Shown: piece after piece, positions 1 to 64,000 of the stretch
Layout of the letters: each line of letters starts with the position of its first letter
Numbering within the stretch: the first letter of the stretch is position 1
Assembly (NCBI RefSeq): GCF_002261345.1
Contig: NZ_NEVT01000006.1
Span: 620,001 to 684,000 of the forward strand
Origin: Bordetella genomosp. 2
Lineage (GTDB): Bacteria; Pseudomonadota; Gammaproteobacteria; Burkholderiales; Burkholderiaceae_B
Reading direction: 5' to 3'
DNA: 64,000 bases
Translations under genes and position numbers: made by a program
The notes under the pieces: model-generated
Database searches by the model: none
What the model saw: only the letters and a program-made list of their open reading frames with translations
Told to the model about the DNA's origin: nothing

Positions 1-942
1 CACAACCCGTTCGGCCTGATGTTCCTGATCCTGATCGCGCTGGCCGCGCTGGCGCTGCCGCGCGGATGGGCGCTGGCGGCGGCCCTCGCGTGCCTGGCGG
101 GCTATGCGGCGGCGTCGGTGCTGGGCCAGCCGCTGCAGGGGCACCACGACCCGTACGCGCTGATCCTGTGGGGCATTGCGGTCAGCTTCCTGATCTCGGC
201 CGCGGTGGTGCTGTATTTTTCCACCCGCCTGGCTGCCGACCTGCGCAGCCGCGAACGCGAGCTGGCCGCCCTGCGCGAACGGTTCACCCGCAACGAAGGG
301 ATCGTCGCGCTGGCCACGCACGCCGCCGCCATGGCGCACGAGCTCAATACCCCGCTGGCCACCATGACCCTGCTGGCCGACGAGATCGCCGTCCAGGCCC
401 GCACCGAAGAACAGCGCGCCGACGCCGACCTGCTGCGGCAGCTCCTGGCCTTGTGCCGCGAACGCATCCGCAACCTGGCCATGCCCACCGAGGTCGACCT
501 GGTGCGCGTGGTGGGCCAGTGGCGCCTGGTGCGCCCCACCGTCGACCTGCACCGCACGGGCGAACTGCCCGCCACGCTGCGGGTCGAGCCCGCCATCGCG
601 CACCTGATCCAGGCGCTCCTGAACAATGCCGCCGACGCCGGCGAGGCGGTCCAGCACTCGCGCGTGGACCTGCACCTGGAATATCGCGACGGCGCGCTGC
701 AAGGCGAAGTGCGCGACCACGGGCGCGGCTTCGATCCCGACCAGTCCCTTCTGCCCGCCACCAGCTTGTTCCATAGCGGCAAGCCGGGCGGGCTGGGCGT
801 GGGGCTGGCCCTGTCGCACGCCACCGTAGAACAATTGGGCGGCGAAATGACCATGACTGCGGCCGACGGAGGAGGCGCCCGCATTCGCTTTTACTTGCCG
901 CTCGGGCCCCATGCCCGGCGCGGCTCCGGAACACCAGCATGA
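1..942 (+). CDS. regB: RegB/PrrB-type redox sensor histidine kinase (5' end outside window)
   Basis: Membrane sensor kinase that autophosphorylates in response to quinone or redox state and hands phosphate to RegA. The reading frame is open from base 1, so the N-terminal membrane part lies outside the window. Visible from residue 1 are two hydrophobic helices, then a H-box with the phospho-acceptor His in the context AMAHELNTPLA. A Cys follows in ALCRERI, at the place of the redox-active Cys of RegB. The ATPase domain has an N box (LLNNAADAG), DHGRGFD and a Gly-rich lid (GGLGVGLAL). The gene ends with an ATGA overlap on regA, so the two are translationally coupled. The RegB assignment rests on the H-box, the Cys and the partner; the internal ATG at base 19 is not the true start. 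Confidence 0.88.
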   Translation, partial: HNPFGLMFLILIALAALALPRGWALAAALACLAGYAAASVLGQPLQGHHDPYALILWGIAVSFLISAAVVLYFSTRLAADLRSRERELAALRERFTRNEGIVALATHAAAMAHELNTPLATMTLLADEIAVQARTEEQRADADLLRQLLALCRERIRNLAMPTEVDLVRVVGQWRLVRPTVDLHRTGELPATLRVEPAIAHLIQALLNNAADAGEAVQHSRVDLHLEYRDGALQGEVRDHGRGFDPDQSLLPATSLFHSGKPGGLGVGLALSHATVEQLGGEMTMTAADGGGARIRFYLPLGPHARRGSGTPA

Positions 943-1490
943 ATCCCACCGACGCCGGCCTCCTCATCGACGACGACGAACTCTATCTGCGCACGCCGCA
1001 GCGCAGCCTGGCGCGCCATGGCCTGGAAACCCGCATCGCCACCAGCATCGCCGAGGCCTTGCGCGTGGCCGAGGAAATGCTGCCCGCGTTTGCGCTGGTG
1101 GACCTGCGCCTGGGCGAAGACTCGGGCCTGACCCTGATCCGGCCGCTGCGCGCCCTGCGCGCCGACATGCGCATCCTGCTGGTGACCGGCTATGCCAGCG
1201 TGGCCACCGCCGTCGAGGCCATCAAGCGCGGCGCCGACGACTACCTGCCCAAGCCCGCCACCGCGCCGATGATCCTGCGCACCCTCGGCCTGGCCAAGGC
1301 CGAATCAGTGGCCATCGAATCGACCATGACGCCCCTGCACCGGCTCGAATGGGAGCACATCCAGCAGGCGCTGCACGAATCCGGCGGCAACGTGTCGGCC
1401 GCGGCGCGCCTGCTCGGCATGCACCGGCGGTCGCTGCAGCGCAAGCTGGCCAAGAAACCCGGCCCCGAGCGCGACCCGGTACTCGAATGA
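939..1490 (+). CDS. regA: RegA/PrrA/ActR-type response regulator
   Basis: DNA-binding partner of RegB and a global redox regulator of respiration in proteobacteria. The 183-residue length is typical. The receiver domain carries the acidic patch (DDDE, residues 11-14), phospho-acceptor Asp55 in ALVDLRLGE and the conserved Lys105 in YLPKP. A linker leads to a short Fis-type helix-turn-helix at about residues 138-173 (NVSAAARLLGMHRRSLQRKL), which is diagnostic of the RegA family. The start overlaps the regB stop by ATGA. The next genes are the cyo quinol oxidase operon, a plausible target. Palindromes of RegA-box type sit immediately downstream. Confidence 0.92.
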   Translation: MNPTDAGLLIDDDELYLRTPQRSLARHGLETRIATSIAEALRVAEEMLPAFALVDLRLGEDSGLTLIRPLRALRADMRILLVTGYASVATAVEAIKRGADDYLPKPATAPMILRTLGLAKAESVAIESTMTPLHRLEWEHIQQALHESGGNVSAAARLLGMHRRSLQRKLAKKPGPERDPVLE

Positions 1491-1500
1491 GCCGCGCCGA

Positions 1501-1521
1501 GGTGCGACACGTTGTCGCACC
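1501..1521. promoter_or_regulatory. Candidate RegA-box palindrome 1
   Basis: Perfect 9-bp inverted repeat GGTGCGACA / TGTCGCACC separated by 3 bp. The core is GCGAC-N5-GTCGC, the half-site spacing of RegA/RegR/ActR boxes (published form GNGRC-N5-GNCGC). It lies just after the regA stop and about 220 bp before cyoA. It could alternatively act as a weak hairpin, but no T tract follows. Confidence 0.5.
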
Positions 1522-1599
1522 CTGCCGGCGGCGCCACCGCAAGCGTCGCCCCGGCTGCGCCGCTATACCTCCCCCGATCCGCCCCTGAATGCGCTGAGT

Positions 1600-1620
1600 G
1601 ATGCGACTTTTCGTCGCATC
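1600..1620. promoter_or_regulatory. Candidate RegA-box palindrome 2
   Basis: Inverted repeat GATGCGAC / GTCGCATC with a 5-bp centre. It has the same GCGAC-N5-GTCGC core as the palindrome centred near 1511, and the two centres lie 99 bp apart. It lies 117 bp upstream of the cyoA start, where an activator or repressor of the oxidase operon could bind. Three Ts follow, so a weak terminator is the alternative reading. Confidence 0.5.
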
Positions 1621-1736
1621 TTTGCGCTGCAACAAACCGATAGCATTGCGCCTTCGCCGCATTTTTGCGCCTGCGCAAGGCACAAGCATGCGATTTCGTT
1701 TTGCCACGCCGTGGCAATCCACCCTCAAGGCTGTAC

Positions 1737-2645
1737 GTGAAACACCCCCACTTCGCCACCCTCGGGCGCACGCTCGGTATCGGTGCGCTCATGCTGCTCG
1801 GCGGTTGCTCGATGGAAATCCTCAACCCCAAGGGAGACATCGGCGCCCAGGAAAAAACCCTGATTCTGACGGCCCTGGGGCTCATGCTCCTGGTCGTGGT
1901 GCCCGTCATCATCATGACGGTGTACTTCGTGTGGAAATACCGCGCCTCGAATACGCAGGCGGTCTACATGCCGCGCTGGGCCCATTCGACCCGCATCGAG
2001 GTGGTGGTGTGGACCATCCCCTGCATCATCGTGGCCATCCTGGCCGTGTTGACCTGGCGCTCGTCGCATGCGCTGGACCCCTACCGGCCGATCGAATCGA
2101 CGGTCGAGCCGGTGAACATCGACGTGGTGTCGCTGGACTGGAAATGGCTGTTCATCTATCCCGATTACGACATCGCCACCGTCAACGAGATCGCCTTCCC
2201 GGTGGACGCCCCGGTGCAGTTCCGCATTACCTCCGCCTCGGTGATGAACTCGTTCTTCATCCCGCAGCTCGGCAGCCAGATCTATTCGATGGCGGGCATG
2301 GAAACCAAGCTGCACCTGATCGCCCGCGAAGCCGGCACTTACGCCGGGCTCTCCGCCAACTACAGCGGCGGCGGCTTCTCGGGCATGCGCTTCAAGGCCA
2401 TCGCCACCTCGCAACAGGGTTTCCAGGACTGGATCGACAAGGCCAAGGCGGCCAACAACCCGCTGACGCCGCAAGCCTACGAGGCGCTGGCCGCGCCCAG
2501 CACGCATGAAGCCGTCGCGCTGTATTCCAGCACTCCCACGGGGATGTTCGACTACATCATGCACAACCAGATGAGCAAGATGGCCGGGCTCGACCCCGCC
2601 ACCTGCACGCCCACCTCGAAGAATCTGATCGCAGGAAACAACTGA
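1737..2645 (+). CDS. cyoA: Cytochrome bo3 ubiquinol oxidase subunit II
   Basis: Subunit II of the proton-pumping quinol oxidase, a lipoprotein with a periplasmic cupredoxin-like domain that lacks the CuA ligands of cytochrome c oxidases. The chosen start is GTG 1737 (KHPHFATLGRT), which has an AAGG motif about 7 nt upstream and gives a proper signal peptide ending in the lipobox LLGGC. The longer open frame from 1665 would add residues in front of the signal. Two membrane helices follow at about residues 40-60 and 85-105, then the globular domain with SLDWKWLFIYPD and FFIPQLGSQIY. The stop overlaps the cyoB start (ATGA). It is first of four cyo genes. Confidence 0.93.
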   Translation: MKHPHFATLGRTLGIGALMLLGGCSMEILNPKGDIGAQEKTLILTALGLMLLVVVPVIIMTVYFVWKYRASNTQAVYMPRWAHSTRIEVVVWTIPCIIVAILAVLTWRSSHALDPYRPIESTVEPVNIDVVSLDWKWLFIYPDYDIATVNEIAFPVDAPVQFRITSASVMNSFFIPQLGSQIYSMAGMETKLHLIAREAGTYAGLSANYSGGGFSGMRFKAIATSQQGFQDWIDKAKAANNPLTPQAYEALAAPSTHEAVALYSSTPTGMFDYIMHNQMSKMAGLDPATCTPTSKNLIAGNN

Positions 2646-4622
2646 TGTTCGGCAAACTCACTCTGGACGCCGTTCCATACCATGACCCCATCATCCTGGG
2701 GACGCTGATCGCCTGCACCGTCCTGGGCATCGCCCTGGTGGGGGGCGATCACCTACTACGGCAAATGGAAGTACTTGTGGACCGAATGGCTGACCAGCGT
2801 CGACCACAAGCGCATCGGCGTCATGTACATCATCGTGGCCCTGATCATGCTGTTGCGCGGCTTCGCCGACGCCATCATGATGCGCACCCAGCTGGCCGTG
2901 GCCTCGGGCGACTCCACCGGCATCCTGCCGCCGCACCATTACGACCAGATCTTCACCGCCCACGGCGTCATCATGATCTTCTTCATGGCGATGCCTTTCA
3001 TCACGGGCCTGATGAACATCATCGTGCCGCTGCAGATCGGCGCGCGCGACGTCGCCTACCCGTTCCTGAACTCGCTGAGCTTCTGGCTGTTCGGCGCCGG
3101 CGTGGTGCTGATGATGATGTCGCTGTTCGTGGGCGAGTTCGCCGCCACCGGCTGGCTGGCGTATCCGCCGCTGTCGGGCCTGGACTACAGTCCGGGCGTG
3201 GGGGTCGATTACTACCTCTGGGCGCTGCAGATATCAGGGCTGGGGACCACGCTCAGCGGCATCAACTTCATCGTGACCATCCTGCGCATGCGCGCGCCGG
3301 GCATGAGCCTGATGAAGATGCCGGTGTTCACCTGGACCTCGCTGGTCACCAACGTGCTGATCGTGGCCGCCTTCCCCGTGCTGGCCGCCACCCTGGCGCT
3401 GCTGACCGCCGACCGCTACCTGGGCACGCACTTCTTCACGAACGACATGGGCGGCAACGTCATGATGTACGTGAACCTGATCTGGATCTGGGGCCACCCC
3501 GAGGTGTACATCCTGATCCTGCCCTGCTTCGGCGCGTTCTCGGAAATTGTCGCCACCTACTCGAAGAAGCCGCTGTTCGGCTACAAGTCGATGGTATACG
3601 CCACCGCCGCGATCGGCATCCTGTCGTTCCTGGTCTGGCTGCACCACTTCTTCACCATGGGCGCGGGCGCCAACGTCAACGCGTTCTTCGGCATCATGAC
3701 GATGATCATCTCGGTGCCGACCGGCGTGAAGATCTTCAACTGGCTGTTCACCATGTACCGCGGCCGCGTGGAAATGACCACGCCGATGCTGTGGACGGTC
3801 GGCTTCATGATCACCTTCGTCATCGGCGGCATGACCGGCGTGCTGATGGCCATTCCCGCCGTGTCGTTCGTGCTGCACAACAGCCTGTTCCTGATCGCCC
3901 ACTTCCACAACGTCATCATCGGCGGCGTGGTGTTCGGCTGCATCGCCGCCATGACGTACTGGTTCCCCAAGGCCTTCGGCTTCAAGCTCAACGAACGGCT
4001 GGGCAAGTACTCGTTCTGGTGCTGGCTGGTCGGCTTCTACCTGGCCTTCATGCCGCTCTACATCCTGGGCTTCAAGGGCATGACGCGCCGCCTGAACCAT
4101 TACGACAACCCGGAATGGCAGCCCTACCTGATCGTGGCCCTGGTGGGCGCGTGCTTCATCGCCGCGGGCATCTGGTTCATGCTGCAGCAGGTGTTCGTCA
4201 GCATCCGCGACCGCAAGCAGAACCTGGACACCACCGGCGATCCGTGGGGCGGCCGGACCCTGGAGTGGTCGATTCCCTCGCCCGCCCCGTTCTACAACTT
4301 CGCCCACGTGCCGCATGTCGAGCACCTGGACCAGCACTGGGAAAACAAGGAAAAGGGCGTGGCCTACACGCCGCCCGCCAGCTACGAGGACATCCACATG
4401 CCGCGCAACACCGGCGCCGGCGTCTACATCGGGGCCTTTGGCCTGGCGATGTGCTTCGGCCTGATCTGGCACATCTGGTGGCTGGCCATCGTCGGCTTCG
4501 TCGGCATGATCGGCGCCTTCCTGGTGCGCGCCTATGACCGCGACGTCGATTACTACGTGCCCGCGGCGGAAGTCGAGCGCATCGAATCCGCCCATCTCGC
4601 CAACATGCAAAAAGCCGCCTGA
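2645..4622 (+). pseudogene. cyoB: Cytochrome bo3 ubiquinol oxidase subunit I, frameshifted near the N-terminus
   Basis: Heme-copper catalytic subunit, recognisable over its whole length by [25 protein letters not shown] and HFHNVIIGG, which carry the CuB and heme ligands. The first 33 codons (MFGKLTLDAVPYHDP...ALVG) are read from the ATG overlapping cyoA. The rest ([25 protein letters not shown] onward) lies in another frame. The switch is at the G6 run 2740-2745; with five Gs the frame would read LVGAITYY, as in other CyoB proteins. As written, translation from 2645 leaves the CyoB sequence and runs out of frame to about 4537. An internal ATG at 2775 would give 615 residues lacking only the first helix. 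It may be a true null, a slippery tract or a sequencing error; cyoC and cyoD downstream are intact. Confidence 0.8.
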
Positions 4623-4625
4623 GCC

Positions 4626-5237
4626 ATGACCCAAGCTGTAACCGCCCTGCCCCACGGGTCCGGCCACGCCGGACACCACGATGACGGATCCAAGACCGTG
4701 TTCGGTTTCTGGATCTACCTGATGAGCGACCTGCTGATCTTCTCGGTCCTGTTCGCCACCTTCGCCGTACTGTCGCAGGCCACCGCCGGCGGCCCTTCCG
4801 GCCGCGAACTGTTCGACCTGTCCTTCGTGCTGGTCGAAACCATGCTGCTGCTGATCAGCAGCTTCACCTTCGGCATGGCCATGCTGAACATGCACGCCGG
4901 GCGCAAGAACCGCGTGATTGCCTGGCTGTGGATCACGTTCCTGTTCGGGGCGGGTTTCATCGCCATGGAGGTCTACGAGTTCCACCACCTGATCAGCATC
5001 GGCGCCGGCCCGCAGCGCAGCGCCTACCTGTCGGCTTTCTTCACGCTGATCGGCACCCACGGCCTGCACGTCACCTTCGGCCTGGTCTGGATCGTGGTCA
5101 TGATCGACATGCTGCGCCGCCATGGCCTGGACGCCATCAATACGCGCCGCCTGTCGTGCCTGAGCCTGTTCTGGCACTTCCTGGACATCGTCTGGATCTG
5201 CGTGTTCACCTTCGTCTATCTCATGGGAGCGCTCTGA
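4626..5237 (+). CDS. cyoC: Cytochrome bo3 ubiquinol oxidase subunit III
   Basis: Integral membrane subunit III of the bo3 oxidase, 203 residues, which stabilises the subunit I core. Five hydrophobic helices can be drawn, beginning with [21 protein letters not shown]. The conserved [14 protein letters not shown] and [12 protein letters not shown] segments are present. The start lies 3 bp after the cyoB stop and the stop overlaps the cyoD start (TGATG), so the gene is translated as part of the cyo operon. Nothing in it looks damaged. Confidence 0.95.
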
Positions 5238-5596
5238 TGTCGCACGACACTACCGCGGCCGGCCACGGCCACAGCGGCGCCGATCACGGCAGCCTGAAAT
5301 CGTACCTGGTGGGCTTCGCGATCTCGCTCATCCTGACGTTCGGTTCGTTCGGCCTGGTCATGATGGACGCCGTGCCCCGCTCGGTCGCCCTGCCGGGCAT
5401 CATCGTCCTGTGCGTGGCGCAGCTGCTGGTGCAACTGGTGTTCTTCCTGCACATGGGCCGCTCGCAGCGCGACAACCTGTCCGCCTTCGTGTTCTCGGTA
5501 TTCGTGATCGCCATCATCGTGGGCGGCTCGGTCTGGGTGCTGCACAACATGAACGCCAACATGATGCACCCCATGCCGGCGTCCATGGGCGGCTGA
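5237..5596 (+). CDS. cyoD: Cytochrome bo3 ubiquinol oxidase subunit IV
   Basis: Small subunit IV of the quinol oxidase, 119 residues, needed for assembly of the CuB site. After a His-rich N-terminus (SHDTTAAGHGHSGADHG) come three membrane helices: SYLVGFAISLILTFGSFG, LPGIIVLCVAQLLVQLVFFLHM and FVFSVFVIAIIVGGSVWVL. The length and three-helix pattern match CyoD. It starts on the A of the cyoC stop and closes the operon. No cyoE (heme O synthase) follows, so that enzyme must be encoded elsewhere. Confidence 0.93.
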   Translation: MSHDTTAAGHGHSGADHGSLKSYLVGFAISLILTFGSFGLVMMDAVPRSVALPGIIVLCVAQLLVQLVFFLHMGRSQRDNLSAFVFSVFVIAIIVGGSVWVLHNMNANMMHPMPASMGG

Positions 5597-5605
5597 ACGC
5601 GCTGT

Positions 5606-5634
5606 TTGCGGCCCCCGGGCGGCTCCGGTATACT
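5606..5634 (+). promoter_or_regulatory. Candidate sigma-70 promoter for tRNA-Val
   Basis: TTGCGG, 17 bp, TATACT, with the -10 ending 43 bp before the mature tRNA. The -10 box is good and the -35 weak. It lies directly after the cyoD stop, so the tRNA can be made independently of the oxidase operon. Confidence 0.5.
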
Positions 5635-5677
5635 GCCGGGCTTGCGCAACGGCGGGTCGCCCGCCGCGCGCATCGGG

Positions 5678-5753
5678 GGGTGCTTAGCTCAGTTGGTAGA
5701 GCGGCGCCCTTACAAGGCGTAGGTCACAGGTTCGACCCCTGTAGCACCCACCA
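5678..5753 (+). tRNA. tRNA-Val (anticodon UAC)
   Basis: Cloverleaf of 76 nt with CCA encoded. The acceptor stem is GGGTGCT/AGCACCC, the D arm GCTC...GAGC, and the anticodon stem GCGCC/GGCGT encloses CTTACAA (anticodon TAC). The T arm is CAGG-TTCGACC-CCTG type. A strong terminator follows 45 bp downstream. Confidence 0.97.
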
Positions 5754-5797
5754 CCTCCCCCAACGGCGCGCCTCTCGCGCGGCGGGCCACGGCAGAC

Positions 5798-5822
5798 AAG
5801 GCACCCAGTGGGTGCCTTTTTG
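5798..5822 (+). terminator. Intrinsic terminator after tRNA-Val
   Basis: Perfect 9-bp stem AAGGCACCC / GGGTGCCTT with a 3-nt loop, followed by a run of T. It also lies 3' to the convergent SDR gene. Confidence 0.85.
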
Positions 5823-5833
5823 TTTGGCCAGGC

Positions 5834-6577
5834 TCAGGCCAGCCCGCCGTTGGCGCGCAGCACCTGGCCGTTGATCCAACCCGCATCCGGGCCCGCCAGG
5901 AAGCTCACCACCGCCGCGATGTCGTCCGGACGGCCCAGCCGCTCCAGCGGCGGCATGCTGGCGAACTGGGCCAGCTGCGCCTCGGTCTTGCCTTGCAGGA
6001 ACAGCTCGGTGGCGACCGGCCCGGGCGCCACGGCATTCACCGTGATGCCGCGCCCGCGCAGTTCCTTGGCGTAGACGCGCGTGAATGCCTCGACGGCCGC
6101 CTTGGTCGCGTTGTAGATGGCGTAGCCCGGCAGGTTCAGCGCCAGCACCGAGGTCGAGAGATTGATGATGCGGCCGCCGTCGGCCAGGCGGCGCCCGGCT
6201 TCACGCAGCATATTGAAGGTTCCGCGCGTATTGATGGCGAAGATCCGTTCGTATTCCTCGTCGCTATGGTCGGCCAGCGGCCGCACCGACAGTACGCCGG
6301 CGTTGTTGACCACGACCGCGGCCGGCCCCCAGGCCTGCTCGACCGTCTCGAACAGCGCCGCGACGTCCGCGGGCCGGGCCACGTCGGCCTGCACCGCCAT
6401 GGCGGCGCCGCCCCCGGCCTCGATCTCGGCCGCCACGGCCTCGGCCGCGCCGGCGTCGCGCGCGTAATTGACGGCCACGGCAAAGCCGTCGCCGGCGAGG
6501 CGCCGCGCCACCTCGGCGCCGATGCCGCGCGAGGCTCCGGTGACGACGGCAATTTTCTTCGATTCATTCACAATCAT
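5834..6577 (-). CDS. SDR-family NAD(P)-dependent oxidoreductase (FabG-like)
   Basis: Short-chain dehydrogenase of the classical type, 247 residues. The cofactor loop TGASRGIG is at residues 13-20, NNAG at 91-94, the active-site Asn at about 116, Ser at about 143, and YNATK (Tyr155, Lys159) completes the catalytic tetrad. The chosen start ATG 6577 has AAGGAG 7 nt upstream; the frame extends further but without a better start. It resembles 3-oxoacyl-ACP reductases and glucose-1-dehydrogenase-like enzymes. Its substrate cannot be read from the sequence. A decayed LysR gene lies divergently on its 5' side, so its former regulator may be lost. Confidence 0.85.
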   Translation of the reverse strand: MIVNESKKIAVVTGASRGIGAEVARRLAGDGFAVAVNYARDAGAAEAVAAEIEAGGGAAMAVQADVARPADVAALFETVEQAWGPAAVVVNNAGVLSVRPLADHSDEEYERIFAINTRGTFNMLREAGRRLADGGRIINLSTSVLALNLPGYAIYNATKAAVEAFTRVYAKELRGRGITVNAVAPGPVATELFLQGKTEAQLAQFASMPPLERLGRPDDIAAVVSFLAGPDAGWINGQVLRANGGLA

Positions 6578-6717
6578 GACGGACTCCTTCCGGGATGCTG
6601 AAAAATGCGCGTGCCTGCAATCGGCACGCCCCACGGACCACATCATGATCTTTCTTCAGGCGAAAATAATTACCCTAAAATTGCCAACATTGCTCCATTT
6701 GCATCAACACAGCGGGC

Positions 6718-7020
6718 ATGGACCGATTCCAGGAAATGCAGGTCTTCGTACGGATCGCGGAACGCGGCAGCTTCGCGCAAGCCGCCGACGGCCTGCGCAT
6801 TCCCGCACCACGGTCACCAACCTGCTCAAGCGCATGAAGGAGCGCCTGGCGTGCGCCGTGGCGGCCATGGGGCTGATCCAAGTCCCGCGCTACCGCGTGG
6901 CGGAGGAACCGGCAGCTGTCCGCGCGGGTCCGCGTGTTCGCCGAGTGGCTACGCGACGTGTTCGCGCATGCGCGCCAGAGCCGCCCGCCCCGGAAGCATC
7001 CCCGCGCAGGCACCGGGTGG
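6718..7020 (+). pseudogene. Remnant of a LysR-family regulator
   Basis: Translation from ATG 6718 gives MDRFQEMQVFVRIAERGSFAQAA, the classic LysR N-terminus with its winged helix-turn-helix. At 6807-6813 one base appears missing, so the ATG frame stops at about 6835. In another frame the protein resumes as RTTVTNLLKRMKERL. It then jumps directly to a late effector-domain piece (MGLIQVPRYRVAEE) and, after a further shift, to the typical C-terminal end NRQLSARVRVFAEWLRDVF. About 300 bp remain of a roughly 900-bp gene, so most of the ligand-binding domain is deleted and the frame is broken at least twice. It lies head to head with the SDR gene, which it probably once regulated. Confidence 0.85.
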
Positions 7021-7035
7021 CGGGCCGGCATAAAC

Positions 7036-7083
7036 AAAAAGCCCTTGAACGCCGGCGCGAAGCGCCGCTTCAAGGGCTTTTCC
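7036..7083 (-). terminator. Intrinsic terminator of the HU gene
   Basis: Stem AAAAAGCCCTTGAA / TTCAAGGGCTTTT with an inner GC-rich hairpin. Read on the minus strand it ends in a T run (GGCTTTTTGTTT), right after the HU stop. It is nearly symmetrical and could also stop transcription from the left. Confidence 0.85.
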
Positions 7084-7119
7084 GGGTCGCGACGCGAGGC
7101 GCCGCGACAGGCCGTCGAT

Positions 7120-7392
7120 TTAGTTGACGGCGTCTTTCAGGGCCTTGCCGGGACGGAACTTCGGCACCTTGGCCTTCTTGATCTTGATGGTTTCGCCGGT
7201 GCGCGGGTTGCGGCCCGTGCGGGCGGCGCGGGCCGAGACGGCGAACGTGCCGAAGCCCACCAGCGTGACCGTGCCGCCCTTCTTGAGGGTCGTCTTGACC
7301 GCGCCGATCAGGGCGTCAAGCGAACGGCCGGCGGCAGCCTTGGAGATATCTGCCTTGCTGGCGATATGATCGATGAGTTCGGTTTTGTTCAT
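7120..7392 (-). CDS. hupB: DNA-binding protein HU
   Basis: Histone-like nucleoid protein of exactly the usual 90 residues. It bends DNA as a dimer. The N-terminal helical part is [22 protein letters not shown]. The beta-arm contains the family signature [21 protein letters not shown] with the DNA-intercalating RNP motif, and the C-terminus is [12 protein letters not shown]. It is a monocistronic gene with its own terminator and a long 5' region. It could be HU-alpha or HU-beta; most beta-proteobacteria have a single dominant HU annotated hupB. Confidence 0.93.
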
Positions 7393-7727
7393 TCAGGTTT
7401 ACCCCTCACAAGGTATTGGTTCTGTCTGGCGCGGGCTGGCTGCGCACACTGCCGCGACGCCAGCGGACGGCACAACGGACGAGTGGAAATGCTTCTGGGC
7501 GATGCCAATCGCAACTGCAAAATTGCTGCGTCGCAGAGGCTCAACACAGCGTGGCTGCCGTTGAGCATCGGCGACGCAGGGATGTATTAGGCCTTGCGCC
7601 GCAGCGGCTGTCAAGGGGAAAGCTCGCTGCAAGCCGCGCCAATACTAGCTTTTAGGGCTTTTCGCAATATCGCCGTGGGCCTGCCGCGGCCGACGTGACG
7701 TGTGCGCAACGCCAGCGGCGCTCCGGC
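7393..7727. other. Gene-free region upstream of the HU gene
   Basis: 335 bp between the HU start and the stop of the next minus-strand gene. No convincing coding frame is seen. It holds a candidate promoter for HU at 7584-7614, implying a leader of about 185 nt. Confidence 0.6.
7584..7614 (-). promoter_or_regulatory. Candidate sigma-70 promoter for the HU gene
   Basis: On the minus strand TTGACA (7614-7609), a 19-bp spacer, TAATAC (7589-7584). The -35 is perfect and the -10 has 5 of 6 consensus bases; the spacer is 2 bp longer than ideal. A leader of about 185 nt to the HU start follows. Confidence 0.42.
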
Positions 7728-8408
7728 TCAGACGTCGGCCCACCGGCGCAGCAGGTTGTGATAAACGCCGGTGAGCTGCACGATGGACGGATGCCCCGCG
7801 GCGTCCTGGTTCAAGCGCTGGATCGCCACGTCCATCTCGAGCAGCAGGCTGCGCTGGCTGTCTTCCCGCACCAGGCTCTGCATCCAGAAGAAAGCGCTGA
7901 TGCGCGCCCCCCGCGTGACCGGGTTGACCTTGTGCAGGCTGGTGCCCGGATACAGCACCATGTGCCCGGCGGGCAGCTTGATCGCGCGCGGGCCGTAAGT
8001 GTCGTCTACCACCAGTTCGCCGCCGTCGTAGGAATCCGGATCGGAGAAGAACAGCGTGGCCGAGAGGTCGGTGCGCACGCGCTCGGCGCTGCCGGCCACC
8101 GTGCGCACCGCATTGTCGACGTGGTAGCCGAACGCCTCGCCGCCCTCGTAGCGATTGAACAGCGGAGGAAAGATCTTGCGCGGCAGCGCGGCCGACATGA
8201 ACAGATTGTTGGCCGCCAGGCGCTGCAACACCAGCCCGCCCAGTTCCTGGGCCAGCGGATCCTGTTCCGGCAGCTGGCGGTTGCGCTTGACCTGCGCGGA
8301 CTGCAGCCCGGCCGTCACGCGGCCGTCCACCCAGTCGGCCCGTTCCAGGCGCTGGCGGATCTGCGCCGCCTCGTCGGCGCTGAAGACATCGGCAATTTGT
8401 ATGAGCAT
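7728..8408 (-). CDS. PKHD-type Fe(II)/2-oxoglutarate hydroxylase (PiuC/YbiX family)
   Basis: Soluble iron- and 2-oxoglutarate-dependent dioxygenase of the prolyl-4-hydroxylase fold, 226 residues as usual for PiuC/YbiX. The iron triad is His96-x-Asp98 (GYHVDNA) and His159 (SLHKV). Arg169 (GARIS) is placed to bind 2-oxoglutarate. In other bacteria these genes are often linked to TonB-dependent iron uptake and are Fur-controlled, but no receptor gene is next to it here. The true substrate of the family is unsettled. The downstream neighbour on the minus strand is the HU gene; the upstream PLP-enzyme gene is 25 bp away and may be cotranscribed. Confidence 0.88.
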
Positions 8409-8433
8409 ATGCGCCTGCGGAAAATGGGCCGGG

Positions 8434-9675
8434 CTAAGCCAGGCAGCCCTGCAGCGCCTGGTCGAAGTCGTGCAGCAGGTCGGCCTGGTCTTCGATGCCC
8501 ACCGACACGCGGATCAGGCTGTCGGCGATCCCCATCTGGGCGCGCCGCTCGGGCCCCATTTCGTAGTAGATGGTATGCGCGGCCGGCAGCGCCAGGCTGC
8601 GGGTGTCGCCCAGGTGCGTGGCCACCAGGACGATGCGCAGGCGGTTGAGGAAATCGAAACAATCTACGCCTTCGGCCAGCTCGATGCCCAGCAGGCCGCC
8701 ATAGCGCTGGCCGAACAATTCGGCGGCGCGCTGGTGTTGCGGATGGCTGGGCAGGCCGGGGTAATGCACCTTGGCCACGCCGGGATGCGCGTCCAGCATG
8801 CGCGCCAGCGCCAGGGCATTGCTGCAATGCGCCGCCATGCGCAACGCCAGGGTCTCGGCCCCGATGGCGATGCGGTGCGCCGAATCGGCCGACAGCGTGC
8901 CGCCCATGTCGCGCAGGCCCTTCTTCTTGACCTGCAGCAAGCCCCAGCCGGTGGCCGGCCCCTTGCGGTAGCTGTCATGGATGTTGGCGTAGCCGGACCA
9001 GTCGTACAGCCCGGTGTCGGTGATCGAGCCGCCCAGCGCGTCGCCGTGGCCGCCGATGTACTTGGACAGCGAGTTCATGACCAGCGAAGCGCCCACCGTG
9101 CGCCCCTGGAACAGCCACGGCGAGGTCAGCGTGTTGTCGATCATGTAGACCAGCCCGCGTTCGCGGCACAGGGCTCCGATGCCGGCCAGGTCGGCCAGCT
9201 GGGTGCCGGGGTTGGCGATGGTCTCGGTGAACACCATGCGCGTATTGGGGCGCAGCGCGGCCCGCACCTGGGCGGCGTCGGTGGGATCGACATAGCTGAC
9301 CTCGACGCCCAGCTCCGCCAGCGTGCCCAGCAGGCTGTTGGTATTGCCGAACACGTACTGGCTGGACAGCAGGTGGTCGCCCTTGCGCAGCAGCGTGGTG
9401 AACACCGCCGACAGCGCCGCCATGCCGGTGGCGAACGACACGGTGCCCGCGCCGCCTTCCATCTGGCTGATCTTCGCCTCCAGCGCCGCCGTGGTGGGCG
9501 TGCCCTGGCGGCTGTAGGTAAAGCCCGCCTTGCCCTGGAACACGGCCGCCAGCTCGCGCGCGTCGCCGTAGGCAAACTCCGACGAGGTGTGGATGGGCTT
9601 GTGCACGGCGCCGTGCTCGACGGACTGCCGGCGGTCGGAATGGAGGATCGTGGTGGTGAAGCCGTTCTGGTGCAT
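8434..9675 (-). CDS. Cys/Met metabolism PLP-dependent enzyme (cystathionine gamma-synthase/lyase family)
   Basis: PLP-dependent transsulfuration-family enzyme, 413 residues. The phosphate-binding pair YSRQGTPT (Tyr54, Arg56) is visible, as are the SFATGMAAL loop (81-89) and the PLP Lys205 in [16 protein letters not shown]. The 'Cys/Met metabolism' signature region is present. Which reaction it catalyses (gamma-synthase, O-succinylhomoserine sulfhydrylase or gamma-lyase) cannot be settled from sequence alone. The start was taken at ATG 9675 because [16 protein letters not shown] matches the N-terminus of the family; the frame stays open into rlmB, which is a shadow. No strong Shine-Dalgarno is seen. 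Confidence 0.82.
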
Positions 9676-9740
9676 GATGGGAACAGGTGAAATGGGGCTG
9701 GACCGCCGCGGCGCGGCGACGGCGCAAGAGCGTGGAAAGT

Positions 9741-10478
9741 TTACTCCCGCCGCTGGCGCACGGACTCGTACAGGCAGACGGCGCTGGCCACGCTGACGTT
9801 CAGGCTCTCGACCGAGCCCAGCATGGGGATGTTGACCAGCTGGTCGCAGATTTCGCGGGTCAGGCGGCGCATGCCCTCGCCTTCCGCGCCCATTACCCAG
9901 GCCATCGGCTGGCGCGCGTCGACCGCATGCAGGCTGTCGCTGGCCTGGTCGTCGGTGCCCACCACCCAGACGCCGCGCTCCTTCAGCGCGCGCAGCGTGC
10001 GGGCCAGATTCGTGACCGTAATGTAGGGCACCGTGTCGGCCGCGCCGCAGGCCACGCGCTGCACCGTGCTGTTCAGCCCGACGGCGCGATCGCGCGGCGC
10101 CACCACCGCGTGTACGCCGGCCGCGTCGGCGGTGCGCAGGCAGGCGCCCAGGTTGTGCGGGTCGGTCACGCCGTCCAGCACCAGCAGCAGCGCCGGACCT
10201 TCGATGGTGTCCAGCACTTCGTCGACGTCGACCGCCAGCAGGCGCTCTTCGGCCAGGGCCACCACGCCCTGGTGGCGGGTGCCGCGGGCCAGGCCGTCCA
10301 GGCGTTCGGCCGCCACGGGATGGACACGGCGGCCGGCGCGCTCGGCCTGCTCCAGGAACGCCAGCATGCGCTTGTCGCGGCGCGCCGCCTCGACGTAGAT
10401 GTCCTTGATCGATTCGGGCGCGTGCCGCAGCCGCGCCACCACCGCGTGAAACCCCGCCAATACTTGGGCCGACGCCAT
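9741..10478 (-). CDS. rlmB: 23S rRNA (guanosine-2'-O-)-methyltransferase RlmB (SpoU/TrmH family)
   Basis: SPOUT-class methyltransferase that 2'-O-methylates a guanosine of 23S rRNA. Its 245 residues match RlmB. An N-terminal substrate-binding domain ([16 protein letters not shown]) is followed by the catalytic knot with motif 1 [19 protein letters not shown], motif 2 [10 protein letters not shown] and motif 3 [18 protein letters not shown]. It lies directly downstream of rnr in the same direction, a common rnr-rlmB arrangement joining two RNA-processing genes. Confidence 0.93.
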
Positions 10479-10611
10479 GAATACTCACCTTTCTGGAATG
10501 AAATGAAACCGCGGCGCGGTCGCGCCGGCCGGCCGCGCCGCGACAGCGCGGCCGTACCCGCCATGTTACCGCCTGGCAAGCGCGCGCGCCGGCGTTGCAG
10601 CCGGCGCCGTC

Positions 10612-13089
10612 TCAGTGCCGGCCGCGCGCGGGCGCCTTCTTGGCGGGCGCCCGCTTCTTGGCCGGGGCGGCCGGCTTGGCCGCCTTCTTGGCCTGGGCGC
10701 GCCGCTGCTTGGCCGTCTGGCCCTTGAGCGCGGCGGGCTTGGGCGCCGCCGCCTTCTTGACCTTGCGCGGTTCGTCCGGATTGCGCGACGCAGCCTTGCG
10801 CAGCGCCTCGAAACTGGTGCCCTTGACCAGCCGGAACTCGATGCGGCGCGCTTCCAGGTCGACGCGGGAAACCTGCACCTGCACCTTGTCGGTCAGGCGA
10901 TAGCGCATGCCGGTACGCTCGCCGCGCAGTTCGTGCAGCGCCTCGTTGAACTGGAAATACTCGCCGCCCAGTTCCGACACATGCACCAGCCCTTCCACGT
11001 GCAACGTATCGAGCGTGACGAACACGCCGAAGCTGGCCACGCCGGTGACCGTGCCGCTGAAGTCCTCGCCGACCCGTTCCTTGACGAACCAGCATTTCAG
11101 CCAGGCCTCGACGTCGCGCGAGGCCTCGTCGGCGCGCCGCTCGCTGGCGGACAGCAGCAAGCCCAGCTTTTCCCAGGTCGCGTGCTCATGTTCGCGCTGG
11201 CTGCGGCCGATCACCAGGGGCTGGTCCTCCAGGCCGGGCACGTAGCGCCGGGCCTGCAGCAGCGCCTTGATGACGCGGTGGGTCAGCAGGTCGGGATAGC
11301 GCCGGATCGGCGACGTGAAGTGGCTGTAGGCGGGATAAGCCAGCCCGAAATGGCCGACATTGTCCGGGCTGTAGATGGCTTGCTGCATCGAGCGCAGGCA
11401 CATCGTCTGCAGCAGCTGGAAATCGGGCCGCCCGCGCACGCTGTCGAGGAACTCGCCGTAGTCCTTGGCCGTGGGCGCGTCGCCGCCGCCCAGCGTCAGG
11501 CCCAGGGTGCGCAGGAACTCGCGCAGCGCCGTCAGGCGCTCGGGCGTCGGCCCCTCGTGAATGCGATACAGGCCCGGATGCTTGCTGCGGCTCATGAAAT
11601 CGGCGGCGCAGGTATTTGCCGCCAGCATGCATTCCTCGATGAGCTTGTGCGCGTCGTTGCGCACCACGCCGACGATCTGCTCGATGCGGCCCAGCTCATT
11701 GCAGACGATCTTGGTCTCGACCGTGTCGAAATCGATGGCCCCGCGCTTCTTGCGCTGCTGCACCAGCAACTGGTAGAGCTCGTGCAGGTGGCGCACGTGC
11801 GGCATCACCTCCGCCAGCGCATGCGCGACCGGCCCGCCCGGCTGCTGCAGGGCCTCCCAGATCTGCGTGTAGGTGGTGCGCGCATGCGAGTGCATGACGG
11901 CGTTGTAGAACTGATAGGCCGAGATCGTGCCCGCCTTGGCGCCCGAGGCCGGGATCACCATGTCGCACACCAGCACCAGCCGGTCCACCTGGGGGTTGAG
12001 CGAGCACAGGCCGTTGGACAGCGACTCGGGCAGCATCGGAATGACGCGGCGCGGGAAGTACACGCTGGTGCCGCGCTCGAGCGCGTCGTCGTCCAGCGCA
12101 TCGTTGGCGGTCACGTAATGGCTGACATCGGCGATGGCGACCAGCAGGCGCCAGCCCGGCCTCTTGCGCTGGCCGCTGCCCAGCTCGACCGGCTCGCAGT
12201 ACACCGCATCGTCGAAATCACGCGCGTCTTCGCCGTCGATGGTGATGAGCGGCACGTCGCGCAGATCGACGCGATCCTTCAGGTCGGCCTTGCGGACCGC
12301 GTCGGGCAGGCGCGCCGCCTGCTTGGCGGCGGCCTCCGAGAACTCGACCGGCACGTCGAACTTGCGCACCGCGATCTCGATCTCCATGCCCGGGTCGTCG
12401 ATTTCGCCCAGCACCTCGAACACCCGGCCCAGCGGCTGGGTGTGGCGGGTCGGCTGCTCCATGATCTGCACCGACACGACCTGGCCGTGCTGGGCGCCGT
12501 TGGTATCGCCCGGCGGTATGAGGATGTCGTGCTTGATGCGCTGGTCTTCCGGCACCACGATGGAGAGGCCGTGCTCGTGCAGGAAGCGGCCCACCAGCTT
12601 GTTGGTGCGCCGCTCGATGACCTCGACGATGGTCCCTTCCGGCTTGCCGCGGTACTCGCCGGAGGGCTTGACCAGCACCCGGTCGCCGTGCAGCACCTTG
12701 AGCATCTCGCGCGGCGAGAGAAACAGGTCCGGCCCGCCGTCATCGCGCAACAGGAACCCGAAACCGTCGCGATGCCCCTGCACCTTGCCAGCCACGAAGT
12801 CCAGCTTGGTGGCCAGCAGCAACACCCCCTTGCGGTTGGGCATGAGCTGGCCGTCGCGCTCCATGGCGCCCAGGCGGCGCTCGAACCCGACCAGGGTGGC
12901 CGGCCGTTCGACGCCCATGCGCTGCGCCAGTTCGGCGGGCGACAGCGGCGCCCCCGCGGAGCGCAACGCCTTCAGGATCGCCTCGCGGGAGGGAACGTCC
13001 GGGTCGAAGTCTGGGGGCGTTTCGGGCAAGACGAATCCTGATCTGCCGTTGTTATTGTTATTGGAATCTTTATTCGATCGTTTTGCCAA
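10612..13089 (-). CDS. rnr: Ribonuclease R
   Basis: 3'-5' exoribonuclease of the RNB/RNase II family, 825 residues, which degrades structured RNA and matures rRNA and tmRNA. It has N-terminal winged helix and cold-shock domains (to about 230). The RNB catalytic domain follows, with the acidic motif ITIDGEDARDFDDAVYC at about 285-300 and SHYV. An S1 domain is at about 640-720 (FSGTVTGVASFGVFVTL), then a Lys/Ala/Pro-rich basic tail of about 60 residues typical of RNase R. An Asn run (SNNNNN) sits near the N-terminus. Likely cotranscribed with rlmB 133 bp downstream. Confidence 0.95.
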   Translation of the reverse strand: MAKRSNKDSNNNNNGRSGFVLPETPPDFDPDVPSREAILKALRSAGAPLSPAELAQRMGVERPATLVGFERRLGAMERDGQLMPNRKGVLLLATKLDFVAGKVQGHRDGFGFLLRDDGGPDLFLSPREMLKVLHGDRVLVKPSGEYRGKPEGTIVEVIERRTNKLVGRFLHEHGLSIVVPEDQRIKHDILIPPGDTNGAQHGQVVSVQIMEQPTRHTQPLGRVFEVLGEIDDPGMEIEIAVRKFDVPVEFSEAAAKQAARLPDAVRKADLKDRVDLRDVPLITIDGEDARDFDDAVYCEPVELGSGQRKRPGWRLLVAIADVSHYVTANDALDDDALERGTSVYFPRRVIPMLPESLSNGLCSLNPQVDRLVLVCDMVIPASGAKAGTISAYQFYNAVMHSHARTTYTQIWEALQQPGGPVAHALAEVMPHVRHLHELYQLLVQQRKKRGAIDFDTVETKIVCNELGRIEQIVGVVRNDAHKLIEECMLAANTCAADFMSRSKHPGLYRIHEGPTPERLTALREFLRTLGLTLGGGDAPTAKDYGEFLDSVRGRPDFQLLQTMCLRSMQQAIYSPDNVGHFGLAYPAYSHFTSPIRRYPDLLTHRVIKALLQARRYVPGLEDQPLVIGRSQREHEHATWEKLGLLLSASERRADEASRDVEAWLKCWFVKERVGEDFSGTVTGVASFGVFVTLDTLHVEGLVHVSELGGEYFQFNEALHELRGERTGMRYRLTDKVQVQVSRVDLEARRIEFRLVKGTSFEALRKAASRNPDEPRKVKKAAAPKPAALKGQTAKQRRAQAKKAAKPAAPAKKRAPAKKAPARGRH

Positions 13090-13111
13090 AGTTGAAAATC
13101 CTGTATATAAT
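13083..13111 (+). promoter_or_regulatory. Candidate sigma-70 promoter upstream of the first tRNA-Leu
   Basis: TTGCCA, 17 bp, TATAAT on the plus strand. The -35 overlaps the start codon region of the divergent rnr gene. The -10 is perfect. The mature tRNA begins about 120 bp further on, so a precursor leader would be removed. Confidence 0.5.
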
Positions 13112-13231
13112 CTTTTGCTTCTGTGGTCTGCCCAAGGCTGATCACTGCAGCAAGGCTGAATGGTAACCCTAGTTTGATGCGTCGCTGATTATTTGCAGCG
13201 TATCATACAAAGGCATGAAACTTTGCTCAGC

Positions 13232-13316
13232 GCCCAGGTGGCGGAATTGGTAGACGCGCATGGTTCAGGTCCATGTGCCGCAAGGTGTGGAGGTTCGAGT
13301 CCTCTCCTGGGCACCA
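13232..13316 (+). tRNA. tRNA-Leu (anticodon CAG), copy 1
   Basis: 85-nt class II tRNA with CCA encoded. The acceptor is GCCCAGG/CCTGGGC, the anticodon stem CATGG/CCATG encloses TTCAGGT (anticodon CAG), and a long variable arm follows. It is base-for-base identical to the copy at 14101-14185. A terminator follows. Confidence 0.97.
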
Positions 13317-13328
13317 CGGAATTTCCCG

Positions 13329-13360
13329 ACCCCGGCAATCGCAAGGTTGCCGGGGTTTTC
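13329..13360 (+). terminator. Intrinsic terminator after tRNA-Leu copy 1
   Basis: 10-bp perfect stem ACCCCGGCAA / TTGCCGGGGT, 8-nt loop, then TTT. It also bounds the convergent tapT-like gene. Confidence 0.82.
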
Positions 13361-13374
13361 ACATTCCGCGCCCG

Positions 13375-14040
13375 TCACCCACCCTCGCCGTCGCGCGCCA
13401 TGCGGCTGCCTTCGCGGCGCACATGGTGGCGCTCGTAGCGCGCCTGCCCCATGGCCTCGATCTGCCCCGCCACCAGCGCCTCGAAGGGCGCCAGCAAGGC
13501 GTCGAACGCGCGCGGCGCTTCCAGCGCGGCGAGCGCGGCCGCCACCGCCTCGATGGTGGCCAGCGCCTGCGGCAACGCCACGTGCCGCACCCGGTAGCGC
13601 GACACCGCGTCCGACGGCACCGTGACCCGCGGCAGCGCCGCCAATTCCGGATTGCCTGCCAGCAATTGGCGCGCCTGGCGCCAGGTGCCGTCGGGCACCA
13701 CCAGCAGCGTGGGCGTCGCATCGGCCGGCGTCGCCTGCAGCACCGCAGCGTCCGGTCCGGGAAACAACAGCCGCGCCTGGTAGCCGTCGACCCGCCACAG
13801 CGCCGGATCATGCCGCGTGCCGACGTGCAGGCTGGCGTTGCGCAGGCCCAGCACGGCCAGGCGCGCGGTATTCAGGGCATGGCGCGACTCGTCGGGGTGC
13901 TGCAGCACCAGTATCCGGGTACGGCTGTCGAGCGACGGAATCCGCGCGCAAAGGCAATGCGACTGCGGCCGCAGGCAGCGCGCGCAGGTCGGGCGGCGCC
14001 CGGGCGCGGCCGAGTTGCGCCTGTTCTGAAAAGTGTGCAT
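13375..14040 (-). CDS. DTW-domain tRNA-uridine aminocarboxypropyltransferase (TapT/YfiP-like)
   Basis: Member of the DTW family, whose E. coli representative TapT adds the acp3 group to U47 of tRNAs using SAM. It is 221 residues from ATG 14040. The N-terminal cysteine cluster PTCARCLRPQSHCLCARIP is present, then ILVLQHPDE. PDGTWRQA carries the family's signature in the form DGTW rather than xDTW. An upstream start at 14130 is possible but would place the coding sequence inside the tRNA-Leu at 14101, so the shorter form is preferred. It is enclosed by two identical tRNA-Leu genes. Confidence 0.85.
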   Translation of the reverse strand: MHTFQNRRNSAAPGRRPTCARCLRPQSHCLCARIPSLDSRTRILVLQHPDESRHALNTARLAVLGLRNASLHVGTRHDPALWRVDGYQARLLFPGPDAAVLQATPADATPTLLVVPDGTWRQARQLLAGNPELAALPRVTVPSDAVSRYRVRHVALPQALATIEAVAAALAALEAPRAFDALLAPFEALVAGQIEAMGQARYERHHVRREGSRMARDGEGG

Positions 14041-14043
14041 AAT
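14015..14043 (+). promoter_or_regulatory. Candidate sigma-70 promoter for the second tRNA-Leu
   Basis: TTGCGC, 17 bp, CATAAT on the plus strand, overlapping the start codon of the divergent tapT-like gene. The start site would fall about 50 bp before the tRNA. Confidence 0.47.
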
Positions 14044-14100
14044 GCGCGTCCTCTGATGTTCAAACGCAGTCCGGCAACGGTACCGCGCCCGAGCAACAGC

Positions 14101-14185
14101 GCCCAGGTGGCGGAATTGGTAGACGCGCATGGTTCAGGTCCATGTGCCGCAAGGTGTGGAGGTTCGAGTCCTCTCCTGGGCACCA
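14101..14185 (+). tRNA. tRNA-Leu (anticodon CAG), copy 2
   Basis: Identical over all 85 nt to the tRNA at 13232-13316, including CCA. The flanks differ, so this is a true second gene rather than a misread repeat. Same anticodon CAG. Confidence 0.97.
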
Positions 14186-14218
14186 ATTACATCACCGCGA
14201 GCCATCGCGGTGCGCCGG

Positions 14219-14256
14219 AAACCCCGATCGCTTTCACAGCGTTCGGGGTTTTTCTT
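14219..14256 (+). terminator. Intrinsic terminator after tRNA-Leu copy 2
   Basis: Stem ACCCCGAtCGC / GCGtTCGGGGT with one internal mismatch, then TTTTTCTTT. It lies between the tRNA and the convergent GNAT gene. Confidence 0.78.
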
Positions 14257-14261
14257 TGCCT

Positions 14262-14702
14262 TCAATTTGCCAGCACCCGGCTCATGGCGACGTGTTCGAT
14301 GCCGGCCTCGACGAAGGTGTCGCCCTGGGCGCTGAAGCCGTGCGCCTCATAGAAGCCACGGGCGTGGGTCTGGGCATGCAGCAGCAGCATGCGGTGCCCG
14401 TCGCCGTGTCCCTGGGCGATCAAGGCATCCAGCACCTGTCCGCCCACGCCGCTGCCGCGGGCGTGCCTGCGCACCGCCATGCGGCCGATATGCCCGTCCG
14501 GCAACAGGCGCCCGGTGGCGATGGGTACGCCGTCGGCGCCATAGGCCACCGCGTGCACGGCCAGCGGATCGTCGTCGTCGAGTTCGATGTCGACCGGCAC
14601 GGCCTGTTCAATGACGAACACCTCATGACGCACGGCGTAGGCGTCCTCGCGCAGGCGTTCCCAGGTTCCCAGGACGATACGGATATCGGGCGTGGCTGGC
14701 AT
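14262..14702 (-). CDS. GNAT-family N-acetyltransferase
   Basis: 146-residue single-domain GNAT acetyltransferase using acetyl-CoA. The N-terminal WERLREDAYAVRHEVFVIEQAVP resembles ElaA/YjcF-type GNATs. The acetyl-CoA loop is seen as IGRMAVRRHARGSGVGGQVL (the R/Q-x-x-G-x-G/A signature), followed by LLLHAQTHARGFYEAHGF, which is typical of the last strand and helix. The substrate is unknown. It is monocistronic, and its 3' end shares the terminator with tRNA-Leu copy 2. Confidence 0.85.
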   Translation of the reverse strand: MPATPDIRIVLGTWERLREDAYAVRHEVFVIEQAVPVDIELDDDDPLAVHAVAYGADGVPIATGRLLPDGHIGRMAVRRHARGSGVGGQVLDALIAQGHGDGHRMLLLHAQTHARGFYEAHGFSAQGDTFVEAGIEHVAMSRVLAN

Positions 14703-14823
14703 GGCGGTCCTCCTGCGGCGATGGCGTCAATGATGGCACAGCCGATTTTCGCAGACCTGGCGCGCCGGCGGAGCCCCCTCCGGGGCGGGTAGAATGTGCG
14801 CCTCTTCCAATTCCCGTTGTTTC

Positions 14824-15762
14824 ATGCAAGCCGTCGCCACCGCCGCCCTGCCGGTCTTCGCCCTCATCCTGACGGGCTGGCTGGCCGCCCGCGGCGGGGT
14901 ACTGGGCCCGGCCGCGACCGACGCGCTCAACCGATACGTAGTCTACCTGTCGCTGCCCGCGCTGCTGTTTCGCGCCATGGCGCAGGCCGATCCCGCACAG
15001 ATGCACTGGGGCTTCGCCGCCGCCTTCGCCGGCGGCATCGCGGTCACGTTCGCCGCCATCGCCCTGACGCGCCGGCGCTACCGCTCCCTTGCCGATCTGA
15101 GCATCGAAGGCCTGGCGGCTTCCTACACCAATGCCGGCTACATGGGCATCCCGCTCTGCCTGGCGCTGCTCGGGCCGGCCAGCCTGGCGCCGGCCGTGAT
15201 CGCCACCCTGCTGACCGCCTGCGTGCTGTTCGGCGCGGCCATCTCCCTGATCGAATTCGACCAGCACCGCGATCGCAGTCTCGGCGCCACCCTGTACAAA
15301 GTGGCACGGGCGCTGGCGCGCAACCCGCTGCTGATCGCGCCGCTGCTGGGCCTGGCCAGCACGCTGTCCGGCGTGGCGGCGCCCGCCGGCCTGGACCGCT
15401 ACCTGGAGTTGCTCGCGGCATCGGCCAGCCCTTGCGCGCTCGTCACCATCGGCCTGTTCCTGGCCCAGGCCCAGCCCGGCGGCGCGGGCGGCGGAGTCGG
15501 CCGGCTGGTGGCGGGCAAGCTGCTGTTGCAGCCGGCCGTCACCGCCATCCTGGCCTTCTTCGTCTTCCCGATGCCGGCCATGTGGGCATGGTGCGCCGTG
15601 CTGATGAGCGCGCTGCCCATCGGCACCGGCCCGTTCATGCTGGCCCAGTTGTACGGCCGCGACGCACGCGCCGCGTCGCGCGCCATCCTGCTCTCGACAG
15701 TACTATCGGTGCCAACCGTCTCGCTGCTGGTCGCCTGGATCAGCGCCCACCTTCCCTCTTGA
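14824..15762 (+). CDS. AEC-family transporter (auxin efflux carrier / malate permease type)
   Basis: Integral membrane transporter of the AEC family, 312 residues with about ten predicted helices in two five-helix halves. It opens with [18 protein letters not shown] and contains [16 protein letters not shown] and the conserved [21 protein letters not shown] members export or exchange small carboxylates or other anions; the substrate here is not deducible. Start ATG 14824 matches the family N-terminus; an upstream ATG at 14794 is possible. Its stop overlaps or nearly overlaps the arsB start, so the two may be translated together. Confidence 0.85.
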
Positions 15763-15770
15763 TTGCCACC

Positions 15771-17051
15771 GTGCTCCTGCCCGCCGCCATTTTCGTCGCC
15801 ACCCTGGTCCTGGTCATCTGGCAGCCGCGCGGGCTGGGGATAGGCTGGAGCGCATCGGCAGGCGCCGCGCTTGCCCTGCTGGCGGGCGTGGTGCAGCCGT
15901 CCGACATCGTCGCCGTCTGGCACATCGTCTGGAACGCCACGGCCACCTTCATTGCCATCATCATCACCAGCATCATCCTGGACGCGGCCGGCTTCTTCGA
16001 ATGGGCCGCCCTGCACGTGGCGCGCTGGGGGCGCGGCCGCGGGCACTGGCTGTTCGCGCTCATCGTGCTGCTGGGCGCCGCCGTCTCGGCCCTGTTCGCC
16101 AACGACGGCGCCGCGCTGATCCTCACCCCCATCGTCATGGAAATGCTGCTGGCCCTGGGCTTCGGCCCGGGCGCCACGCTGGCGTTCGTCATGGCCGCGG
16201 GCTTCATCGCCGACACGGCCAGCACGCCCCTGGTGGTGTCGAACCTCGTGAATATCGTCTCGGCCGATTTCTTCGGCATTGGCTTCGGGTCCTACGCTTC
16301 GGTCATGGTGCCCGTCAACTTCGCCGCGGTCGGCGCCACGCTGGCGGTCCTGTTCCTGTTCTTTCGCCGACAGATCCCCGCCCGCTACGACGTCGGGCAG
16401 TTGCCGGCGCCGCGCAGCGCCGTGCGCGACCCGGCCACCTTCCGGGCCGGCATGGCGGTGCTGGCGCTGCTGCTGGCCGGCTTCTTCGTGCTCGAGCCGC
16501 TCGGCATTCCCGTCAGCGCCATTGCCTGCGCCGGCGCGCTGGCCCTGCTGCTGGTGGCGGGGCGCCAGCACATCGTCGGCACCCGCCGCGTCATGCGCGA
16601 AGCCCCCTGGCACATCGTGGTGTTCTCGCTAGGCATGTACCTGGTGGTGTACGGGCTGCGCAACGCCGGGCTGACCGCGCACCTGACCGCGCTGCTGGAG
16701 CATTTCGCCGCCCACGGCGTATGGGGCGCGGCGCTGGGCACGGGGCTGGTGACCGCCTTCCTGGCGTCGGTCATGAACAACCTGCCCGCGGTCCTGGTAG
16801 GCGCGCTGTCGATCGCCGACACCACCGCCACCGGCGCCGTGCGCGACGCGATGATCTACGCCAATGTCATCGGCACCGACCTGGGACCGAAGATCACGCC
16901 CATCGGCAGCCTGGCCACCCTGCTGTGGCTGCACGTACTGGCGCGCAAGGGGCTGCGCATTACCTGGGGCTATTACTTCAAGGTCGGTATCGTGCTGACC
17001 CTGCCGGTCCTGCTGGTCACGCTGGCCGCCCTGGCACTGCGCCTGCAATAG
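15771..17051 (+). CDS. arsB: Arsenite efflux membrane protein ArsB
   Basis: Arsenite/antimonite:H+ antiporter of about 426 residues, 12 membrane helices. The similarity to E. coli ArsB is visible end to end: [80 protein letters not shown] and [23 protein letters not shown] 15771 lines up with the ArsB initiator; TTG 15759 overlapping the AEC stop is an alternative. No arsR, arsC or arsA is adjacent, so control and arsenate reduction must come from elsewhere or are missing. Confidence 0.92.
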
Positions 17052-17166
17052 GCTTGTTAAATTACCTATAGCTATTAAAAAATCAAAATACTGTAGTTTG
17101 AGTTATTTATTTCCGCGCCTAGACTGGTGCAAGACTGCAACCTGCGGCATTGCCGCTTCTTCGCCC

Positions 17167-18396
17167 ATGCCATCCTCCGCCTCTTCTACCCTGCCGTATC
17201 CATCGGCCCTCCCGCCGGTCCAGATCAACCGCAAGCCGCTGTGGCTCGCCCTGCTGGCGGTGCTGGCCGGGGCCATCTACCTGGGCCAGGCCGTCGGCTG
17301 GCGACAGGGCGCGTTGTGGATCGTCGGCGCCTTGCTGGGGGTCACGCTCTACCACGCCTCCTTCGGCTTCACCCAAGCCTGGCGAGTATTTGTCTCGGAC
17401 CGCCGCGGCGCCGGACTGCGCGCGCAAATGCTGATGCTGGCCGTCGGCGTGCTGCTGTTCTTCCCGTTTCTGGCGCAAGGCACGCTGTGGGGCCAACCGG
17501 TCAGCGGCTTCGTCTCGCCGCCGGGCGTCTCCGTGCTGCTGGGCGCTTTCCTGTTCGGCGTGGGCATGCAACTGGGCGGCGGCTGCGCCTCCGGCACGCT
17601 GTTCGCCGTAGGCGGCGGCAATACCCGCATGCTGGTGACCCTGCTGTTCTTCATCATCGGCTCGGTGATCGCCACGGCGCATTTCTCCTGGTGGTCGGCC
17701 CTGCCAGCGCTGGCGCCCACGTCGCTGATCAAGAGCTGGGGCCTGCCCGTGGCGCTGGCAGCCAACCTGGCCGTATTCGCCCTGATCGCGTGGCTCACCA
17801 CCGTGCTGGAAAAGCGCCGCCACGGCCGCGTCATCTCGTTCGCCGCGCGCACCAGCCGGCCGGCCTCGCTGCTGCAAGGGCCCTGGCCGCTGATCTGGGG
17901 CGGCGTGGCGCTGGTGATACTGAATTTCGCCACCCTGGCATTGGCCGGCCGGCCCTGGGGCATCACCTCGGCTTTCGCCCTGTGGGGCGCCAAGGCGCTG
18001 GATGCGCTGGGCGGCGACCCGGCCTCGTGGGCGTACTGGGCCAAGCAGCAGGCGGCGCTGGCCGCGCCGGTGCGCCAGGACATCACCTCGGTCATGGACA
18101 TCGGCCTGATGCTGGGCGCGCTGGCGGCGGCGGCCGCGGCCGGCAAATTCGCTCCGGTCTGGAAAGTCCCGGCCCGGTCCCTGGCCGGCGCCGTCATTGG
18201 CGGCCTGCTGCTGGGCTACGGCGCGCGCCTGGCCTTCGGATGCAATATCGGCGCCTACTTCAGCGGCATCCTGTCCGGCAGCCTGCACGCCTGGCTGTGG
18301 TTGCCGGCGGCGTTCGCGGGCAGCGCACTGGGCGTGCGCCTGCGTCCGCTGTTCGGGCTGGCGGTGGAACGCACGCCCGCCGCGTCCAGCTGCTGA
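17167..18396 (+). CDS. YeeE/YedE-family (TsuA-like) sulfur-compound transporter
   Basis: Polytopic inner-membrane protein of the YeeE/YedE family, about 409 residues; the characterised member TsuA takes up thiosulfate. Two repeated cysteine motifs are seen, GGGCASGTLFAVGGG near residue 140 and AFGCNIGAYFSGI near 360. These correspond to the conserved cysteines along the TsuA substrate path. Around nine to ten hydrophobic helices are predicted. ATG 17167 is preferred; the frame extends to TTG 17098, but that start would add a non-hydrophobic tail. The start has no clear Shine-Dalgarno. The 115 bp before it are AT-rich. Confidence 0.85.
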   Translation: MPSSASSTLPYPSALPPVQINRKPLWLALLAVLAGAIYLGQAVGWRQGALWIVGALLGVTLYHASFGFTQAWRVFVSDRRGAGLRAQMLMLAVGVLLFFPFLAQGTLWGQPVSGFVSPPGVSVLLGAFLFGVGMQLGGGCASGTLFAVGGGNTRMLVTLLFFIIGSVIATAHFSWWSALPALAPTSLIKSWGLPVALAANLAVFALIAWLTTVLEKRRHGRVISFAARTSRPASLLQGPWPLIWGGVALVILNFATLALAGRPWGITSAFALWGAKALDALGGDPASWAYWAKQQAALAAPVRQDITSVMDIGLMLGALAAAAAAGKFAPVWKVPARSLAGAVIGGLLLGYGARLAFGCNIGAYFSGILSGSLHAWLWLPAAFAGSALGVRLRPLFGLAVERTPAASSC

Positions 18397-18472
18397 AAAA
18401 ACCGCCGGCCGCGGCCGGGCCGGCCTGCGCCATCTGGTATGGTTGCCGTCATCCGTATACCGGGAGACGCGC

Positions 18473-20131
18473 ATGGACTGGATAGTAGGCCGATACACCA
18501 CCTTCTTCCTGGTGCTGCTGGGCGCGGCGATCACCACGCCGCTGGCGCTCGCCGCCTCGCCCTGGTGGCTGTGGGCCGCCGTGCCCCTGTGGCTGCTCGC
18601 GCTGCTGGGGCTGTATGACCTGATCCAGGTGCGGCACGCCATCCGCCGCAACTATCCGGTGCTGGGCAACCTGCGCTTCCTGTTCGAATTCATCCGGCCC
18701 GAGATCCGCCAGTATTTCCTGGAAGACGACACGCACGCCGCGCCCTTCTCGCGGGCGCAGCGCTCCATCGTCTACCAGCGCGCCAAGCAGGAAATCGACA
18801 AGCGGCCGTTCGGCACCCAGGAAGACGTCTACGGCGACCGGTACGAATGGATCAACCATTCCCTGGTGCCGGCGCGCATCGAGGACGCCGACTTCCGGGT
18901 GACGGTGGGCGGCCCGGATTGCCGCCAGCCGTATTCGATGTCGGCATTCAACATCTCGGCCATGAGCTTCGGCGCCCTGTCCGCCAACGCCGTCATGGCC
19001 CTGAACGAAGGCGCGCGCCAGGGCAATTTCGCGCACGACACCGGCGAAGGCGGCATCAGCCGCTACCATCGCGAGCCGGGCGGCGCGCTGGTCTGGAACA
19101 TCGGCTCCGGCTACTTTGGGTGCCGCGACGCCAACGGCGCGTTCTCCGAGGAAGCCTTCGCGCGCAACGCCTGTATGCCGCAGGTGAAGATGATCGAGAT
19201 AAAGCTGTCGCAGGGCGCCAAGCCGGGCCACGGCGGCATACTGCCCGGCAGCAAGGTCACGCCCGAGATCGCCGAGGCGCGCGGCGTGGCGCCGTGGCAA
19301 GACTGCAATTCCCCCTCCAGCCACAGCGCCTTCGACTCGCCCGTCGGGCTGCTGCATTTCGTGGCGCGGCTGCGCGAACTGTCCGAGGGTAAGCCGGTCG
19401 GATTCAAGTTCTGCATGGGCCATCCCTGGGAGTGGTTCGCCATCGTCAAGGCGATGCTCGAGACCAACATCACGCCGGACTTCATCGTGGTCGACGGCGC
19501 CGAAGGCGGCACGGGCGCCGCTCCGGCGGAGTTCGTCGACCACGTCGGCACCCCGCTGCGCGAGGCCCTGCGCCTGGTGCACAACACCCTCATCGGGGTC
19601 AACCTGCGCGACCGCATCCGGCTGGGCGCCTCGGGCAAGATCATCACCGCTTTCGACATGGCGCGCGTGATGGCCATGGGCGCGGACTGGTGCAACGCGG
19701 CGCGCGGCTTCATGTTCGCGATCGGCTGCATCCAGGCGCAAGCGTGCCACACCGGCAAATGCCCGACCGGCGTGACGACGCAGGACCCCCTGCGCCAGCG
19801 CGCGCTGGTGGTGCCGGACAAGGCCCAGCGCGTCGCCCATTTCCATCGCAACACGCTGCACGCGCTGGCGGAATTGCTGCAGGCAGCCGGGCTGACCCAT
19901 CCGAGTCAACTGCGGCCGCACCACATCGCCCGCCGTATTTCTTCGAGCGAGGTCCGCCTGCTGTCGGCGCTGTTCCCGCAACTCGAACCGGGCGAGCTGC
20001 TGCGCGGCGAATTCCGCCATACCGTGTTCAAGGTGGGTTGGTCGATGGCCCGCGCCGACTCGTTCCAGCCGGCCCATGACGTGACGGCGGCACTGGCCGC
20101 CATTCACCGGGCCCAGACCGTCGCGGCCTGA
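18473..20131 (+). CDS. Membrane-anchored FMN-binding glutamate synthase family protein
   Basis: 552 residues. Two N-terminal membrane helices (about 5-25 and 28-45) precede a glutamate-synthase FMN domain with SAFNISAMSFGALSANA, GEGGISRYH, GSGYFGCRD, KPGHGGILPG and VDGAEGGTGAAP. The cysteine set GCIQAQACHTGKCPTG corresponds to the 3Fe-4S ligands of GltB. The glutamine amidotransferase domain is absent, so it is not classical glutamate synthase. Stand-alone GltB2-like proteins act as FMN oxidoreductases of uncertain substrate. Start ATG 18473 has GGGAG 7 nt upstream. It lies 77 bp after the YeeE gene, perhaps in one transcript. Confidence 0.85.
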   Translation: MDWIVGRYTTFFLVLLGAAITTPLALAASPWWLWAAVPLWLLALLGLYDLIQVRHAIRRNYPVLGNLRFLFEFIRPEIRQYFLEDDTHAAPFSRAQRSIVYQRAKQEIDKRPFGTQEDVYGDRYEWINHSLVPARIEDADFRVTVGGPDCRQPYSMSAFNISAMSFGALSANAVMALNEGARQGNFAHDTGEGGISRYHREPGGALVWNIGSGYFGCRDANGAFSEEAFARNACMPQVKMIEIKLSQGAKPGHGGILPGSKVTPEIAEARGVAPWQDCNSPSSHSAFDSPVGLLHFVARLRELSEGKPVGFKFCMGHPWEWFAIVKAMLETNITPDFIVVDGAEGGTGAAPAEFVDHVGTPLREALRLVHNTLIGVNLRDRIRLGASGKIITAFDMARVMAMGADWCNAARGFMFAIGCIQAQACHTGKCPTGVTTQDPLRQRALVVPDKAQRVAHFHRNTLHALAELLQAAGLTHPSQLRPHHIARRISSSEVRLLSALFPQLEPGELLRGEFRHTVFKVGWSMARADSFQPAHDVTAALAAIHRAQTVAA

Positions 20132-20139
20132 GCGCGCCC

Positions 20140-21522
20140 CTACAGCCAGCGTTCGAACAACCGCGAGAAGAACTCCATGAAACGGTCGTCCGGGCCGCGA
20201 TCCCGCCAGGCCTGCAGCGTCACGGGCGTCGATTCGGCGACATCGCGGTCGAACAGCGCTTCCATTTCGGCGCCGAATTCCGGCCCCAGGATCACCGCGT
20301 TGATCTCATAGTTCAAGGCAAAACTGCGCCAGTCCATATTGCTGGACCCCACCGTCGACCATACGCCGTCGACGACGGCCGTCTTGGCGTGCAGGAGCGC
20401 GTCGCGGCGCTCGTAGATCTTCACGCCGGCCTCCAGCAGGCTCTCGTAATGCGAGCGCCCGGCATGGAATACCAGCGACGAGTCGCTGAATCCGGGCAGC
20501 ACCAAGACCACGTCGACGCCGCGCCGGGCGGCGTTCTCCAGCGCCTCGACGAAGGCTGGGTCGGGCACGAAATACGCCATGGTGATGTGTATGGATTCCT
20601 GCGCGCTCTCGAACGCCGACATCAGGGTCAGGTACACCGTATAGCCGTCGCTGCGATCGGGCTGGTTGGCCAGAATGCGCACGGTCAGGCCGCCTGTCGG
20701 CTCGAGCTCCGGAAAGAACTCGCGGGGAGCGAGCGGCGGCCCTTTTTGCGACGCCCAGCCCGCCAGCATGACCCGCTCGAGCTCGGCGACCGCCGGCCCG
20801 GCGATGCGAATGTGCGTGTCGCGCCATGGCTGCGCGGCGCGGCCCTCGCCGCCTGACGGCGAGCCGGACGAATACACGCTGCTGACGTTGATGCCGCCCA
20901 GGTAGCCGACCTTGCCGTCCACCACCAGCAGCTTGCGGTGGTTGCGCTGGTTGGGCGACCAGCCGGCCCGGGCGGCGGCCGGATTGACGGGATTGAAGAC
21001 CGCCACCTGCACGCCCGCGTCGCGCATGCGGTCGAACAGGGCGTCGGGGGTGCCCAGCGTGCCGACTGCATCGATCATCACTGCGACCGCGGCGCCGCGC
21101 CGATGCGCGGCGATCAGCGCGTCGGCGAAGCGCCTGCCCTCTTCGTCATCTTCGAAGATATAGGTTTCCATGTGGACGTAGTGGCGCGCGCTGTCGATCG
21201 ACTCGAGCATCGCCTGGTAGGTGGCGCGGCCGTCGGCCAGCAGGCGCACCTGATTGCCATGCACCAGCGGCGCGCCGCTGATGGCCTGCTCGACCGCCAG
21301 ATGCCGTGCGAGAAAATCGCGCGAACGCTGCGGATCAGCATGTGCCACGATATCGCGCCCCTTGCGATAGCTCGCCCAGCCCGAATCGGCCGACTGCCCG
21401 GCCTGCGCCTGGCGCACCGCGCGCTCCTGCGCATCCGGCACGCGGGCGCAGGCGGCCAGGCAGGCGCCCAGCGCCAGCCAGAGCAGGCATCGTGCCGCAC
21501 GCACCGGGCCGCGCGCCAGCAT
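20140..21522 (-). CDS. Phospholipase D-family lipoprotein (cardiolipin synthase-like)
   Basis: 460-residue protein with a lipoprotein signal ending LAACA (Cys about 25) and two PLD catalytic motifs: NHRKLLVVDGKVGYLGGIN at about 193-211 and LHAKTAVVDGVWSTVGSSNMD at about 377-397. Paired HKD motifs form one active site that transfers phosphatidyl groups, as in cardiolipin synthases ClsA/B/C. The lipoprotein signal replaces the membrane helices of ClsA and implies a location outside the cytoplasm, closest to ClsC-type or secreted PLD proteins. The 3' end is 9 bp from the convergent gltB-like stop. Confidence 0.85.
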   Translation of the reverse strand: MLARGPVRAARCLLWLALGACLAACARVPDAQERAVRQAQAGQSADSGWASYRKGRDIVAHADPQRSRDFLARHLAVEQAISGAPLVHGNQVRLLADGRATYQAMLESIDSARHYVHMETYIFEDDEEGRRFADALIAAHRRGAAVAVMIDAVGTLGTPDALFDRMRDAGVQVAVFNPVNPAAARAGWSPNQRNHRKLLVVDGKVGYLGGINVSSVYSSGSPSGGEGRAAQPWRDTHIRIAGPAVAELERVMLAGWASQKGPPLAPREFFPELEPTGGLTVRILANQPDRSDGYTVYLTLMSAFESAQESIHITMAYFVPDPAFVEALENAARRGVDVVLVLPGFSDSSLVFHAGRSHYESLLEAGVKIYERRDALLHAKTAVVDGVWSTVGSSNMDWRSFALNYEINAVILGPEFGAEMEALFDRDVAESTPVTLQAWRDRGPDDRFMEFFSRLFERWL

Positions 21523-21537
21523 GGCTGTCTCCCGGCC

Positions 21538-22125
21538 TCAGGGCTGCCACTGCGTCCGGTGCGACACCGTCGTGCGACGCGACGATGGCGCGCGCCGCAG
21601 CGGCTCGCGATCGGTCCAGCGCCCGCCGCGCCAGCGGCCGTGCTCGCGGTCGACCTGGAAGCCGCCGGCATCGCGCAACAACGCCATCACGGCCTCTTCT
21701 TCATCGGGTTCGACCTGCACCGTCAGCAGCACGGCCTGCTCGGCCGCGGGGATGCTGCTCAGGGCGGCATTGCGCAGCTCTGTCAGACGCCGCCCGGCCC
21801 ACAGCGCGCCCACGGCCGCGCCGGCGCATGCGCCGAGCACCGCGCCGCCGACCACGGCGAGGTCGCCGCGGCTCAGGAACAATGCGGCGAGCGTGCCCAG
21901 CAGGGCCCCGGCCGCCGCCAGGGCGGCCGCGCGCCATGCCACGCCGTACCGCACATCCTCGGCCTGCGCCGCGGGATCTTCGTCCCAGGGCTGCACCCGC
22001 CCGGTGCGGCGCCCGCCGCGGAACAGGCTGACCGCCTCTTCGCGAAAACCCTCGGCAAGGAGGGCATGTGCCGCACTTTTTGCCGACGGAACACTATCGA
22101 AACGCGCAACGATAATCGACGACAT
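21538..22125 (-). CDS. Hypothetical membrane protein with glycine-zipper helices
   Basis: 195 residues from ATG 22125 (MSSIIVARFDSVPSAKSAAHAL). The N-terminal 40 residues look like a small alpha/beta sensor-type domain. Two adjacent Ala/Gly-rich helices follow at about residues 67-115 (AAALAAAGALLGTLAALFL and VVGGAVLGACAGAAVGALWAG), in the pattern of glycine-zipper membrane proteins. The stretch VLLTVQVEPDEEEAVMALLRDAGG resembles the second half of a duplicated domain. The C-terminus is basic and Arg-rich. I do not recognise a characterised family. It lies 16 bp from the PLD lipoprotein gene in the same direction, so the two are probably cotranscribed. Confidence 0.72.
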   Translation of the reverse strand: MSSIIVARFDSVPSAKSAAHALLAEGFREEAVSLFRGGRRTGRVQPWDEDPAAQAEDVRYGVAWRAAALAAAGALLGTLAALFLSRGDLAVVGGAVLGACAGAAVGALWAGRRLTELRNAALSSIPAAEQAVLLTVQVEPDEEEAVMALLRDAGGFQVDREHGRWRGGRWTDREPLRRAPSSRRTTVSHRTQWQP

Positions 22126-22307
22126 ACTGAAAGCCTTGGCATAGTAGTTCTGGACTTTATTCTGCGCGCCCCGCCTGGCGCTGTCCTGTGGTTTCGCAAC
22201 CAGCAGTAATCCGGTATTTCGGCGCCCGGGCGGGCAATGCATTTTGTGGCGGTTGGCAGGGCGGTGCTTGCTTTTCGTTAAAAACCTTTGCAATCCGCGC
22301 ACAAGCC

Positions 22308-22338
22308 TTGACAGTGTCCGCCGGTTGCCGGTCACAAT
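22308..22338 (+). promoter_or_regulatory. Candidate sigma-70 promoter for egtD
   Basis: TTGACA (22308-22313), 19-bp spacer, CACAAT (22333-22338). It is placed 29 bp ahead of ATG 22367, which itself has AAGGA 8 nt upstream. Confidence 0.4.
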
Positions 22339-22366
22339 AAGGATCGCTTCTGCAAGGAACCATCGC

Positions 22367-23334
22367 ATGGTCCACCCCCGCAGCATGCTCGCCACCGCGC
22401 CGCCGGCCCCCCCCTCGAAGCGCCCTGCCCGGCGCTCCACGAACTGCAAACCGGCCTGCTCGCACCGGCGGCGCACATCGATCCCAAGTTCCTGTACGAC
22501 ACTCTCGGCTCCAGCCTGTTCACCGCCATCACCCAGTTGCCCGAGTATTACCCCACGCGCTGCGAGGCGGAGATCCTGCGCGATCACGGAGCCGCCATTG
22601 CCAAGCACGTCGGCGCGGTCGACACCCTCATCGACCTGGGCGCCGGCGATTGCGTCAAAGCCGAACGGCTGTTCGGCGCCCTGCGTCCGCGACGCTACGT
22701 GCCGATCGACATTTCGGCCGAGTACCTGCAGACCGCCGTGGCGCGCCTCGAGCACGCCCATCCCGGCCTGGAAATCATCGCGCTCGGACAGGATTTTCAC
22801 GACGCCCTGGCCTTGCCCGCGCACGTGCCGGCCAGCCGCCGGCTGTTTTTCTACCCGGGTTCGAGCATCGGCAACCTGGACCCCGCGCAGGCGCTTTCGC
22901 TGTTGACCCGCATCCGCGCCGAGTGCGCGGGCGGCGGCCTGCTGATCGGCGTCGACCGGGTCAAGCCGCGCCACATTCTCGAACCCGCCTATGATGATGC
23001 GCTGCACCTTACGGCCGCCTTCAACCTCAACCTGTTGCGCCACGTGAACGCCTTGCTGGACAGCGATTTCGACGTCCACGACTGGAGCCACGTGGCGCGC
23101 TACGACGAAGCGCATTCCCGCATCGAGATGCACCTGCAGGCGCTGACCGACGTGCGCGTCTGCTGGCCCGGCGCACAGCGGCGCTTCTCCAGCGGCGAGC
23201 GTATACATACCGAGAATTCGTACAAATACACTGTCGACGCCTTCCGTGACCTGCTGGCCCGCGCCGGCTTTGGCGACATTCAGCACTGGTCGGATTCGCG
23301 CGAGTGGTTCTCTGTTTTCAGCGCGCGCGCCTGA
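22367..23334 (+). pseudogene. egtD: L-histidine N-alpha-methyltransferase EgtD, frameshifted in a C8 tract
   Basis: EgtD trimethylates histidine to hercynine with SAM, the first step of ergothioneine synthesis. The family sequence runs in one frame from about 22435 to 23334: IDPKFLYDTLGSSLFTAITQ, QLPEYYPTRCEAE, SAM motif LIDLGAGDCVKAERL, FFYPGSSIGNLDP and RIHTENSYKYT. That frame has no ATG or GTG upstream before a stop at 22309. The well-placed ATG 22367 (AAGGA 8 nt before) is in another frame. The switch occurs at the C run 22407-22414: with nine or six Cs instead of eight, ATG 22367 would read straight into EgtD. A TTG at 22537 would yield 265 residues lacking the N-terminal region. It may be a phase-variable tract, a null or a read error. 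Confidence 0.75.
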
Positions 23335-23357
23335 CCGGCCGCCATTGACCTGCCAGG

Positions 23358-24665
23358 ATGCCCATGGACCCCGCCTGCCTGTTGACCCACCCCGCCCCGC
23401 CATGCCAAGAAGGCCTGTCCGGGCTGTCGCAACGCTACGAATGCATACGCGGCCAGACGCTGGCGCTGGCCGAGCCGCTCAGCCCGGAAGACTGCCAGAT
23501 CCAGTCGATGCCGGACTGCAGCCCGGTGAAATGGCACCTGGCCCATACGACCTGGTTCTTTGAAACCTTCATCATTGCCAGGTTTCAGCCGGAGCGCGCG
23601 CCGTTCAATCCGCATTACCGGATGCTGTTCAACTCCTACTACAACGCTGTCGGCGCGCGCCATCCGCGGCCGCAGCGGGGGCTGCTGTCGCGCCCGTCGC
23701 TGGCCGAGGTGCTGGCGTACCGGCGCCATGTCGACGCCGCGATGTCGGACCTGCTGGCCCGCCTGGCCGGCGCCGACCCGGAGTTCGACGAACTGGTGGA
23801 ACTCGGCCTGAACCACGAGCAGCAGCACCAGGAGCTGATCCTCACCGATATCAAGCACGCCCTGTCGCTCAATCCGCTCAAGCCGGCCTATGCCGGCCCG
23901 GCCCCGGGCCAGTTGCCCGCGGCCACGGCGGCGGGCTGGACGCGCTATGACGCGGGCCAAGTACGCATCGGCCGCGAGCCGCCCGGCTTCGCCTTCGACA
24001 ACGAGCGCCCCGCCCATGACATCCTGCTACAGCCCTACTTCCTTGCGGATCGCCTGGTCACGCAGGGCGAGTACCTGGAGTTCATGCTCGACGGCGGCTA
24101 CCGCCGCCCCGACCTATGGCTGTCGCTGGGGTGGGACCAGGTATGCGCGGACCAATGGCAGGCCCCCTTGTATTGGGAAGGCGGCAGGGACGACTGGCAT
24201 GTCTTCACCCTGCACGGCATGCAGCCCCTCGATCCGCACGCCCCCGTGACCCACATCAGCTACTTCGAGGCCGACGCCTACGCGCGCTGGGCCCGCGCGC
24301 GCCTGCCGCGCGAAGGCGAATGGGAACACGCCGCGCGCAACGCCCCGCGCGGCCACGCCAACCTGCTCGAGACGGGGCATCTGCAGCCGCGCGCGGCGCC
24401 GCAGCGCCCGCGCGCGGGCGGGCCGGTCCAGCTGTACGGCGACGCCTGGGAATGGACCAGCAGCGCGTATGACGCCTATCCCGGATTCACGCCGCCGGCC
24501 GGGGCCGTCGGCGAATACAACGGCAAGTTCATGTGCAACCAGTACGTGTTGCGAGGCGGCTCCTGTGTCACCCCGGGTGACCACATCCGCGCCAGCTATC
24601 GCAACTTCTTTCCCCCGCAGGCCCGCTGGCAGTTCTCCGGCATCCGCCTGGCCCGCGATGCATAG
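23358..24665 (+). CDS. egtB: Ergothioneine biosynthesis sulfoxide synthase EgtB
   Basis: Nonheme-iron enzyme joining hercynine and a thiol (cysteine or gamma-glutamylcysteine) to give the sulfoxide precursor of ergothioneine. It has 435 residues. The N-terminal DinB-like domain holds the iron ligands His63 (HLAHTTWFFE) and His153/His157 (LNHEQQHQEL). The C-terminal formylglycine-generating-enzyme-type domain has RLPREGEWEHAAR, GDAWEWTSSAYDAYPGF and RGGSCVTPGDHIRASYRNFF. It starts 23 bp after egtD in the same direction. The absence of egtA, egtC and egtE neighbours suggests the short pathway using cysteine directly and a lyase from elsewhere. Confidence 0.92.
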   Translation: MPMDPACLLTHPAPPCQEGLSGLSQRYECIRGQTLALAEPLSPEDCQIQSMPDCSPVKWHLAHTTWFFETFIIARFQPERAPFNPHYRMLFNSYYNAVGARHPRPQRGLLSRPSLAEVLAYRRHVDAAMSDLLARLAGADPEFDELVELGLNHEQQHQELILTDIKHALSLNPLKPAYAGPAPGQLPAATAAGWTRYDAGQVRIGREPPGFAFDNERPAHDILLQPYFLADRLVTQGEYLEFMLDGGYRRPDLWLSLGWDQVCADQWQAPLYWEGGRDDWHVFTLHGMQPLDPHAPVTHISYFEADAYARWARARLPREGEWEHAARNAPRGHANLLETGHLQPRAAPQRPRAGGPVQLYGDAWEWTSSAYDAYPGFTPPAGAVGEYNGKFMCNQYVLRGGSCVTPGDHIRASYRNFFPPQARWQFSGIRLARDA

Positions 24666-24688
24666 CTTGGCCGCGCACGCACCGAGGT

Positions 24689-24718
24689 TTGCGCACCGAC
24701 ATAAACCCATGCTAGAAT
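24689..24718 (+). promoter_or_regulatory. Candidate sigma-70 promoter for tRNA-Met
   Basis: TTGCGC, 18 bp, TAGAAT. The predicted start falls about 65 bp upstream of the mature tRNA, in a locally AT-rich stretch after egtB. Confidence 0.52.
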
Positions 24719-24791
24719 TTATTTCTTCGCTTTTCGAGCACTTTTCAAGAAGCGAAGCCGCAGCGGACGCGATTTCAGCGCCCTTCTGCAT

Positions 24792-24868
24792 GGCGCATTA
24801 GCTCAGCCGGTTAGAGCGACGGAATCATAATCCGCAGGTCCCCTGTTCGAATCAGGGATGCGCCACCA
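24792..24868 (+). tRNA. tRNA-Met (anticodon CAU)
   Basis: 77-nt cloverleaf with CCA encoded. The acceptor is GGCGCAT/ATGCGCC, the D arm GCTC...GAGC, the anticodon loop ATCATAA (CAT) and the T arm CCCTG-TTCGAAT-CAGGG. The acceptor begins with a normal G-C pair, so it is not the initiator. A CAU anticodon could also mark tRNA-Ile2 with a lysidine; elongator Met is the more likely reading. Confidence 0.92.
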
Positions 24869-24876
24869 AGAAATCC

Positions 24877-24916
24877 AAGGCCGTTAGTGATGGTGATCAC
24901 TAACGGCCTTTCCTTT
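24877..24916 (+). terminator. Intrinsic terminator after tRNA-Met
   Basis: Perfect 15-bp stem AAGGCCGTTAGTGAT / ATCACTAACGGCCTT with a 4-nt loop, then TCCTTTT. Confidence 0.85.
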
Positions 24917-25468
24917 TGGCCGCGCGTACGCCGCATGCCGTTCTCCCCGTTCCGCACCCCAAATGTCCGCCATTTTTGCGCAATGCACAATAGCATCTAG
25001 ACGGCTATATATCTGATTATTTCTGCGGTGATTTTTTATTTAAACTTACATCTGAGCGCGGGCAAACAGTTACTGCATATTTCGTAACTTTACGCAACGA
25101 ATCTCGGCGCGCTTTAAACAAGCTCCCGCATCGCCAGCCAGCGCGGAAAGTTGCCGCCCGGGCCAAGCCGCCCCTATGGGAAGCACGAGGGGAAACTTCG
25201 CTTTTCCACAACAATAGCGACCCGGCGCGGTCATAAAAAAGTAACAGTGTTGCGAGATTTTCTCCATAAGTGCGATATTTATGCACAAATCATCACACGA
25301 TCCTGGGGTTTTCGAGCATTTATCGAAACCTGACTGAATGAGACTTGATGAAAATCGAAAAATCCGCCAATGTATGGGGAAAATCAGGAAGAAACAGCGC
25401 TGATTTTTACTCGATTGTTTCCAGGTTCGCGATACAACGAGTTACGAAGGTCAATGGGGAGGAATGTC
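24917..25468. other. AT-rich gene-free region
   Basis: About 550 bp with clearly lower GC than its surroundings and no reading frame I would support; the minus-strand frames at 25017-25288 have no family resemblance or good start. It may carry regulatory sequence for the small protein at 25469, or be a relic of an insertion or lost genes. Confidence 0.5.
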
Positions 25469-25654
25469 ATGCAGTATTCGCACTTCAAACCGTCCGACAC
25501 TTACGACAGCCGGCTCTGCCCGTCCGAGTTGCGCGCCGCAAAAACGGCCGTAGCTTCCCGGACCATGACCGCCGACTACCTACGACAGCGCAGCACCGAA
25601 GAAGAATTGGCGCAGTACGTGCGCGAAAAGTACGCGCGCAAAGATCGCATCTAA
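25469..25654 (+). CDS. Small hypothetical protein (61 aa)
   Basis: MQYSHFKPSDTYDSRLC... ends REKYARKDRI. The start ATG 25469 has a strong GGAGG 6 nt upstream, which argues for real translation. The protein is charged, soluble and rich in Arg/Tyr/Glu, with a probable helix over residues 35-58 (TADYLRQRSTEEELAQYVREKY). No recognised domain. A short GC hairpin follows the stop at about 25652-25669. It sits between an AT-rich gap and the SRAP gene, in a patch that also holds a decayed gene. Confidence 0.6.
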   Translation: MQYSHFKPSDTYDSRLCPSELRAAKTAVASRTMTADYLRQRSTEEELAQYVREKYARKDRI

Positions 25655-25800
25655 CCGCCGCTCGGCGGTTCACTTCACCCAAACCGGAATTACGGGCCCG
25701 ATGGCGGATGATCTCTCCGCCCGGGCGAGATATGCCCGACCGCGCGCAGCGTGACGAGCCCGGATATCCGCCGTTTCACTGGCAAACTGCGGGAGCCAGC

Positions 25801-26415
25801 ATGTGCAGCACTATCGTCCAGAAGTCCGGGCCCATGGATTACATGACAGCCCTGTTTTCCAACATCGGCCGGACACGCCAAGCCAGCATCGCGCGTGACG
25901 ACGACGCCATCAACGCGCGCCCGCTGGCCATCCATTGCTTCGGCGACACACCCGCGATGGACCGCTTCCACTGGGGTTACGCGCCCAGCTGGTGGAAACG
26001 GCGCCCTGTCATGAACGCGCGCCTGGCCGCCCTGCTACGCGGCTCCGCCGTGTGGCGGCCATTACTGGGACAGCGCGTGCTGGTGCCCGCTGACGGCTGG
26101 TATCAGCCCATCGGCGCCGACCCGACCGCCAGCCGGTATATCCGCTCTCTCGATGGCAAGCCCATCTACATCGCCGCCCTCACCGCCTGGCGCCCCGGCA
26201 ACCAGCATGGCGAACAAGACGGGCTGGCGATCGTCACCGACGATATCGCCGACGCCCGCAGCGCGGGCCACGTCCGGCCGGTGGTGCTGCCGGTCCAGGC
26301 TGCGCTGGCTTGGGTCGATCCTTCCACCCCGATCATCAACGCGCTGGAACTGGCCTGCACGCCCTGGATGGAATCCACGTTCCAGTGGCAGCCGGCGACC
26401 GCCACCTTGCAATAG
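25801..26415 (+). CDS. SOS response-associated peptidase (SRAP/YedK/HMCES family), altered active site
   Basis: 204-residue protein of the SRAP family, which crosslinks to abasic sites in single-stranded DNA through Cys2 exposed after removal of Met1. Cys2 (MCSTIVQ) is present, as are WGYAPSWWKRRPVMNARL (conserved Asn), ADGWYQP and the His in AGHVRPVVLP. The family normally has Glu in the ADGWxEW motif; here it is Gln (YQP), which removes the catalytic acid that assists crosslink formation and reversal. The start ATG 25801 is fixed by Cys2 and has GGGAG 5 nt upstream. Divergent from canonical YedK, it may be a specialised or inactive paralogue. Confidence 0.82.
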   Translation: MCSTIVQKSGPMDYMTALFSNIGRTRQASIARDDDAINARPLAIHCFGDTPAMDRFHWGYAPSWWKRRPVMNARLAALLRGSAVWRPLLGQRVLVPADGWYQPIGADPTASRYIRSLDGKPIYIAALTAWRPGNQHGEQDGLAIVTDDIADARSAGHVRPVVLPVQAALAWVDPSTPIINALELACTPWMESTFQWQPATATLQ

Positions 26416-26460
26416 CGCGAAGCGCCGTCGCCCCGCAAAGGGGCGACGCGGCGGACGGGA

Positions 26461-26541
26461 TCAATGCCTGGGCGGAAAATCGCCGGGCCAGTCCATATCG
26501 TCGCCCTGGACTCCCGACACGATGTCGGCGCATACACTCAT
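26461..26541 (-). CDS. Possible 26-residue small protein
   Basis: Reads MSVCADIVSGVQGDDMDWPG and ends DFPPRH. The case rests on an ideal AAGGAG 6 nt before ATG 26541 and on composition (acidic middle, single Cys). It is too short for family assignment. It lies on the opposite strand between the SRAP gene and a GNAT remnant. A chance ribosome-binding motif remains possible. Confidence 0.35.
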   Translation of the reverse strand: MSVCADIVSGVQGDDMDWPGDFPPRH

Positions 26542-26587
26542 CGCTATCTCCTTGTGAAGTCCTACGCGATGATGTCGCTCGCAAGCC

Positions 26588-26858
26588 ATGTGCCCGACGC
26601 GCCCGCGTCCCAGCCGGAATTCCACACCGTGGCTGGCGCTGCGGCCTCTGCAATTGGGCGACGCGCCCGCCATCCAGCGGATATTTCCCAATGCTGGACG
26701 ATGCGCCCGTGTGCGCAGCCGGCGCAGCTGATCGGCATGATCTGATGGACGACTCGCAAAACCAACGAGGCTTCTGGCTAGATCCGCGCTGGCGCGGCCA
26801 GGGACTCATGCGCGAGCCTGTTGCGCGCCGCCGCACGGCCCCCCCCGCCCGCGCTTAA
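26588..26858 (+). pseudogene. Remnant of a GNAT-family acetyltransferase
   Basis: Three pieces of one RimJ/RimL-type GNAT survive in different frames. The N-terminal part runs from ATG 26588, with WLALRPLQLGDAPAIQRIFP. A short central piece AQLIGMI follows near 26723-26743. The acetyl-CoA-binding part NQRGFWLDPRWRGQGLM lies at about 26757-26811. Roughly half the gene is missing between the first two pieces, and a one-base shift separates the last two. The region after GQGLM degenerates into Arg/Pro-rich sequence that ends at 26858. It cannot make a functional enzyme. Confidence 0.75.
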
Positions 26859-26884
26859 AGAAAAGCGGCGCGCTGCGGCAACCG

Positions 26885-27241
26885 TCAGGCGGCCATTCTG
26901 AGGTGGCGCTTCGAGATGGGCGCGGGGCGCAGCAAGCTGCTGGGCACGTCGTCGACGAATTCCGCGGGCTCGCAGCGCACACTGACCTGGCCCGGCAGGA
27001 TCCAGCTCTTGCCGCCCCGGCACTCGGTCACCTGCAGGCGCTGCGCCAGGCGCAGGGCGTCCAATTCGGCCCGGTCGCGACCCGGCCGGACCATATCGCA
27101 GAAGCGCGTGAAACTGAACGTGTGGGCGCCCTCGCGCGCGATCACATCCACGCAACCACGAAACTCCCCGAAATCGACTTCATGCACCCGCGGACGGATG
27201 GAATAGCTCACCCTGGAAGCAAAGGCGGAAAAAGTATCCAT
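26885..27241 (-). CDS. Hypothetical protein (118 aa)
   Basis: 118 residues from ATG 27241 (MDTFSAFASRVSYSIRPRV), with GGGAG 8 nt upstream. A short beta-rich core can be imagined around VDFGEFRGCVDVIAREGAHTFSFTRFCDM. The C-terminal half has LRLAQRLQVTECRGGKSWILPGQ and a basic tail. Three to four Cys residues occur without a metal-site pattern. No signal peptide or membrane helix. I recognise no family. It is isolated, with a GNAT remnant on its 3' side. Confidence 0.6.
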   Translation of the reverse strand: MDTFSAFASRVSYSIRPRVHEVDFGEFRGCVDVIAREGAHTFSFTRFCDMVRPGRDRAELDALRLAQRLQVTECRGGKSWILPGQVSVRCEPAEFVDDVPSSLLRPAPISKRHLRMAA

Positions 27242-27407
27242 GGCTTGATCTCCCTGATGAAGTACTACGATTCCAGGGTAGAGCAAAAACATGGCGTCGC
27301 CGCGCCTGCCTTGCAATCTTTGAAGACGATTACCCAGGGGTTACAGAAATCCATAATTGACTACATCCCCGGGGTCGGGACAGCGAAAAGGTGACGGAAC
27401 GCCGGCC

Positions 27408-28490
27408 TCAGCGCTGGCGGGGGGTATCGTCGCCTGAAGCGGCTTGGCCAAAATCCGAGGTGAAGAGATCCCAGCAAGCGATGAACAAGGCCGCCACCAG
27501 CGGGCCGATGACAAAGCCGTTCAGGCCGAACAACGCCATGCCGCCCAGCGTGGAGATCAGCACTACATAATCGGGCAGTTTGGTGTCTTTGCCCACCAGT
27601 AGCGGGCGCAGCACGTTGTCGACCATGCCGATCACCAGCACGCCGTACAGGATCAGCGTCACGCCTTGCCAGATCGCGCCGGTGACCAGAAAGTACACTG
27701 CCACCGGCAGCCAGATGAGCCCCGCGCCGATCGCCGGCAACAACGACAGGAAAGCCATCACGACGCCCCACAGCACGGGGCCCTGGATGCCGAGTATGTA
27801 GAAGATCACGCCGCCCAGCGCGCCCTGCACGGCCGCCACGGCAATGTTGCCCTTGACGGTGGCGCGGATGACGGTAGTGAACTTGCGCAACAGGTGCATC
27901 TTGTGCCCCTCGCTGAGCGGAATCGCGGCGCGCAGGCGCGCCGACAGCAGCGAGCCATCGCGCAGCAGGAAGAACAGCAAATAGAGCATGATGCCGAAGC
28001 TGACCAGGAACTGGAAAGTGTCCTGCCCGATATTGAATGCCTGCGTGGCCAGGAATTGGCTGCCCTGCATCACGCCCGCGGTCAGCTTGTCCTGCAGGCT
28101 GGTGATGTCGGCCAGGCCGAACCGCGACAGCATGTCATGCAGCGACGGCGGCAGCGCATCGAGCACCTGCTGGAAGTACAGACCGAAATTCAGGCTGCCG
28201 GACTTGACGCGCTGGTAGAGGTTGGCGCCTTCCTGCACCAGCGACCCGGTGATGAAAGTCACCGGCACGATCACCACCAGCAGCACCAGCACCAGCGAGA
28301 TCAGCGCGGCCAGGTTGCGCCGCTTGACCAGCTTGGCGGCAATGCGCCGGTGGACCGGAGCGAAGATGATGGCCAGGATCGCCCCCCAGAACACGGCCCC
28401 GTAGAACGGCCACAGCACCCAGCCGAAAGCGACCGATACCACCACCAGCAACAACAGGAAAATGCGGTAATGCAGGGTAGAGCCGTTCAT
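27408..28490 (-). CDS. AI-2E family transporter (PerM/YdiK-like permease)
   Basis: 360-residue integral membrane protein of the AI-2E (UPF0118) family; members export or exchange small molecules or ions, and the AI-2 role applies only to TqsA. It has paired N-terminal helices (FLLLLVVVSVAFGWVLWPFYGAVFWGAILAIIF), a long extracytoplasmic region at about 80-150, then six helices. These include the motifs LLPAIGAGLIWLPVAVYFL, DNVLRPLLVGKDTKLPDYVVLISTLGGMALFG and GFVIGPLVAALF, which are the family signature. Start ATG 28490 was chosen over 28529 because the protein then begins just before the first helix. Confidence 0.85.
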   Translation of the reverse strand: MNGSTLHYRIFLLLLVVVSVAFGWVLWPFYGAVFWGAILAIIFAPVHRRIAAKLVKRRNLAALISLVLVLLVVIVPVTFITGSLVQEGANLYQRVKSGSLNFGLYFQQVLDALPPSLHDMLSRFGLADITSLQDKLTAGVMQGSQFLATQAFNIGQDTFQFLVSFGIMLYLLFFLLRDGSLLSARLRAAIPLSEGHKMHLLRKFTTVIRATVKGNIAVAAVQGALGGVIFYILGIQGPVLWGVVMAFLSLLPAIGAGLIWLPVAVYFLVTGAIWQGVTLILYGVLVIGMVDNVLRPLLVGKDTKLPDYVVLISTLGGMALFGLNGFVIGPLVAALFIACWDLFTSDFGQAASGDDTPRQR

Positions 28491-28556
28491 GTTTGATCCC
28501 GTGCGCGGCGGCGGCCGCGTGAGGCGCAATTGTACAAAGCCGGCATTGCAGGCGGG

Positions 28557-29249
28557 TCAATCCGCCGGCCCGGACGACAGGGCGGCCCGCGCCCGGCCCA
28601 CGGCCGCCGCATGGCTGTTCAATGCGCCCAGCAGGCGGTTCAGCTCCCGTTGCACGGAAGGATCGCGCACGGCCGCCGCATCGGCGCTCACCAGCATCTG
28701 GTCGCGATGCGCGGCGATGAAATCCGCGGCGCGCAAAGCGTCGCCCAGCGCCGCCTCGGCGATCGCGAACCAGCCATCGAGCCGTCCCGCCTCGGCCGTC
28801 ACGAACCGCTCATAGGCCTGCGCGTAGAGCGGCTGCAGGTCGACCGGCTGCTCGAGCTCGGCGCGCGCGGCGCCGGCTTGCGCCAACGCCTCGTGCAGGG
28901 CCGTGCGCGCCTGGGCCAGCGCCTGCTGGTCGTCCCGCAGCGCAGCGCGACGCGCCTGCAGCTGGGCCACCGAATGCAACTGTTCATGCTCGATCGCCTG
29001 ATGCAGCGTCCGCCTGGCCGCCCGCGCCGCGACCTGGAAGTCGGCCAGCACCGCGTAATGTTCCGCATAGTCGCCGAAAGCGTCGCGCTGCGCCTCGTCC
29101 GCCGCCGGCAAGCCGGCGTCCGGCGCCGCCAGCGCCCGCGCACTCAGCCATTGCATGAAGGCGGCGCGCTCTTCGGGCTCTTTATTGACACAGCCGACCA
29201 GCAGCAGCCCGGCCAGCAGCAGCAAGATGAATCGGCATACAGCCCGCAT
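28557..29249 (-). CDS. DUF3053-family lipoprotein (YiaF-like)
   Basis: 230 residues. The signal sequence MRAVCRFILLLLAGLLLVGC ends in a lipobox, so the mature protein is an anchored lipoprotein. The mature part is almost entirely helical, with long Ala/Glu/Arg/Gln-rich stretches (LHQAIEHEQLHSVAQLQAR and following) suggestive of coiled coil. E. coli YiaF is the familiar member; the function is unknown. ATG 29249 has GGAGGG just upstream, which decides against the much longer open frame. It lies 66 bp upstream of the AI-2E-type permease gene in the same direction. Confidence 0.75.
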   Translation of the reverse strand: MRAVCRFILLLLAGLLLVGCVNKEPEERAAFMQWLSARALAAPDAGLPAADEAQRDAFGDYAEHYAVLADFQVAARAARRTLHQAIEHEQLHSVAQLQARRAALRDDQQALAQARTALHEALAQAGAARAELEQPVDLQPLYAQAYERFVTAEAGRLDGWFAIAEAALGDALRAADFIAAHRDQMLVSADAAAVRDPSVQRELNRLLGALNSHAAAVGRARAALSSGPAD

Positions 29250-29437
29250 GGGTCCCTCCAGGTTGCCGGGCTCCCGCGGCGGCGAGCCCGGCCGGTTCGG
29301 AACCTTACCGCAAGTGCGCGCGCCGAAATAGCGCTTATAGGAATTGTTGCCTCGGAAGCGATATGTGACATGGCTGTGGCGCCTGTCCCGCCATGCCCTA
29401 CAATGCGCGCAAGCCAACCCGCCAGTCCTTTGCCCCC

Positions 29438-29815
29438 ATGAATTCCGACTCCCATACGGCCGCCGATGCCGATGCCCAGGAACCCTGGGGCCATGCCCAC
29501 CCGGAGTGCCGCGGCGCCAACGCTTTCCTGTTCTTCACGTCCGACCTGGCGCGCACGGTGAACCAGGCGCTGGCCAACGCGCCCCTGGACGATGCCGCGC
29601 TGGCCGGCGCTCAACGCGCGGTCGACGCCCTGGTGCAGCGCTACGTCGATATCCAGGCCGCACCGGCGGCATTCAACGGCCAGCGCATCCGCCTGAAGCT
29701 CGAGAAGGCTCCCGGCGCCGCCCCACAGGTCGCCCTGGAAATGTCGCCCGACCTGGAAGACCAGATCATCGAAGCGCAGCGCCTGGCCCACCAGCAGGCC
29801 GCCCTGCGCCGCTGA
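29438..29815 (+). CDS. Hypothetical protein (125 aa)
   Basis: Starts MNSDSHTAADADAQEPWGHAHPECRGANAFLFF. After an acidic, flexible N-terminus the sequence is regular, with DALVQRYVDIQAAPAAFNGQRIRLKLEKAPG and a helical C-terminus DLEDQIIEAQRLAHQQAALRR. No signal peptide or membrane segment and no recognised domain. Codon use is typical of the neighbours, which supports it being real. A perfect promoter for the next gene lies 35 bp beyond its stop. Confidence 0.6.
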   Translation: MNSDSHTAADADAQEPWGHAHPECRGANAFLFFTSDLARTVNQALANAPLDDAALAGAQRAVDALVQRYVDIQAAPAAFNGQRIRLKLEKAPGAAPQVALEMSPDLEDQIIEAQRLAHQQAALRR

Positions 29816-30170
29816 ACCGCCGCCCTGCGGGGGGGGCAAGCGCGCGGGACTTGACATAACTCGCCCACCCCCATATAATCAATAACTTAGTGCGCAGTTT
29901 CGCTGCCAGCCGCTCGATACCACAAAACAAGGCCGGCGCCGCGCACTGACCGGGTCACAACCCTGCGAACCCGCCCCACCCGTACGGTGTCCATACCGGA
30001 ACATCGCCCCGGGCCGCCCCGCACCCAACCGGGGCCACGAAGCGCCCCGCCCGCCATCCAGCCAGGCATCCGCGACGCCACCGCCAACCGGTCGCGCCCG
30101 CCTGCCTGCGCCCCGTTCGCGAGGCGGCGCTGCATTTCCTCATAACCAGAACTCGAAGAGCGAGAAAAAC
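29816..30170 (+). other. Gene-free region with a consensus promoter and C-rich leader
   Basis: 355 bp. A consensus promoter lies at 29851-29879. From the predicted start (about 29886) to the next ATG (30171) runs a leader of about 285 nt that is strikingly rich in C (many CCCC, CGCC and ACCC blocks) and poor in ATG. No convincing coding frame or intrinsic terminator is seen in it. Confidence 0.6.
29851..29879 (+). promoter_or_regulatory. Perfect-consensus sigma-70 promoter
   Basis: TTGACA (29851-29856), exactly 17 bp, TATAAT (29874-29879): full consensus in all 12 positions with optimal spacing, rare in a GC-rich genome. It is directed at the 93-residue protein at 30171. Confidence 0.8.
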
Positions 30171-30452
30171 ATGAACAACACCATCCACCCCATCACCGCC
30201 AAGCACCTGGTGCGCCGCCGGCCGCACAGCAAGCTGGACCAGATGCCGATCCATGTCGGCGACGTGGTGCACCTGCGCCCGGCCGACGGCCCGGAAATCC
30301 GCGCCACGGTCATCTACAACGCGCCCATCAATGGCACAGTGACCTACACCACCGACATGGTGCGCCCGCACGGCGCAGGCAACGGCCCCGCCATGCGCAT
30401 CCGCTTCCGCCACGAGCACGTGCACCGGATCGAACCGCTGCGCCACGCGTAA
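30171..30452 (+). CDS. Small basic hypothetical protein (93 aa)
   Basis: Begins MNNTIHPITAKHLVRRRPHS. The core VGDVVHLRPADGPEIRATVIYNAPINGTVTYTTD looks like a small beta-barrel or KOW/SH3-like fold. The C-terminus is rich in His and Arg (MRIRFRHEHVHRIEPLRHA). No signal peptide and no named family recognised. It sits alone behind a perfect promoter and a 285-nt C-rich leader, which suggests an abundant and post-initiation-regulated product. The nearest Shine-Dalgarno match is weak (GAGCGAG). Confidence 0.6.
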   Translation: MNNTIHPITAKHLVRRRPHSKLDQMPIHVGDVVHLRPADGPEIRATVIYNAPINGTVTYTTDMVRPHGAGNGPAMRIRFRHEHVHRIEPLRHA

Positions 30453-30514
30453 GTGCGCGGCCGGCAACAGGACGCGTGATAAATTCAGCCTCATCGTCCT
30501 TTGCCGCCGCCGCC

Positions 30515-31207
30515 ATGCAGCACACGCGCTCATCCATACGCATCTGGGATCTGCCCACCCGCCTGTTCCATTGGGCCCTTGCCGCCTGTGTCATCGGCGC
30601 CTATGTCAGCGTCAAGCTGGGCGGGCTGTATATGGACTGGCATGTGCGCTTCGGGCTTGCAACGCTCGGCCTGATCGTCTTTCGCCTGCTGTGGGGCTTC
30701 GTGGGGCCGCGCTATGCGCGCTTCGCCACCTTCCTGCGCGGGCCGGCCGCCATCAAGGCGTACCTGCGCGGCGCAGCGGCGCCGGCGGGCCACAATCCGC
30801 TCGGCGCGCTATCGGTCGTGGCGCTGCTGGCCGCGCTGGGCTTCCAGGCGGTCAGCGGCCTGTTCGCCACCGACGACATCATGACGCAAGGGCCGCTCTA
30901 TGCCCGCGTCGACGAAACGGTGGCCGGCCGCTTGACGTCCTGGCACCATTCCAACGAGTGGATCATCATCGGCCTGGTCGTCCTGCACCTGGCGGCCGTG
31001 GCGTGGTACGTGGCGGTGCGGCGCAAGCGCCTGGTGCGGCCGATGATCACTGGCGATGCACGCCCGCAAGACCTGCCCGCCGCGACTTCGCCCGCCGACG
31101 ACGGCCCGGCCGTCTGGCTGCGCGCCCTGGTCGCGGCCGCCCTGGCGACGGGGCTGGTGCTATGGATACGCTCGCTGGAGATCGTGGCTGATTTCTCGTT
31201 CTCGTAG
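30515..31207 (+). CDS. Cytochrome b561 domain protein
   Basis: 230-residue membrane diheme cytochrome b of the b561/Ni-Fe-hydrogenase-b type, which carries electrons between quinol and a periplasmic partner. The opening IRIWDLPTRLFHW is the family signature and supplies the first His. Further His ligands are in MDWHVRFGLA, TSWHHSNEWIIIGL and VVLHLAAVAW. Four helices form the core and a fifth lies at the C-terminus (residues about 205-222). ATG 30515 is favoured over GTG 30476 because family proteins begin close to the signature. It converges with the cytochrome c' gene, a frequent partner. Confidence 0.88.
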   Translation: MQHTRSSIRIWDLPTRLFHWALAACVIGAYVSVKLGGLYMDWHVRFGLATLGLIVFRLLWGFVGPRYARFATFLRGPAAIKAYLRGAAAPAGHNPLGALSVVALLAALGFQAVSGLFATDDIMTQGPLYARVDETVAGRLTSWHHSNEWIIIGLVVLHLAAVAWYVAVRRKRLVRPMITGDARPQDLPAATSPADDGPAVWLRALVAAALATGLVLWIRSLEIVADFSFS

Positions 31208-31232
31208 CCCGCGCCGCAACGGCGCATGGGCA

Positions 31233-31264
31233 AAAAAAACGGCACCGTGCGGTGCCGTTTTTAT
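31233..31264. terminator. Bidirectional intrinsic terminator between cytochrome b561 and c' genes
   Basis: Perfect stem AAACGGCACC / GGTGCCGTTT with a 4-nt loop, an A run before and a T run after, so it can stop transcription from both convergent genes. Confidence 0.85.
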
Positions 31265-31278
31265 TGCTGCCACGCCGC

Positions 31279-31737
31279 TTATTTCTTCTTGCGATAGGAA
31301 TCGTGGCAGGCCTTGCAGCTTGCGCCCACGTCGCCGAACGCTGCGCGCAGCTGCCCCAGGTCGCCCGAGTCGGCGGCGGCCGACAGCTTGGCCATGTTCT
31401 CCTTGAAGCGGTCCTGCTTCTGCTTGAAGCCGGCCGCATCGCTCCAGACTTCGGGCAGAGCATCGCCGCCTTCGGTGCCGGGGCCGAACCCGGCCCAGGG
31501 CAGCTCGGACAGCGTGGCCAGGATCTGCACGTTGGCCTTGATCTGTGCCGCGTCGTATGGCGCCTGGCCCTTGACCACCGGCTGCATGCGGCCGAAGTGG
31601 GAAGCCATCAGCGTCAGCGCCGACTGCCGGTACTTGATGGCGTCGGCGGGCTTGGCGAACTGCGCCTGGGACGCCGTGGACCACAGCGACATCACGCTGA
31701 AACAGGCCGCGGCGGCCAGCAAGGGGAACTGCTTCAT
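31279..31737 (-). CDS. Cytochrome c' (class II c-type cytochrome)
   Basis: Periplasmic four-helix-bundle cytochrome, 152 residues. The signal peptide MKQFPLLAAAACFSVMSLWS ends near SQAQ. The heme-binding motif CKACH lies close to the C-terminus, as required for class II. Also typical are YRQSALTLMASHFGRM near the mature N-terminus and WSDAAGFKQKQDRFKENM. Cytochromes c' bind NO and CO and help resist nitrosative stress. Start ATG 31737 has GGAGA 6 nt upstream. It is convergent with the cytochrome b561 gene. Confidence 0.9.
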   Translation of the reverse strand: MKQFPLLAAAACFSVMSLWSTASQAQFAKPADAIKYRQSALTLMASHFGRMQPVVKGQAPYDAAQIKANVQILATLSELPWAGFGPGTEGGDALPEVWSDAAGFKQKQDRFKENMAKLSAAADSGDLGQLRAAFGDVGASCKACHDSYRKKK

Positions 31738-31799
31738 GAAGGATCTCCCGGTAGGTACGACAAGACCGGCGCCGCGACAGACGGCGCCGGCAGTGCCGA

Positions 31800-33952
<2,153 letters not shown>

Positions 33953-33974
33953 GCGGCCGGGCCGCGCCGCCGCC

Positions 33975-34796
33975 TCAGAGCGCGAAGGCCTGCCAGGCCT
34001 TCGCCAGCATGTACGCCGCCAGCGCGAACAGCAGGCAGGCGAATACCCGCTTCAAGGTCGCAACCGGCAGGCGATGCGCCATGTGCGCGCCGGCCGGCGC
34101 GGTGAGCACGCTGGTGGCGACCAGGGCCAGCAGCGCCGGCCAGTAGATGTATCCCAGCATGCCGGGGTACGTCGCCGCGCCCTGGTTCAGGCCCGACACC
34201 ACATAGCCGACGCTGTTGGCCAGCGCGATGGGAAAGCCCAGCGCCGCCGAAGTCGATACCGCGGCGTGCAGCGCCACGTTGCACCACACCATGAACGGCA
34301 CCGACAGAAACCCGCCGCCCGCGCCGACCAGCCCGGACAGGAAACCGATGCCGGCGCCCACCGCCGTGGTGCCCGCCACGCCGGGCATCTGGCGCGACGG
34401 CTTGGGTTTCTTGTTGCGCAGCATGCTCCACGCCGAATAGCCGACGAAGACGGCGAAGAACAAGGACAGCCAGGCCGTGCTCAGCGCCGCGAACACGGCG
34501 CCGCCGGCCAACAGGCCGCCGAGGATGATGCCCGGCGCCATGGCGAACACGATCTTCCATTGGATCGTGCCCTTGCGCTGGTGGGCGCGCACGCTGGAAA
34601 TGGAAGTGAAGAGGATGGACGTCATCGACGTGGCGATGGCGGCGTGCACCACCAGGTCCTGCGGCATGCCCTTCCAGGCGAACAGCATGGTCAGGAACGG
34701 CACCAGCAACATGCCCCCGCCGATGCCCAGCAGGCCGGCCGCGAAACCCACCACGGCACCCAGCGCCAGCAGGCAAACCAACAACGTTACATCCAC
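33975..34796 (-). CDS. TauE/SafE (TSUP) family sulfite/organosulfonate exporter
   Basis: 273-residue membrane protein of the TSUP family with two repeated halves. Each half has its Gly-rich motif: GLLGIGGGMLLVPFL near residue 20 and SGLVGAGGGFLSVPFM near 160. About eight helices. Members export sulfite, sulfoacetate or related anions or take up sulfur compounds; the exact cargo here is open. Start GTG 34796 was selected because GGAG lies 8 nt upstream and the first helix begins at once (VTLLVCLLALGAVVGFAAG). It lies 62 bp downstream of mnmA in the same direction. Confidence 0.87.
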   Translation of the reverse strand: MDVTLLVCLLALGAVVGFAAGLLGIGGGMLLVPFLTMLFAWKGMPQDLVVHAAIATSMTSILFTSISSVRAHQRKGTIQWKIVFAMAPGIILGGLLAGGAVFAALSTAWLSLFFAVFVGYSAWSMLRNKKPKPSRQMPGVAGTTAVGAGIGFLSGLVGAGGGFLSVPFMVWCNVALHAAVSTSAALGFPIALANSVGYVVSGLNQGAATYPGMLGYIYWPALLALVATSVLTAPAGAHMAHRLPVATLKRVFACLLFALAAYMLAKAWQAFAL

Positions 34797-34858
34797 TTCG
34801 CTCTCCTCTTGGTAATGAAACAGGTCCGGACCGCCGCCCCCTCCCCGGGGCGGCCTGG

Positions 34859-35989
34859 TCAGGCAATGATGCCGCCGCCCAGACAGATGTCGCCGTCGTA
34901 CAGCACCGCCGACTGCCCGGGCGTCACCGCCCACTGCGGCTGGCCGAAAGATAGCTCGAAAGCGCCGTCGTGGCCGGCGCCCTGCAGCATACAGGCTGCG
35001 TCGGCCTGCCGATAGCGCGTTTTGGCTCCATAGCCGCCCGTCGCGGGCGGCCGGCCGGCCACCCAGCTGGCGTCCAGCGCGCGCAGCCGGGCGGACAGCA
35101 GCCAGGGGTGGTCGTGGCCTTGCACCACATAAAGCACGTTGTTCTTCAGGTCCTTGCGGGCGACATACCAGGCGTCGGCGGTGCCGTCATCGCGCTGGCG
35201 GCCCTTGACGCCGCCGATGCCCAGCCCCTTGCGCTGGCCCAGCGTATAGAACGACAGGCCGTGGTGGCGCCCCACCCGCCGGCCTTCCGGGGTGAGGATA
35301 TCGCCCGGCTCGGTGGGCAGGTAGCGGTTCAGGAATTCCCGGAACGGCCGCTCGCCGATAAAGCAGATACCGGTGGAATCCTTCTTGGCGGCGTTGTGCA
35401 GGCCGATCTCGTGGGCGATGCGGCGCACCTCGGTCTTGTGGAGCTCGCCCAGCGGGAACAGGGTGCGCGACAGCTGTGCCTGGTTCAGGCGGTGCAGGAA
35501 ATAGCTCTGGTCCTTGGAGGCATCCAGCGCCTTGAGCAACTGGTACTCGCGCCCGTGCGGCCCGGCGATGGCGCGTACCCGCGCATAGTGCCCGGTGGCG
35601 ATGTGCTCGGCGCCGAGCGTCATGGCGTGGTCCAGGAATGCCTTGAACTTGATCTCGGCGTTGCACAGCACGTCGGGGTTGGGCGTGCGGCCGGCGGAAT
35701 ATTCGCGCAGGAACTCCGCGAAGACGCGGTCCTTGTACTCGGCGGCGAAATTGACGTATTCGAAATCCACGCCGACCACGTCGGCCACGCTGGCCGCGTC
35801 GAGCAGGTCCTGGCGCGTGGAGCAGTATTCGGAATCGTCGTCGTCTTCCCAGTTCTTCATGAACAGGCCGACGACCTCGTAGCCTTGCTGCTTGAGCAGC
35901 CAGGCGGTGACGGAGGAATCCACGCCGCCCGACATGCCGACGACGACGCGGCCCTTGCCGGAGGATGAACGGGGCGTTACGGAAAACAT
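34859..35989 (-). CDS. mnmA: tRNA-specific 2-thiouridylase
   Basis: Makes the 2-thio group at U34 of Lys, Glu and Gln tRNAs from the TusE-relayed persulfide with ATP. It has 376 residues. The PP-loop is SGGVDSS (20-26). The catalytic Cys109 is in [12 protein letters not shown] and the partner Cys209 in [12 protein letters not shown], both intact. [18 protein letters not shown] and [15 protein letters not shown] are family blocks. Upstream neighbour is a LysR gene in the same direction, 8 bp away, so they may share a transcript. Confidence 0.96.
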
Positions 35990-35996
35990 GATGGCG

Positions 35997-36923
35997 TTAT
36001 TTTAGTGCCGCGCCGGTTTCGTCGCCGATGCGCGGCTCGGCGGCCATGGAGACCTCCATGAGCCAGGCGCGGAAGGCCTGCAGGATGGGCAGGCTGGCCT
36101 TCTGCTCGGGATAGCACAAGTAATAGCCCTGGCGCGCGCGGATGGGCAGTTGCAGGGCCACCGCCAGGCGGCCGTCGCGCAGCTCTTCCTCGACCAGGCA
36201 GCGCGGGATGAGCGCGATGCCGAAGCCGGCCGCCGCGGCCTGCGACAGCAGCGAATATTGGTCGAAGCGCGTGCCTTCGAGGGCGCGCCGCGTATCGCAG
36301 CCGGCCTGCTCGAACCAGTCGCGCCACCCTTCCAGCGCCGAGGTATGGTGCAGCAGCGGATAGCGCAGCAGTTCTTCGGGCCGTTCGCACCCGTCCGCGA
36401 TCAGCCGCGGGCTGCACACCGGCACGACATCGCGTCCCACGATGTAGTCGGCGCCGCTGCCCGGCCAGATGCCGTCGCCGAAGCGCACCGCCGCATCCAG
36501 TTCGGGGGTGGAGAAATCGTAGCCTTGCCGGTGCGGCAGGAACTCGACGTGGATGTCCGGCCGCACCCGCATGAACGTGGCCAGGCGCGGGATCAGCCAG
36601 CGCGCGCCGAAGGTCGGCATGCAGGTCAGGTGCAAGGTCCCGCCCCGGCCCTGGTGGGCGATCAGTTCGACGGTAGCGGCTTCGATCTGGCCGAGGCCGG
36701 CCTGGATTTTCTTGAGATAGCTCTGGCCCGCCTCGGTGAGCACCAGGCCTTGCCTGATTCTCAGGAATAGTTCGACGCCGAGGAAGGCCTCCAGATGTTT
36801 CACTTGTTTACTGACCGCGCCCTGGGTCACGCAGAGCTCCTGGGCGGCCCGGGTAAAGCTGCTATGCCTCGCAGCCACTTCGAAAGCCTGGAGGTCGGTC
36901 AGGGACGGGCAGAATCGGCGCAT
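35997..36923 (-). CDS. LysR-family transcriptional regulator (GcvA-like)
   Basis: 308 residues. The winged helix-turn-helix is at 10-70 ([42 protein letters not shown]), of the GcvA/AmpR subtype. The effector domain begins about residue 95 ([20 protein letters not shown]). Frame and length are intact. It is divergent from a Bug-type binding-protein gene 150 bp away. By the usual LysR arrangement it probably regulates that gene and its own promoter. The effector is unknown. Confidence 0.88.
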
Positions 36924-37073
36924 GGGAGGACGCAGTCGTCGTAATTACTTACAACTCCTGGCATGAGAAAAAGGAATAGCTTACGGAGAATCTTTCGTTT
37001 GCGCAAATAGTTGCGGGCGCACAGAATCTTCAGGTTTGCTGTCCGCATACTCAACTTCCTACAGGGGGAATTC

Positions 37074-38054
37074 ATGCAACGTCGCCATGTCATCCTGGGC
37101 TTGACCCTCGCCGCGGCCCTGGCCGCTCCGCTGACCGCCGCCCAGGCGCAAGACGCCTATCCGACCAAGCCCATCCGCCTGGTGGTGCCCTTCCCGCCCG
37201 GCGGCACCACCGACATCGTCGGCCGCCTGTTCGCCGACAAGCTCGGCCAGGCGCTGGGCCAGACCGTGGTGGTCGAGAACAAGGCCGGCGCCGGCGGCTC
37301 GATCGGCAGCGCGCAGGTCGCCAGCAGCGAGCCCGACGGCTACACGCTGGGCATTGCCACCGTGAGCACGCACGGCATCAATCCCGCCATTTACCACAAC
37401 CTGCCGTTCGACGCGGAAAAAGACTTCACGCCGATCTCGAACCTGGCCGCCGTGCCCAACATCATGGTGATCAACCCCAAGGTGCCGGCCAAGAACATCA
37501 GCGAATTCATCGCGCTGGCCAAGAAAGAACCGGGCAAGCTGGCCTATGCGTCGGCTGGCAACGGTTCGGTGTCGCACATGATGGGCGAGCTGTTCAAGAT
37601 GGCGTCGGGCACCGACCTGATGCACGTGCCGTACCGCGGCGTGGGCCCGGCGCTCAATGATACGCTGGCCGGCCAGGTCGACGTGCTGTATGACAACCTG
37701 CCCTCGTCGCTGCCGCACGTGCAGGCGGGCAAGCTGGTGGCCATGGCCGTCGCCGCGCCCAAGCGCGTGGCCGCGCTGCCGAACGTTCCCACTTTCGCCG
37801 AAGCCGGCCTGGAAGCGGTGAATGATTCGTCGTGGTTCGGCCTGGTCGGGCCGGGCAATCTGCCCAAGCCGGTGGTCGACAAGCTGCATGCGGCCGTGGT
37901 CGAGGTCAGCGCCGACCCGGCCGTGGTGCAGCGCCTGGAAAGCCTGGGCGCCGCGCCTGTCGCCAATACGCCGGAAGAGTACGCCAAGCAGATCTCGGCC
38001 GAGATCGCCAAGAACAAGCGTATCGCCAAAGAAGCCAACGTGAAGATCGACTGA
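37074..38054 (+). CDS. Bug family tripartite tricarboxylate transporter substrate-binding protein
   Basis: 326-residue periplasmic binding protein of the Bug/TctC family, greatly expanded in Bordetella. A cleavable signal (MQRRHVILGLTLAAALAAPLTAAQA) leads to the mature start QDAYPTKPIRLVVPFPPGGTTDIVGR, the Bug signature. VVENKAGAGGSIG and YRGVGPALNDTLAGQVDVLYDNLPSSLPHVQAG follow. Bug proteins bind carboxylates or other small anions. No membrane subunits (TctA/TctB) are adjacent, so it is an orphan receptor. AGGGGG lies 7 nt before ATG 37074. Confidence 0.9.
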   Translation: MQRRHVILGLTLAAALAAPLTAAQAQDAYPTKPIRLVVPFPPGGTTDIVGRLFADKLGQALGQTVVVENKAGAGGSIGSAQVASSEPDGYTLGIATVSTHGINPAIYHNLPFDAEKDFTPISNLAAVPNIMVINPKVPAKNISEFIALAKKEPGKLAYASAGNGSVSHMMGELFKMASGTDLMHVPYRGVGPALNDTLAGQVDVLYDNLPSSLPHVQAGKLVAMAVAAPKRVAALPNVPTFAEAGLEAVNDSSWFGLVGPGNLPKPVVDKLHAAVVEVSADPAVVQRLESLGAAPVANTPEEYAKQISAEIAKNKRIAKEANVKID

Positions 38055-38118
38055 TCGATCTGCGGCCCCGCCCGCCGGCAGGGCCGCCCTCCTCTTTTCG
38101 TAGCTGTATCGATTCCCC

Positions 38119-38988
38119 ATGCTGATCACCCGCCCCCTGTCGTATCGCCTGGCGCTGCCGGCCCGCTATCCGGAAGACGCCGGCGCCCTGGTGCTGGATT
38201 CCCCGCACAGCGGCACCACCTACCCGCCCGATTTCGCGCCTTCGGTACCGTTCGCCGCGCTGCGCACCGCCGAAGACACCTGGGTCGACGACTTGTGGGG
38301 CGACGCGGTCGACATGGGCGTGCCGCTCATCGCCGCCGCTTTTCCGCGCGCCTATATCGACGCCAATCGCTCGCCCGAAGAGATCGATCCGCAACTGCTC
38401 GCCGAACCCTGGCCGCAGCCGCTGCCGGAGTCGCCCAAGGTGCGCCTGGGCAAGGGCCTGATCTGGCGCATGCTGGACGATGGCACCCCGCTGTACGACC
38501 GCAAGCTGAGCCTGGACGAGGTGCGGCATCGCATCGAGGCCTGCTGGAAGCCCTACCACGCCGAGCTGGGCCGCCTGCTGGACCAGGCGCATGCCCGTCA
38601 CGGCCAGGTCTGGCACATCAATTGCCATTCGATGCCGAGCGTGGCCGGCGCCTACGCGACCGACAAGCCGGGGCTGGTGCATCCCGATTTCGTGCTGGGG
38701 GATCGCGACGGCACGACCAGCGACCCGGCCTTCCGCGAGTTCGTGGCCGCCTGGCTGCGCGAGCGCGGCTACGAGGTCAGCGTGAACGACCCCTACAAGG
38801 GCGTCGAACTGGTGCGCGCCTTCGGCCGCCCGACCGAAGGCAGGCACAGCCTGCAGATCGAAGTGAATCGCAAACTGTATATGGATGAAGTCTCGCTGCG
38901 CCCCTCGGAGGGCTACGGCAAGCTCAAGAACGACCTGCGCGGCCTGACCGCCGCCCTGCTCGACTGGACGCGCGCGCAAACGGCCTGA
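38119..38988 (+). CDS. N-formylglutamate amidohydrolase family protein
   Basis: 289 residues, zinc-dependent deformylase fold. Visible blocks are DSPHSGTTYPPDF (metal His), DTWVDDLWGDAVDMG, FPRAYIDANR, HINCHSMPS (catalytic region) and LQIEVNRKLYMDE. HutG-type enzymes release formate from N-formylglutamate in histidine degradation, but no other hut gene is near, so the substrate may differ. It follows the Bug gene by 64 bp in the same direction; a substrate-uptake plus hydrolase pairing is plausible. A strong terminator follows. Confidence 0.85.
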   Translation: MLITRPLSYRLALPARYPEDAGALVLDSPHSGTTYPPDFAPSVPFAALRTAEDTWVDDLWGDAVDMGVPLIAAAFPRAYIDANRSPEEIDPQLLAEPWPQPLPESPKVRLGKGLIWRMLDDGTPLYDRKLSLDEVRHRIEACWKPYHAELGRLLDQAHARHGQVWHINCHSMPSVAGAYATDKPGLVHPDFVLGDRDGTTSDPAFREFVAAWLRERGYEVSVNDPYKGVELVRAFGRPTEGRHSLQIEVNRKLYMDEVSLRPSEGYGKLKNDLRGLTAALLDWTRAQTA

Positions 38989-39040
38989 CGCCGGACGTGG
39001 GTGCGCACGTGGCCGGCGGCAACGCGCCGGTCCTCTCTGA

Positions 39041-39068
39041 CGCCTTGGCCTTGCCAAGGCGTTTTTTT
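39041..39068 (+). terminator. Intrinsic terminator after the amidohydrolase gene
   Basis: Perfect 9-bp stem CGCCTTGGC / GCCAAGGCG, 3-nt loop, then seven Ts. Confidence 0.9.
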
Positions 39069-39176
39069 CTGCCGCCATGACAGCGCGCCGCCATGTGGGG
39101 CGCCCCCTCCCGGCATCCGCAAGCCGCGCCCCGCCGATTCGTGTATAACTACGCGAACCTTGGAGGAGAAGCGACG

Positions 39177-40295
39177 ATGCAGATCGGTATACCGCGAGAA
39201 TCCCGCGAGGGCGAGACTCGTGTCGCAGCAACGCCGGAGACAGTCAAAAAATATATAGGCGCCAAGCATACGGTGGTGGTCGAGCGCGGCGCGGGACTGG
39301 CGGCGCGCTATCCCGACGATGCCTATGCCGCTGCCGGGGCCGCCCTGGGCAGCGCGCAGGAAGCGCTGGCTTGCGAACTGGTGCTCAAGGTACGCGCGCC
39401 CACGGCCGAGGAACTGCCGGCCATGAAACCGGGCACGGTCCTGGCCGGCATGCTCGACCCCTTCGACACCGACGGGCTGGCGGCGCTGGCGGCGGCCGGC
39501 CTCACGGCCTTCGCCCTCGAGGCCGCGCCGCGCATCACGCGGGCGCAGAGCCTGGACGTGCTCTCGTCGCAAGCCAACCTGGCCGGCTACAAGGCGGTGC
39601 TGCTGGCGGCCCATCACTACGGGCGCCTGTTCCCGATGATGATGACCGCCGCCGGCACGCTCAAGGCGGCCCGCGTGGTGGTGCTGGGCGCCGGCGTGGC
39701 GGGGCTGCAGGCCATCGCCACGGCCAAGCGGCTCGGCGCGGTGGTCGAGGCCTCGGATGTGCGCCCGGCCGCCAAGGAACAAGTCGAATCGCTGGGCGCC
39801 AAGTTCATCGATGTCCCGTTCGAGACCGACGAGGAACGCGAAATCGCCCAAGGCACGGGCGGCTATGCGCGCCCGATGCCGCCGGCCTGGATGGCGCGCC
39901 AGGCTGCCCTGGTCTCGGAGCGCTGCAAGCAGGCCGACATCGTCATCACCACCGCCCTGATTCCCGGCCGCCCGGCCCCCACGCTGCTGTCGGCGGAGAC
40001 CGTACAGGCCATGAAGCCCGGCTCGGTGGTGGTCGACCTGGCGGTCGAGCGCGGCGGCAATTGCCCGCTGTCCGAGAAAGGCCAGGTAGTCGAGAAGCAC
40101 GGCGTGACCCTGGTCGGCCTGGCCAACCTGCCGGCCCTGGTGCCGACCGACGCCTCGGCGCTGTACGCGCGCAACCTGCTCGATTTCCTCAAACTCATCA
40201 CCGATCCCGACGGCGCGCTGGCCATCAAGCGCGACGACGAGATCGTCGCGGCGTGCCTGGTGTGCGAAGGCGGCAGCGTCATCCGGAGGGCCTAG
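39177..40295 (+). CDS. pntAA: NAD(P) transhydrogenase subunit alpha part 1 (NAD-binding domain)
   Basis: Soluble NAD(H)-binding domain I of the proton-translocating transhydrogenase, 372 residues. The N-terminus MQIGIPRESREGETRVAATP is the family start. VVLGAGVAGLQAIATAKRLGA is the Rossmann loop and PLSEKGQVV lies near the end. In this lineage the alpha chain is split, and the membrane helices are in the next gene. GGAGGAG lies 9 nt before ATG 39177, which rules out the longer frame from 39093. Lies 2 bp ahead of pntAB. Confidence 0.94.
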   Translation: MQIGIPRESREGETRVAATPETVKKYIGAKHTVVVERGAGLAARYPDDAYAAAGAALGSAQEALACELVLKVRAPTAEELPAMKPGTVLAGMLDPFDTDGLAALAAAGLTAFALEAAPRITRAQSLDVLSSQANLAGYKAVLLAAHHYGRLFPMMMTAAGTLKAARVVVLGAGVAGLQAIATAKRLGAVVEASDVRPAAKEQVESLGAKFIDVPFETDEEREIAQGTGGYARPMPPAWMARQAALVSERCKQADIVITTALIPGRPAPTLLSAETVQAMKPGSVVVDLAVERGGNCPLSEKGQVVEKHGVTLVGLANLPALVPTDASALYARNLLDFLKLITDPDGALAIKRDDEIVAACLVCEGGSVIRRA

Positions 40296-40297
40296 CC

Positions 40298-40615
40298 ATG
40301 GAAGCCATCGATCCCACGCTCGTCAATCTGATCATCTTCGTGCTGGCCATCTACGTCGGCTACCACGTCGTGTGGAACGTCACGCCCGCGCTGCATACGC
40401 CCCTGATGGCCGTCACCAATGCGATCTCGGCCATCATCATCGTCGGCGCCATGCTCGCCGCGGCGCTGACCGAGGGCGGCCTGGCCCGCGGCATGGGCGT
40501 GGTGGCAGTGGCCCTGGCCGCGGTGAATGTGTTCGGCGGGTTCCTGGTGACGCGCCGCATGCTCGAGATGTTCAAGAAAAAGGACAAGAAGCCCGCCAAG
40601 GAGAGCAGCCAATGA
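40298..40615 (+). CDS. pntAB: NAD(P) transhydrogenase subunit alpha part 2
   Basis: 105-residue membrane part of the split alpha subunit. Three to four helices are present: LVNLIIFVLAIYVGYHVVW, LMAVTNAISAIIIVGAMLAAA and VVAVALAAVNVFGGFLV. The C-terminus is very basic (KKKDKKPAKESS). The conserved TPLMAVTNAISAIIIVG motif forms part of the proton channel. The gene follows pntAA closely and its stop overlaps the pntB start. Confidence 0.93.
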   Translation: MEAIDPTLVNLIIFVLAIYVGYHVVWNVTPALHTPLMAVTNAISAIIIVGAMLAAALTEGGLARGMGVVAVALAAVNVFGGFLVTRRMLEMFKKKDKKPAKESSQ

Positions 40616-42051
40616 TCTCGCTGAACGTGGTCACACTGCTGTACCTGGTGGCGTCGGTGTGCTTCATCCAGGCCCTCAAGGGCCTGTCGCACCCCACCAC
40701 GTCGCGCCTGGGCAACGCCTTCGGCATGGCCGGCATGGCCATCGCCGTGCTCACCACCGCCGCGCTCATCGTGCAACTCGCCCGCGCCGGGACGGCCGGT
40801 CCGGGCCTGGGCTGGGTGCTGCTCGGGCTGCTGGTGGGCGGCTCTATCGGCACCTTGATGGCCAAGCGCGTCGAAATGACCAAGATGCCGGAACTGGTGG
40901 CCTTCATGCACAGCATGATCGGCCTGGCGGCGGTGGCGATCGCCGTGGCGGTGGTGGCCGAGCCGCACGCGTTCGGCATCGCCGCGCCCGGCGCCGCCAT
41001 TCCGGTGGGCAACCGGCTCGAGCTCTTCATCGGCACCTTCGTCGGCGCCATCACCTTCTCGGGCTCGGTCATCGCGTTCGGCAAGCTGTCGGGCAAGTAC
41101 AAGTTCCGCCTGTTCCAGGGCGCGCCGGTGGCGTTTTCCGGCCAGCACCTGCTCAACCTGCTGCTGGCCCTGGCCATGCTAGGCTGCGGCTTCTGGTTCA
41201 TGGCCACCCAGGACTGGACGCCCTTCATCATCATGACCGCCATCGCCTTCGTGCTGGGCGTGCTGATCATCATCCCGATCGGCGGCGCCGACATGCCGGT
41301 GGTGGTTTCCATGCTCAACAGCTACTCGGGCTGGGCGGCGGCCGGCATCGGCTTCTCGCTGAACAACCCCATGCTGATCATCGCCGGCTCGCTGGTCGGT
41401 TCGTCGGGCGCGATCCTCTCCTACATCATGTGCAAGGCGATGAACCGCTCGTTCTTCAACGTGATCCTGGGCGGATTCGGCGGCCAGGGCGCGGCCGCCG
41501 CCGGCGCGGGCGACGGCCAGCAGCGCAGCGTCAAATCGGGCAGCCCGGACGACGCGGCCTTCCTCATGACCAACGCCGAGACGGTCACCATCGTGCCCGG
41601 CTACGGCCTGGCCGTGGCGCGCGCCCAGCACGCGCTGAAGGAGCTGGCCGAGAAGCTCGGCGAAAAAGGCGTGACGGTGAAGTACGCCATCCATCCAGTG
41701 GCCGGGCGCATGCCCGGCCACATGAACGTGCTACTGGCCGAGGCCGAGGTTCCGTACGACCAGGTGTTCGAAATGGAGGACATCAACGGCGAATTCGGCC
41801 AGACCGACGTGGTGCTGGTGCTGGGCGCCAACGACGTGGTCAACCCGGCCGCCAAGAACGACCCGTCCTCGCCCATCGCCGGCATGCCCATCCTGGAGGC
41901 CTACAAGGCGCGCACCGTCATCGTCAACAAGCGCTCGATGGCGGCTGGCTACGCCGGCCTGGACAACGAGCTGTTCTACATGGACCGCACCATGATGGTG
42001 TTCGGCGACGCCAAGAAAGTGCTCGAGGAGATGGTCAAGGCCGTCGAGTGA
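40612..42051 (+). CDS. pntB: NAD(P) transhydrogenase subunit beta
   Basis: 479-residue beta subunit containing most of the proton channel and the NADP(H)-binding domain III. Nine hydrophobic helices precede domain III (from about 310), with VPGYGLAVARAQHALKELAEKL, HPVAGRMPGHMNVLLAEAEVPYD, DVVLVLGANDVVNPAA and NKRSMAAGYAGLDNELF. Together with pntAA and pntAB it couples NADH to NADPH conversion to the proton gradient. It starts inside the pntAB stop (ATGA). A strong hairpin follows. Confidence 0.95.
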   Translation: MISLNVVTLLYLVASVCFIQALKGLSHPTTSRLGNAFGMAGMAIAVLTTAALIVQLARAGTAGPGLGWVLLGLLVGGSIGTLMAKRVEMTKMPELVAFMHSMIGLAAVAIAVAVVAEPHAFGIAAPGAAIPVGNRLELFIGTFVGAITFSGSVIAFGKLSGKYKFRLFQGAPVAFSGQHLLNLLLALAMLGCGFWFMATQDWTPFIIMTAIAFVLGVLIIIPIGGADMPVVVSMLNSYSGWAAAGIGFSLNNPMLIIAGSLVGSSGAILSYIMCKAMNRSFFNVILGGFGGQGAAAAGAGDGQQRSVKSGSPDDAAFLMTNAETVTIVPGYGLAVARAQHALKELAEKLGEKGVTVKYAIHPVAGRMPGHMNVLLAEAEVPYDQVFEMEDINGEFGQTDVVLVLGANDVVNPAAKNDPSSPIAGMPILEAYKARTVIVNKRSMAAGYAGLDNELFYMDRTMMVFGDAKKVLEEMVKAVE

Positions 42052-42066
42052 GCCACGCCGCGTCCC

Positions 42067-42109
42067 GCCGGCCATGCGCCTGCCCGCCCGGGCGAGGCGC
42101 ACGGCCGGG
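42067..42109. terminator. Strong hairpin between convergent pntB and glcF
   Basis: Stem built of CCGGCC/GGCCGG, TGCGCCT/AGGCGCA and GCCCG/CGGGC separated by small bulges. It has no T run on either side, so it may stabilise 3' ends rather than terminate by itself. Confidence 0.45.
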
Positions 42110-43333
42110 TTAGCGGCGCAGGCGCTCGTCCACGACTTCGATCCAGTGGCGCACCGGCGTGTCGGTGCCGCTTTGCAGGTGCGACACGCAGCCGATATTG
42201 GACGAGACGATCACCGGCGGCGCCTGCGGCGCGATGGCGGCCAGCTTGCGGTCGCGCAGCTCCAGCCCCATGGCGGGGTTGAGCACCGAATACGCCCCCG
42301 CCGATCCGCAGCACAAGTGCGCATCGGCGAATGGCTGCAAGTCGAAGCCCAGTTCGCCCAGCAGCCGCTCGCTCAGGGGGCGCAGGCCCTGCCAGTGCTG
42401 CAGGGTGCAAGGCGGGTGGAATGCCGCCCGGCCGCCCGGCGCCATGCGCTCGCGCAGCGCCTGGGCGTGCGGCGCGACCACTTCGGCCACATCCTTGACC
42501 AGCGCCACGATGCGCGCGGCGCGTTCGGCGTAGCGGGCGTCGTGACGCAGGTGATGGGCGTACTCCCTGACCATCGCGCCGCAGCCCGATGCGTTCATCA
42601 CGATGGCCTCGACGCCGCCCTGCTCCACCAGCGGCCACCATGCATCGATGTTGGCGCGCATCTGGTCGAGCGCCTGCGCCTGGGCATCGAGATGGAAATT
42701 CACGGCCCCGCAGCAACCGGCGCCAGGCGCCAGGCGCGCGCCGATGCCGATGGCATCCAGCACGCGGATGGTCGCCGCGTCGATGGTGGGCATCATGGCC
42801 GGCTGCACGCAACCGGCCAGCATCAGTACCTGGCGCGCATGGCGCGAGGGGTCTGGCAGCAGCCCGGGATTGCGCCATGCCGGCACTTTGCGCTTGAGCG
42901 CGGCCGGCAGCAGCCCGCGCACCATCTGCCCGGCCCGCATCGCCGGGCCGAACAGCGGTGAATTCAAGCCTTTGCGCAACAAGGCGCGGCGCAGGCGGTC
43001 GCCCCAGGGACGCCGCACTTTCTGGTCGACGACATGGCGGCCAATGTCGACCAGGTGCCCGTACTGCACACCGGACGGACAAGTCGTTTCGCAATTGCGG
43101 CAGGTCAGGCAGCGATCCAGGTGCTGCTGGGTCGCCAGCGTCGGCTCGGCGCCTTCCAGGACCTGCTTGATCAAATAGATGCGGCCACGCGGGCTGTCCA
43201 GTTCATCGCCCAATACCTGGTAGGTGGGACAGGTGGCAGTGCAGAACCCGCAGTGCACGCAGCGGCGCAGGATCGCGTCGGCCTCGCGGCCCATGTCGGT
43301 ATCGCGCGCCCAGGAGGCGAGATTGGTCTGCAT
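42110..43333 (-). CDS. glcF: Glycolate oxidase iron-sulfur subunit
   Basis: 407-residue subunit that passes electrons from the flavin subunits of glycolate oxidase to the respiratory chain. Two 4Fe-4S ferredoxin motifs, CVHCGFCTATCP and CLTCRNCETTCP, lie in the first 90 residues. The later CCG-type motifs GCCGAVNFH and HLCCGSAG are characteristic of the GlcF/GlpC/HdrB group. It is last in the order glcD-glcE-glcF on the minus strand, 6 bp after glcE. Confidence 0.94.
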   Translation of the reverse strand: MQTNLASWARDTDMGREADAILRRCVHCGFCTATCPTYQVLGDELDSPRGRIYLIKQVLEGAEPTLATQQHLDRCLTCRNCETTCPSGVQYGHLVDIGRHVVDQKVRRPWGDRLRRALLRKGLNSPLFGPAMRAGQMVRGLLPAALKRKVPAWRNPGLLPDPSRHARQVLMLAGCVQPAMMPTIDAATIRVLDAIGIGARLAPGAGCCGAVNFHLDAQAQALDQMRANIDAWWPLVEQGGVEAIVMNASGCGAMVREYAHHLRHDARYAERAARIVALVKDVAEVVAPHAQALRERMAPGGRAAFHPPCTLQHWQGLRPLSERLLGELGFDLQPFADAHLCCGSAGAYSVLNPAMGLELRDRKLAAIAPQAPPVIVSSNIGCVSHLQSGTDTPVRHWIEVVDERLRR

Positions 43334-43339
43334 GCTGCG

Positions 43340-44449
43340 CTATAGCTCCAACACAAGGCGGCCTGGGTTGAACAGCCCCGCCGGGTCCAGTTCCTGCTTG
43401 AGGCGCCGGGTGATCGCGGCCACGCCAGGCGCCAGAGGATGAAACACCCCGTCGGCGGGAATGGCCGCGCCGGCGGGCCGGAACAGCGTGGCGTGGCCGC
43501 CGAGGCGTTGCGCCGCGTCGCGCAGCGCCTGGGCATCGGCGGCCCCGCTCAGCCAACGCTGGCCACCGCCCCATTCCACCAGGACAGGCAGCCCGAAATC
43601 CTGCGCCGGCGCGGTCGGCGGCAGCGCCAATCGCCACAGCGGCAGGCCGCGATTGAAGAACGGGTGGGTCTGTTCGCGCAAGGAGGCCCACCACTGGCCG
43701 GCCTCGGCCGCTTCGAGCGCCCGCCCGCCGATGCGCGCCGCGGCGGCCCGCACTGCCGGCGGCGCCCCCGACAAGCGCACCGTCACATGGCCTTCATCGC
43801 CCTGCCCGGCGGCGCTCCAGCAGGTGGCCGAGACCGGCAGCGGCTGGCCGCGCCATTGGGCGAACAGCGCCAGCGCCTCGTCCTGGGTGGCCTCGAGCCG
43901 CAGGCTGCGTTCCTCGAACGGCCGGGGCAGCACCTTGAGCGAGACTTCCAGTATGGCGCCGAATATGCCATGCGAGCCGGCCAGCAGGCGCGAGACATCG
44001 TAGCCGGCCACGTTCTTCATGACTTCGCCGCCGAACGACAGGATGCGCCCCTGCGAGTCGAGCAGCCGCGCTCCCAGCACGAAGTCGCGCACCGCGCCGG
44101 CCGCCATGCGGCGCGGGCCGGCCAACCCGGCCGCGACACAGCCGCCGACGGTCGCACCGGCGCCGAAATGCGGCGGCTCGAAGGCCAGCATCTGGCCGTG
44201 CTCGGCCAGGGCGGCCTCCAGCGCCGACAGCGGCGTGCCGGCACGCGCGGTCACCACCAACTCGGACGGCTGATAGCTGACAATGCCGCTATAGGCGGTC
44301 ATGTCCAGCAGGCAATGCCCGTCCTGCGGGGTGACGGGACGATAATTGCCATAGAACGACTTGCTGCCGCCTCCCATGACGAACAGCGGCTTGTGGCCGG
44401 CACGCGCCGTCATGACCTGGTCGCACAACTCCGACAGGACGAATTCCAT
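43340..44449 (-). CDS. glcE: Glycolate oxidase FAD-binding subunit
   Basis: 369 residues, a shortened FAD-binding (PCMH-type) relative of GlcD that forms the GlcDEF complex. The flavin domain is visible as FGAGATVGGCVAAGLAGPRRMAAG and GEVMKNVAGYDVSRLLAGSHG. The C-terminus PAGLFNPGRLVLEL matches the end of VAO-type oxidases. It follows glcD with a 17-bp gap. Intact frame; the only damaged member of the trio is glcD. Confidence 0.93.
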   Translation of the reverse strand: MEFVLSELCDQVMTARAGHKPLFVMGGGSKSFYGNYRPVTPQDGHCLLDMTAYSGIVSYQPSELVVTARAGTPLSALEAALAEHGQMLAFEPPHFGAGATVGGCVAAGLAGPRRMAAGAVRDFVLGARLLDSQGRILSFGGEVMKNVAGYDVSRLLAGSHGIFGAILEVSLKVLPRPFEERSLRLEATQDEALALFAQWRGQPLPVSATCWSAAGQGDEGHVTVRLSGAPPAVRAAAARIGGRALEAAEAGQWWASLREQTHPFFNRGLPLWRLALPPTAPAQDFGLPVLVEWGGGQRWLSGAADAQALRDAAQRLGGHATLFRPAGAAIPADGVFHPLAPGVAAITRRLKQELDPAGLFNPGRLVLEL

Positions 44450-44466
44450 GCGCTTCGTCCCGGGGT

Positions 44467-45967
44467 CTAAAAGCGCGCCAGTTCGGGAAAGCTCAGTTCG
44501 CCGGCATGGACGTGCATCTTGCCGTATTCGGCGCAGCGTGCCAGCGTGGGGATCACCTTTTCGGGATTGAGCAGGCCGGGCGGGTCGAAGGCCCGTTTCA
44601 CGGCCACGAAAGCATCCAGCTCATCGCGCGAGAATTGCACACACATTTGATTTATCTTCTCCATACCCACGCCGTGTTCACCGGTCAGGGTGCCTCCCAC
44701 TTTGACGCACAGCTCCAGAATGGCGGCGCCGAATTTCTCCGCCCGCTCGACCTCGTCGGGCTTGTTTGAATCGAACAGGATGAGCGGATGCAGGTTGCCG
44801 TCGCCCGCATGGAACACGTTGGCGCAGCGCAAGCCGTATTCGTCTTCCATTTGCTCGATGGCGCCCAGCACGCGCGCCAGGTGGCGGCGCGGAATGGTGC
44901 CGTCCATGCAGTAATAGTCGGGCGATACGCGTCCCGCGGCCGGAAAGGCGTTCTTGCGGCCCGCCCAGAACGTCAGCCGCTCGGCCTCGTCGCGCGAGAC
45001 TTGCAGGCGCGTCGCGCCCGCCTTGCGGAACACCGCCTCCATGTGCTCGATCTCGTGCGCCACCTCTTCGGCGGTGCCATCCGACTCGCACAACAGGATC
45101 GCCTGCGCGGCCACGTCGTAGCCTGCGTTGACGAACGGCTCGACCATCTGCACGGCCTGGCGGTCCATCATTTCGAGCCCCGCCGGGATGATGCCGGCGG
45201 CAATGATGTCGGTGACCGCCTGCCCGGCCGCCTCGACGCTGGAAAAGCTCGCCATCACCACCCGCGCGCACGCCGGCTTGGGAATCAGCTTGACGGTGAC
45301 TTCAGTCACGATGCCCAGCATGCCTTCCGAGCCGATGAACAGCGCCAGCAGGTCCAGGCCCGGCGCATCCGGCGCCTCGGACCCCAGTTCGACCACATCG
45401 CCGTCGATGGTGACGACCCGCACGGCCAGCACGTTGTGCACGGTCAGCCCGTACTTGAGGCAATGCACGCCGCCCGAATTCTCGGCCACGTTGCCGCCTA
45501 TGGAACAGGCGATCTGGCTGGACGGATCGGGCGCGTAGTACAGCCCATGGGCGGCCGCCGCCTCGGAAATGGCCAGGTTGCGCACGCCGGGACCGACCAC
45601 CGCCACGCCGGCGGCGGGGTCGATGCGCTTGATGCGATTGAACTTGGCCAGGCCCATGAGCACGCCCTGCGAATGCGGCATGGCGCCCCCCCGACAAGCC
45701 GGTGCCGGCGCCGCGCGCCACCAGCGGCACGTTGAGCCGCTTGCACAAGCGCATGATCGCCACGACCTGCTCTTCGGTTTCCGGCAGCACCACCACGGGC
45801 GGCAGCGCGCGATACAGCGACAGGCCGTCGCACTCATAGGGACGGGTATCTTCTTCGCGGTGCAGCACGCAGTGCGCGGGCAGCACGCCCAGCAATGCGT
45901 CGACGACCCGGGGTGCGGAAAACGACTGCTCCTCGCGGCCGAGATGAGGTTCGACCAATGAATTCAT
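44467..45967 (-). pseudogene. glcD: Glycolate oxidase subunit GlcD, frameshifted
   Basis: Flavin-containing catalytic subunit of glycolate oxidase. The N-terminal 95 or so residues (MNSLVEPHLGREEQSFS...VPLVARGAGTGLSGG) are in one frame from ATG 45967. The rest (AMPHSQGVLMGLAKFNRIKRIDPAAG onward to SFPELARF) is in another. The break is at the seven-base C/G run 45686-45692: with six, the sequence reads LSGGAMPH as in other GlcD proteins. The long downstream frame retains SIGGNVAENSGG, GSEGMLG and GEHGVGMEK and would otherwise be normal. Unless the tract varies, glycolate oxidase is probably inactive. Confidence 0.8.
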
Positions 45968-46055
45968 GAGCGCAACAATAGCGCGTGGCCAGGGTTCGCG
46001 GCAGGGCGGATTTACCCGCACCCGCCACGCCGGCGGCCCTTGCCGGGCCGAGCGA

Positions 46056-47459
46056 TCACCAGTTGACGATCTTGCCGGGGTTGAGGATGTTGTTGGGATC
46101 GAAGGCGTGCTTGAGGCTGCGCATCAGGGAAAGCGCCTCTTCGCCGTGCTCTTCGGCCATGAACTGCATCTTGTGCAGGCCCACGCCATGCTCGCCGGTG
46201 CAGGTGCCGTCGGCCGCAATGGCGCGGCGCACCAAATTGTGATTGATTGTTTCAGATTCTTGCCACTCGGCTTCACTGTCGGGATCCAGCAACATCAGCA
46301 CGTGGAAATTGCCGTCGCCCACGTGGCCCACGATGGTATAGGGAAAGCTGGCGCGATCGAGTTCGTCCACGGTCTCGCGCACGCAGTCGGCCAGCCGCGA
46401 GATCGGCACGCAGACATCGGTGGTGCTGGAACGGCAGCCGGGCCGCAGCTGCAGGCCGGCGAAATAGGCATTGTGCCGCGCCGTCCAGAGCCGGCTGCGG
46501 TCCTCCGGGCGTTCGGCCCATTCGAAATCCATGCCGCCATGCTCGGCGGCGATGGCCTGGACCGTCTCGGCCTGCTCCTGCACGCCGGCCGGGCTGCCAT
46601 GGAACTCGAACACCAGCATGGGCGTCTCGCGCAGCGTGAGCTTGCTGTGCAGGTTGACCGCGCGCACGGCCGCCGCGTCCATGAACTCGACGCGCGCCAC
46701 CGGCACGCCCATCTGGATGATCTCGATCACGCTCTGCACCGCCTCGTCGAGCGAGGGGAAATTGCACACCGCCGCCGAGACGGCCTCGGGCTGCGGGTAC
46801 AGCCGCACCGTGACCTCGGTGATGATACCCAGCGTGCCTTCGCTGCCCACGAAGATGCGGGTCAGGTCGTAGCCCGCCGACGACTTGCGGGCGCGGCCCG
46901 CGGTGCGCACCACGCGCCCGTCCGCGGTCACCACAGTCAGCGCCACGACGTTTTCGCGCATGGTCCCGTAGCGCACAGCATTGGTGCCCGAGGCGCGCGT
47001 GGCGGCCATGCCGCCCAGGCTGGCGTCGGCGCCGGGATCGATCGGAAAGAACAACCCGGTATCGCGGATTTCCTCGTTGAGCTGCTTGCGGGTGACGCCG
47101 GCCTGCACGGTGACGGTGAGGTCTTCGGCGTTGACCGCCAGCACGCGGTTCATCTGCGACAGGTCGATGCTGATGCCGCCCTGGATGGCCAGCAGGTGGC
47201 CCTCCAGCGAGGACCCCGCGCCGTAGGGGATCAGCGGCACGCGGTGCTCGTTGCACAAGCGGGCCACCGCCGCGACTTCCTCGGTGCTGTGGGCGAATAC
47301 GACCGCATCCGGCAACATGGGCGGATACGGCGATTCGTCCCGCCCGTGGTGCTCGCGCACGGCGTGCGCGACGGACAGGCGGTCGGCGAACAGTGCGCGC
47401 AGGGCCTCCAGGCAGGCAGGCGGGACCGGACGACGCAGGGATTCAGCGGGAGCGTTCAT
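46056..47459 (-). CDS. FAD-binding oxidase, D-lactate dehydrogenase (cytochrome) type
   Basis: 467-residue flavoprotein of the VAO/GlcD superfamily, complete. The PCMH FAD domain has LIPYGAGSSLEGHLLAIQGGISIDLSQMN and ADASLGGMAATRASGTNAVRYGTM. The C-terminal domain has FPYTIVGHVGDGNFHVLM and CTGEHGVGLHKMQFM, with the substrate-binding His residues. The closest characterised types are bacterial and mitochondrial D-lactate dehydrogenases (Dld1-like). It precedes glcD in the same direction by 88 bp and could supply an alternative 2-hydroxyacid oxidase. Confidence 0.87.
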   Translation of the reverse strand: MNAPAESLRRPVPPACLEALRALFADRLSVAHAVREHHGRDESPYPPMLPDAVVFAHSTEEVAAVARLCNEHRVPLIPYGAGSSLEGHLLAIQGGISIDLSQMNRVLAVNAEDLTVTVQAGVTRKQLNEEIRDTGLFFPIDPGADASLGGMAATRASGTNAVRYGTMRENVVALTVVTADGRVVRTAGRARKSSAGYDLTRIFVGSEGTLGIITEVTVRLYPQPEAVSAAVCNFPSLDEAVQSVIEIIQMGVPVARVEFMDAAAVRAVNLHSKLTLRETPMLVFEFHGSPAGVQEQAETVQAIAAEHGGMDFEWAERPEDRSRLWTARHNAYFAGLQLRPGCRSSTTDVCVPISRLADCVRETVDELDRASFPYTIVGHVGDGNFHVLMLLDPDSEAEWQESETINHNLVRRAIAADGTCTGEHGVGLHKMQFMAEEHGEEALSLMRSLKHAFDPNNILNPGKIVNW

Positions 47460-47510
47460 GGCGGGTGGCGAATGAAAGAATCGAATCTTTCATTCTACGC
47501 CTTCGTCCGG

Positions 47511-48584
47511 CTATTTCCCCGCGGTCGCGGCGGCGCGGCGGCGTTCCTTCACGGCTCGCGCCAGCCGCTCGAGCACCGCCACCGAGGTATCCCAGTCGAT
47601 GCAGCCGTCGGTGATGCTCTGCCCATACACCAGCGGCTCGCCCGGCACCATGTCCTGGCGCCCGCCCAGCAAATGGCTTTCGATCATCACGCCGACGATG
47701 CGGGTCTCGCCCGCTTCGAGCTGGCGCGCCACGTCCTCGGCCACCAGCGGCTGGTTCTCCGGTTTCTTGCTGCTGTTCGCATGGCTGGCGTCGATCATCA
47801 GGCGCTGCGCCAGGCCCGACTTCGCCATGTCCTGGCAGGCCGCGGCGACGCTGGCCGAGTCGTAGTTCGGGGTCTTGCCGCCCCGCAGGATGACGTGGCA
47901 GTCTTCATTGCCCGCCGTGGAGACGATGGCCGAATGCCCGCCCTTGGTGACCGACAGGAAATGATGCGGCTGCGAAGCCGCCTTGATCGCGTCGACGGCA
48001 ATCTTGACGTTGCCGTCGGTGCCGTTCTTGAAACCCACCGGGCACGACAGTCCGGAAGCCAGCTCGCGGTGAACCTGGCTTTCGGTCGTGCGTGCGCCGA
48101 TGGCTCCCCAGGACACCAGGTCGGCAATGTACTGCGGCGTGATCATGTCGAGGAATTCGCAGCCGGCCGGCAGGCCCTGGGTATTGATGTCCAGCAGCAG
48201 TTCGCGCGCCACGCGGATGCCGCGGTTGATCTCGAAGCTGCCGTCCAGGCCGGGATCGTTGATGAGGCCTTTCCAGCCCACCGTGGTGCGCGGCTTCTCG
48301 AAATACACCCGCATGACGATTTCCAGCTCGCCCTGCAGGCGGTCGCGCACCGGCTTCAGGCGGCTGGCGTACTCCAGCGCCGCCTTGGTGTCGTGGATCG
48401 AGCACGGGCCGATGACGACGATGAGGCGGTCGTCCATTCCATGCAGGATGCGGTGCATCGCCTGGCGCGCGGCGAAGACCGTTTCGGAAGCCTGCTGGGT
48501 GCAGGGAAACTCGCGCATGACATGCGAGGGCGGATTCAGCTCTTTGATTTCGCGGATGCGAAGGTCATCGGTGTTGTGCGACAC
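47511..48584 (-). CDS. aroG: 3-deoxy-7-phosphoheptulonate (DAHP) synthase
   Basis: First enzyme of the shikimate pathway, condensing PEP and erythrose 4-phosphate; 357 residues, class I (AroF/G/H). Blocks seen are VIGPCSIHD, RVYFEKPRTTVGWKGLINDP, GCEFLDMITPQYIADLVSWGAIGARTTESQVHRE, PVGFKNGTDG, HANSSKKPENQ and HLLGGRQD. Which aromatic amino acid inhibits the enzyme is not readable with certainty. GTG 48584 is the start, with AGGAG 7 nt upstream. The 5' region encodes a Phe/Tyr-rich leader peptide and a terminator, so transcription is probably attenuated by charged tRNA-Phe and tRNA-Tyr levels. Confidence 0.93.
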   Translation of the reverse strand: MSHNTDDLRIREIKELNPPSHVMREFPCTQQASETVFAARQAMHRILHGMDDRLIVVIGPCSIHDTKAALEYASRLKPVRDRLQGELEIVMRVYFEKPRTTVGWKGLINDPGLDGSFEINRGIRVARELLLDINTQGLPAGCEFLDMITPQYIADLVSWGAIGARTTESQVHRELASGLSCPVGFKNGTDGNVKIAVDAIKAASQPHHFLSVTKGGHSAIVSTAGNEDCHVILRGGKTPNYDSASVAAACQDMAKSGLAQRLMIDASHANSSKKPENQPLVAEDVARQLEAGETRIVGVMIESHLLGGRQDMVPGEPLVYGQSITDGCIDWDTSVAVLERLARAVKERRRAAATAGK

Positions 48585-48621
48585 GGTGTGGCTCCTGGGT
48601 TGCCCGCCAGGCTGACGGCAC

Positions 48622-48652
48622 AAAAAAGCCGCCAGGGAGCTGGCGGCTTTTT
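48622..48652 (-). terminator. Attenuator terminator before aroG
   Basis: On the minus strand: AAAAAGCCGCCAG, CTCC loop, CTGGCGGC, then TTTTTT. Strong intrinsic terminator about 40 bp upstream of the aroG start and 20 nt beyond the leader stop. Confidence 0.88.
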
Positions 48653-48672
48653 CGAGGGATTCTTTACGGACT

Positions 48673-48756
48673 TCAGACTGCGCGCGTCCCTTCCTCCGCC
48701 AGCGGCTTCAGAAAACCATAAAAATAAAAGTAAAAAGCGGGGGACGCGAATTTCAT
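48673..48756 (-). CDS. aroG leader peptide (27 aa, Phe/Tyr-rich)
   Basis: Translates to MKFASPAFYFYFYGFLKPLA followed by EEGTRAV and a stop. Eight of 27 residues are Phe or Tyr, six of them consecutive and alternating (codons TTT TAC TTT TAT TTT TAT), in a genome that otherwise uses these T-rich codons sparingly. Position, length, stop just before a terminator and complementary arms are those of classical attenuation leaders such as pheL. Its Shine-Dalgarno is weak and I could not define its promoter. Confidence 0.8.
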   Translation of the reverse strand: MKFASPAFYFYFYGFLKPLAEEGTRAV

Positions 48757-48837
48757 GACGAAAGACTCTAGCACAAAAATTCCCGCATCGTCCAGGCAAA
48801 CCCTTGAATCTGCGCAAATAGCCCTCATCCAGCAAGC

Positions 48838-49389
48838 ATGGCCGACCCCTCATCGCTCATGCGCGGCGCGCGGCGCCTGCTGATTCTGGTCGCGCTGGGC
48901 GCCGCCGCCTGGTGGGCCTGGCCGCGCCTGCCGGAACCGTGGCGCGCCCCCTGGCATATGCTGCGGCTTTCCGTGCAGCCCGCGCCGACCGCCCTGCCCG
49001 TGCCGGTGGCCGGCGTGGGGCCGGACCAACTGGCCGACACTTGGGGCGCGGCACGCGCGCACGGCCGCCGGCATGAGGGCATAGACATCTTCGCGCCGCG
49101 CGGCACCGCGGTCCTGTCCACCACGGAGGGCGTGGTGACCAGGGTGGGAACCAACAACCTGGGCGGCCGCGTCGTATGGGTGCTGGGCCCGGGACGGCAG
49201 ATGCACTACTACGCGCACCTGGACCGCTACGCCGACGTGGCGCCCGGCAGCCATGTCATGCCGGGCACGCCGCTGGGCTATGTCGGCAATACCGGCAATG
49301 CCCGCACCACCCCGCCGCACCTGCACTATGGCATCTACCAGGCCGGCGGCGCGCTCAACCCCTACCCGCTGCTGCGCGCGGCGCGCTAG
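48838..49389 (+). CDS. M23 family metallopeptidase (LytM domain)
   Basis: 183 residues. One N-terminal membrane helix (about 13-29, [15 protein letters not shown]) anchors a periplasmic LytM domain. The zinc ligands are His79 and Asp83 (HEGIDIFA) and the HxH near the end (HLHYG, 161-163), with the active-site His at about 127 (HYYAHLDRY). All residues are present, so it should be a functional peptidoglycan endopeptidase rather than a degenerate regulator. Family features [16 protein letters not shown] and [18 protein letters not shown] are clear. The next gene converges. Confidence 0.88.
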
Positions 49390-49396
49390 GAATACC

Positions 49397-50341
49397 CTAC
49401 TGCGGCGTCAGGCCGGCGTCGCGGAATACCCTGCCCCATTTATCGATATCGGCATGGATCAGCTGGCCGAACGCCTGCGGCGTGGAGGGCATGGGAGTCA
49501 GGCCGCTGGCGGCGAATTGCCGGCGCAGGCCCGGATCGGCCAGCGCTTCGCCCAGCGCGGCGTTGATCTGTTGCACTATCGCGCCGGGCATGCCCGCCGG
49601 GCCGGCCATGCCGAACCACACATTCAGGTCGTAATCCGGCAACCCGGCCTCGGCGAGCGACGGGATATCCGGCGCCAGCGGCGAGCGCTGCCTGCTGGTC
49701 ACGCCCAGGGCCACTACCCGTCCCGCCTGGGCCTGCTGCATGCCGTTGACCATGTCGGCGATCGTGAAATCGATCGTGCCGCCGATCAGGTCGGTCATCG
49801 CCTGCGGCACGCCACGGTACGCGACCGGCACGGCGCTGAAGCCGCCCATCGAAACCACCTGCGCGCCGCACAACTGGGCGCTGCCCGAACCGTAGCCGTA
49901 CGTCAGCTTGCCCGGATTGGCCTTGCCGTATGCCAGCAGTCCCTGCAGATCGCGCACTTGCAATGCATTGCTGGCCACCAGCATGAAGGGCGCTTCGGCG
50001 ACCGCGCCGATCGGCGTGAAGTCGGTGCGCGGATCGTACGGTAGCGACTTGAAGGCGCTGACATTGCTGGCTCCCGTGCTGACGCCCACCATGAACAGCG
50101 TGTAGCCATCCGGTTCGGCGCGACTCGCCGCCACAGTGCCCACGATGCCGTTGGCCCCGGCCCGGTTCTCGATCACGATCGGCTGCCCCAGGCGCGGACC
50201 GATGCCCTCGGCGAGCGTGCGCGCGACCACATCGGTAATGCTGCCCGGCGGAAACGGCACTACCAGGCGCACGGGCTTGTCCGGATAGGCATGGGCCGCC
50301 AGCGGCAGCGCGCACAGCAGCGCGGCGAACAGGTATCGCAT
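49397..50341 (-). CDS. Bug family substrate-binding protein
   Basis: 314-residue periplasmic binding protein. The signal peptide MRYLFAALLCALPLAAHA is followed by YPDKPVRLVVPFPPGSITDVVAR, the Bug signature. IVIENRAGANGIVGTVAASRAEPDGYTL, VPVAYRGVPQAMTDLIGGTIDF and LAEAGLPDYDLNVWFGMAGPAGMP are further family blocks. ATG 50341 was preferred to upstream ATGs since it gives a proper signal peptide and has GGAG about 10 nt upstream. No transporter membrane genes adjoin it; the ligand is unknown. Confidence 0.88.
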   Translation of the reverse strand: MRYLFAALLCALPLAAHAYPDKPVRLVVPFPPGSITDVVARTLAEGIGPRLGQPIVIENRAGANGIVGTVAASRAEPDGYTLFMVGVSTGASNVSAFKSLPYDPRTDFTPIGAVAEAPFMLVASNALQVRDLQGLLAYGKANPGKLTYGYGSGSAQLCGAQVVSMGGFSAVPVAYRGVPQAMTDLIGGTIDFTIADMVNGMQQAQAGRVVALGVTSRQRSPLAPDIPSLAEAGLPDYDLNVWFGMAGPAGMPGAIVQQINAALGEALADPGLRRQFAASGLTPMPSTPQAFGQLIHADIDKWGRVFRDAGLTPQ

Positions 50342-50528
50342 CACGAATCGTCTCCTAGGCGTTGTCATGAGCGGCCCCGCGCGGGGCGAGGCCGCGGCAG
50401 ACATGCATCCTAGGAACAAAGCCGCGCTGCGGCGATTGCTGTTTATGCGATGGGATATAGCCCGATGTTATGCGGCGCGGCGCGGCGGTGCGGCCACGGC
50501 AGCGCCGCCCGCCAAGCGCCGCCGGGGC

Positions 50529-51989
50529 TCAGGCCGTGCCGCCCACCGTCAGCCCGTCCATGCGCACGGTCGGCATGCCGACGCCGACCGGCACGCTCTG
50601 GCCATCCTTGCCGCACGTCCCGACGCCCGAATCGAGCTGCAGGTCGTTGCCGATCAGGCTGACGCGGTTCATGGCTTCCGGACCGTTGCCGATCAGCGTG
50701 GCGCCCTTGACCGGATAGGTGACCTTGCCGTTCTCGATCATGTAGGCTTCCGACGCCGAGAACACGAACTTGCCGTTGGTGATGTCGACCTGGCCGCCGC
50801 CGAAATTCGCGGCATAGATGCCGTGCTTGACCGACGCGATGATCTCTTCGGGCGGCGTCTCGCCGGCCAGCATGTAGGTGTTGGTCATGCGCGGCATGGG
50901 CAGGTGGGCGAACGATTCGCGCCGCCCGTTGCCGGTGGCGGCGGTCTTCATCAGGCGCGCGTTCAGCGTGTCCTGCATGTAGCCGCGCAGGATGCCGTCC
51001 TCGATCAGCACGTTGCGCTGGGTGGCGTTGCCTTCGTCGTCGATGTTGAGCGAGCCGCGGCGGTCCGGCAGCGTGCCGTCATCGATCACCGTCACGCCCT
51101 TGGAAGCCACGCGCTGGCCGATGCGGCCGGAAAACACGCTCGACCCTTTGCGGTTGAAGTCGCCCTCGAGCCCGTGGCCGACGGCCTCGTGCAGCAGGAT
51201 GCCCGGCCAGCCGGAGCCCAGCACGACCGTCATTTCGCCGGCCGGCGCCGGGCGCGCCTCGAGGTTGACCAGCGCCTCGTGCACCGCGCGTTCGACATAG
51301 CCCTGCAGCACGTCGTCCGTGAAATACCCCAGGCCGGTGCGTCCGCCGCCGCCGGCATGGCCCATTTCGCGGCGGCCGTTGCGCTCGGCGATCACCGTCA
51401 GCGACAAGCGCACGAGCGGGCGCACATCAGCGGCCAGGCGGCCGTCGCTGCCCGCCACCAGGATGACGTCGTACTCCGCGCCGAGCCCGGCCATCACCTG
51501 GATGACATGCGGATCGCGCGCGCGCGCCATCCGCTCGACGCGCTCGAGCAGGGCCACTTTTTCCGGCGCGCTGAGGGTGGCCAGCGGATCCATGCCGGCA
51601 TACAGGCTGCGGCCGGCCTCCGGCGGCACTTGCGCCGCCACCTTGACCTTGCCGGCGCCACGCCGGGCGATGCCGCGCACGGTGCGGGCCGATGACAGCA
51701 GGGCATCGGGCGACAATGAATCGGAGTAGGCGAAAGCGGTTTTCTCGCCGCTGATCGCCCGCACTCCCACGCCCTGCCCGATGGAAAAGCTGCCGGTCTT
51801 GACGATGCCCTCCTCCAGGCTCCAGCCCTCGCTGCGCGTGTACTGGAAATAGAGGTCGGCATAGTCGACCTTGTGAGTGAAGATTTCGCCCAGCGCGCGC
51901 GCCATGTCGGCTTCGGTCAGGCCCCACGGGTCGAGCAGCAGCGATTTGGCAGTGGCGAGGGACTGGATATCGGGATCGATCAGTTTCAT
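50529..51989 (-). CDS. tldD: Metalloprotease TldD
   Basis: 486-residue member of the TldD/PmbA (U62) family; TldD supplies the zinc active site of the heterodimeric TldD/TldE protease that matures or degrades small peptides. The HExxxH motif is at 267-272 in [16 protein letters not shown]. Other blocks are [40 protein letters not shown] and [27 protein letters not shown], the typical end. It follows the nitrilase-like gene with a 13-bp gap, an arrangement common in beta-proteobacteria. The partner tldE is not in the window. Confidence 0.95.
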
Positions 51990-52002
51990 AAGGTTCCGGT
52001 GT

Positions 52003-52821
52003 CTACAGGACGCGGTGACGCAGGGCGGGCAGCGCGGCGCGGACCTGCGCCAGCCGCTCAGCCTCTATGGTACCGCTGACCACGCCGGGGCCTTCCGGCA
52101 ATACATCGATGATTTCGCCCCAGGGGTCGACCAGCATGGAGTGGCCCCAGGTGCGGCGGCCATTCGGATGGCGGCCGCCCTGGGCGGCGGCCAGCACATA
52201 GCACTGGTTCTCGATGGCGCGGGCGCGCAGCAGCAGTTCCCAATGGGCTTTGCCCGTAGTGTAGGTGAAGGCCGCCGGCACCAGGATCAGGTCCACTGCG
52301 CCCAGGGCGCGGTAGAGCTCCGGGAAGCGCAGGTCGTAGCAGACCGACAGGCCGACCCTGCCCCACGGGGCCTCGAAAGCCTGGACGGCGCTGCCCGGGC
52401 GGATGGCGATCGACTCGTCATAAGCCTCCTCGCCGCGCTGGAAATTGAATAAATGGATTTTGTCGTAGCGCGCCAGCGATTTACCGTCGGGCCCGTAGAC
52501 AAAACTGGTATTGAATACCCGCTCCGGATCCGGACAAGCCAGCGGCAGCGTGCCGCCAGCCAGCCAGATACCGTGGCGGGCGGCCTGGCCGGCGAGGAAA
52601 TCCTGAATCGGGCCTGTGCCAGGCTGCTCCTTTATTTCGAGTTTTTGACGGTCGCCGTGGCCCATGAAGCAAAAATACTCGGGCAGGGAAACCAGTTGCG
52701 CGCCGGAACCGGCGGCCTGGGCGATTAATTCGGCAGCCTGCCGCAGATTATCCTCGACCTCGGGCGAGGAAACCATCTGCAACGCCGCGACAGTTACGGA
52801 ATTCGACCCGGAAATGGCCAT
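52003..52821 (-). CDS. Carbon-nitrogen hydrolase (Nit1/Nit2-type amidase)
   Basis: 272 residues of the nitrilase superfamily. The catalytic triad is complete: Glu48 ([10 protein letters not shown]), Lys121 (YDKIHLFNF) and Cys161 ([16 protein letters not shown]). [38 protein letters not shown] matches the Nit1 branch, whose members hydrolyse deaminated glutathione to recycle it. That substrate is an inference from the branch. The gene is immediately upstream of tldD and divergent from bph3. Confidence 0.88.
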
Positions 52822-52865
52822 TTTTCAATCCTCTGGAATGATATATTTGTCACATAATAATGAAT

Positions 52866-52898
52866 CGGTCCGCTATTTTCTGTATTATTGGCGGACCG
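52866..52898. promoter_or_regulatory. Inverted repeat in the nit / bph3 intergenic region
   Basis: CGGTCCGC, 17 bp AT-rich spacer, GCGGACCG: perfect 8-bp arms located between the divergent nitrilase and H-NS-like genes, in an otherwise AT-rich stretch. It could be an operator or a hairpin in the bph3 leader. Confidence 0.4.
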
Positions 52899-52980
52899 CC
52901 CTCTATTTCCGCCATACTGCGCGCCTGCTATCGCCATATATGGCCGGCTGAACCATCGAAATATTTACCCAGGACTCACC

Positions 52981-53343
52981 ATGCCTCGCGAAACCTATGC
53001 CGCCCTGCAAGCCAAGATAGAAAAAGAAATAACCAAGCTGCAGAAAAAGGCGGAAGCCCTTCAATCCAAACGGCGCAAGCCTGTTATTGCGTCGATCGTC
53101 ACCTCGATGCGTGAATACAATATAACGCCCGAGGAAATCGCCGCCGCCTTCAGCGGCGCCGCCAAAACGCCCCGCGCCGCGTCCCGCAAGGCCGCCGCGC
53201 CGGCCGCCAAGCGCCAGGTGGCACCCAAATACCGCCATCCGGACACCGGCGAAACCTGGAGCGGCCGCGGCAAGGCGCCGCGCTGGCTCACCGCCGAGGA
53301 AGCCGAAGGCAAGCATCGCGACAGCTTCCTGATCGCGGAATAA
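52981..53343 (+). CDS. bph3: H-NS family histone-like protein BpH3
   Basis: 120-residue xenogeneic silencer of the H-NS/StpA/Bv3F type. The N-terminal coiled-coil region (residues about 3-42, YAALQAKIEKEITKLQKKAE) mediates oligomerisation. A flexible Ala/Lys/Arg-rich linker follows. The C-terminal DNA-binding motif is KYRHPDTGETWSGRGKAPRWL, with the minor-groove hook region GRGK. It agrees with the H-NS-like BpH3 described in B. pertussis; identity as that exact gene is from memory. The 160 bp upstream are AT-rich with an inverted repeat, as expected for an autoregulated H-NS gene. ATG 52981 fits the family N-terminus. Confidence 0.88.
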   Translation: MPRETYAALQAKIEKEITKLQKKAEALQSKRRKPVIASIVTSMREYNITPEEIAAAFSGAAKTPRAASRKAAAPAAKRQVAPKYRHPDTGETWSGRGKAPRWLTAEEAEGKHRDSFLIAE

Positions 53344-53453
53344 TGCCGCACGGCCAGCCGGCCCGCTGACGGCTCCGGTATTTATCCGCCCCGGCCCGCG
53401 GGGCCTTGCCCCGGGCGCCGGGCAATATACCGCCCGCGCCGGCCGGGGCCGGG

Positions 53454-54092
53454 CTAGCGGTCCAGCGGATATTCCACTTCACGTTCCGAGCCATTATTGC
53501 CGGGGAAATTGTCGAATATCGCCCGGACCAGATAAGGCATGGTGCGCACCAGGTCTTCGCGCCCCGTGACAATATAAGCGGTGGAACGATAGACCTCGGC
53601 GCCGCCGCGTGCCGTATCGTGGATTTCGACGCTCAGCCGGTTACGGTATGCCACGGTGGGCACATCGACCCAATCGGGCCCCCAGTAACCGAAACCGCCG
53701 CCCCACCAGCGCGGCCCATAGAAGCCGCCATAACCGCCATAGAAATAAGGGTCGTAGGCGCGCCGCACCATTACCTGCGTCTGCTCGGCACCATACCGGA
53801 ACGACACCGTGAAGCGCGCGCGCCCGCCGTCGCGGGCCTCTACCAGGCCCGTGGGCCCGATGCCGGCCCGCACCATGTCCTGGTATGCCTGGTATTCGAG
53901 ATTGCCGGCCTGCCCCGGGGCGGCGTCGACGAACCGGTAGGTTTCTCCCGCGACGCCGGTGGGCCATTGCTGGAACGACGTGACCCGCGCCTGCACCGTC
54001 GGCGTAGCGCAACCGCTGAGCAGCGCCGCCGACAAGGCAACCGCGATGCCCGCCCAACGGCACAGGCCGAGCCAGGTTCTGGATGGGGACAT
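53454..54092 (-). CDS. DUF4136 lipoprotein
   Basis: 212 residues. The signal sequence runs to the lipobox ALLSGC (Cys about 28), giving an outer- or inner-membrane lipoprotein. The mature domain has TSFQQWPTGVAGETYRFVDAAPGQAGNLEYQAYQDMV, the typical start of DUF4136. A Gly/Tyr/Trp-rich insertion (DPYFYGGYGGFYGPRWWGGG) and RLSVEIHDTARGGAEVYRSTA follow. The function is unknown. ATG 54092 has GGAG 8 nt upstream; the longer frame lacks a plausible start. It is divergent from pepN. Confidence 0.78.
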   Translation of the reverse strand: MSPSRTWLGLCRWAGIAVALSAALLSGCATPTVQARVTSFQQWPTGVAGETYRFVDAAPGQAGNLEYQAYQDMVRAGIGPTGLVEARDGGRARFTVSFRYGAEQTQVMVRRAYDPYFYGGYGGFYGPRWWGGGFGYWGPDWVDVPTVAYRNRLSVEIHDTARGGAEVYRSTAYIVTGREDLVRTMPYLVRAIFDNFPGNNGSEREVEYPLDR

Positions 54093-54239
54093 GAGCGATT
54101 CTCCGGAGTAGCCCATTTGGAAATGGATATTTGACCGAGCGCGCGATCGAAAGTTTTCAACCGGATATTTCGGCCGGCATATGAAGTGATCGCGTGCCAC
54201 TACAATACGGCATTACCTATATTTTGAACCGATCCGAGC

Positions 54240-56945
54240 ATGCGCACCGAGACGCCTGTAACCGTATATCGCAAGGATTATCAACCCTATCCTTACGCCA
54301 TTCCAGAAGTCGCCCTGGCATTCGACCTGGATCCGGAATCCACCGAGGTGCGCAGCACCCTGAAAGTGGAGCGCAAGCCCGATGCGCCCGCCGACGCTCC
54401 GCTGGTCCTGGACGGCGCCGACCTGGAGCTGGTATCGGTACAGGTCGACGGCCAGCCCTGGCCCGCGTCGCGCTACACGCTGGATGAATCCACCCTAACC
54501 CTCACGGGCCTGCCCGCCCGGGCGGCGGTCGAGATCGTCAGCCGCTGCCGGCCCGGCGCCAATTCGACGCTGATGGGCTTGTATGTCTCGGGCGGCAACT
54601 TCTTCACCCAGTGCGAGGCCGAGGGTTTCCGGCGCATCACCTGGTTCGCCGACCGGCCCGACGTGATGTCGCGCTATCGCGTCACCCTGCGGGCCGGCGC
54701 CGACTACCCGGTGCTGCTGTCCAACGGCAACCTGCTGGCCACGCGCATCCTGCCCGACGGCCGCCAGGAGGCCGAGTGGGAAGACCCCTTCCCCAAGCCC
54801 TGCTACCTGTTCGCGCTGGTGGCCGGACGCCTCACGCACCGCGAAACCAAGGTCCGCACGGCATCGGGGCGCGAAGTGCTGCTGCAGGTGTACAGCGACC
54901 CGGGCTCGGAAGACCGCACCGAATGGGCGCTCGAATCGCTGGTGCGGGCGTTGCGCTGGGACGAGGCCCGCTTCGGCCTGGAACTGGACCTGGATCGCTT
55001 CATGGTGGTCGCCGTGCGCGACTTCAACATGGGCGCGATGGAAAACAAGGGCTTGAACATCTTCAACGCGGCCTACGTGCTGGCCGACCCGCAGACCGCC
55101 ACCGACGCCAACTACGAGGGCATCGAGGCGGTGGTCGGGCACGAGTATTTCCATAACTGGACCGGCAACCGCGTCACCTGCCGCGACTGGTTCCAGCTGA
55201 GCCTGAAAGAAGGCCTCACCGTATTCCGCGACCAGGAATTCACCGCCGACATGATGGCGCGCGGCCTCGAGCCCGGTGCGGCGGCCAGCGCGCGCGCGGT
55301 CAAGCGGATCGACGACGTGGTCACGCTGCGCGCGGCGCAATACCCGGAAGACGCCGGCCCGATGGCGCACCCCATCCGCCCCGAGAGCTACCAGGAAATC
55401 GGCAATTTCTACACCGCCACCGTGTACGAGAAAGGCGCCGAGGTGATCCGCATGCAGCATACGCTGCTGGGCGAAGCAGGTTTCCGCGCCGGCATGGACG
55501 AGTATTTCCGCCGCCACGACGGACAGGCCGTCACCTGCGACGACTTCGTGGCGGCCATGGAGTCGGTCTACCAGCGCCAGCATCCCGGGCGCGACCTGGC
55601 GGTGTTCCGCCGCTGGTACCGCCAGGCCGGCACGCCGCGCGTGGCGGTGGCGTTGCACCACGACGCCGCCGCCCGGCGCTGCACCATCACGCTTACCCAG
55701 CGCTGCCCGCCGGTAGGGGTGGAAAAGCGCGCGGACGACGGCTATGTCAAGGCGCCGTTCCATATCCCGTTCGCCATCGGCCTGCTGGATCCGCACGGCC
55801 GCGCCCTGCCCCTGCGCCAGGGCGACGGCACGGTCGAAACCGCCCTGCTCGAACTGACCGAGGAATCCCGGCAATGGGTGTTCGAGGACATCGATGCCCG
55901 GCCGGTGCCGTCGCTGCTGCGCGGTTTCTCGGCGCCGGTCATCGTCGAATACGACTGGACCGATGCCGAACTGGCCTTGCTGTCGGCCCATGACAGCGAT
56001 CCGTTCGCGCGCTGGGAAGCCGGCCAGGAACTGGCCACCCGCCAGATCCTCGCGCTGGCCGGCCGCCACCAGGCAGGCCAGCCGATGCAGGCCGAGGATG
56101 CTTTCATCCAGGCCTGGCGCGCGCTGCTGACCGACCCGGCGCTGGACGCCGGCTACCGCGCCCGCGCCCTGGCCCTGCCCTCGGAAAAAACCCTCGCCGA
56201 GCGCATGGAGGCCATCGACCCGCCGGCCCTGGCGGCGGCGCGCGATTACCTGCGTGCCGAACTCGGGCGGCAACTGGCCGCGCAATGGCGCGCCGCGTTC
56301 GACCAGAACCAGACGCCGGGCGAGTACAGCCCCGCGCCCGAGCCCGCCGGCAAGCGCGCTCTCAAGAACCTGGCGCTGGCCCACCTGATGGCGGGCGGCG
56401 TGGCCGGCGCGCAGGAACTGGCGCAAGCGCAATTCGACCAGGCCGGCAACATGACCGACAGCCTGGCGGCGCTGTCAGCGCTGGTCAACTACGGACAGGA
56501 CCAGGCGCCCGCGCAGGCGCTGCAGGCCTTCTACACCCGCTGGCAGGACGACCCGCTGGTCATCGACAAATGGTTCACGCTGCAGGCCACCGCCCGCGGC
56601 ACCGATGTCGACAGGGTGCGCGCCCTGATGGCTCATCCCGCCTTCACGCTGCGCAACCCGAACCGGGCGCGTGCGCTGGTGTTCCAGTTCTGCCTGAACA
56701 ACGCGCGCGGCCTGCATCGTCCCGACGGCGCCGGCTACGCCTTCTGGGCCGAGCAAGTGCTGGCTCTGGACGCCCTGAATCCCGAGGTCGCCGCCCGCCT
56801 GGCGCGCGCCCTCGACAACTGGGCGCGCTTCGTGCCGGCCCTGCGCACGCCCATGCAGCACGCGCTGCAGCGCGTGCGCGAGCACGCCGGCCTGTCGCGC
56901 AATGTGCTCGAAATCGTATCGAAGGCGCTGGAATTCGCCGCCTGA
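54240..56945 (+). CDS. pepN: Aminopeptidase N
   Basis: 901-residue zinc aminopeptidase of the M1 family (E. coli 870), cytoplasmic, releasing N-terminal residues from peptides. The exopeptidase motif GAMEN is at 265-269 and the zinc site HEYFHNW at 301-307, with the third ligand Glu in LKEGLTVFRDQEF. The N-terminus (KDYQPYPYAIPEVALAFDLDPESTEV) matches the PepN subfamily. No signal peptide. An intact, single, long gene followed closely by fbp. Confidence 0.96.
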   Translation: MRTETPVTVYRKDYQPYPYAIPEVALAFDLDPESTEVRSTLKVERKPDAPADAPLVLDGADLELVSVQVDGQPWPASRYTLDESTLTLTGLPARAAVEIVSRCRPGANSTLMGLYVSGGNFFTQCEAEGFRRITWFADRPDVMSRYRVTLRAGADYPVLLSNGNLLATRILPDGRQEAEWEDPFPKPCYLFALVAGRLTHRETKVRTASGREVLLQVYSDPGSEDRTEWALESLVRALRWDEARFGLELDLDRFMVVAVRDFNMGAMENKGLNIFNAAYVLADPQTATDANYEGIEAVVGHEYFHNWTGNRVTCRDWFQLSLKEGLTVFRDQEFTADMMARGLEPGAAASARAVKRIDDVVTLRAAQYPEDAGPMAHPIRPESYQEIGNFYTATVYEKGAEVIRMQHTLLGEAGFRAGMDEYFRRHDGQAVTCDDFVAAMESVYQRQHPGRDLAVFRRWYRQAGTPRVAVALHHDAAARRCTITLTQRCPPVGVEKRADDGYVKAPFHIPFAIGLLDPHGRALPLRQGDGTVETALLELTEESRQWVFEDIDARPVPSLLRGFSAPVIVEYDWTDAELALLSAHDSDPFARWEAGQELATRQILALAGRHQAGQPMQAEDAFIQAWRALLTDPALDAGYRARALALPSEKTLAERMEAIDPPALAAARDYLRAELGRQLAAQWRAAFDQNQTPGEYSPAPEPAGKRALKNLALAHLMAGGVAGAQELAQAQFDQAGNMTDSLAALSALVNYGQDQAPAQALQAFYTRWQDDPLVIDKWFTLQATARGTDVDRVRALMAHPAFTLRNPNRARALVFQFCLNNARGLHRPDGAGYAFWAEQVLALDALNPEVAARLARALDNWARFVPALRTPMQHALQRVREHAGLSRNVLEIVSKALEFAA

Positions 56946-56981
56946 ATCCCGCCTCCCACAGGCTGCCTACGGAGACCTCTC

Positions 56982-57995
56982 TTGAAACACAAAACCCTGA
57001 CTCAATACCTGGTCGAGCAACAACGTTCGGCCCAGGCCCTGGCCCCCGAAGTGCGCCTGCTGATCGAAGTGGTGGCGCGCGCCTGCAAGGCCATCAGCCA
57101 TGCCGTCAGCAAGGGCGCGCTGGGCGGCGTGCTGGGCAGCCTCGAATCCGAGAACGTCCAGGGCGAAGTGCAGAAGAAGCTGGACGTGCTGTCCAACGAG
57201 ATCCTGCTCGAAGCCAATGAATGGGGCGGCCACCTGGCCGCGATGGCGTCCGAGGAAATGGAAACCATCCACCTGATCCCCAATCGCTACCCGAAGGGCG
57301 AATACCTGCTGTTGTTCGATCCCCTCGACGGCTCATCCAATATCGACGTCAATGTCTCGATCGGCACGATCTTCTCGGTGTTGCGCGCCCCGCATCGCGT
57401 GGCCGGCGCCGAGGAGGTCTGCGAACAGGACTTCCTGCAGCCCGGCAACCAGCAGGTGGCCGCCGGCTACGCTGTCTATGGCCCGCAGACCATGCTGGTG
57501 CTGACCATCGGCAACGGCGTGGTGGGCTTCACGCTGGACCGCGAAATGGGCTCGTGGGTGCTGACGCACGAGCGCCTGAGCATTCCCGCCGACACCAAGG
57601 AATTCGCCATCAACATGTCGAACATGCGCCACTGGGCCCCGCCGGTCAAGCGCTACATCGACGAATGCCTGGCCGGCAAGACCGGCCCCCTGGGCAAGGA
57701 CTACAACATGCGCTGGGTCGCCTCGATGGTGGCCGACGTGCACCGGATCATGACGCGCGGCGGCATCTTCATGTACCCCTGGGATGCGCGCGAGCCCGGC
57801 AAGCCCGGCAAACTGCGCCTGATGTACGAGGCCAACCCCATGAGCATGATCGTCGAACAGGCCGGCGGCGCTGCGATCGACGGCAAGCAGCGCATCCTGG
57901 ACATCCAGCCCGAGAAGCTGCACCAGCGCGTCAGCGTGATCCTCGGCTCGAAGAACGAAGTCGAGCGCGTCGGCCGCTATCACGCCGAGGAGTAG
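56982..57995 (+). CDS. fbp: Fructose-1,6-bisphosphatase class I
   Basis: 337-residue gluconeogenic phosphatase. Metal-binding blocks are [23 protein letters not shown], with the acidic residues for Mg2+, and [20 protein letters not shown] near the C-terminus. [10 protein letters not shown] and [24 protein letters not shown] are also typical. Initiation is at TTG 56982, with GGAG 8 nt upstream and the family N-terminus [15 protein letters not shown]. No ATG fits. It lies 36 bp after pepN and is followed by a palindromic repeat and a long hairpin. Confidence 0.94.
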
Positions 57996-58010
57996 GCCTG
58001 TGGGCTCAGG

Positions 58011-58043
58011 AGGTGTCTGACACCCGCAGGGTGTCAGACACCT
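58011..58043. repeat. Palindromic repeat AGGTGTCTGACACCC (copy 1)
   Basis: Perfect 15-bp inverted repeat with a 3-bp loop just after fbp. It shares its core GTGTC(T/A)GACACC with the repeat at 61394-61428, so it is a dispersed intergenic palindrome rather than a chance hairpin. It has no T run. Confidence 0.8.
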
Positions 58044-58081
58044 CACCTCGCGGAACACTCCGCGGGCACCCGGCAAAAAAC

Positions 58082-58118
58082 AAGGGGCCAGGCACGGTGA
58101 CGTGCCTGGCCCCTTGTC
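58082..58118. terminator. Long perfect hairpin between fbp and a convergent gene
   Basis: 15-bp perfect arms AAGGGGCCAGGCACG / CGTGCCTGGCCCCTT with a 4-nt loop. It lies between convergent genes and is a probable bidirectional terminator, although the T run is short. Confidence 0.65.
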
Positions 58119-58131
58119 GCATCGGGGGGTG

Positions 58132-58353
58132 TTACTTCACTTCCTCGATGGTCTTCACGTCGTCCTTGTTCATCTGGACCTTGTGGCCGTCTTTTTCGTA
58201 TTCGTAGAAGCCCGTGTCCTCGTTGTACTCGGGCTCATCGGGCGTGACGACCTGGCTGCCGTCGCGCTTCTCCACCGTCGATGGCGTCGAGCAGCCCGCC
58301 AGTACGCCGACTCCGGTCAAGATCAAGGCGAGCGTCGTGGTCTTCAGGTTCAT
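58132..58353 (-). CDS. YgdI/YgdR-family small lipoprotein
   Basis: 73 residues. MNLKTTTLALILTGVGVLAGC is a lipoprotein signal with lipobox LAGC. The mature domain GSQVVTPDEPEYNEDTGFYEYEKDGHKVQMNKDDV has the small SH3-like beta pattern of YgdI/YgdR proteins, including the F-Y-E-Y-x-x-x-x-G-x motif. Function is not known; the group is abundant and often stress-linked. ATG 58353 has GGAG 9 nt upstream. Single gene between two terminators. Confidence 0.82.
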   Translation of the reverse strand: MNLKTTTLALILTGVGVLAGCSTPSTVEKRDGSQVVTPDEPEYNEDTGFYEYEKDGHKVQMNKDDVKTIEEVK

Positions 58354-58511
58354 GGGCGTTTTCTCCGTCAGTCTTGAATGAGTTTTCAATGTAGGCCGCG
58401 ATGCGCGCCCATACCGTGACGGGATGTCTTCAAAATGCATAAGTCTGTAATGACCGTGCCATATGTGGCCGGCGCCTGCGGCGCGGCGCCCGTCCGGGCG
58501 CCTGGGGCCGC

Positions 58512-58543
58512 AAAGCAAAACCCCCGGCCTGCGGGCCGGGGGT
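58512..58543 (-). terminator. Intrinsic terminator after thrC
   Basis: Stem ACCCCCGGCC / GGCCGGGGGT, followed on the minus strand by TTTTGCTTT. Ends the hom-thrC transcript. Confidence 0.75.
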
Positions 58544-58572
58544 CCTGTCGTGTAAACACGCGGCAAACAAGC

Positions 58573-59982
58573 TTACACTTTGGCATTGGCCTCGATGTAG
58601 CGCCGCACCAACTGCGCATCGCAATCGAGCACGGTGACGCGCTGCGGCAATGACTCCAGGTCGGCCAGCGCCGGCGGCGGCGTGACCGGCTTGCCCAGCG
58701 CTTCTTCGATGGTGTCGGAGAACTTCGCGGGCAAGGCGGTTTCGAGCACCAGCATCGGCACGCCCGGCTCGACGAACTCGCGCGCCACTTTCACCCCGTC
58801 CGCGGTGTGCGGGTCAACCAGCACGCCGGTGGCGTCGTAGGTCGAGCGGATGACGGCCAGCCGGTCGGCGTGGGTGCTGGTGCCGGCCACGAAGCCGTAT
58901 TGCGACTCGAACGCCGGCCGGTCGGCCGACAGGTCGAAAAAGCCGTCGCGCGCCAGGTCGGCCCACAGGGCCCGCACGCGCTGCGGATCGCGGCCGGTGA
59001 GGTCGTACACGAAGCGCTCGAAATTCGAGGCGCGCGAGATATCCATGGAAGGACTGGAGGTCGCGTAGGTGTGCTCGGCCGCCCGCGGCCGGTAGATGCC
59101 GGTGCGGAAGAACTCTTCCAGCACGTTGTTCTCGTTGGTGGCCAGCACCAGGCGGCGCACCGGCAGGCCCATGGCCCGCGCGATATGGCCGGACAGGATA
59201 TTGCCGAAGTTGCCGGACGGCACCGCGAAGGACACTTGCTGGCCCGCCGCGGACGTGGCCCGCAGCCAGCCGTGGAAGTAATAGACGACCTGCGCCGCGA
59301 TGCGCGCCCAGTTGATCGAATTGACGGCGCCGATGCGATAGCGGGACTTGAAGTCGAGATCGCCGGCCAGCGCCTTGACGATGTCCTGCGCGTCGTCGAA
59401 CACGCCGCGCACCGCGATGTTGTGGATGTTCTCGTCCTGCAGCGAATACATCTGGGCGCGCTGGAAGGCGCTCATGCGGCCGTGCGGCGAAAGCATGAAG
59501 ACCGCCACGCCCTGCTTGCCGCGCAGCGCGTATTCGGCCGCCGAGCCGGTGTCGCCGGAGGTGGCGCCCAGGATGTTGAGCGTGGCGCCCCGCTTGGCCA
59601 GCACGTATTCGAAGACCTGGCCGAGGAACTGCATGGCCATGTCCTTGAAGGCCAGCGTCGGGCCTTCCGAGAGCCCCAGCAGGTGCAGGCCGCCGTCCAG
59701 CGGGCGCAGCGGCACGATGTCTTCGCTGCTGAACACGCCCTGCCGGTACGCCGCGCGCGTCAGGCGGCGCAGGTCGTCGGCCGGGATGTCGGTGGCGAAG
59801 CGCGACAAGACCTCGAACGCCAGGTCGGCGTACGACAGGCCGCGCCAGGATTCGAGGGTGTCGGCCGACACCTGCGGCAAGGCCTCGGGGACGGCCAGCC
59901 CGCCGTCGGGCGCCAGGCCTTCGAGGAGGATGTCGCTGAACGCTTGCGGCGCCATGCCGCCGCGGGTAGATACGTATTTCAT
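58573..59982 (-). CDS. thrC: Threonine synthase
   Basis: 469-residue PLP enzyme converting O-phosphohomoserine to threonine. Start MKYVSTRGGMAPQAFSDILLEGLAPDGGLAVPE is characteristic. The PLP Lys113 is in TLAFKDMAMQ, the phosphate loop is SGDTGSAAEYAL, and the late blocks are VPSGNFGNILSGHIARAMG and SSPSMDISRASNFERFVYDL. Its ATG overlaps the hom stop (ATGA), so it is translationally coupled and forms the last gene of a threonine operon. Confidence 0.96.
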   Translation of the reverse strand: MKYVSTRGGMAPQAFSDILLEGLAPDGGLAVPEALPQVSADTLESWRGLSYADLAFEVLSRFATDIPADDLRRLTRAAYRQGVFSSEDIVPLRPLDGGLHLLGLSEGPTLAFKDMAMQFLGQVFEYVLAKRGATLNILGATSGDTGSAAEYALRGKQGVAVFMLSPHGRMSAFQRAQMYSLQDENIHNIAVRGVFDDAQDIVKALAGDLDFKSRYRIGAVNSINWARIAAQVVYYFHGWLRATSAAGQQVSFAVPSGNFGNILSGHIARAMGLPVRRLVLATNENNVLEEFFRTGIYRPRAAEHTYATSSPSMDISRASNFERFVYDLTGRDPQRVRALWADLARDGFFDLSADRPAFESQYGFVAGTSTHADRLAVIRSTYDATGVLVDPHTADGVKVAREFVEPGVPMLVLETALPAKFSDTIEEALGKPVTPPPALADLESLPQRVTVLDCDAQLVRRYIEANAKV

Positions 59983-61346
59983 AGGGTTTCCACGCGCAGG
60001 CGCGTCACGCTGGAACGCACGAACGGCAACTGCTCGATGCTGCGGATGGCCTGGTCGACATTGCCTTCGACGGCCTGGTGAGTCAGGAAAATGATATCGG
60101 CGCCGCCGATGTGCGACGGTTGCTGGATCATCGAGCCGATCGAGATGCCGCGCTCGGCCAGCACCCGCGCGATGTCGGCCAGCACGCCGGGCTGGTCGTC
60201 CACGCGCAGGCGCAAGTAATAGGACGTGCTGATCTTTTCGATCGGCAGGATCGCCAGGTCGGACAGCGCGTCGGGCTGGAACGCCAGGTGCGGCACCCGG
60301 TTGCCCGGGTCGGCGGTGTGCAGGCGGGTGACGTCGACCAGGTCGGCCACCACGGCGGATGCGGTGGGCTCCTCGCCCGCGCCCTGGCCGTAGTACAGGG
60401 TCGGGCCGACGGCATCGCCGCGCACCAGCACCGCGTTCATGGCGCCTTCGACATTGGCCAGCAGGCGCTCGGCCGGTACCAGCGCCGGGTGCACGCGCAG
60501 CTCGATGCCGTCGGCGCGGCGCTTGGTGATGCCAAGCAGCTTGATGCGGTAGCCCAGCCGCTCGGCGTGGGCGATGTCCTCCTGGGCGAGCTGCGAAATG
60601 CCTTCGATGTAGGCCTTGTCGAACTGCACCGGCACGCCGAACGCCAGCGAGGCCAGCAGGGTGAGCTTGTGGGCGGCATCCACGCCCTCGACGTCGAAGG
60701 TGGGATCGGCCTCGGCATAGCCCAGGCGCTGGGCTTCGGCCAGCACGTCGGCGAACGGCAGGCCGCGCGCCCGCATTTCGGAGAGGATGAAGTTGGTGGT
60801 GCCGTTGATGATGCCGGCGACCCATTCGATGCGGTTGGCGGTCAGGCCCTCGCGGATGGCCTTGATGATGGGAATGCCGCCCGCCACCGCGGCCTCGAAT
60901 GCCACCATGACCCCCTGCGCCGAGGCCGCGGCGAAGATCTCATTGCCGTGCTTGGCCAGCAGGGCCTTGTTGGCGGTGACCACATGCTTGCGATGGGCGA
61001 TGGCGTCGAGCACCAGCTCGCGCGCCAGGGTGTCGCCGCCGATCAGTTCGACCACGATATCCACTTCCGGGTCGCGCACCAGCGCGCGCACGTCGGTATC
61101 GACGGCGACGGCATCGCCGACGCGGCTGCGCGCCTTGGCCACGTCGCGCACGGCGACACGGCTGACCTCGATGCGCCGGCCGGCGCGGCGGGCGATTTCC
61201 TCGGCGTTGCGGGCCAGCACGCTCCAGGTGCCGCCGCCCACCACGCCGAGCCCGAGCAGGCCGATCTTGATGGGCTTGATCTCGGCCGACGGTCGAGGGG
61301 CGCCCGCGGCGGGCAGGGGATGCAGCGTACGTGTAGCGTTTGTCAT
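59979..61346 (-). CDS. hom: Homoserine dehydrogenase
   Basis: 455 residues; reduces aspartate semialdehyde to homoserine. The NAD(P) loop is GLLGLGVVGGGT at about 30-41, the substrate region VTANKALLAKHG and the catalytic Lys area GYAEADPTFDVEGVDAAHKLTLLASLAFG. A C-terminal ACT domain (about 375-450, RLRVDDQPGVLADIARVLAERGISIGSM) indicates feedback control by threonine. Start ATG 61346 was chosen at MTNATRTLHP. It is coupled to thrC. A palindromic repeat lies between it and the upstream aminotransferase gene. Confidence 0.95.
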   Translation of the reverse strand: MTNATRTLHPLPAAGAPRPSAEIKPIKIGLLGLGVVGGGTWSVLARNAEEIARRAGRRIEVSRVAVRDVAKARSRVGDAVAVDTDVRALVRDPEVDIVVELIGGDTLARELVLDAIAHRKHVVTANKALLAKHGNEIFAAASAQGVMVAFEAAVAGGIPIIKAIREGLTANRIEWVAGIINGTTNFILSEMRARGLPFADVLAEAQRLGYAEADPTFDVEGVDAAHKLTLLASLAFGVPVQFDKAYIEGISQLAQEDIAHAERLGYRIKLLGITKRRADGIELRVHPALVPAERLLANVEGAMNAVLVRGDAVGPTLYYGQGAGEEPTASAVVADLVDVTRLHTADPGNRVPHLAFQPDALSDLAILPIEKISTSYYLRLRVDDQPGVLADIARVLAERGISIGSMIQQPSHIGGADIIFLTHQAVEGNVDQAIRSIEQLPFVRSSVTRLRVETL

Positions 61347-61393
61347 GTCATTCCAGATACGGCAGGTGTCGGGCGCCTCCGTGGGGAGACACG

Positions 61394-61428
61394 CAGGTGT
61401 CAGACACCCCAGGGGTGTCTGACACCTG
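61394..61428. repeat. Palindromic repeat CAGGTGTCAGACACCCC (copy 2)
   Basis: Perfect 17-bp arms around a single A, in the alaC-hom intergenic space. The arm core matches the repeat at 58011-58043 in inverted sense. Confidence 0.8.
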
Positions 61429-61453
61429 GATAGGGACACCTGGGGAAGGTTCT

Positions 61454-62641
61454 TTACTTTAGCAAGCCATCCTTGCGGAACATGTCCTTGATGCCGCGCA
61501 CCGCCTGGCGGGTGCGTTGCTCGTTCTCGATGAGGGCGAAGCGCACGTATTCGTCGCCGTACTCGCCGAAGCCGATGCCGGGCGACACCGCCACCTTGGC
61601 ATCGGACAGCACGCGCTTGGAGAATTCCAGCGAGCCCATGGCCCGGTAGGGTTCGGGGATGTGCGCCCAGATATACATGGAGGCCTTGGGGATCTCCACG
61701 TTCCAGCCCGCTTCGTGCAGGCCGCGCGCCAGGACGTCGCGGCGGCTGCGGTACTGCTCGACCACCTCGGCCACGCAGTCCTGGGGGCCGTCCAGCGCGG
61801 CGATCGACGCCACCTGGATGGGCGTGAAGGTGCCGTAGTCGTGGTAGCTCTTGATGCGCGCCAGCGCGTTGACCAGTTCGCGATTGCCCACCATGTAGCC
61901 GATGCGCCAGCCCGCCATGTTGTAGCTCTTGCTCATGGTGAAGAATTCCACCGCCACGTCGCGCGCGCCGGGCACCTGCATGATGGACGGCGCCACATAG
62001 CCGTCGAAGCAGATGTCGGCGTAGGCCAGGTCGTGCACCACCAGGATGTCGTGTTCCTTGGCCAGCGCCACCACGCGCTCGAAGAACGACAGGTCGACGC
62101 ACTGCGCGGTCGGGTTGCTGGGGAAGCCCAGGATCATCATCTTCGGCTTGGGAATCGATTCGCGCACGGCGCGCTCGAGCTCTTCGAAGAAGTCCACGCC
62201 GGGCGTCATGCGCACCGAGCGGATGTTGGCGCCGGCGATCACCGCGCCGTAGATATGAATGGGGTAGCTGGGGTTGGGCACCAGCACCGTGTCGCCGCGG
62301 TCCAGCGTGGCCAGCATCAGGTGCGCCAGGCCCTCTTTCGAGCCGATGGTGACGATGGCCTCGGCGTCCGGGTCGAATTCGACCGCGTAGCGGCGCTGGT
62401 ACCAGTCGCAAATCGCCTTGCGCAGGCGCGGGATGCCCTTGGAAACCGAATAGCCGTGGGTGCTGGGCCGGCTGGAGGCCTCGACCAGCTTGTCGACGAT
62501 GTGCTTGGGCGTCGGGCCGTCGGGATTGCCCATCGACATGTCGATGATGTCCTCGCCGCGCCGCCGGGCGGCCATCTTGAGCTCGCCGGTGATATTGAAC
62601 ACGTACGGAGGCAGACGCTCGATGCGGGAGAACTTCCTCAT
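61454..62641 (-). CDS. alaC: Alanine transaminase (AlaC/YfdZ family)
   Basis: 395-residue class I PLP aminotransferase. Typical AlaC blocks are [57 protein letters not shown] and the PLP Lys238 in [50 protein letters not shown] is the C-terminal signature. It transfers amino groups between alanine or glutamate and keto acids. Start ATG 62641 has AAGGA 9 nt upstream; ATG 62677 is possible. It heads an alaC-hom-thrC block common in beta-proteobacteria. Confidence 0.92.
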
Positions 62642-62826
62642 GGGGAACGATTCCTTGATGATGGCGGGATGTGACAAGAGGTTTGCAGCGCAGCAAAACT
62701 CAGTAATCTAGCGCAAGCGGGCCCGGGCGGCAAATGACGGTATTCCGTCCCCTTTGACCGTGGATACCCTGCAACATGAGCGCATTTCGATGCGCTATGA
62801 TCGGAATCATAGAGCTGGAGTACTTA

Positions 62827-63285
62827 TTGAAGCTGCACACCGACCCTGCATCGGCCCTTAATACCGTTACCGCCTACGGCGACGGCTATATCGAGGTCAA
62901 CCAGGTCCGATTTTCCCACGCGGTCGCGTTCGGCCCCGAAGGCGCCGTCACCGAATGGCCGGTCCAGGCCGCCACCGACATCACCGCATCGCTACTGAAG
63001 CAGGCTGCCGGCCTGTCCGACGCCCCGCGCGACCCCATGGCATTCCTCGACGCGCCCGAAGGCGCCGCCCGCCAGTCCGGCGGCGGGCCCGAGGTGCTGC
63101 TGGTGGGCACGGGCAGCCGCCAGCGGCTGCTGGGCCACGATGTGCTGCGCCCGCTGCTGGCCGCCGGCATCGGCGTCGAGGTCATGGACACCCAGGCCGC
63201 GGCGCGCACCTACAACATCCTGATGGCAGAGGGCCGCCGCGTCGTGGTGGCCTTGCTGCCGACCCAAGGAGAATCCCCCGCATGA
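62827..63285 (+). CDS. Mth938-like domain protein (DUF498 family)
   Basis: 152 residues from TTG 62827, chosen because GGAG lies 6 nt upstream and family members begin (M)KLH...; the frame extends to ATG 62776 without better support. AYGDGYIEVNQVRFSHAVAFGPEGAVTEW and PEVLLVGTGSRQRLLGHDVLRPLLAAGIGVEVMDTQAAARTYNILMAEGRRVVVALLP are typical of Mth938/AAMDC/NDUFAF3-like proteins. These have a Rossmann-like fold and unknown bacterial function. The stop overlaps the bcp start (ATGA), so the gene is coupled to it. Confidence 0.83.
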   Translation: MKLHTDPASALNTVTAYGDGYIEVNQVRFSHAVAFGPEGAVTEWPVQAATDITASLLKQAAGLSDAPRDPMAFLDAPEGAARQSGGGPEVLLVGTGSRQRLLGHDVLRPLLAAGIGVEVMDTQAAARTYNILMAEGRRVVVALLPTQGESPA

Positions 63286-63746
63286 CGCCGCACATAGGCA
63301 AACCCGCCCCGCTCTTCACCGCCGAGAGCACCATCGGCCCGATCAGCCTGGAACAATGCCAGGGTCGCGCCGTGGTGCTGTATTTCTATCCCAAGGACAA
63401 CACCCCGGGCTGCACCACCGAAAGCCAGGATTTCCGCGACCTGCACGCCGACTTCCTGGAGGCCGGCGCGGTGGTGGTGGGCATTTCACGCGATTCGCTG
63501 AAATCGCACGAGAACTTCCGCGCCAAGTACGAGCTGCCCTTCCCGCTCATCGCCGACACCGACGAGGCGGTCTGCAACCTGTACGGCGTCATCAAGCAGA
63601 AGAATATGTACGGTAAACAGGTGCGTGGCATCGAACGCAGCACTTTCCTCATCGATGCCTATGGCCGGCTGGTGCAGGAATGGCGCGGCGTGAAGGTGCC
63701 CGGCCACGCCAGCGAAGTATTGCAGGCTGCCCGCAGCATCGGCTGA
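63282..63746 (+). CDS. bcp: Thioredoxin-dependent thiol peroxidase Bcp (peroxiredoxin Q)
   Basis: 154-residue peroxiredoxin reducing organic hydroperoxides with thioredoxin. The peroxidatic Cys44 is in DNTPGCTTESQDF. Downstream blocks are GISRDSLKSHENFRAKYELPFPLIAD, AVCNLYGV, and ERSTFLIDAYGRLVQEWRGVKVPGHASEVL. The usual resolving Cys five residues after the peroxidatic Cys is absent (TTESQ), so it is probably a 1-Cys or alternative-resolution form. Start overlaps the stop of the Mth938-like gene. Confidence 0.93.
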   Translation: MTPHIGKPAPLFTAESTIGPISLEQCQGRAVVLYFYPKDNTPGCTTESQDFRDLHADFLEAGAVVVGISRDSLKSHENFRAKYELPFPLIADTDEAVCNLYGVIKQKNMYGKQVRGIERSTFLIDAYGRLVQEWRGVKVPGHASEVLQAARSIG

Positions 63747-63811
63747 ATCCGTACCGGAATCACGGAATCATTGTCAGGCGCTATAGCCGGCCCCACAGGA
63801 GAATGACCTAT

Positions 63812-64000
63812 ATGCCGCTACCGAAGATGCCCACTCGACCCGCAGCCATCCTGACGTTCCCCTCGGGCGAAGCCGCCCGCAGCAAGGCCCGCGCCAGCGC
63901 GGCCAAGCCCACGGCCGCGGCGCCGGCCGCCGCGGCGCCGGCCGCCGCGGCCCCGGCAGCCAAGCCGCTGCCGGCCCAGCCCGAGCTCGAAGGCATCAAA
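63812..64000 (+). CDS. Start of a probable PhoH/PIN-domain protein (3' end outside window)
   Basis: Only the first 63 codons are visible. MPLPKMPTRPAAILTFPSGE leads into an Ala/Pro/Lys-rich linker with a threefold AAPAA repeat, then LPAQPELEGIK. PhoH-like proteins of this lineage begin with a low-complexity linker followed by a PIN domain, and I base the call on that memory, so it is tentative. Start ATG 63812 has AGGAG 10 nt upstream; an ATG at 63803 is too close to that motif. Confidence 0.4.
   Translation, partial: MPLPKMPTRPAAILTFPSGEAARSKARASAAKPTAAAPAAAAPAAAAPAAKPLPAQPELEGIK
63917..63961 (+). repeat. 15-bp tandem repeat, three units
   Basis: GCGGCGCCGGCCGCC occurs twice exactly and a third time with two changes, encoding an AAPAA spacer in the truncated final gene. 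The length may vary between strains by slippage. Confidence 0.75.

Follow-up and report, generated by a model that had tools for sequence, protein, structure and literature searches.

How is the first step of aromatic amino acid synthesis governed in Bordetella genomosp. 2? All aromatic amino acids are made by way of DAHP synthase, whose textbook control, that of E. coli, consists of the TyrR and TrpR repressors together with feedback inhibition. Upstream of aroG, in a 64,000-nucleotide stretch of contig NZ_NEVT01000006.1 (the whole stretch analysed, referred to here as the window), a preliminary description had pointed instead to a leader-peptide attenuator. Our analysis makes it very probable that this leader works as a trp/phe-type attenuator, in which a translating ribosome couples aroG transcription to charged tRNA-Phe and tRNA-Tyr; the support for such an attenuator comes from sequence, conservation, covariation, codon register and the competition between folds, and is computational throughout.

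The gene (47511..48584, minus strand; 357 codons plus stop) encodes a class I DAHP synthase, whose product matches the NCBIfam AroG equivalog NF006723 with 593.5 bits (cut-off 568). Its GTG start lies at 48584, downstream of an AGGAG (48592..48596, minus strand) that is likely the ribosome binding site, and the N-terminus as read from this GTG recurs among relatives. Upstream of aroG on the same strand lies the ORF MKFASPAFYFYFYGFLKPLAEEGTRAV (48673..48756), in which the 27 codons and the FYFYFY at codons 8-13 (TTT TAC TTT TAT TTT TAT) of the preliminary description are confirmed to the base; an extra Phe at codon 15 (the leader reads FYFYFYGF) extends the Phe/Tyr run to codons 8-15. From the end of this ORF to the aroG GTG there are 88 nt. 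Six leader peptides compared with the NCBIfam and Pfam profiles matched 0 families, in a search whose filters very short peptides may escape. The genome's other class I DAHP synthase (L002, 60% identity) showed no such aromatic leader in a search for ORF plus terminator upstream of it, and a class II DAHP synthase was not found in this genome. Elsewhere in the window, two tRNA-Leu genes that share the anticodon CAG lie 0.8 kb apart on the same strand (13232-13316 and 14101-14185).

We collected 151 aroG loci: the window, the genome's second DAHP synthase, 80 named loci (the best 80 of a longer list of named genomes), and, from 200 sampled genomes of the family, the 29 best loci not already included (family top) and 40 more genomes hand-chosen for genus breadth (genus picks). 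A chance test, counting at least 6 F/Y/W in 8 codons with one ORF detector for real and control DNA, was run on 149 of the 151 upstream regions (2 loci with short upstream DNA were left out). Such runs occurred in 104/149 real regions, in 2/1490 dinucleotide shuffles and in 0/149 reverse complements, so that the aromatic run stands above chance; the lone positive among 284 tiles of the window is presumably the leader itself.

When a leader was defined as a terminator together with an ORF that has four or more aromatics in 8 codons, 121 of the 151 loci carried one before aroG (window 1/1, paralog 0/1, 58 of the best 80 named loci, family top 29/29, genus picks 33/40). The leader-bearing groups are Alcaligenaceae (the label assigned by inference, from its content, to the window's family, f1, with 43 genera), Burkholderiaceae, Oxalobacteraceae, Xanthomonadales and alphaproteobacteria; the group names of the named loci follow their record titles, and Cupriavidus lacunae (L016) is among those with the leader. 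The remaining 30 loci gave no such combination in the script; at least two of these absences are detection failures (L005, where a longer frame was read, and L030, where the hairpin has no stretch of five T), and L061 offered too little upstream DNA for leader detection. No such leader was found at three enteric and three vibrio aroG loci (L067, L068, L079-L082), of which L080 has an aromatic ORF and no terminator, and none was detected in a Rhodocyclales-type block (L049, L054, L057, L060, L064, L069, L071), in three 0.8-Mb genomes (L117, L118, L150), in four other genus picks (L123, L128, L132, L149) or in L029, L043, L044, L065, L074 and L078.

Leader presence requires 7 changes on a quick AroG tree of 87 rows, against 18.3 in shuffles (0/500 as low), although support is poor for 33 of the 84 inner branches and near-copies by themselves favour label clustering; for this tree L061 and 23 near-copies among L084-L111 were left out, and L005 and L030 were scored leader-positive. 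The simplest reading of the pattern is that leader and aroG were inherited together. Two observations concern the loci without a detected leader. In L117, L118, L123, L128, L132, L149 and L150 a frame ending in GGT[A/S] lies, by eye, just upstream of aroG (7/7), and in four of these seven relatives GMPT stands ahead of that ending, a different neighbourhood. L074, a named Anaerolineae MAG, has an AroG near the proteobacterial type, an upstream aromatic ORF with FSFFSWYGYF and a hairpin without a clear T-run; this leader-like locus may reflect gene transfer or a binning error.

Both Phe and Tyr codons are present in 120/121 leaders. All 63 Alcaligenaceae leaders hold the two, and seven of them also hold Trp (56 do not); Trp codons occur in 11/13 Burkholderiaceae, 2/12 Oxalobacteraceae, 9/9 Xanthomonadales and 16/16 alphaproteobacterial leaders, 8 further named leaders being left outside these groups. 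The trpL leader of Sinorhizobium meliloti is not known to read any amino acid other than Trp. In 78 non-redundant leaders Phe is encoded by TTT 268 times vs 67 for TTC (1 vs 6 in the aroG of the window), and Tyr by TAC 80 times vs 97 for TAT. A class II DAHP synthase was present in 18/66 genomes examined and in 0/48 of the window's family or order; the carriers (family codes f18, f27, f52, f56, f59 and f63) appear to be Xanthomonadales-like or alphaproteobacterial, judged by leader type, and their leaders all hold Trp. The idea that Trp codons appear in leaders where a second DAHP synthase is missing was rejected on this account, and also on the grounds that class II is absent from all 48 family or order genomes, yet Burkholderiaceae-type leaders mostly hold Trp too. 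Many family genomes have a single AroG-like enzyme, as do G002, G013 and G024, where class II is absent too, and the leaders of these three (L113, L122 and L130) hold Phe and Tyr codons and no Trp.

In the window, an extended -10 element, TGCTAGAGT (48765..48773, minus strand), lies 8 nt before the leader ATG, and a putative -35, TGGACG (48789..48794, minus strand; 4/6), lies 18 nt before the -10. The -35 was read from the sequence and is absent from the output of a consensus scan of 48000-49500, which reported neither promoter nor terminator; the scan wants 9/12 promoter bases, and the T-run here belongs to the stem. In many relatives GTGACG or TTGGCA occupies, by eye, the -35 position, and a -10-like hexamer recurs. 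With a simple ad hoc scoring, the best such hexamer ends 5-9 nt before the ATG in 62/63 Alcaligenaceae, 7/8 Xanthomonadales and 5/14 alphaproteobacterial leaders, and lies further upstream in Burkholderiaceae (33-47 nt, 13/13) and Oxalobacteraceae (25-40 nt, 11/12). Transcription is predicted to start at or within about 3 nt of the leader ATG. Since the -10 stands 5-9 nt from the ATG, and no Shine-Dalgarno was seen by eye before the leader ATG of the window, Alcaligenaceae and Xanthomonadales probably make a leader mRNA that is leaderless. Attenuators of Corynebacterium glutamicum, AroR among them, have leaderless transcripts.

The RNA downstream of the start contains the elements of a switch. 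The four complementary arms named in the preliminary description, CGCGTCCC (48748-48741), GGGACGCG (48690-48683), GCTGGCGG (48703-48696) and CCGCCAGC (48646-48639), are found at these positions. All features are on the minus strand: arm 1, the protector CGCGTCCCCCGC (48737..48748), pairs with arm 2 in the fold of 48756-48668; arm 2, GCTGGCGG AGGAA GGGACGCG (48683..48703), is common to protector and antiterminator; arm 3 (48639..48659), which joins UCCC (48659-48656) to CCGCCAGC, provides the 3' side of the antiterminator and the 5' side of the terminator; and arms 3:4 form an intrinsic terminator hairpin with a U-run (48622..48653). This terminator, GAAAAAGCCGCCAG-CTCC-CTGGCGGCTTTTTT, has 14 pairs and begins 19 nt after the leader stop; with a fold of -23.6 kcal/mol (z -5.7, 0/200 shuffles as stable), it is as strong as had been described. 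Arms 1:2, 2:3 and 3:4 make a classical attenuator set, with energies that are alike (-23.6 kcal/mol for 48756-48668, -22.1 for 48713-48639 and -23.6 for 48668-48621).

Antiterminator and terminator exclude each other in folds and comparison, both needing arm 3. The 1:2 and 2:3 pairings are also mutually exclusive, because they are wider than first thought: arm 1 extends past the arm originally named, its CCGC pairing with GCGG within arm 2, and the GGGA of arm 2 has as alternative partners either arm 1 or the UCCC at 48659-48656, just before the terminator. Thus, of the complete set of alternative hairpins claimed initially, the presence of all arms stands, and the extent of arms 1 and 2, which are longer than stated when pieces are folded, had to be revised. 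In fold stability the 1:2 and 2:3 segments do not stand out from shuffles with equal composition (z -0.05 and -0.12), and the support for them comes from comparison; the whole-leader fold z-score (z -2.0, 7/200 shuffles as stable) is weak as proof and was dropped.

A second arm pair, GCCGTCAG / TGGCGGGC (48602-48619, minus strand), lies between the terminator and the aroG ribosome binding site. It repeats the sequence of arms 3 and 4, and in the full-length fold arm 2 pairs with this repeat; in near relatives (L090-L108) it is kept by eye, with widely different loop lengths. This pair might lend stability to the read-through mRNA or bring in a further control at the level of translation; a role as a general part of the switch was rejected, the pair being by eye confined to near relatives.

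The comparative support was assessed in two alignments, A1 (Alcaligenaceae, 37 sequences) and A2 (the other groups, 44 sequences), against shuffles that retain relatedness. In the A1 protector, 25 cells have both sides changed, against 12.6 ± 2.9 in shuffles (0/500 as many); 71.7% of cells are paired (28.3% are not pairs), and 6/8 pairs have both sides changed, a number matched by 134/500 shuffles. The A1 antiterminator is paired in 97.0% of cells in its main helix and in 69.9% in its inner GGGA:UCCC stem, with both-side changes in 5/12 pairs of the whole structure vs 2.3 in shuffles (0/500), and the A1 terminator is 94.4% paired. In A2, the antiterminator core is 91.9% paired; its both-side-changed pairs (2/7 vs 1.3) are reached by 198/500 shuffles and its both-side-changed cells (5 vs 1.7) by 6/500. 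The A2 terminator is 92.7% paired, with 23 such cells vs 7.1 (0/500). In these alignments the predicted antiterminator helix covaries, and the candidate protector helix does so in A1 by cells, not by number of pairs. Conserved aromatic codons and covarying arms in relatives were the check that the preliminary description had set for itself, and on the whole it was passed, given the leaders at 121/151 loci and the covariation of the two helices.

Individual loci were also compared with dinucleotide shuffles. With arm 3 taken to the hairpin midpoint, leader:arm 3 duplexes reached p<=0.05 in 61 of the 78 non-redundant loci and p<=0.01 in 37; a narrower arm 3 gave antiterminator duplexes at these levels in 38/78 and 22/78, and protector duplexes attained them in 26/78 and 10/78. 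By eye, the direct partner of arm 1 (UCCGCCA) in Burkholderiaceae is the GGCGG core of arm 2, and in Alcaligenaceae the partner of arm 1 is mainly GGGACGCG, beyond the core. As a separate observation on 36 non-redundant Alcaligenaceae loci, a GGTGG arm 2 core, which gives the antiterminator a G-U pair, is accompanied by an interrupted terminator stem in 13/13, a GGCGG core with a continuous stem (loop <=7) in 15/17, and the core-less loci are interrupted in 6/6; it looks like a co-adjustment of antiterminator and terminator strength, confounded by descent.

The aromatic codons also keep a register with arm 2. In 60 of 69 loci (9/78 loci without a GG[CT]GG core were left out), the gap between the end of the last aromatic codon of the densest 8-codon segment and this core measures 11 nt (in 42 loci) or 17 nt (in 18). 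With this register and an assumed footprint, the stall codons appear to be placed so that a stalled ribosome would free arm 2 and a moving one would mask it. In our masking model, which takes the RNA to be free from 15 nt beyond the first P-site base, the 2:3 pairing of the window has a probability of 1.00 as long as the A-site lies within codons 4-14; the value falls to 0.87 at F15, 0.46 at L16 and 0.00 from K17. The end of the aromatic run is, under the footprint assumed, the point where the modelled switch turns. At the model's equilibrium without a ribosome, 2:3 has 0.99 and 1:2 has 0.00; because 2:3 beats 1:2 in this way, the protector could act only via the order of folding, being made first.

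From this evidence we infer the start site, the translation of the leader, the stalling, the read-through and the relevant starvation. RNA polymerase would start at or next to the leader ATG, with a ribosome trailing it. When Phe- or Tyr-tRNA is scarce, the ribosome would stall within codons 8-15, covering or crowding arm 1 and leaving arm 2 free to pair with arm 3; no terminator would then form, and aroG would be transcribed. When both tRNAs are charged, the ribosome would advance over arm 2, and arms 3:4 would terminate transcription near 48622.

Other explanations of the same features have to be weighed against this attenuator. The nearest retains the mechanism and limits the input to Phe, as in pheA and pheST, with the Tyr codons present merely for AU-richness. 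Phe does exceed Tyr in Alcaligenaceae leaders (mean 5.5 vs 2.3), and enhanced transcription under Phe limitation is reported for the AroR leader of C. glutamicum (PMC11802643); against this, Tyr is present in 63/63 Alcaligenaceae, 9/9 Xanthomonadales and 16/16 alphaproteobacterial leaders, it exceeds Phe in the last two groups (3.1 vs 2.6 and 2.4 vs 1.7, respectively), and AU-richness alone fails to account for TAC being nearly as frequent as TAT, which leaves a Phe-only sensor unlikely, if still the most credible of these alternatives. It is less probable again, and in our view improbable, that the leader RNA or its peptide acts mainly in trans, like peTrpL/rnTrpL of S. meliloti. A short leaderless terminated RNA would indeed be released, as for rnTrpL (PMC10117765), and Alcaligenaceae keep the C-terminal part of the peptide; however, the conserved C-terminal codons encode arm 2, so that RNA pairing explains them, the peptide differs in other groups, and a role in trans would leave attenuation in cis in place.

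Two further readings dispense with tRNA sensing and are highly improbable. The hairpin could be a constitutive element, ending an upstream transcript or fixing the level of read-through, with a peptide devoid of any sensing role: the terminator is strong, and other terminator-like sites in the genome match our covariance model (R1, below) weakly, but across three classes the terminator is accompanied by the aromatic run, its register and the complementary arm 2, and the nearest upstream ORF (48838, plus strand) is divergent, leaving no evident upstream transcript. The least probable of all is a metabolite riboswitch or a protein-bound attenuator in which the ORF is incidental, as might be suggested by a leader that is structured and conserved; no Rfam family was found at gathering score, and few features are as well conserved as the ORF, with its codon content and the register that it keeps to arm 2.

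How widely the leader occurs was examined with R1, built from 66 aroG leaders. In the window's genome R1 finds a single site (E 1.8e-26), the next match (E 0.015) being a terminator only. Over 397 genomes of the phylum, the window's own included, 76 match at E<=0.001 in a search with stricter filters, an upper figure in that some matches are pheA, pheS or terminator-only. Of 50 R1-matching loci that were read (30 supplied and 20 hand-chosen from the rest), 40 have AroG directly downstream (the leader ORF of L191 being doubtful), in 8 a Phe-rich leader precedes pheA or pheS (E 5.5e-8 to 4.6e-4), and 2 have neither; PheA was confirmed for L196, L200, L202 and L206 (N-terminal pieces) and PheS for L199 and L201, with L204 and L207 taken as PheS by likeness. 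That R1 also retrieves leaders of pheA and pheS serves well as a positive control. Rfam 15 gave no family for the leader at gathering score; matches below it include Thr_leader (23.2 bits) and Phe_leader RF01859 (21.5 bits; gathering 55). PheL (pheA) and PheM (pheST) leaders (RF01859) are, like the aroG leader, Phe-rich with a terminator; the aroG leaders differ in preceding another gene and in adding Tyr and, in other lineages, Trp codons.

The kind of system is already known, since leader-peptide attenuators before DAHP synthase genes have precedents. The closest is the AroR leader peptide of C. glutamicum, with Phe-Tyr-Phe before the DAHP synthase gene aroF (Neshat 2014, as reviewed in PMC11802643), whose transcription is enhanced under Phe limitation according to that review. 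It shares with the Bordetella leader a Phe/Tyr leader ahead of a DAHP synthase gene; unlike it, AroR is actinobacterial and, as quoted there (PMC11802643), has a shorter aromatic run, the likeness being one of description. The earlier judgement that a Phe+Tyr leader on a DAHP synthase gene is unusual therefore holds against the E. coli textbook picture and fails in view of how widespread the leader is and of the C. glutamicum precedent (PMC11802643). In Acholeplasma, the uORFC-13-1 motif is a predicted leader ORF with Phe codon(s) and a terminator before aroF; it belongs to another phylum, comprises 24 sequences with at least 1 Phe codon each, and a Tyr run is not described in the accessible text (PMC8632094), according to which attenuation of E. 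coli aroF was also once hypothesised.

Predicted attenuators before tyrA operons that start with a DAHP synthase gene (aroAI types) are listed in table 7 of PMC1173090 (Merino's site), where two Vibrio species appear with aroAIalpha-tyrA and Thermus with aroAIbeta-tyrA, for example. These come from a screen of tyrA operons only, with no leader peptide or stall codon described in the part available, and Bordetella parapertussis appears there with the gyrA-serC-pheA-tyrA supraoperon, not with aroG (PMC1173090). The trpL/rnTrpL system of S. meliloti resembles what is predicted for the aroG leader, being a proteobacterial attenuator of an aromatic pathway whose leader ORF is reported to be leaderless, and differs in its gene, trpE, and in the known trans activity of peTrpL/rnTrpL (PMC10117765). 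The accessible part of PMC5343134 reports attenuation of trp and pheA in gammaproteobacteria, with aroG only as a TrpR or TyrR target. Our literature search returned no account of this aroG leader in these Proteobacteria, although an earlier listing in Vitreschak 2004, Lopatovskaya 2010, Panina 2001 or Merino's site is possible. Judged from sequence comparison, the aroG leader apparently represents a large family of ribosome-mediated attenuators, unlisted in Rfam.

A broader proposal is quite possible, and we advance it tentatively: that one old attenuator accompanied aroG across the beta-, gamma- and alphaproteobacteria and would work as an OR gate with many inputs, in which a shortage of any charged tRNA (Phe, Tyr and, in Xanthomonadales, Burkholderiaceae and alphaproteobacteria, also Trp) would open the shikimate pathway. 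Lineages would swap codons in a fixed register to arm 2 and co-adjust the strengths of antiterminator and terminator, and in the leaderless cases the released RNA or peptide may also act in trans. If the attenuator is real, several large proteobacterial groups would govern the DAHP synthase gate by a mixed Phe/Tyr(/Trp) leader instead of by the E. coli scheme. The leader would then be a candidate new family for RNA catalogues, bringing with it many small genes unrecognised by the NCBIfam and Pfam models tried, and a possible control point for the metabolic engineering of aromatics; as a natural mixed-codon leader, it may also serve as a model for how one attenuator reads several tRNAs.
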